A stretch of 10,020 nucleotides of DNA from Candidatus Nitrosopolaris nunavutensis (GTDB lineage: Archaea > Thermoproteota > Nitrososphaeria > Nitrososphaerales > Nitrososphaeraceae), in the NCBI GenBank assembly GCA_002501855.1, contig DAOM01000031.1, forward strand, positions 13,279-23,298, in the 5' to 3' direction. Positions 1 through 10,020 of the stretch are shown in pieces. The position numbers and the translations under genes are program-made. Every line of letters starts with the position of its first letter. Positions within the stretch are counted from its first letter, which is position 1. The notes under the pieces are model-generated. The model was not told the origin of the DNA. It saw only the letters and a program-made list of their open reading frames with translations, and ran no database searches.

Positions 1-41
1 CCATATTAGCCGCATCCTGATGACCACTCGTACGTTCCTTC

Positions 42-446
42 TTAAGGCTTCTTACCAATAATTAACTTCTGGAGTTCTATGATACAATGGCCAAGCTCTC
101 TTCGACCGGCCTTTCTGCTATCTCCGTTAACTATGATTTCCCCTGGACCAAATTTTGCGCCTTCAACCGCAATTGGGATCGGTGTGTGTAGCAGCTCAGA
201 GATAAATTCAAAAAGATTCGGATATGTGGAATTATTTTTGTAAACATAGGTTGTTGTCCCATTGCTAACTACTTCTTGTCTTTCTAAAGGAAATGCAAAT
301 TCTGGAGAGGAGAAATAACCAATAATACTGATTGATATATTGTTCAGCTCTTCTTCTAATTCCTTTCTTTCTTGGTCCATTTTTTTTTGTCGTTTTAAAT
401 TCACGTATTTCTCAGCCGTCTTTTCTAGTTCAGCGAAATTAGCCAT
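42..446 (-). CDS. Hypothetical protein with an N-terminal charged helix
   Basis: I do not recognise this protein. From the ATG at 446 it has 134 residues; an in-frame TTG at 461 would add five (MYWLG). I prefer the ATG because it begins a typical helical N-terminus (MANFAELEK) with no stop or known motif upstream. The first 35 or so residues are rich in Lys, Glu, Gln and Leu and look like a helix or short coiled coil. The middle is a mixed stretch with many aromatics, and the C-terminus is basic (GDSRKAGRRELGH). No signal peptide, membrane segment or cysteine pair is seen, so it is probably cytoplasmic. It diverges from rnp4, about 130 bases away, and each gene has its own TATA-like box. Its position beside RNase P and ribosomal genes hints at an RNA- or ribosome-related role, but that is guesswork. 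Confidence 0.6.
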   Translation of the reverse strand: MANFAELEKTAEKYVNLKRQKKMDQERKELEEELNNISISIIGYFSSPEFAFPLERQEVVSNGTTTYVYKNNSTYPNLFEFISELLHTPIPIAVEGAKFGPGEIIVNGDSRKAGRRELGHCIIELQKLIIGKKP

Positions 447-485
447 TCCTAACCAGTACAATTTAACATTCCCAGTTAATTACAG

Positions 486-496
486 TTTTATTTATC
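486..496 (-). promoter_or_regulatory. Probable TATA box for the minus-strand hypothetical gene
   Basis: Read on the minus strand this is GATAAATAAAA, a TATA-like element. A start of transcription about 26 bases downstream would fall near 465, giving a leader of about 19 bases to the ATG at 446 or about 4 bases to the alternative TTG at 461. Called by eye only. Confidence 0.4.
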
Positions 497-536
497 GCCT
501 AAAAAAGACGAAAATCACGTAGAACAAATGGACTAG

Positions 537-548
537 CATATTAATATG
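537..548 (+). promoter_or_regulatory. Palindromic TATA box ahead of rnp4
   Basis: CATATTAATATG is a perfect 12-base palindrome containing a TATA-like core, with its centre about 32 bases ahead of the rnp4 ATG. Transcription would start near 568-573, leaving almost no leader, so the mRNA is probably leaderless, as is common in archaea. There is no Shine-Dalgarno sequence ahead of the ATG. Confidence 0.5.
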
Positions 549-574
549 AGAAAGCACGTTTTATAGCACAACCT

Positions 575-895
575 ATGAGGAGGCAGATTTCGAAGGACAT
601 TGCAAAAGAGAGGGTCGGCATACTTATAGCCAATGCATTAAAAGAAGCGCATGCAAACGAAAAGATTGCTAATGAACAAGCGTATCTAGCGAGGAAAATT
701 GCCATGCGGTTACGTGTGAGACTGGATTATGAGATTCGACAATTGTTCTGTAAGAAGTGCAAAAAGTTTATTATCCCAGGAAGAAATTCAAGAATCAGAG
801 TAGGACGAACTAACACGAAGAGTATAAGGATTACATGTGTGAAGTGTGGACACACTTATCACAAAATCCTTTCAGGGCGCACATGGAACTTCTAA
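575..895 (+). CDS. rnp4: Ribonuclease P protein component 4 (Rpp21/Rpr2 family)
   Basis: This is a protein subunit of archaeal RNase P, which trims the 5' leader of pre-tRNA; in the family this subunit pairs with the Rpp29 homologue on the specificity domain of the RNA. The 106-residue product is the usual size. Residues 5-55 form the basic helical region, and a zinc ribbon follows with CxxC pairs at C59/C62 and C88/C91; between them lies a run rich in Arg and Lys (FIIPGRNSRIRVGR) that would contact RNA. The ATG sits just downstream of a TATA box and lacks a ribosome binding site, which suggests a leaderless message. It is followed after 62 bases by eS19 and then PDCD5, a neighbourhood known in archaea and consistent with a translation-related cluster. 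Identity rests on the zinc ribbon and overall resemblance. Confidence 0.92.
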   Translation: MRRQISKDIAKERVGILIANALKEAHANEKIANEQAYLARKIAMRLRVRLDYEIRQLFCKKCKKFIIPGRNSRIRVGRTNTKSIRITCVKCGHTYHKILSGRTWNF

Positions 896-910
896 ATCAG
901 AATAACTTCC

Positions 911-930
911 TATAAGGATTTATAAGGGAT
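911..930 (+). promoter_or_regulatory. Probable promoter of the eS19 gene, with doubled TATAAGG
   Basis: The stretch contains TATAAGGATT followed directly by TATAAGGGAT, two near-identical 10-base units. The second, preceded by TT (TTTATAAGG, 919-927), best fits a TATA box, putting transcription start near 948-952 and leaving a leader of under ten bases to the ATG at 958. eS19 can therefore be transcribed separately from rnp4. Confidence 0.45.
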
Positions 931-957
931 TTACAGCGTGATTAGTCAGTAATTACT

Positions 958-1410
958 ATGGCTAAAGCTTATGATATTCCGGCTACTGTACTGATAACCA
1001 GATTAGCCGAACAACTACGGAACGATAAGAAAATTCAGCCTCCTCCGTGGGCAGCGTATGTAAAGACTGGGGCACATGCTGAAAAGATCCCCCAGAACAA
1101 AGACTGGTGGTACGCGAGATGCGCATCGATAGCAAGAAAGGTTTACATTCATGGTCCCGAGGGGGTTGCGGATTTGAAGAGCGAGTACGGAGGCAGAAAA
1201 CGAATAGGGTACTATTTAGATCATCATAAAGACGCAGGTGGAGCAATTATCCGCAAAGCATTACAACAATTGGAAGCAGCCGGTTATGTTACCAAGAAAA
1301 AGAGAGGCCGATCGATATCAGATGAAGGAATGAAGAAGATAGATAGATTATCTACAGAAATCTATAAAGATATTATCAAAGCTGCGCCGGAGCTACAGCG
1401 ATACGGTTAG
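958..1410 (+). CDS. rps19e: 30S ribosomal protein eS19
   Basis: The product is the archaeal/eukaryotic small-subunit protein eS19, absent from bacteria, a winged-helix protein required for maturation of the 30S head. The 150-residue length is typical. Family landmarks are clear: the N-terminal AYDIPATVLI, then IQPPPWAAYVKTGAHAEK (residues 27-44), the DWWYARCASIARKVY stretch (49-63), the GGRKR segment (79-83), and the helix IRKALQQLEAAGYVTKKKRG (98-117) with the recognition-helix and wing residues. The ATG at 958 gives the expected N-terminus. No ribosome binding site precedes it, in keeping with the very short leader. It probably forms an operon with the PDCD5 gene 29 bases downstream, which does have a strong ribosome binding site. 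Confidence 0.97.
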   Translation: MAKAYDIPATVLITRLAEQLRNDKKIQPPPWAAYVKTGAHAEKIPQNKDWWYARCASIARKVYIHGPEGVADLKSEYGGRKRIGYYLDHHKDAGGAIIRKALQQLEAAGYVTKKKRGRSISDEGMKKIDRLSTEIYKDIIKAAPELQRYG

Positions 1411-1421
1411 ATGGATGTAAT

Positions 1422-1436
1422 AGGAGGTCTGGAGGC
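1422..1436 (+). promoter_or_regulatory. Tandem Shine-Dalgarno sequence for the PDCD5 gene
   Basis: AGGAGGT at 1422-1428 lies 11 bases ahead of the ATG at 1440, and a second GGAGG follows at 1431-1435, four bases ahead of it. This is the only strong ribosome binding site seen in the window, and it serves an operon-internal gene. That contrasts with the leaderless promoter-proximal genes. Confidence 0.65.
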
Positions 1437-1439
1437 AAA

Positions 1440-1730
1440 ATGTCGATTCCTCAACCCCAACAGCCAAATGACGAAGAAGCAAGGAAACGCGAAGCCGAGG
1501 CTGCCGCAATGCGACAACGCGCTCTGCTGATACTGTTGGATGCCTCTGCCCGTCAACGCCTGATGAATATCAGAATGGTTAAACCAGAACTTGCAAATGC
1601 TGTGGAAAATTATCTATTAAATGCGGCATCCAGCGGGAAACTTAATAGAGCATTAACAGATGACGAATTGAAGCAAATTTTGCTTAGTATTCAGCAACCA
1701 AAAAAAGATTTCAGGATTAATAGGCTTTAA
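1440..1730 (+). CDS. PDCD5-family DNA-binding protein
   Basis: This 96-residue protein belongs to the PDCD5/TFAR19 family (archaeal dsDNA-binding protein), a small three-helix-bundle protein of unsettled role; eukaryotic PDCD5 is linked to apoptosis and to chaperonin-assisted folding. The sequence shows a disordered, Gln/Pro-rich head (residues 1-10), a long charged helix (11-26) and the core LDASARQRLMNIRMVKPELA (33-52), followed by VENYLLNAASSGKL and the helix LTDDELKQILLSIQ. The family usually ends in a KRR/KDFRI tail, seen here as KKDFRINRL. It lies directly after eS19, the standard archaeal arrangement, with a tandem ribosome binding site and a T-tract terminator just past the stop. The eL39, eL31 and aIF6 genes often found next in archaea are absent from this locus. 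Confidence 0.93.
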   Translation: MSIPQPQQPNDEEARKREAEAAAMRQRALLILLDASARQRLMNIRMVKPELANAVENYLLNAASSGKLNRALTDDELKQILLSIQQPKKDFRINRL

Positions 1731-1732
1731 AC

Positions 1733-1745
1733 TTTTTTCTTTTTT
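1733..1745 (+). terminator. Oligo-T terminator of the eS19-PDCD5 operon
   Basis: TTTTTTCTTTTTT starts two bases after the PDCD5 stop codon. Archaeal RNA polymerase terminates at such T-tracts without needing a hairpin, and none is visible here. Confidence 0.7.
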
Positions 1746-1841
1746 CGATCGTTTCTAACTATATCTATTGAATTTTCGTAGGAATGGATAGTAGTACTGT
1801 ATACGAGTATTTTTTAGAACCCGTGAAGATCTTGCACTTTA

Positions 1842-1866
1842 GTTAACTATATTAAGTCTCGTTAAC
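1842..1866 (+). promoter_or_regulatory. Promoter of the dehydrogenase-lyase pair, TATA box flanked by GTTAAC
   Basis: CTATATTAA at 1847-1855 is a TATA box whose centre is about 28 bases ahead of the ATG at 1879, so the transcript is probably leaderless. Identical palindromic hexamers GTTAAC lie at 1842-1847 and 1861-1866, 19 bases apart, bracketing the TATA box. A repressor bound there could block promoter use; this is inference. Confidence 0.5.
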
Positions 1867-1878
1867 GCTTTCACTTTT

Positions 1879-2928
1879 ATGAAAGCAGCTGTATTCCGAG
1901 AATATAGCAAAGATCCCACACAAGTCATCAAAATCGAAGACATCGACATGCCAAAGCTGAAACCAAACGAAGTTATGATAAAGGTAGAATTAGCATCATA
2001 TAACTATAATGACTTATGGGCTATCTGGGGCGAGCCAATCAAGACACCGCTGCCACATATTTCTGGCAGTGATGTCGCTGGCACCATTGTGGAAGTCGGC
2101 GAGGACGTTACTAAACTCAAGCCTGGTGATAGGGCAGTGTCACACTCAAATATGAGCTGCAGAGTCTGCGATATGTGCACGGCAGGAAGGGAATATGACT
2201 GCAACGATAGAACTATTTGGGGTTTCCAAACAGGCCCACTTTGGGGTGGTTTTGCACAGTATACACATCTACCAGAGGTAAACGTTTCCAAAATACCGGA
2301 AAATGTTTCATTTGAAACTGCAGCAGCGGTCTCAATGGTTGGGATGACTGCCTGGCATATGTTAGTGGCCAGGGCCAGGATTAGGCCCGGTCAAACAGTT
2401 TTGATAATGGGCGGTACTAGCGGTGTAGGAATGGCTGGTATTCAAATAGCAAAACTGTATAACTGTACAGTCATTGCCACAGCAGGCAACAAGCAAAAAA
2501 TGGACAAGTGTATCGAGATCGGCGCCGACGACGTTGTTAATCATAGAGAAGCAGATTGGTCTAAGAAGGTAAGGGAAATTACAAAGAAACAGGGAGTAGA
2601 TGTTGTCTTCGAACATATCGGGAAAGCGACATTTCCACAGGGAGTTGCGCTTCTAAAGATTGGCGGAACTCTTGTCGCAACAGGCGCAACGACTGGTTAC
2701 GATACTACTCTCGACTTGAGATATCTTTTCTTTAAAGGAACAAATTTGCTGGGGTCGACACAGGGGACTAAAGCCGAACTCGAAGAAGTAATCCATTGGA
2801 CGAGCAGAGGCAAGATAAAGCCCGTAATTGATACAATTTTACCATTTAGCGACATGGTTAGAGGGCACGTAATGATGGCCAAAGCTGAACAGATTGGTAA
2901 GATCTTGACTACACCTCAGAAACTCTAA
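1879..2928 (+). CDS. Medium-chain (MDR) zinc-binding dehydrogenase/reductase
   Basis: The 349-residue protein is a medium-chain dehydrogenase/reductase with an N-terminal GroES-like domain (residues 1-130) and a Rossmann fold (about 150-300) whose nucleotide loop is GGTSGVG (178-184). A structural zinc site is intact: C94, C97, C100 and C108. The catalytic-zinc site is not: the usual Cys position reads YNYND (41-45) and the usual GHE is GSD (63-65). That favours a quinone- or enoyl-CoA-reductase-like enzyme over an alcohol dehydrogenase. Members of this class include archaeal acryloyl-CoA reductase and crotonyl-CoA reductase, so a CoA-thioester substrate, for instance in the thaumarchaeal 3-hydroxypropionate/4-hydroxybutyrate cycle, is possible but unproven. 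The ATG gives a standard start (MKAAVF). A CitE-like lyase follows 29 bases later, which supports CoA-thioester metabolism. Confidence 0.88.
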   Translation: MKAAVFREYSKDPTQVIKIEDIDMPKLKPNEVMIKVELASYNYNDLWAIWGEPIKTPLPHISGSDVAGTIVEVGEDVTKLKPGDRAVSHSNMSCRVCDMCTAGREYDCNDRTIWGFQTGPLWGGFAQYTHLPEVNVSKIPENVSFETAAAVSMVGMTAWHMLVARARIRPGQTVLIMGGTSGVGMAGIQIAKLYNCTVIATAGNKQKMDKCIEIGADDVVNHREADWSKKVREITKKQGVDVVFEHIGKATFPQGVALLKIGGTLVATGATTGYDTTLDLRYLFFKGTNLLGSTQGTKAELEEVIHWTSRGKIKPVIDTILPFSDMVRGHVMMAKAEQIGKILTTPQKL

Positions 2929-2957
2929 TCTCTCTCCTTCCTCTTTTCCATTTTTCG

Positions 2958-3833
2958 ATGTCAAGATTTAGAAGTCTATTATTTGTTCCTGGAATTAATC
3001 CACGGTTTGTCGATAAAGCCAAGAAATTGAATGCCGATATCATTTGCTTTGACTTAGAAGACTCTGTGCTTCCATCTGAAAAAGTCACAGCAAGAAAGAT
3101 GCTCGTACAAGCGTTAAAACAAAGAGCAAATTATAACTTAACAGAAAATGTGTATGTCAGGATAAACTCACCTGAATCGGGTATTTCAGGTAAAGACTTA
3201 ACATCTACAATTCAGAAAGGGCTCGACGGCATAGTTGTGCCCAAGGTAAGTGAGGAAAGCGAAATAGTGGAACTGTGTAGCCTTATTACTGAGTTGGAGC
3301 AAAAGAGGCGAATTGAAAAGAACCGTATAAAATTAATGCCATCTATAGAAACTGCTAAAGGGGTAGTGAACGCTCACTCGATTGCTAGGGCTGACTTAAG
3401 AGTAAACGCCTTAATCTTCGGGCTTTATGACTTCCTCCATGACATGCACCTCGATCATGCAGACAACGATGGAACTGGATATTCGTATGCACGGTGGAAA
3501 ATTCCCGTTGATGCCAGAGCTGCCGGGGTGGTAGCGATCGATGCCATCTGGCAGAAGGTCGATGATATTCCTGGACTAAGGAATGATGCCGCAAGTGCGA
3601 AACGATTGGGCTACGTAGGAAAGAGCATAATTCACCCAAACCATATAGACCCTGTACATGAAATTTTCAAGCCGAGCAAAATCGAAATTGGATGGGCTAC
3701 TAAAGTAGTAAACGTTTTGGGCCCGGCGATGCGAAAGGGAAAAGGCGGTGGCGTAGTAAAGCTAGAGGGAAAAATGATTGACGCAGCGCATTATAAGCAA
3801 GCGAAGGCCATTTTGGATATTGTCAACCAATGA
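2958..3833 (+). CDS. CitE/HpcH-HpaI family lyase (citrate lyase beta-like)
   Basis: The 291-residue TIM-barrel protein belongs to the HpcH/HpaI aldolase-citrate lyase family, magnesium enzymes that cleave or form C-C bonds in acyl-CoA compounds such as malyl-CoA and citramalyl-CoA. Landmarks are RSLLFVPG (5-12), the FDLEDSV stretch (31-37) followed by the EKVTAR segment (41-46), R68 in VRIN, GIVVPKV (91-97), the metal ligand E131 in the IETAKG motif, and D158 in the GLYDF motif. GKSIIHPNHID (221-231) is the conserved C-terminal substrate-closing segment. All expected active-site residues are present. No citrate lyase alpha or gamma genes are near, so it is a stand-alone CitE-like enzyme rather than citrate lyase. 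The spacer to the preceding gene is pyrimidine-rich and lacks a ribosome binding site and a TATA box; co-transcription with the reductase is likely. The exact substrate cannot be read from the sequence. Confidence 0.88.
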   Translation: MSRFRSLLFVPGINPRFVDKAKKLNADIICFDLEDSVLPSEKVTARKMLVQALKQRANYNLTENVYVRINSPESGISGKDLTSTIQKGLDGIVVPKVSEESEIVELCSLITELEQKRRIEKNRIKLMPSIETAKGVVNAHSIARADLRVNALIFGLYDFLHDMHLDHADNDGTGYSYARWKIPVDARAAGVVAIDAIWQKVDDIPGLRNDAASAKRLGYVGKSIIHPNHIDPVHEIFKPSKIEIGWATKVVNVLGPAMRKGKGGGVVKLEGKMIDAAHYKQAKAILDIVNQ

Positions 3834-3850
3834 TGCTTTTGTTAAGTATA

Positions 3851-3856
3851 TTTTTT
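3851..3856 (+). terminator. Oligo-T terminator after the CitE-like gene
   Basis: A six-T run follows TATA 17 bases past the stop codon. It is short but correctly placed for archaeal intrinsic termination, and it separates this transcript from the riboflavin genes. Confidence 0.4.
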
Positions 3857-3991
3857 CTAGGAACCAGAAAACAAAAATCACACTGGGATCAGATTATCTA
3901 CTGAACGAGGGATTCTAAATTCACGTAGATTCAAACCCCAAATGCTTTCGAGTCTATAGATCCCTTCATCCCGACGAACTACCCAGACACA

Positions 3992-4010
3992 TTTATCGAT
4001 CACCGATAAA
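3992..4010. repeat. Perfect inverted repeat, candidate operator
   Basis: Arms TTTATCG (3992-3998) and CGATAAA (4004-4010) are exact reverse complements around a five-base spacer ATCAC. The 19-base symmetrical site lies just ahead of a TATA-like element and about 135 bases before the riboflavin synthase start, the right size and shape for a dimeric winged-helix repressor. Whether it controls the riboflavin genes is inference. Confidence 0.45.
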
Positions 4011-4026
4011 AGGAAAATTATATGTA

Positions 4027-4042
4027 TTCCAAGTGGTTCCAA
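4027..4042. repeat. Direct repeat TTCCAA, 10-base period
   Basis: TTCCAA occurs at 4027-4032 and 4037-4042, one helical turn apart, between the inverted repeat and the cluster. Such phasing is typical of protein-binding half-sites, but the unit is short and could arise by chance. Confidence 0.3.
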
Positions 4043-4094
4043 ATAAGGCGTATAGTTTTAACGCTCAAACACTTCCATAATCTTTCAATATGCA

Positions 4095-4107
4095 GTATAT
4101 TTTTTAA
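4095..4107 (+). promoter_or_regulatory. Probable TATA box of the riboflavin cluster
   Basis: GTATATTTTTTAA gives a TATA-like core about 45 bases ahead of the TTG start at 4144. Transcription would begin near 4123-4128, leaving a leader of about 16-20 bases. No convincing ribosome binding site is seen in that leader. The AT-rich element at 4014-4024 is an alternative, more distal promoter. Confidence 0.4.
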
Positions 4108-4143
4108 CTAAGCACACGTGATGCTGAGTTAGAGATATACACT

Positions 4144-4758
4144 TTGTTCACCGGTATCATACAGGGTCTTGCAGAAGTCAAATCGATCTCTAAAATCAGA
4201 AGCAACAACAAATCGGCTGATACCAAACTGTGCATAAATCTGGGAGGAAAACTCAAGGGAGATTTAAAAGTTGGCGATAGCCTAAGTATTAATGGAACCT
4301 GTCTAACGGCTACAAGGATATCGAAGACTGTCGACTTTGAAATAATAAATGAAACTATGAATCGCACGTGTCTTGGATTATTAAAAGCTGGGGACAAAGT
4401 AAACATTGAAAGGAGCTTAAGACTCGGTGACAGATTGGATGGACATTTCCTCCTTGGCCATGTGGACGGAATAGGCATAATTAAGAAGATCATTAAATCG
4501 CCAATCCAGACGAAGGTCTGGATAAGAATCCAGAATAAAAAACTAATGTCTTGGATAGTGCCAAAAGGTTCAATAGCGATAGACGGAGTCAGTCTTACAA
4601 TAATAGATATCAAAGATAAAGATAAGATGATCTCTGTGGCGTTGATTCCGCATACACTGGCTACAACTACACTCACATTAAAATCGATAGGGGAAAAAGT
4701 TAACGTCGAGACAGATATTATTGGCAAGTACTTATCGAGACATCTACCAATAAAATAG
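4144..4758 (+). CDS. ribE: Riboflavin synthase, bacterial-type two-domain alpha subunit
   Basis: This enzyme dismutates two 6,7-dimethyl-8-ribityllumazine molecules into riboflavin and the ribitylamino-pyrimidinedione. The 204-residue protein has two tandem lumazine-binding barrels: residues 1 to about 98 and about 99-195. Signature segments are the N-terminal MFTGIIQG, NGTCLTA (50-56), GDRLDGHFLLGHVDG (96-110), KGSIAIDGVSLT (141-152), IPHT (168-171) and VNVETDIIGKYL (187-198). The TTG start is firm because MFTGI is the invariant family N-terminus. Most archaea use an unrelated riboflavin synthase derived from lumazine synthase, so this bacterial/eukaryotic-type gene points to ancient transfer or to Thaumarchaeota, where I recall it being normal. 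It is first in the six-gene cluster, 55 bases ahead of ribB. Confidence 0.95.
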   Translation: MFTGIIQGLAEVKSISKIRSNNKSADTKLCINLGGKLKGDLKVGDSLSINGTCLTATRISKTVDFEIINETMNRTCLGLLKAGDKVNIERSLRLGDRLDGHFLLGHVDGIGIIKKIIKSPIQTKVWIRIQNKKLMSWIVPKGSIAIDGVSLTIIDIKDKDKMISVALIPHTLATTTLTLKSIGEKVNVETDIIGKYLSRHLPIK

Positions 4759-4777
4759 TAAATACTCGAATTTTAGT

Positions 4778-4789
4778 AAACTATATAAT
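4778..4789 (+). promoter_or_regulatory. Internal promoter ahead of ribB, probably leaderless
   Basis: AAACTATATAAT is the best TATA box in the window. Its centre lies about 28-30 bases ahead of the TTG start at 4814, so transcription would start at or just before the start codon. ribB and the genes after it can therefore be transcribed without riboflavin synthase. Confidence 0.55.
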
Positions 4790-4813
4790 CGATCTGAGCC
4801 GCAGATTAACCAT

Positions 4814-5503
4814 TTGGATTCAGTTGAGGGAGCTATCACCGCTTTAAGAAAGGGAAGATTCGTACTCGTCCACGACGAAATGGGACGAGAAGACGAGATC
4901 GATATGGTGATAGCTGCAGAGCAGATTAATCCGGATCATATTTCAACATTCAGAAGAATCGCAGGAGGCCTTATCTGCTTAGCAGTTGCGAATGAAATTG
5001 CAGTGAAATTGGGGCTAGTCTATATGCATGAGATCATTAAAGATCTGTCAAGGCTCAATCCGGTATTTAAGAAACTAACGTCAGGGAGATCGCCATACGG
5101 CGACAACCCTAGTTTTTCGATATCAGTTAACCATCGCGACACTTACACCGGTATTACTGACATTGACAGAGCATTGACAATCATGAAGATGGCTGAAGTT
5201 TGTAAAAAAATTGATTCAACTGGAGTTGATGAATTTTCAAACAATTTCCGTGCTCCTGGTCATGTCCCGATCTTAATAGCCTCAAAAGGCTTGCTTTACG
5301 GGAGAACGGGTCATACTGAATTATGCGTATATCTAATGAATATTGCCGGCCTAGTTCCTGCCGTAGCGATTTGCGAAATGTTGGATTCTACTACGCATAG
5401 GGCTCTATCGATAAAGAAGGCAAAAAAATATGCAAGCAAGAATAACATTCCCTTACTAGAATCAATTCAACTAAAGAAAGACGTGTACCAAGACGTATGC
5501 TAA
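4814..5503 (+). CDS. ribB: 3,4-dihydroxy-2-butanone 4-phosphate synthase
   Basis: The enzyme converts ribulose 5-phosphate to 3,4-dihydroxy-2-butanone 4-phosphate plus formate, supplying the four-carbon unit for lumazine synthase; it needs Mg2+. The 229-residue product is a stand-alone domain without the GTP cyclohydrolase II domain fused in many bacteria. Visible motifs are the acidic loop DEMGREDEIDMV (21-32), SVNHRDTYTGITDIDRA (104-120), FRAPGHVPIL (145-154) and GRTGHTELCVYLMNIAGL (163-180), with CEMLD (187-191). The Ile before Asp29-30 in the acidic loop, where bacteria have Gly, is a mild departure. The TTG start gives the usual N-terminus (MDSVEGAITALRKGRFVLV), and a TATA box sits where a leaderless start would need it. 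The ribH start lies 17 bases after the stop. Confidence 0.96.
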   Translation: MDSVEGAITALRKGRFVLVHDEMGREDEIDMVIAAEQINPDHISTFRRIAGGLICLAVANEIAVKLGLVYMHEIIKDLSRLNPVFKKLTSGRSPYGDNPSFSISVNHRDTYTGITDIDRALTIMKMAEVCKKIDSTGVDEFSNNFRAPGHVPILIASKGLLYGRTGHTELCVYLMNIAGLVPAVAICEMLDSTTHRALSIKKAKKYASKNNIPLLESIQLKKDVYQDVC

Positions 5504-5520
5504 GGTGTCATAATTTATAA

Positions 5521-5985
5521 TTGGATAAAGTTAGAATAGGAGTAGTAGTTTCAGAGTTTAACAGAGAGATTACTTTCCCAATGTTCGGTAGCGCAAAAAA
5601 GCAAGCGAAGAAGATGGATGCAATAATCACTTATGTATGCTATGTTCCCGGGTCATACGATATGCCGGTGATAGTCCAAGAGCTTCTGAAAAAAAAAGAC
5701 GTGGATGCTGCAGTTACCCTGGGCGCAGTAATCAAAGGCGAGACTAACCATGATGAGATAGTCGCAGAAAATGCTGCCAGATTGATTGCTGATTTGTCCG
5801 TTAAACATAGCAAGCCAGTCGCACTGGGGATTACCGGTCCTAATATGAGCTTTAAACAAGCAAAAGACCGAAGCGAAATTGTTCCCATCCGCGCAGTCAT
5901 TAGCGCAGTTAATATGGCAACGAGAATTAAAAAAATAAGAGAAGAGAACTCAAGGCTTGCAGGTAAGATGAAAATAATACGTTGA
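5521..5985 (+). CDS. ribH: 6,7-dimethyl-8-ribityllumazine synthase
   Basis: This enzyme condenses 5-amino-6-ribitylamino-2,4-pyrimidinedione with dihydroxybutanone phosphate to give the lumazine precursor of riboflavin; the family forms pentamers or 60-mers. The 154-residue protein shows the substrate aromatic F13 in SEFN (11-14), VPGSYDMP (42-49), GAVIKGETNHDEIV (68-81) with the catalytic His at 77, GITGPNMSFKQA (103-114), R117 in the phosphate-binding stretch, and a Lys-rich tail. The TTG start yields the standard MDKVRIGVVVSEFN head. A weak AAGGTG ribosome binding site (5502-5507) overlaps the ribB stop and is rather far, 13 bases, from the start. Its stop overlaps the arfA start in TTGA, which suggests coupled translation. 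Confidence 0.96.
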   Translation: MDKVRIGVVVSEFNREITFPMFGSAKKQAKKMDAIITYVCYVPGSYDMPVIVQELLKKKDVDAAVTLGAVIKGETNHDEIVAENAARLIADLSVKHSKPVALGITGPNMSFKQAKDRSEIVPIRAVISAVNMATRIKKIREENSRLAGKMKIIR

Positions 5986-6767
5986 CAATACAGCTCACAA
6001 TTATTAGAATCGAAGAATATGGTCCTTGGACTATTACTCTTGGTAGCGACAGGGAAGCGCGGCTGCAGATGCTTCAGGCAAATTTCTATTACGATTTGCA
6101 ACGACTATTTTCGGCGAAGGATTGTCTTGTTTATTTAAATAGATTTGATGAGTATTTTGCAATTACTAATGGTCTATCAGTTGCGGATCATCTAGTAATC
6201 GAGAGTGAACTTTCCAGTCTTTATAAAAAACTCAAGCTGTCTATGGCTATTGGGAATGGCGAAACGCCATATCAAGCAAATTTGGACGCATACAACACCC
6301 GGAAAATGGGAGAACTAGGTACCGACAAAGCAAGAATTTTCGCGAGCGCGGCGGTGCAATTCTCAATGTCGAACTCGATACCAAGAGGCAATGAAGTTGT
6401 GCAAATAATGCATATCGATATGAATAATTCTGCTGAAATAGGCTCCAAGCTGTCTCCCTATGAAATGACGTGTCTGATTATCAAGATCTACGCTAGGCTC
6501 TCAGAGGAATTTGTTAAGAAAGAATCGTTGACTTTCTTTCTGGGAGGAGACAATTTTATGGTTGTATCAAATGCTGCTACAAAACAAGATGCAGAGGAGA
6601 CTATAATGAAGGTTACTCAAGGCACGAATATCAAACTAAATTGTGGGATAGGGATTGGAAGGACTGGGAGAAAAGCTGCCAACGCCGCTACAAAAGCACT
6701 TGACACGATTAGAGACCTCCGACATGTCGGGAAGGATCTACCAGTTTATGAAGTAGAATGTCTCTAA
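5982..6767 (+). CDS. arfA: GTP cyclohydrolase III (archaeal, FAPy-forming)
   Basis: The archaea-specific GTP cyclohydrolase III opens the imidazole ring of GTP and releases pyrophosphate, giving 2-amino-5-formylamino-6-ribosylamino-4(3H)-pyrimidinone 5'-phosphate and keeping the formyl group. The 261-residue product is close to the roughly 268 residues of the Methanocaldococcus enzyme. Conserved segments are EYGPW (12-16), RFDEYFAITNG (54-64), GNGETPYQA (91-99), the metal-binding HIDMNN (144-149), FFLGGDNFMVVSN (185-197) and GIGIGRTGRKAANAA (222-236). The GGDN element resembles the GGDEF motif of nucleotide cyclases, to which the fold is related. The TTG start overlaps the ribH stop by four bases, and the 3' end overlaps the amidohydrolase by ten. 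Because the product keeps its formyl group, a deformylase is needed next. Confidence 0.95.
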   Translation: MTIQLTIIRIEEYGPWTITLGSDREARLQMLQANFYYDLQRLFSAKDCLVYLNRFDEYFAITNGLSVADHLVIESELSSLYKKLKLSMAIGNGETPYQANLDAYNTRKMGELGTDKARIFASAAVQFSMSNSIPRGNEVVQIMHIDMNNSAEIGSKLSPYEMTCLIIKIYARLSEEFVKKESLTFFLGGDNFMVVSNAATKQDAEETIMKVTQGTNIKLNCGIGIGRTGRKAANAATKALDTIRDLRHVGKDLPVYEVECL

Positions 6768-8050
6768 TTCTCAAGAATGTTAGTCTGCTTCTCGGCAAAG
6801 ACTTAACTTTTGTTGCAGAGGGTTATCTGGAGATTGGGAAAGATGGTATAATAAAACAAGCAAAACGTGGACCATACCATCGCGGCGAAGACAAGGAAGC
6901 ACACAACAATACAATATTTGATGCAGAAGGATTTCTCATAATCCCCGGTCTTATCAACGCTCACACACATATAGGAGATTCACTGGGAAAAGATGTTGCA
7001 GTAGATTCAGGACTAGATGCAAGAGTTCATCCAATACATGGAGCAAAACAAAAAATATTACAAAGAAGTAAACCGGATCATTTAAAGACATTTATCAGAA
7101 GTTCTGCGTTGTCTATGATGAAAAAGGGGATAACTACCTTCGCAGACTTTCGCGAGGGTGGTACTGAGGGAGTCAAATTATTAAGAGATGCAATTTCTGG
7201 ATTACCCATCAAATGTATCGTATTTGGTCGAACCGAGTATTATGTTGATATAACATCATCTGCCACCGGCGCCAGCCAACGAAATCTTCCTTCCAGTTCA
7301 TTGCAGATGGCTTCCGATGTTTTAGAAATTTCTGATGGTTTGGGAATCAGCGGAGCAAACGAAAATAGCGACGAAACACTGCAACAGTATAGAAATTTAG
7401 TTCGAGCCAGGAACACAAGTGCAACGAAAGATAAGAAGAAGAAGATGCTAACAGCGATTCATGCCGCTGAATCTGAGAACACCATGCAACTTTCGAAATC
7501 ATATACCGGTAGGACAGAAGTTGCTCGAATAATGAAGTGTCTGAAGCCTGATATTATTATTCACATGACGCATGCCACTGAAAAGGATATTTCAATGGTA
7601 GCGAGAAATCGAACAGGAATAGTTGTTTGTCCTAGAGCAAATGGGATTGTGGGGGCTGGCGTCCCGAGGGTCGCGAAAATGTTAGACCTAGGTTGCATCA
7701 TCGGTATTGGGACTGACAACGTGATGTTGAATTCTCCGGATATTTTACGGGAGTTAGATTATATCTGGAAGGTGTCACGGTCTGTCGAACGTATCTTTCT
7801 GAGTGCCAGGGATATACTAAAGATGGCAACAGTAAATAACGCCGAAATTCTCAGACTAAATTCGGGGTATATTCAGTCTGGCCGGGCAGCAGATATTATT
7901 TTTATTGATAAAAGCCATGTAGATCTGTACCCTATACATAATCCATTCGCTACTATAGTTCACAGAGCTACCGAGGCTTCGATCAAGGCGGTCATGATAG
8001 ATGGAAGGTTTGTAGACGGAGCACAATTCGAATTTGCGAATAACAATTAA
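6758..8050 (+). CDS. COG0402-like amidohydrolase, candidate riboflavin-pathway deaminase or deformylase
   Basis: The 430-residue protein is an amidohydrolase-superfamily enzyme of the guanine/cytosine/SAH-deaminase type. It has an N-terminal beta-sandwich part (1-60), a TIM barrel, and a C-terminal return of the sandwich (about 375-420, GRAADIIFID). Metal and catalytic residues are all present: H69 and H71 in the PGLINAHTHIGDS motif, H235 and E238 in the IHAAE motif, H269/H272 in the IIIHMTHATE motif, and D320 in GIGTDN. The HxxE pair favours hydrolytic deamination over simple amide cleavage. It is the only ATG-start gene of the cluster and overlaps arfA by 10 and arfC by 17 bases. The archaeal pathway needs both a deformylase and a pyrimidine C2 deaminase, and no known gene for either is seen here. 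The family and its activity are firm; the pathway role is inference. It could still be an unrelated deaminase. Confidence 0.85.
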   Translation: MSLILKNVSLLLGKDLTFVAEGYLEIGKDGIIKQAKRGPYHRGEDKEAHNNTIFDAEGFLIIPGLINAHTHIGDSLGKDVAVDSGLDARVHPIHGAKQKILQRSKPDHLKTFIRSSALSMMKKGITTFADFREGGTEGVKLLRDAISGLPIKCIVFGRTEYYVDITSSATGASQRNLPSSSLQMASDVLEISDGLGISGANENSDETLQQYRNLVRARNTSATKDKKKKMLTAIHAAESENTMQLSKSYTGRTEVARIMKCLKPDIIIHMTHATEKDISMVARNRTGIVVCPRANGIVGAGVPRVAKMLDLGCIIGIGTDNVMLNSPDILRELDYIWKVSRSVERIFLSARDILKMATVNNAEILRLNSGYIQSGRAADIIFIDKSHVDLYPIHNPFATIVHRATEASIKAVMIDGRFVDGAQFEFANNN

Positions 8051-8684
8051 TGCAGCAATGACGGTTGACGGCAAAATTGCAACGACTTGTGGAAATTCAA
8101 GAATTTCTTCCAAACAAGATCTAATAAGAGTCCACGAATTGCGCTCATCGGTCGATGCGATTATAGTAGGAATTTCGACCGTCCTAATAGATGATCCGTT
8201 GCTTACAGTCCGAATAATCAGATCTAACAAAGGAAAAGATCCTGCTAGGGTAGTTGTAGATAGCGACGGTAGGATACCACTAGACTCGAGAATCTTGAAA
8301 ACTGCTCACAGGGTCACAACGATAGTCGTTGTATCAGAACGAGCACATGACAACAAAATCCATAAACTCAGGAGTACGGGTGCAATAGTAATTATTGCGG
8401 GAAGGGAAATGGTTGATCTCGGAGAAGCATTATCATGTCTGAAAAAGATGGGATTTAAGAACATTCTTGCGGAAGGGGGCGGTGAGCTAAATTGGTCTCT
8501 TCTTGACCTAGGAGTTGTCGACCAGCTAATTGTGACAGTATCGCCGAAATTAGTGGGTGGTAGATCAGCAACGACACTAGTCGAAGGAGATGGGTATGAA
8601 AAAATTTCGCAGGCAATAGGCATGGAATTGAAAAAAGTACTCAGACAAAATAACGGGGAGCTAGTCTTGTTTTACGAGCTTTAG
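8034..8684 (+). CDS. arfC: 2,5-diamino-6-ribosylamino-4(3H)-pyrimidinone 5'-phosphate reductase
   Basis: This NAD(P)H-dependent reductase turns the ribosyl side chain of the deformylated pyrimidine into ribityl before deamination, the order used by archaea and fungi. The 216-residue dihydrofolate-reductase-like protein matches the RibD C-terminal/Rib7 family: INAAMTVDGKIAT (5-17), VHELRSSVDAIIVGISTVL (33-51) with IDDPLLTVR (52-60), PARVVVDSDGRIPLDSRIL (70-88), the nucleotide-binding ILAEGGGELN (144-153), and VSPKLVGG (169-176). There is no N-terminal deaminase domain as in bacterial RibD, so another protein must deaminate. The TTG start lies inside the 3' end of the amidohydrolase gene; an internal ATG at 8058 would cut off the conserved INAA strand and is rejected. 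A GGAG at 8018-8021 is a weak ribosome binding site. Confidence 0.94.
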   Translation: MRITINAAMTVDGKIATTCGNSRISSKQDLIRVHELRSSVDAIIVGISTVLIDDPLLTVRIIRSNKGKDPARVVVDSDGRIPLDSRILKTAHRVTTIVVVSERAHDNKIHKLRSTGAIVIIAGREMVDLGEALSCLKKMGFKNILAEGGGELNWSLLDLGVVDQLIVTVSPKLVGGRSATTLVEGDGYEKISQAIGMELKKVLRQNNGELVLFYEL

Positions 8685-9153
8685 ACTCAGGATGAGGTGT
8701 CTTCCTGGCAACTACGAGCATAATCTCTATAATTTTCTAAATAATAGTAACCTGTTTTGAGTTCTCCTTTTAAATCCGATTGTGCCCCAGATTCCACACT
8801 GTAACTTTTGCCTTAGTTCTTATGGCTCTATATGGCAGGCTAGAGGAATTTCATCTAATAAAAATATTCAGTGCTGCCCCAAATTACATTTGAAGTTGGC
8901 AGAAACAAAACTGAGATTGACTGCGATCTGGGCTTAATTTGTAAGTACTTAATGTCAATCTGGCCTCAAGCACTTAATGTCAGTACTCGTGCCTTTTTCA
9001 TATTTTTCTCATTTGGCAAACTAAATGAATTTTGGGTCGCCTTTGAGCCACGCTTGAATTATCATTATTTTCACTCACTTCCTGCAGAAACGTTGTTCCA
9101 TCAGATCGTGAAGACAGCTCGATTGCGCAGAAGAGCTGGTCGATTTTGACAGG
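8685..9153. other. 469-base convergent intergenic region, no gene supported
   Basis: It lies between the 3' ends of arfC and the nitroreductase. I see scattered T-runs (near 8752-8775 and 8991-9008) that could terminate arfC transcripts, a weak inverted repeat CTCTA/TAGAG at 8826-8845, and an imperfect tandem repeat at 8926-8982. A 92-codon GTG-start reading frame at 8871-9149 has no recognisable domain, a Phe-rich low-plausibility sequence and no ribosome binding site; I do not call it a gene. Confidence 0.5.
8926..8982. repeat. Imperfect tandem repeat in the convergent gap
   Basis: Unit 1 (8926-8957, 32 bases) and unit 2 (8958-8982, 25 bases) both begin ATCTGG and both end in AAG(T/C)ACTTAATGTCA. 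The last 15 bases differ at one position; unit 1 carries about seven extra bases in its middle. The units abut exactly, which suggests a local duplication. Confidence 0.5.
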
Positions 9154-9687
9154 TTATCGTCCTGAATCTGAAGCAGTACTACTTTTGGAGCTGCCATATT
9201 TTTCATAGTAAACTAATCTATCGAGCGGCAGACGCTTCTTACTTTTACCGGTCATCTTCCTTGCCGGATATCCAAAGCCTACTATGATTGTAGGACTCAA
9301 CTCGTTTGGTATTCCAAAGTCGCCTCGAAGTTTTTCTTCCCTTATTCCTGTAAACAGCCCCGAGCCCACCTCGTGATTCCATGCGGCCAGTTGCATATTC
9401 TGTAGCACTCTTCCTGCATCAACCAAATGAAAATTGTACTCTGGATTTGTCAGTACTATTACTGCAAAATTGGCATCTCTAACCCAGCTTCCGCTTGTAC
9501 TATCTTCTGCCAACTTCTTGAGATTCTGTTTATCGTTCACTAGGATAAATCGCCAGTGTTGAGTATTAAGGCCACTGCCTGTTAACCTTGCCGCCTCAAG
9601 CACCTTTGACCTTATTTCAGATGGAACATCCTGATTACTGAATTCTCTTACGTCTAGCTTGGTTATTATACATTCGAAAGTGTCCAT
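9154..9687 (-). CDS. Nitroreductase-family FMN-dependent oxidoreductase
   Basis: The 177-residue protein belongs to the nitroreductase family, homodimeric flavoproteins that pass electrons from NAD(P)H through FMN to nitro groups, quinones or other acceptors. Seen motifs are the FMN-phosphate stretch LDVREFSNQDVP (11-22), AARLTGSGLNTQHWRFILV (32-50), DAGRVLQNMQLAAWNHEVGS (90-109) with GLFTGI after it, and IVGFGYPARK (135-144); LDRLVYYEKYG (155-165) is the usual C-terminal ending. A 12-residue Ser-rich tail follows. The ATG at 9687 gives the expected start shortly before the VREF motif, with a GAGGA ribosome binding site very close to it. It faces the riboflavin cluster tail to tail, so it is not in that operon, though its cofactor is the pathway's product. 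The physiological substrate is unknown. Confidence 0.9.
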   Translation of the reverse strand: MDTFECIITKLDVREFSNQDVPSEIRSKVLEAARLTGSGLNTQHWRFILVNDKQNLKKLAEDSTSGSWVRDANFAVIVLTNPEYNFHLVDAGRVLQNMQLAAWNHEVGSGLFTGIREEKLRGDFGIPNELSPTIIVGFGYPARKMTGKSKKRLPLDRLVYYEKYGSSKSSTASDSGR

Positions 9688-9989
9688 TTCCTCTGCAACA
9701 AACTCAGTTAGGAACCAAATATCTTAAAGCTTTTCTAAAATCCATGCTGAATCTAGTATTATAGGTAACCGTAGACTAGTATTCGTAAGTTATTACTAAC
9801 AATATTCACAAGGCCTACAGTTTAAGCAGTAGGAATACGAGTTGCAAGTTTCTTGCCAACAATAATTCAGCAAGCATTTGCGGCATGCGATGGAACTTGT
9901 ACCCTTTTTAGGGTGAACCCAAAGTGCACAGCTCGACCCTTGTCTTATTCTTGTCAATCTCGTCTAGTTCCTAGTTCCCACGTTACTAC
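9688..9989. other. 302-base non-coding stretch up to the contig end
   Basis: No gene is supported on either strand. Visible items are the nitroreductase promoter, the octamer CTAGTATT twice (9753-9760 and 9776-9783), and two small hairpins: GCAAG-TTT-CTTGC (9843-9855) and ACCCT-TTTT-AGGGT (9901-9914). I looked for tRNA arms and found no cloverleaf. Part of a gene or RNA running past the contig end cannot be excluded. Confidence 0.4.
9718..9728 (-). promoter_or_regulatory. Probable TATA box of the nitroreductase gene
   Basis: On the minus strand this reads TTTAAGATAT, with its centre about 35 bases ahead of the ATG at 9687. It predicts a transcription start near 9696 and a leader of about nine bases. 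By eye only. Confidence 0.35.
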
Positions 9990-10020
9990 CTGTCTCTTAT
10001 ACACATCTCACGCTGCCGAC
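9990..10020. other. Illumina Nextera (Tn5) adapter left on the contig end
   Basis: CTGTCTCTTATACACATCT at 9990-10008 is exactly the 19-base Tn5 mosaic end as read into a Nextera adapter. The remaining bases, CACGCTGCCGAC, match the read-1 adapter continuation GACGCTGCCGAC at all but the first position. These 31 bases are not genomic, and the contig is artificially terminated here. Confidence 0.97.

Follow-up and report, generated by a model that had tools for sequence, protein, structure and literature searches.

Within the amidohydrolase superfamily, hydrolytic loss of the 2-amino group from a 2-amino-4-oxopyrimidine ring is catalyzed by the isocytosine deaminase Vcz (PDB 7ww2, 8is4) and by guanine deaminases (PDB 2i9u, 2uz9, 6ohb), whose substrates are free bases and whose active site, of the form HxH...HxxE...H...D, is like that of the archaeal protein described here. 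Vcz and the guanine deaminases have the same superfamily fold as this protein, to which their sequence identity is 17-22%. A further archaeal deaminase of the superfamily is the 5'-deoxyadenosine/SAH deaminase DadD (MJ1541 type); its metal-site residues are the same as in our protein, but it belongs to a separate clade and has different residues at the positions of D74, K97, and N321. The RibD/Rib2 riboflavin deaminases are unrelated in fold to our protein, for which the equivalent chemical step is proposed, and the formamidases ArfB and BrbF (creatininase family) serve the neighbouring step of the same pathway and belong to a different family.

The deaminase step of archaeal riboflavin synthesis is assigned to RibD or called conserved in two recent papers (PMC9478397; PMC13028884), and the open-licence literature searched yielded no assay of an archaeal riboflavin deaminase. 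In Table 6 of PMC8305020, HVO_2483 of Haloferax volcanii, which is 34% identical to MJ0699, is given as a riboflavin-synthesis prediction that is "also predicted for MJ0699", with Rodionova 2017 as the source, and its row falls between arfC and the phosphatase gap. We read this position in the row order as the deaminase step for MJ0699 and HVO_2483; the paper was the sole one on either protein found in the open-licence literature searched. To judge from this table, the deaminase proposal is already in print in outline (PMC8305020, citing Rodionova 2017). An earlier note on the present DNA had put the gene forward as a candidate for a missing enzyme; the deaminase reading is supported by our analysis, but it is not new, since MJ0699 is a listed prediction. 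Relative to that table, the present study adds the orthology to MJ0699, operon evidence from the Nitrososphaeria and their phylum, and a test based on genomes with GTP cyclohydrolase II (GCH II).

An amidohydrolase gene between arfA and arfC

The window, that is, the whole stretch of 10,020 nucleotides from Candidatus Nitrosopolaris nunavutensis that was analysed, contains a tight run of six genes, ribE-ribB-ribH-arfA-amidohydrolase-arfC, whose identities were assigned by Pfam and NCBIfam profiles and of which the amidohydrolase gene is the fifth (Table 1). It overlaps arfA upstream by 10 bases and, at its end, arfC by 17 bases, the latter figure assuming the TTG start of arfC picked by the ORF finder. 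Both the ORF call and the profile matches of the neighbours bear out this arrangement as first noted, including the claim that ArfC has no deaminase domain: profile searches with the ArfC of the window (216 aa) found none, the only Pfam match being the reductase domain PF01872. Homologues of the amidohydrolase are far too numerous for chance (of 7,999 scored, 4,525 reach E<=0.001), and close relatives come from Candidatus Nitrosopolaris and other Nitrososphaeria.

Judged from sequence, we put the probability that this gene encodes the archaeal riboflavin-pathway deaminase, a member of the amidohydrolase superfamily, at roughly 80%, because the operon, the orthology to MJ0699, the co-occurrence with ArfC, the conserved catalytic residues, and the predicted deaminase-type fold all point to it. 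A function as deformylase is unlikely.

Table 1 Features of the riboflavin gene run and of the putative deaminase encoded in it (positions refer to the window)
Feature	Position	Strand	Evidence and remarks
ribE, riboflavin synthase of bacterial type	4144..4758	+	TIGR00187, 211 bits (cut-off 156.6)
ribB, DHBP synthase	4814..5503	+	TIGR00506, 203 bits (cut-off 177.45)
ribH, lumazine synthase	5521..5985	+	TIGR00114, 121.2 bits (cut-off 84.6)
arfA, GTP cyclohydrolase III	5982..6767	+	GCH_III PF05165, 191.9 bits
Amidohydrolase ORF, proposed deaminase	6758..8050	+	430 aa, ATG start; NF005552/MJ0699 family; Pfam, NCBIfam, orthology, residue signature
HTH metal-binding motif, residues 69-71	6962..6970	+	H69 and H71 in 43/43 family rows; end of barrel strand 1
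HAAE motif, residues 235-238	7460..7471	+	H235 and E238 in 43/43 family rows
H269	7562..7564	+	End of barrel strand 6 (predicted); invariant
R293-A294-N295	7634..7642	+	Family-specific R, directly after strand 7; R293 in 42/43 family rows
D320-N321	7715..7720	+	Catalytic D and family-specific N; 43/43 family rows
arfC, pyrimidine reductase	8034..8684	+	TIGR01508, 211.4 bits (cut-off 186.45); RibD_C PF01872, 163.2 bits

Family membership and active site

In Pfam, the window protein matches Amidohydro_1 (1.1e-44) and Amidohydro_3 only; there is no match to PF02633 (creatininase, ArfB/BrbF type), and neither Pfam nor the barrel model reveals a cytidine-deaminase-like zinc domain of the RibD/Rib2 type, the predicted structure being a barrel of deaminase-type fold. 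Its score against NF005552, a family named just "chlorohydrolase" in NCBIfam, is 329.2 bits and thus above the curated cut-off of 294. The same cut-off is exceeded in 13 of 14 genomes of Methanocaldococcus, the genus of Methanocaldococcus sp. SG1, and one genome is without such a match. In the Methanocaldococcus genome G196, the match reaches 588.5 bits, and the gene is located two genes past that for fibrillarin, with a hisB-like gene between them; the fibrillarin is identical to PDB 1fbn ("MJ fibrillarin homologue") over 230 residues. In the M. jannaschii numbering, fibrillarin is presumably MJ0697 and hisB MJ0698, so that the next gene would be MJ0699. Because the gene order next to a fibrillarin identical to 1fbn is that of M. 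jannaschii, the G196 gene is equated with MJ0699, which is thereby identified by gene order as the M. jannaschii member of the family; the synteny at the locus of Methanocaldococcus sp. SG1 (L012) differs, and MJ0699 was therefore placed from G196. Besides belonging to the same NCBIfam family, MJ0699 is identical to the window protein at 13/13 catalytic and signature positions checked and at 34% of residues over most of the length, but unlike the window gene it is not beside arf genes, none of which occurs in the surrounding 15 kb in G196. The family protein of Halorussus shares 31% identity with MJ0699 and agrees with the window protein at all 13 of these positions, and an NF005552 match is present in the H. 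volcanii control genome.

Six residues, H69, H71, H235, E238, H269, and D320, are invariant both in a 40-row alignment and in 43/43 more diverse family rows; by analogy with the superfamily, we take H235 to be a metal ligand and E238 the proton shuttle. Position 272 varies among family rows (H/N/R/K/F/Y/W/Q), and H272 was rejected as a catalytic residue on this ground, so that the active site described in the earlier note stands for H69/H71, H235/E238, H269, and D320 and has to be given up for H272. Family markers are D74, K97, and N321, found in 43/43 rows, and E133, R293, and R403, found in 42/43. In 14 DadD-like rows, D74, K97, and N321 are replaced by M, I/V/M, and G/S, respectively, and R293 by I/V/T; all six marker positions differ there, except that E133 is kept in two rows. 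This signature was derived from the same 43 and 14 rows that it describes, and rows fetched afterwards served as the check: 8/8 from Halobacteriota (six lower-scoring GCH II genomes, G295, and G316) carry all 13 residues, the row of G316 being 91% identical to one already used. R132, R158, and R293 were also considered as a family-wide phosphate site, a proposal that was dropped as only R293 holds across the family, R132 and R158 being invariant near the window clade and lost in a second tree group.

These data bear on the alternative that the protein is a DadD-like deaminase of SAH, 5'-deoxyadenosine, or an adenosine-type substrate that stands in the operon by chance, an explanation that we regard as highly improbable. 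In a tree of 57 rows, a branch with support 100/100 divides 14/14 DadD-like rows from all others; the tree is unrooted, and monophyly of the NF005552/MJ0699 family therefore depends on the root falling on the DadD side. One row of this tree (L138) has a long branch, and neither the tree nor the signature count includes L108, a Methanocaldococcus row that represented a wrong ORF. The separate clade and the systematic differences at the six conserved residues led us to reject the reading as a DadD paralogue, and the profile scores of the window protein are far below the respective cut-offs for 5'-deoxyadenosine deaminase (NF005557, 97.7 bits vs 522) and MTA/SAH deaminase (NF012037, 66.8 vs 779), as they are for guanine deaminase (TIGR02967, 69.3 vs 375.4). 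Moreover, DadD-like and family genes coexist in the same genomes (M. jannaschii, L166; G119; G101; G139), linkage of the family to an arf gene (arfA or arfC) is seen repeatedly, in lineages separate from each other, and in the Nitrosopolaris genome G002 the family gene is the sole NF005552 match and therefore has no DadD beside it.

Distribution and linkage in Thermoproteota and Halobacteriota

For the genomic survey, genomes with a requested completeness of at least 90 were sampled, 151 from the phylum of G002 and of the window, which we take to be Thermoproteota in GTDB, and 119 from the phylum of G038 (Halobacteriota). Among 33 loci of the Nitrososphaeria type, arfC follows the gene in all 33 and arfA precedes it in 32, the exception (L022) being a contig that begins inside the gene; one of the 33 (L025) is recorded as "bacterium" only. 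Since these loci were found via the gene itself, their linkage is informative and its presence is not. In the sample of the window's phylum, NF005552 is matched at >=110 bits in 46/151 genomes, all 46 of which have an ArfC match and 43 an ArfA match, and in 42 of them no more than 3 kb separate the gene from arfA or arfC; at >=100 bits the three counts are 48, 45, and 42, G153 and G143 dropping out at the higher threshold. The adjacent partner is arfA in G119, G068, G149, G101, G113, G125, G076, and G155, and arfC in G151, G157, G133, and G109. Where the NF005552 cut-off itself is exceeded (27 genomes), both arfA and arfC lie within 1 kb in 25 cases and arfC alone in 2.

Conversely, 17 of the 60 ArfA genomes of this phylum are without an NF005552 row at >=110 bits. 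The rows of ten of them (G052, G117, G171, G099, G129, G058, G081, G111, G153, and G143) fall with the family in the tree; of the remaining seven, G107 has no NF005552 match and six (G050, G066, G093, G074, G159, and G135) have weak ones of 50-62 bits. No family ORF occurs near ArfA in G107 and G171, the latter having one elsewhere (L163). The comparison leaves out G173, with an ArfA match below the family cut-off, and ten genomes that match NF005552 at 101-109 bits and do not match ArfA (G082, G130, G163, G169, G088, G097, G148, G184, G187, and G067), so that every row at >=110 bits is included. The three of these ten matches that were fetched (G130, G163, and G067), like the lower-scoring second match of G097, fall in the DadD-like clade.

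In the Halobacteriota, NF005552 is matched at >=150 bits in 100/119 genomes, ArfA in 21, creatininase in 35, and GCH II in 29; 69/119 match neither ArfA nor GCH II. The 21 ArfA genomes, which we take to be haloarchaea (G302 and G221 group with Halorussus in the tree), all have the family gene (239-301 bits), in 0/21 cases within 3 kb of arfC. Twelve of the 29 GCH II genomes carry the family gene at >=150 bits, and the other 17 score 102-145 bits; in 7 of the 12, which have no ArfA, the gene is located 89-119 bp from arfC on the opposite strand. These seven also carry a creatininase, whose role there is unexplained. In 16 genomes with neither ArfA nor GCH II, the gene is 1.3-2.2 kb from arfC. 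Altogether it lies within 3 kb of arfC in 23/99 carriers, a total one below the 100 above as G257, with a weak ArfC row, is absent from the "neither" group of this position comparison. Members of the family are thus mostly situated inside riboflavin loci in Thermoproteota (42/46) and mostly outside them in Halobacteriota. In the genomes sampled, the family tracks ArfC rather than ArfA.

The same counts are relevant to the alternative raised together with the deaminase reading, namely that the amidohydrolase replaces ArfB as a formamide hydrolase deformylating the ArfA product. Amide hydrolysis is within the reach of the superfamily, and the gene directly follows arfA here and in 32/33 Nitrososphaeria-type loci. 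However, creatininase-family genes, the candidates for ArfB, coexist with the family gene in 32/33 Nitrososphaeria genomes, in 38/42 genomes behind the fetched loci, and in every one of the 21 halobacteriotal genomes with ArfA, and 79/100 halobacteriotal carriers have no ArfA at all. GCH II frees formate itself, and no formyl intermediate leaves the enzyme; a deformylase would therefore be without work in GCH II genomes, where a deaminase is still needed, and the presence of the family gene in such genomes, in seven of them beside arfC, separates the two functions. Replacement of ArfB is thus disfavoured and was set aside as very unlikely.

A RibD-type deaminase was sought with TIGR00326. Among 14 control genomes, of which 10 are bacteria, 10 score above the cut-off of this model, as against 0/151 genomes of the window's phylum and 0/119 Halobacteriota. 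In 19/151 genomes the deaminase part is matched weakly (45.5 bits at most), and none of these 19 is one of the 60 genomes with ArfA. All 119 Halobacteriota have a TIGR00326 match, nearly always to the reductase part; among the matches listed, three genomes (G264, G283, and G316) each contribute a weak one of 55-60 bits from an ORF of about 150 aa, covering positions 1-136 or 1-150 of TIGR00326. Such ORFs, in at least three Halobacteriota, possibly represent a second deaminase there. With no match to the deaminase domain of RibD in these ArfA genomes and linkage to riboflavin loci in Thermoproteota, the reading as pathway deaminase passes the genomic tests set in the earlier note.

Observations that run against the deaminase reading are the location of the gene away from arfC in most halobacteriotal carriers and the lack of arf neighbours of MJ0699; the 7/60 ArfA genomes without a firm family match and the 1/14 Methanocaldococcus genomes without the gene; and the weak RibD-deaminase-domain ORFs of at least three Halobacteriota, together with the restricted occurrence of R132 and R158 within the family.

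Proposed reaction and significance

The deaminase would be derived from the amidohydrolase superfamily, whereas RibD of bacteria and Rib2 of yeast have a cytidine-deaminase-like fold. In the reaction envisaged, a metal ion would be held by H69, H71, H235, and D320 and, with the assistance of E238 and H269, would activate a water molecule. The substrate would be the reduced and phosphorylated product of ArfC, 2,5-diamino-6-ribitylamino-4(3H)-pyrimidinone 5'-phosphate; the activated water would attack C2 of its 2-amino-4-oxopyrimidine ring, ammonia would leave, and the resulting 5-amino-6-ribitylamino-uracil 5'-phosphate would pass to a phosphatase and then to lumazine synthase. From their charge and conservation, the family-specific residues K97, R293, and R403 may help to hold the phosphate or the ribityl chain.

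By its co-occurrence with ArfC, a deaminase cannot be told apart from a protein that serves another late step, regulation, or salvage. The enzyme might act in the same pathway at another point, that is, before ArfC as in the bacterial order, on a dephosphorylated substrate, or in the clean-up of damaged pyrimidines. The reaction order is not fixable by comparative genomics, and the fold would also suit guanine-like off-pathway compounds; yet the wide presence together with ArfC suits an essential step better than clean-up, and in archaea reduction is reported to precede deamination (PMC13028884; PMC3403918). We consider action at another point improbable, and prefer deamination of the ArfC product.

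It seems likely that the general deaminase for riboflavin and, via a shared intermediate, for coenzyme F420 is in archaea a recruited metal-dependent amidohydrolase with no relation to RibD/Rib2, combined with three pathway starts: ArfA plus ArfB, GCH II, and another first enzyme in many Halobacteriota. Recent texts assign the step to RibD or call it conserved, yet no RibD match exceeded the cut-off in the archaea sampled. If the proposal is true, the annotations "chlorohydrolase", "amidohydrolase", and "cytosine deaminase" would be corrected across many archaea, and an enzyme would be named that makers of coenzyme F420 also need, 5-amino-6-ribitylamino-uracil being common to both syntheses (PMC3403918). 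COG0402 is read as a component of creatinine breakdown in Thaumarchaeota in PMC7848895; this reading may need correction, and the "cytosine deaminase plus creatininase" of ammonia-oxidising archaea would in some cases be riboflavin genes.

Composition of the operon and its flanks

The riboflavin synthase encoded in the window operon is of the bacterial type, RibE, and not the archaeal RibC, and contains two Lum_binding matches. A zinc-type alcohol dehydrogenase gene and a gene for an HpcH/HpaI-type lyase are located upstream of the rib genes, and a lyase gene of this type occupies the upstream position in 19 of the 33 Nitrososphaeria-type loci, some of the contigs being too short to tell. Downstream of the operon lies a nitroreductase-family gene (PF00881), counterparts of which with 92-96% identity are present at three loci carrying amidohydrolase homologues (L008, L009, and L010). 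At the loci of two Halobacteriota genomes (L127 and L128), genes that, judged by eye, are UspA-type-like and CBS-domain-like are inserted between the amidohydrolase gene and arfC, all in the same orientation.

Coordinates of the features (RibD, bacterial-type deaminase)
Feature	Sequence	Position	Strand	Basis
Zinc-type alcohol dehydrogenase and HpcH/HpaI-type lyase genes	Window	1879-3833		
RibE	Window	4144-4758		Lum_binding
Nitroreductase-family gene	Window	9154-9687	-	PF00881
Second GTP cyclohydrolase III match	G102	C9:5396-6088		Profile search
RibD deaminase-domain ORF	G264	C1:2002973-2003359		Profile match
RibD deaminase-domain ORF	G283	C1:2747965-2748393		Profile match
RibD deaminase-domain ORF	G316	C1:759580-759966		Profile match

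Pathway genes in the Halobacteriota sample and other genomes

In profile searches of the Halobacteriota sample, neither ArfA (GTP cyclohydrolase III, PF05165) nor GTP cyclohydrolase II (PF00925) was matched in 69 of the 119 genomes, all of which gave a match to the reductase profile and nearly all of which possess the amidohydrolase; the control genome of M. acetivorans likewise lacked a match to either cyclohydrolase profile. The additional GTP cyclohydrolase III match, found in a single genome (G102), is located apart from the rib operon. Among the matches listed for the RibD deaminase domain are small ORFs (about 150 amino acids, 55-60 bits) in three genomes (G264, G283, and G316), each of which also has the amidohydrolase near arfC.

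Creatininase and cytosine deaminase annotations

A creatininase-family gene and GTP cyclohydrolase II occur together in G038, G243, G259, G269, G293, G298, and G303. A study on sponge Thaumarchaeota assigns COG0402 "cytosine deaminase", together with other genes, to creatinine degradation (PMC7848895). The sole NF005552 match obtained by profile search in the Nitrosopolaris genome G002 is the amidohydrolase gene of the riboflavin operon. The COG0402 "cytosine deaminase" genes of Nitrososphaeria may correspond to this operon gene, and the creatininase of these organisms may be ArfB, the formamidase of the creatininase family.
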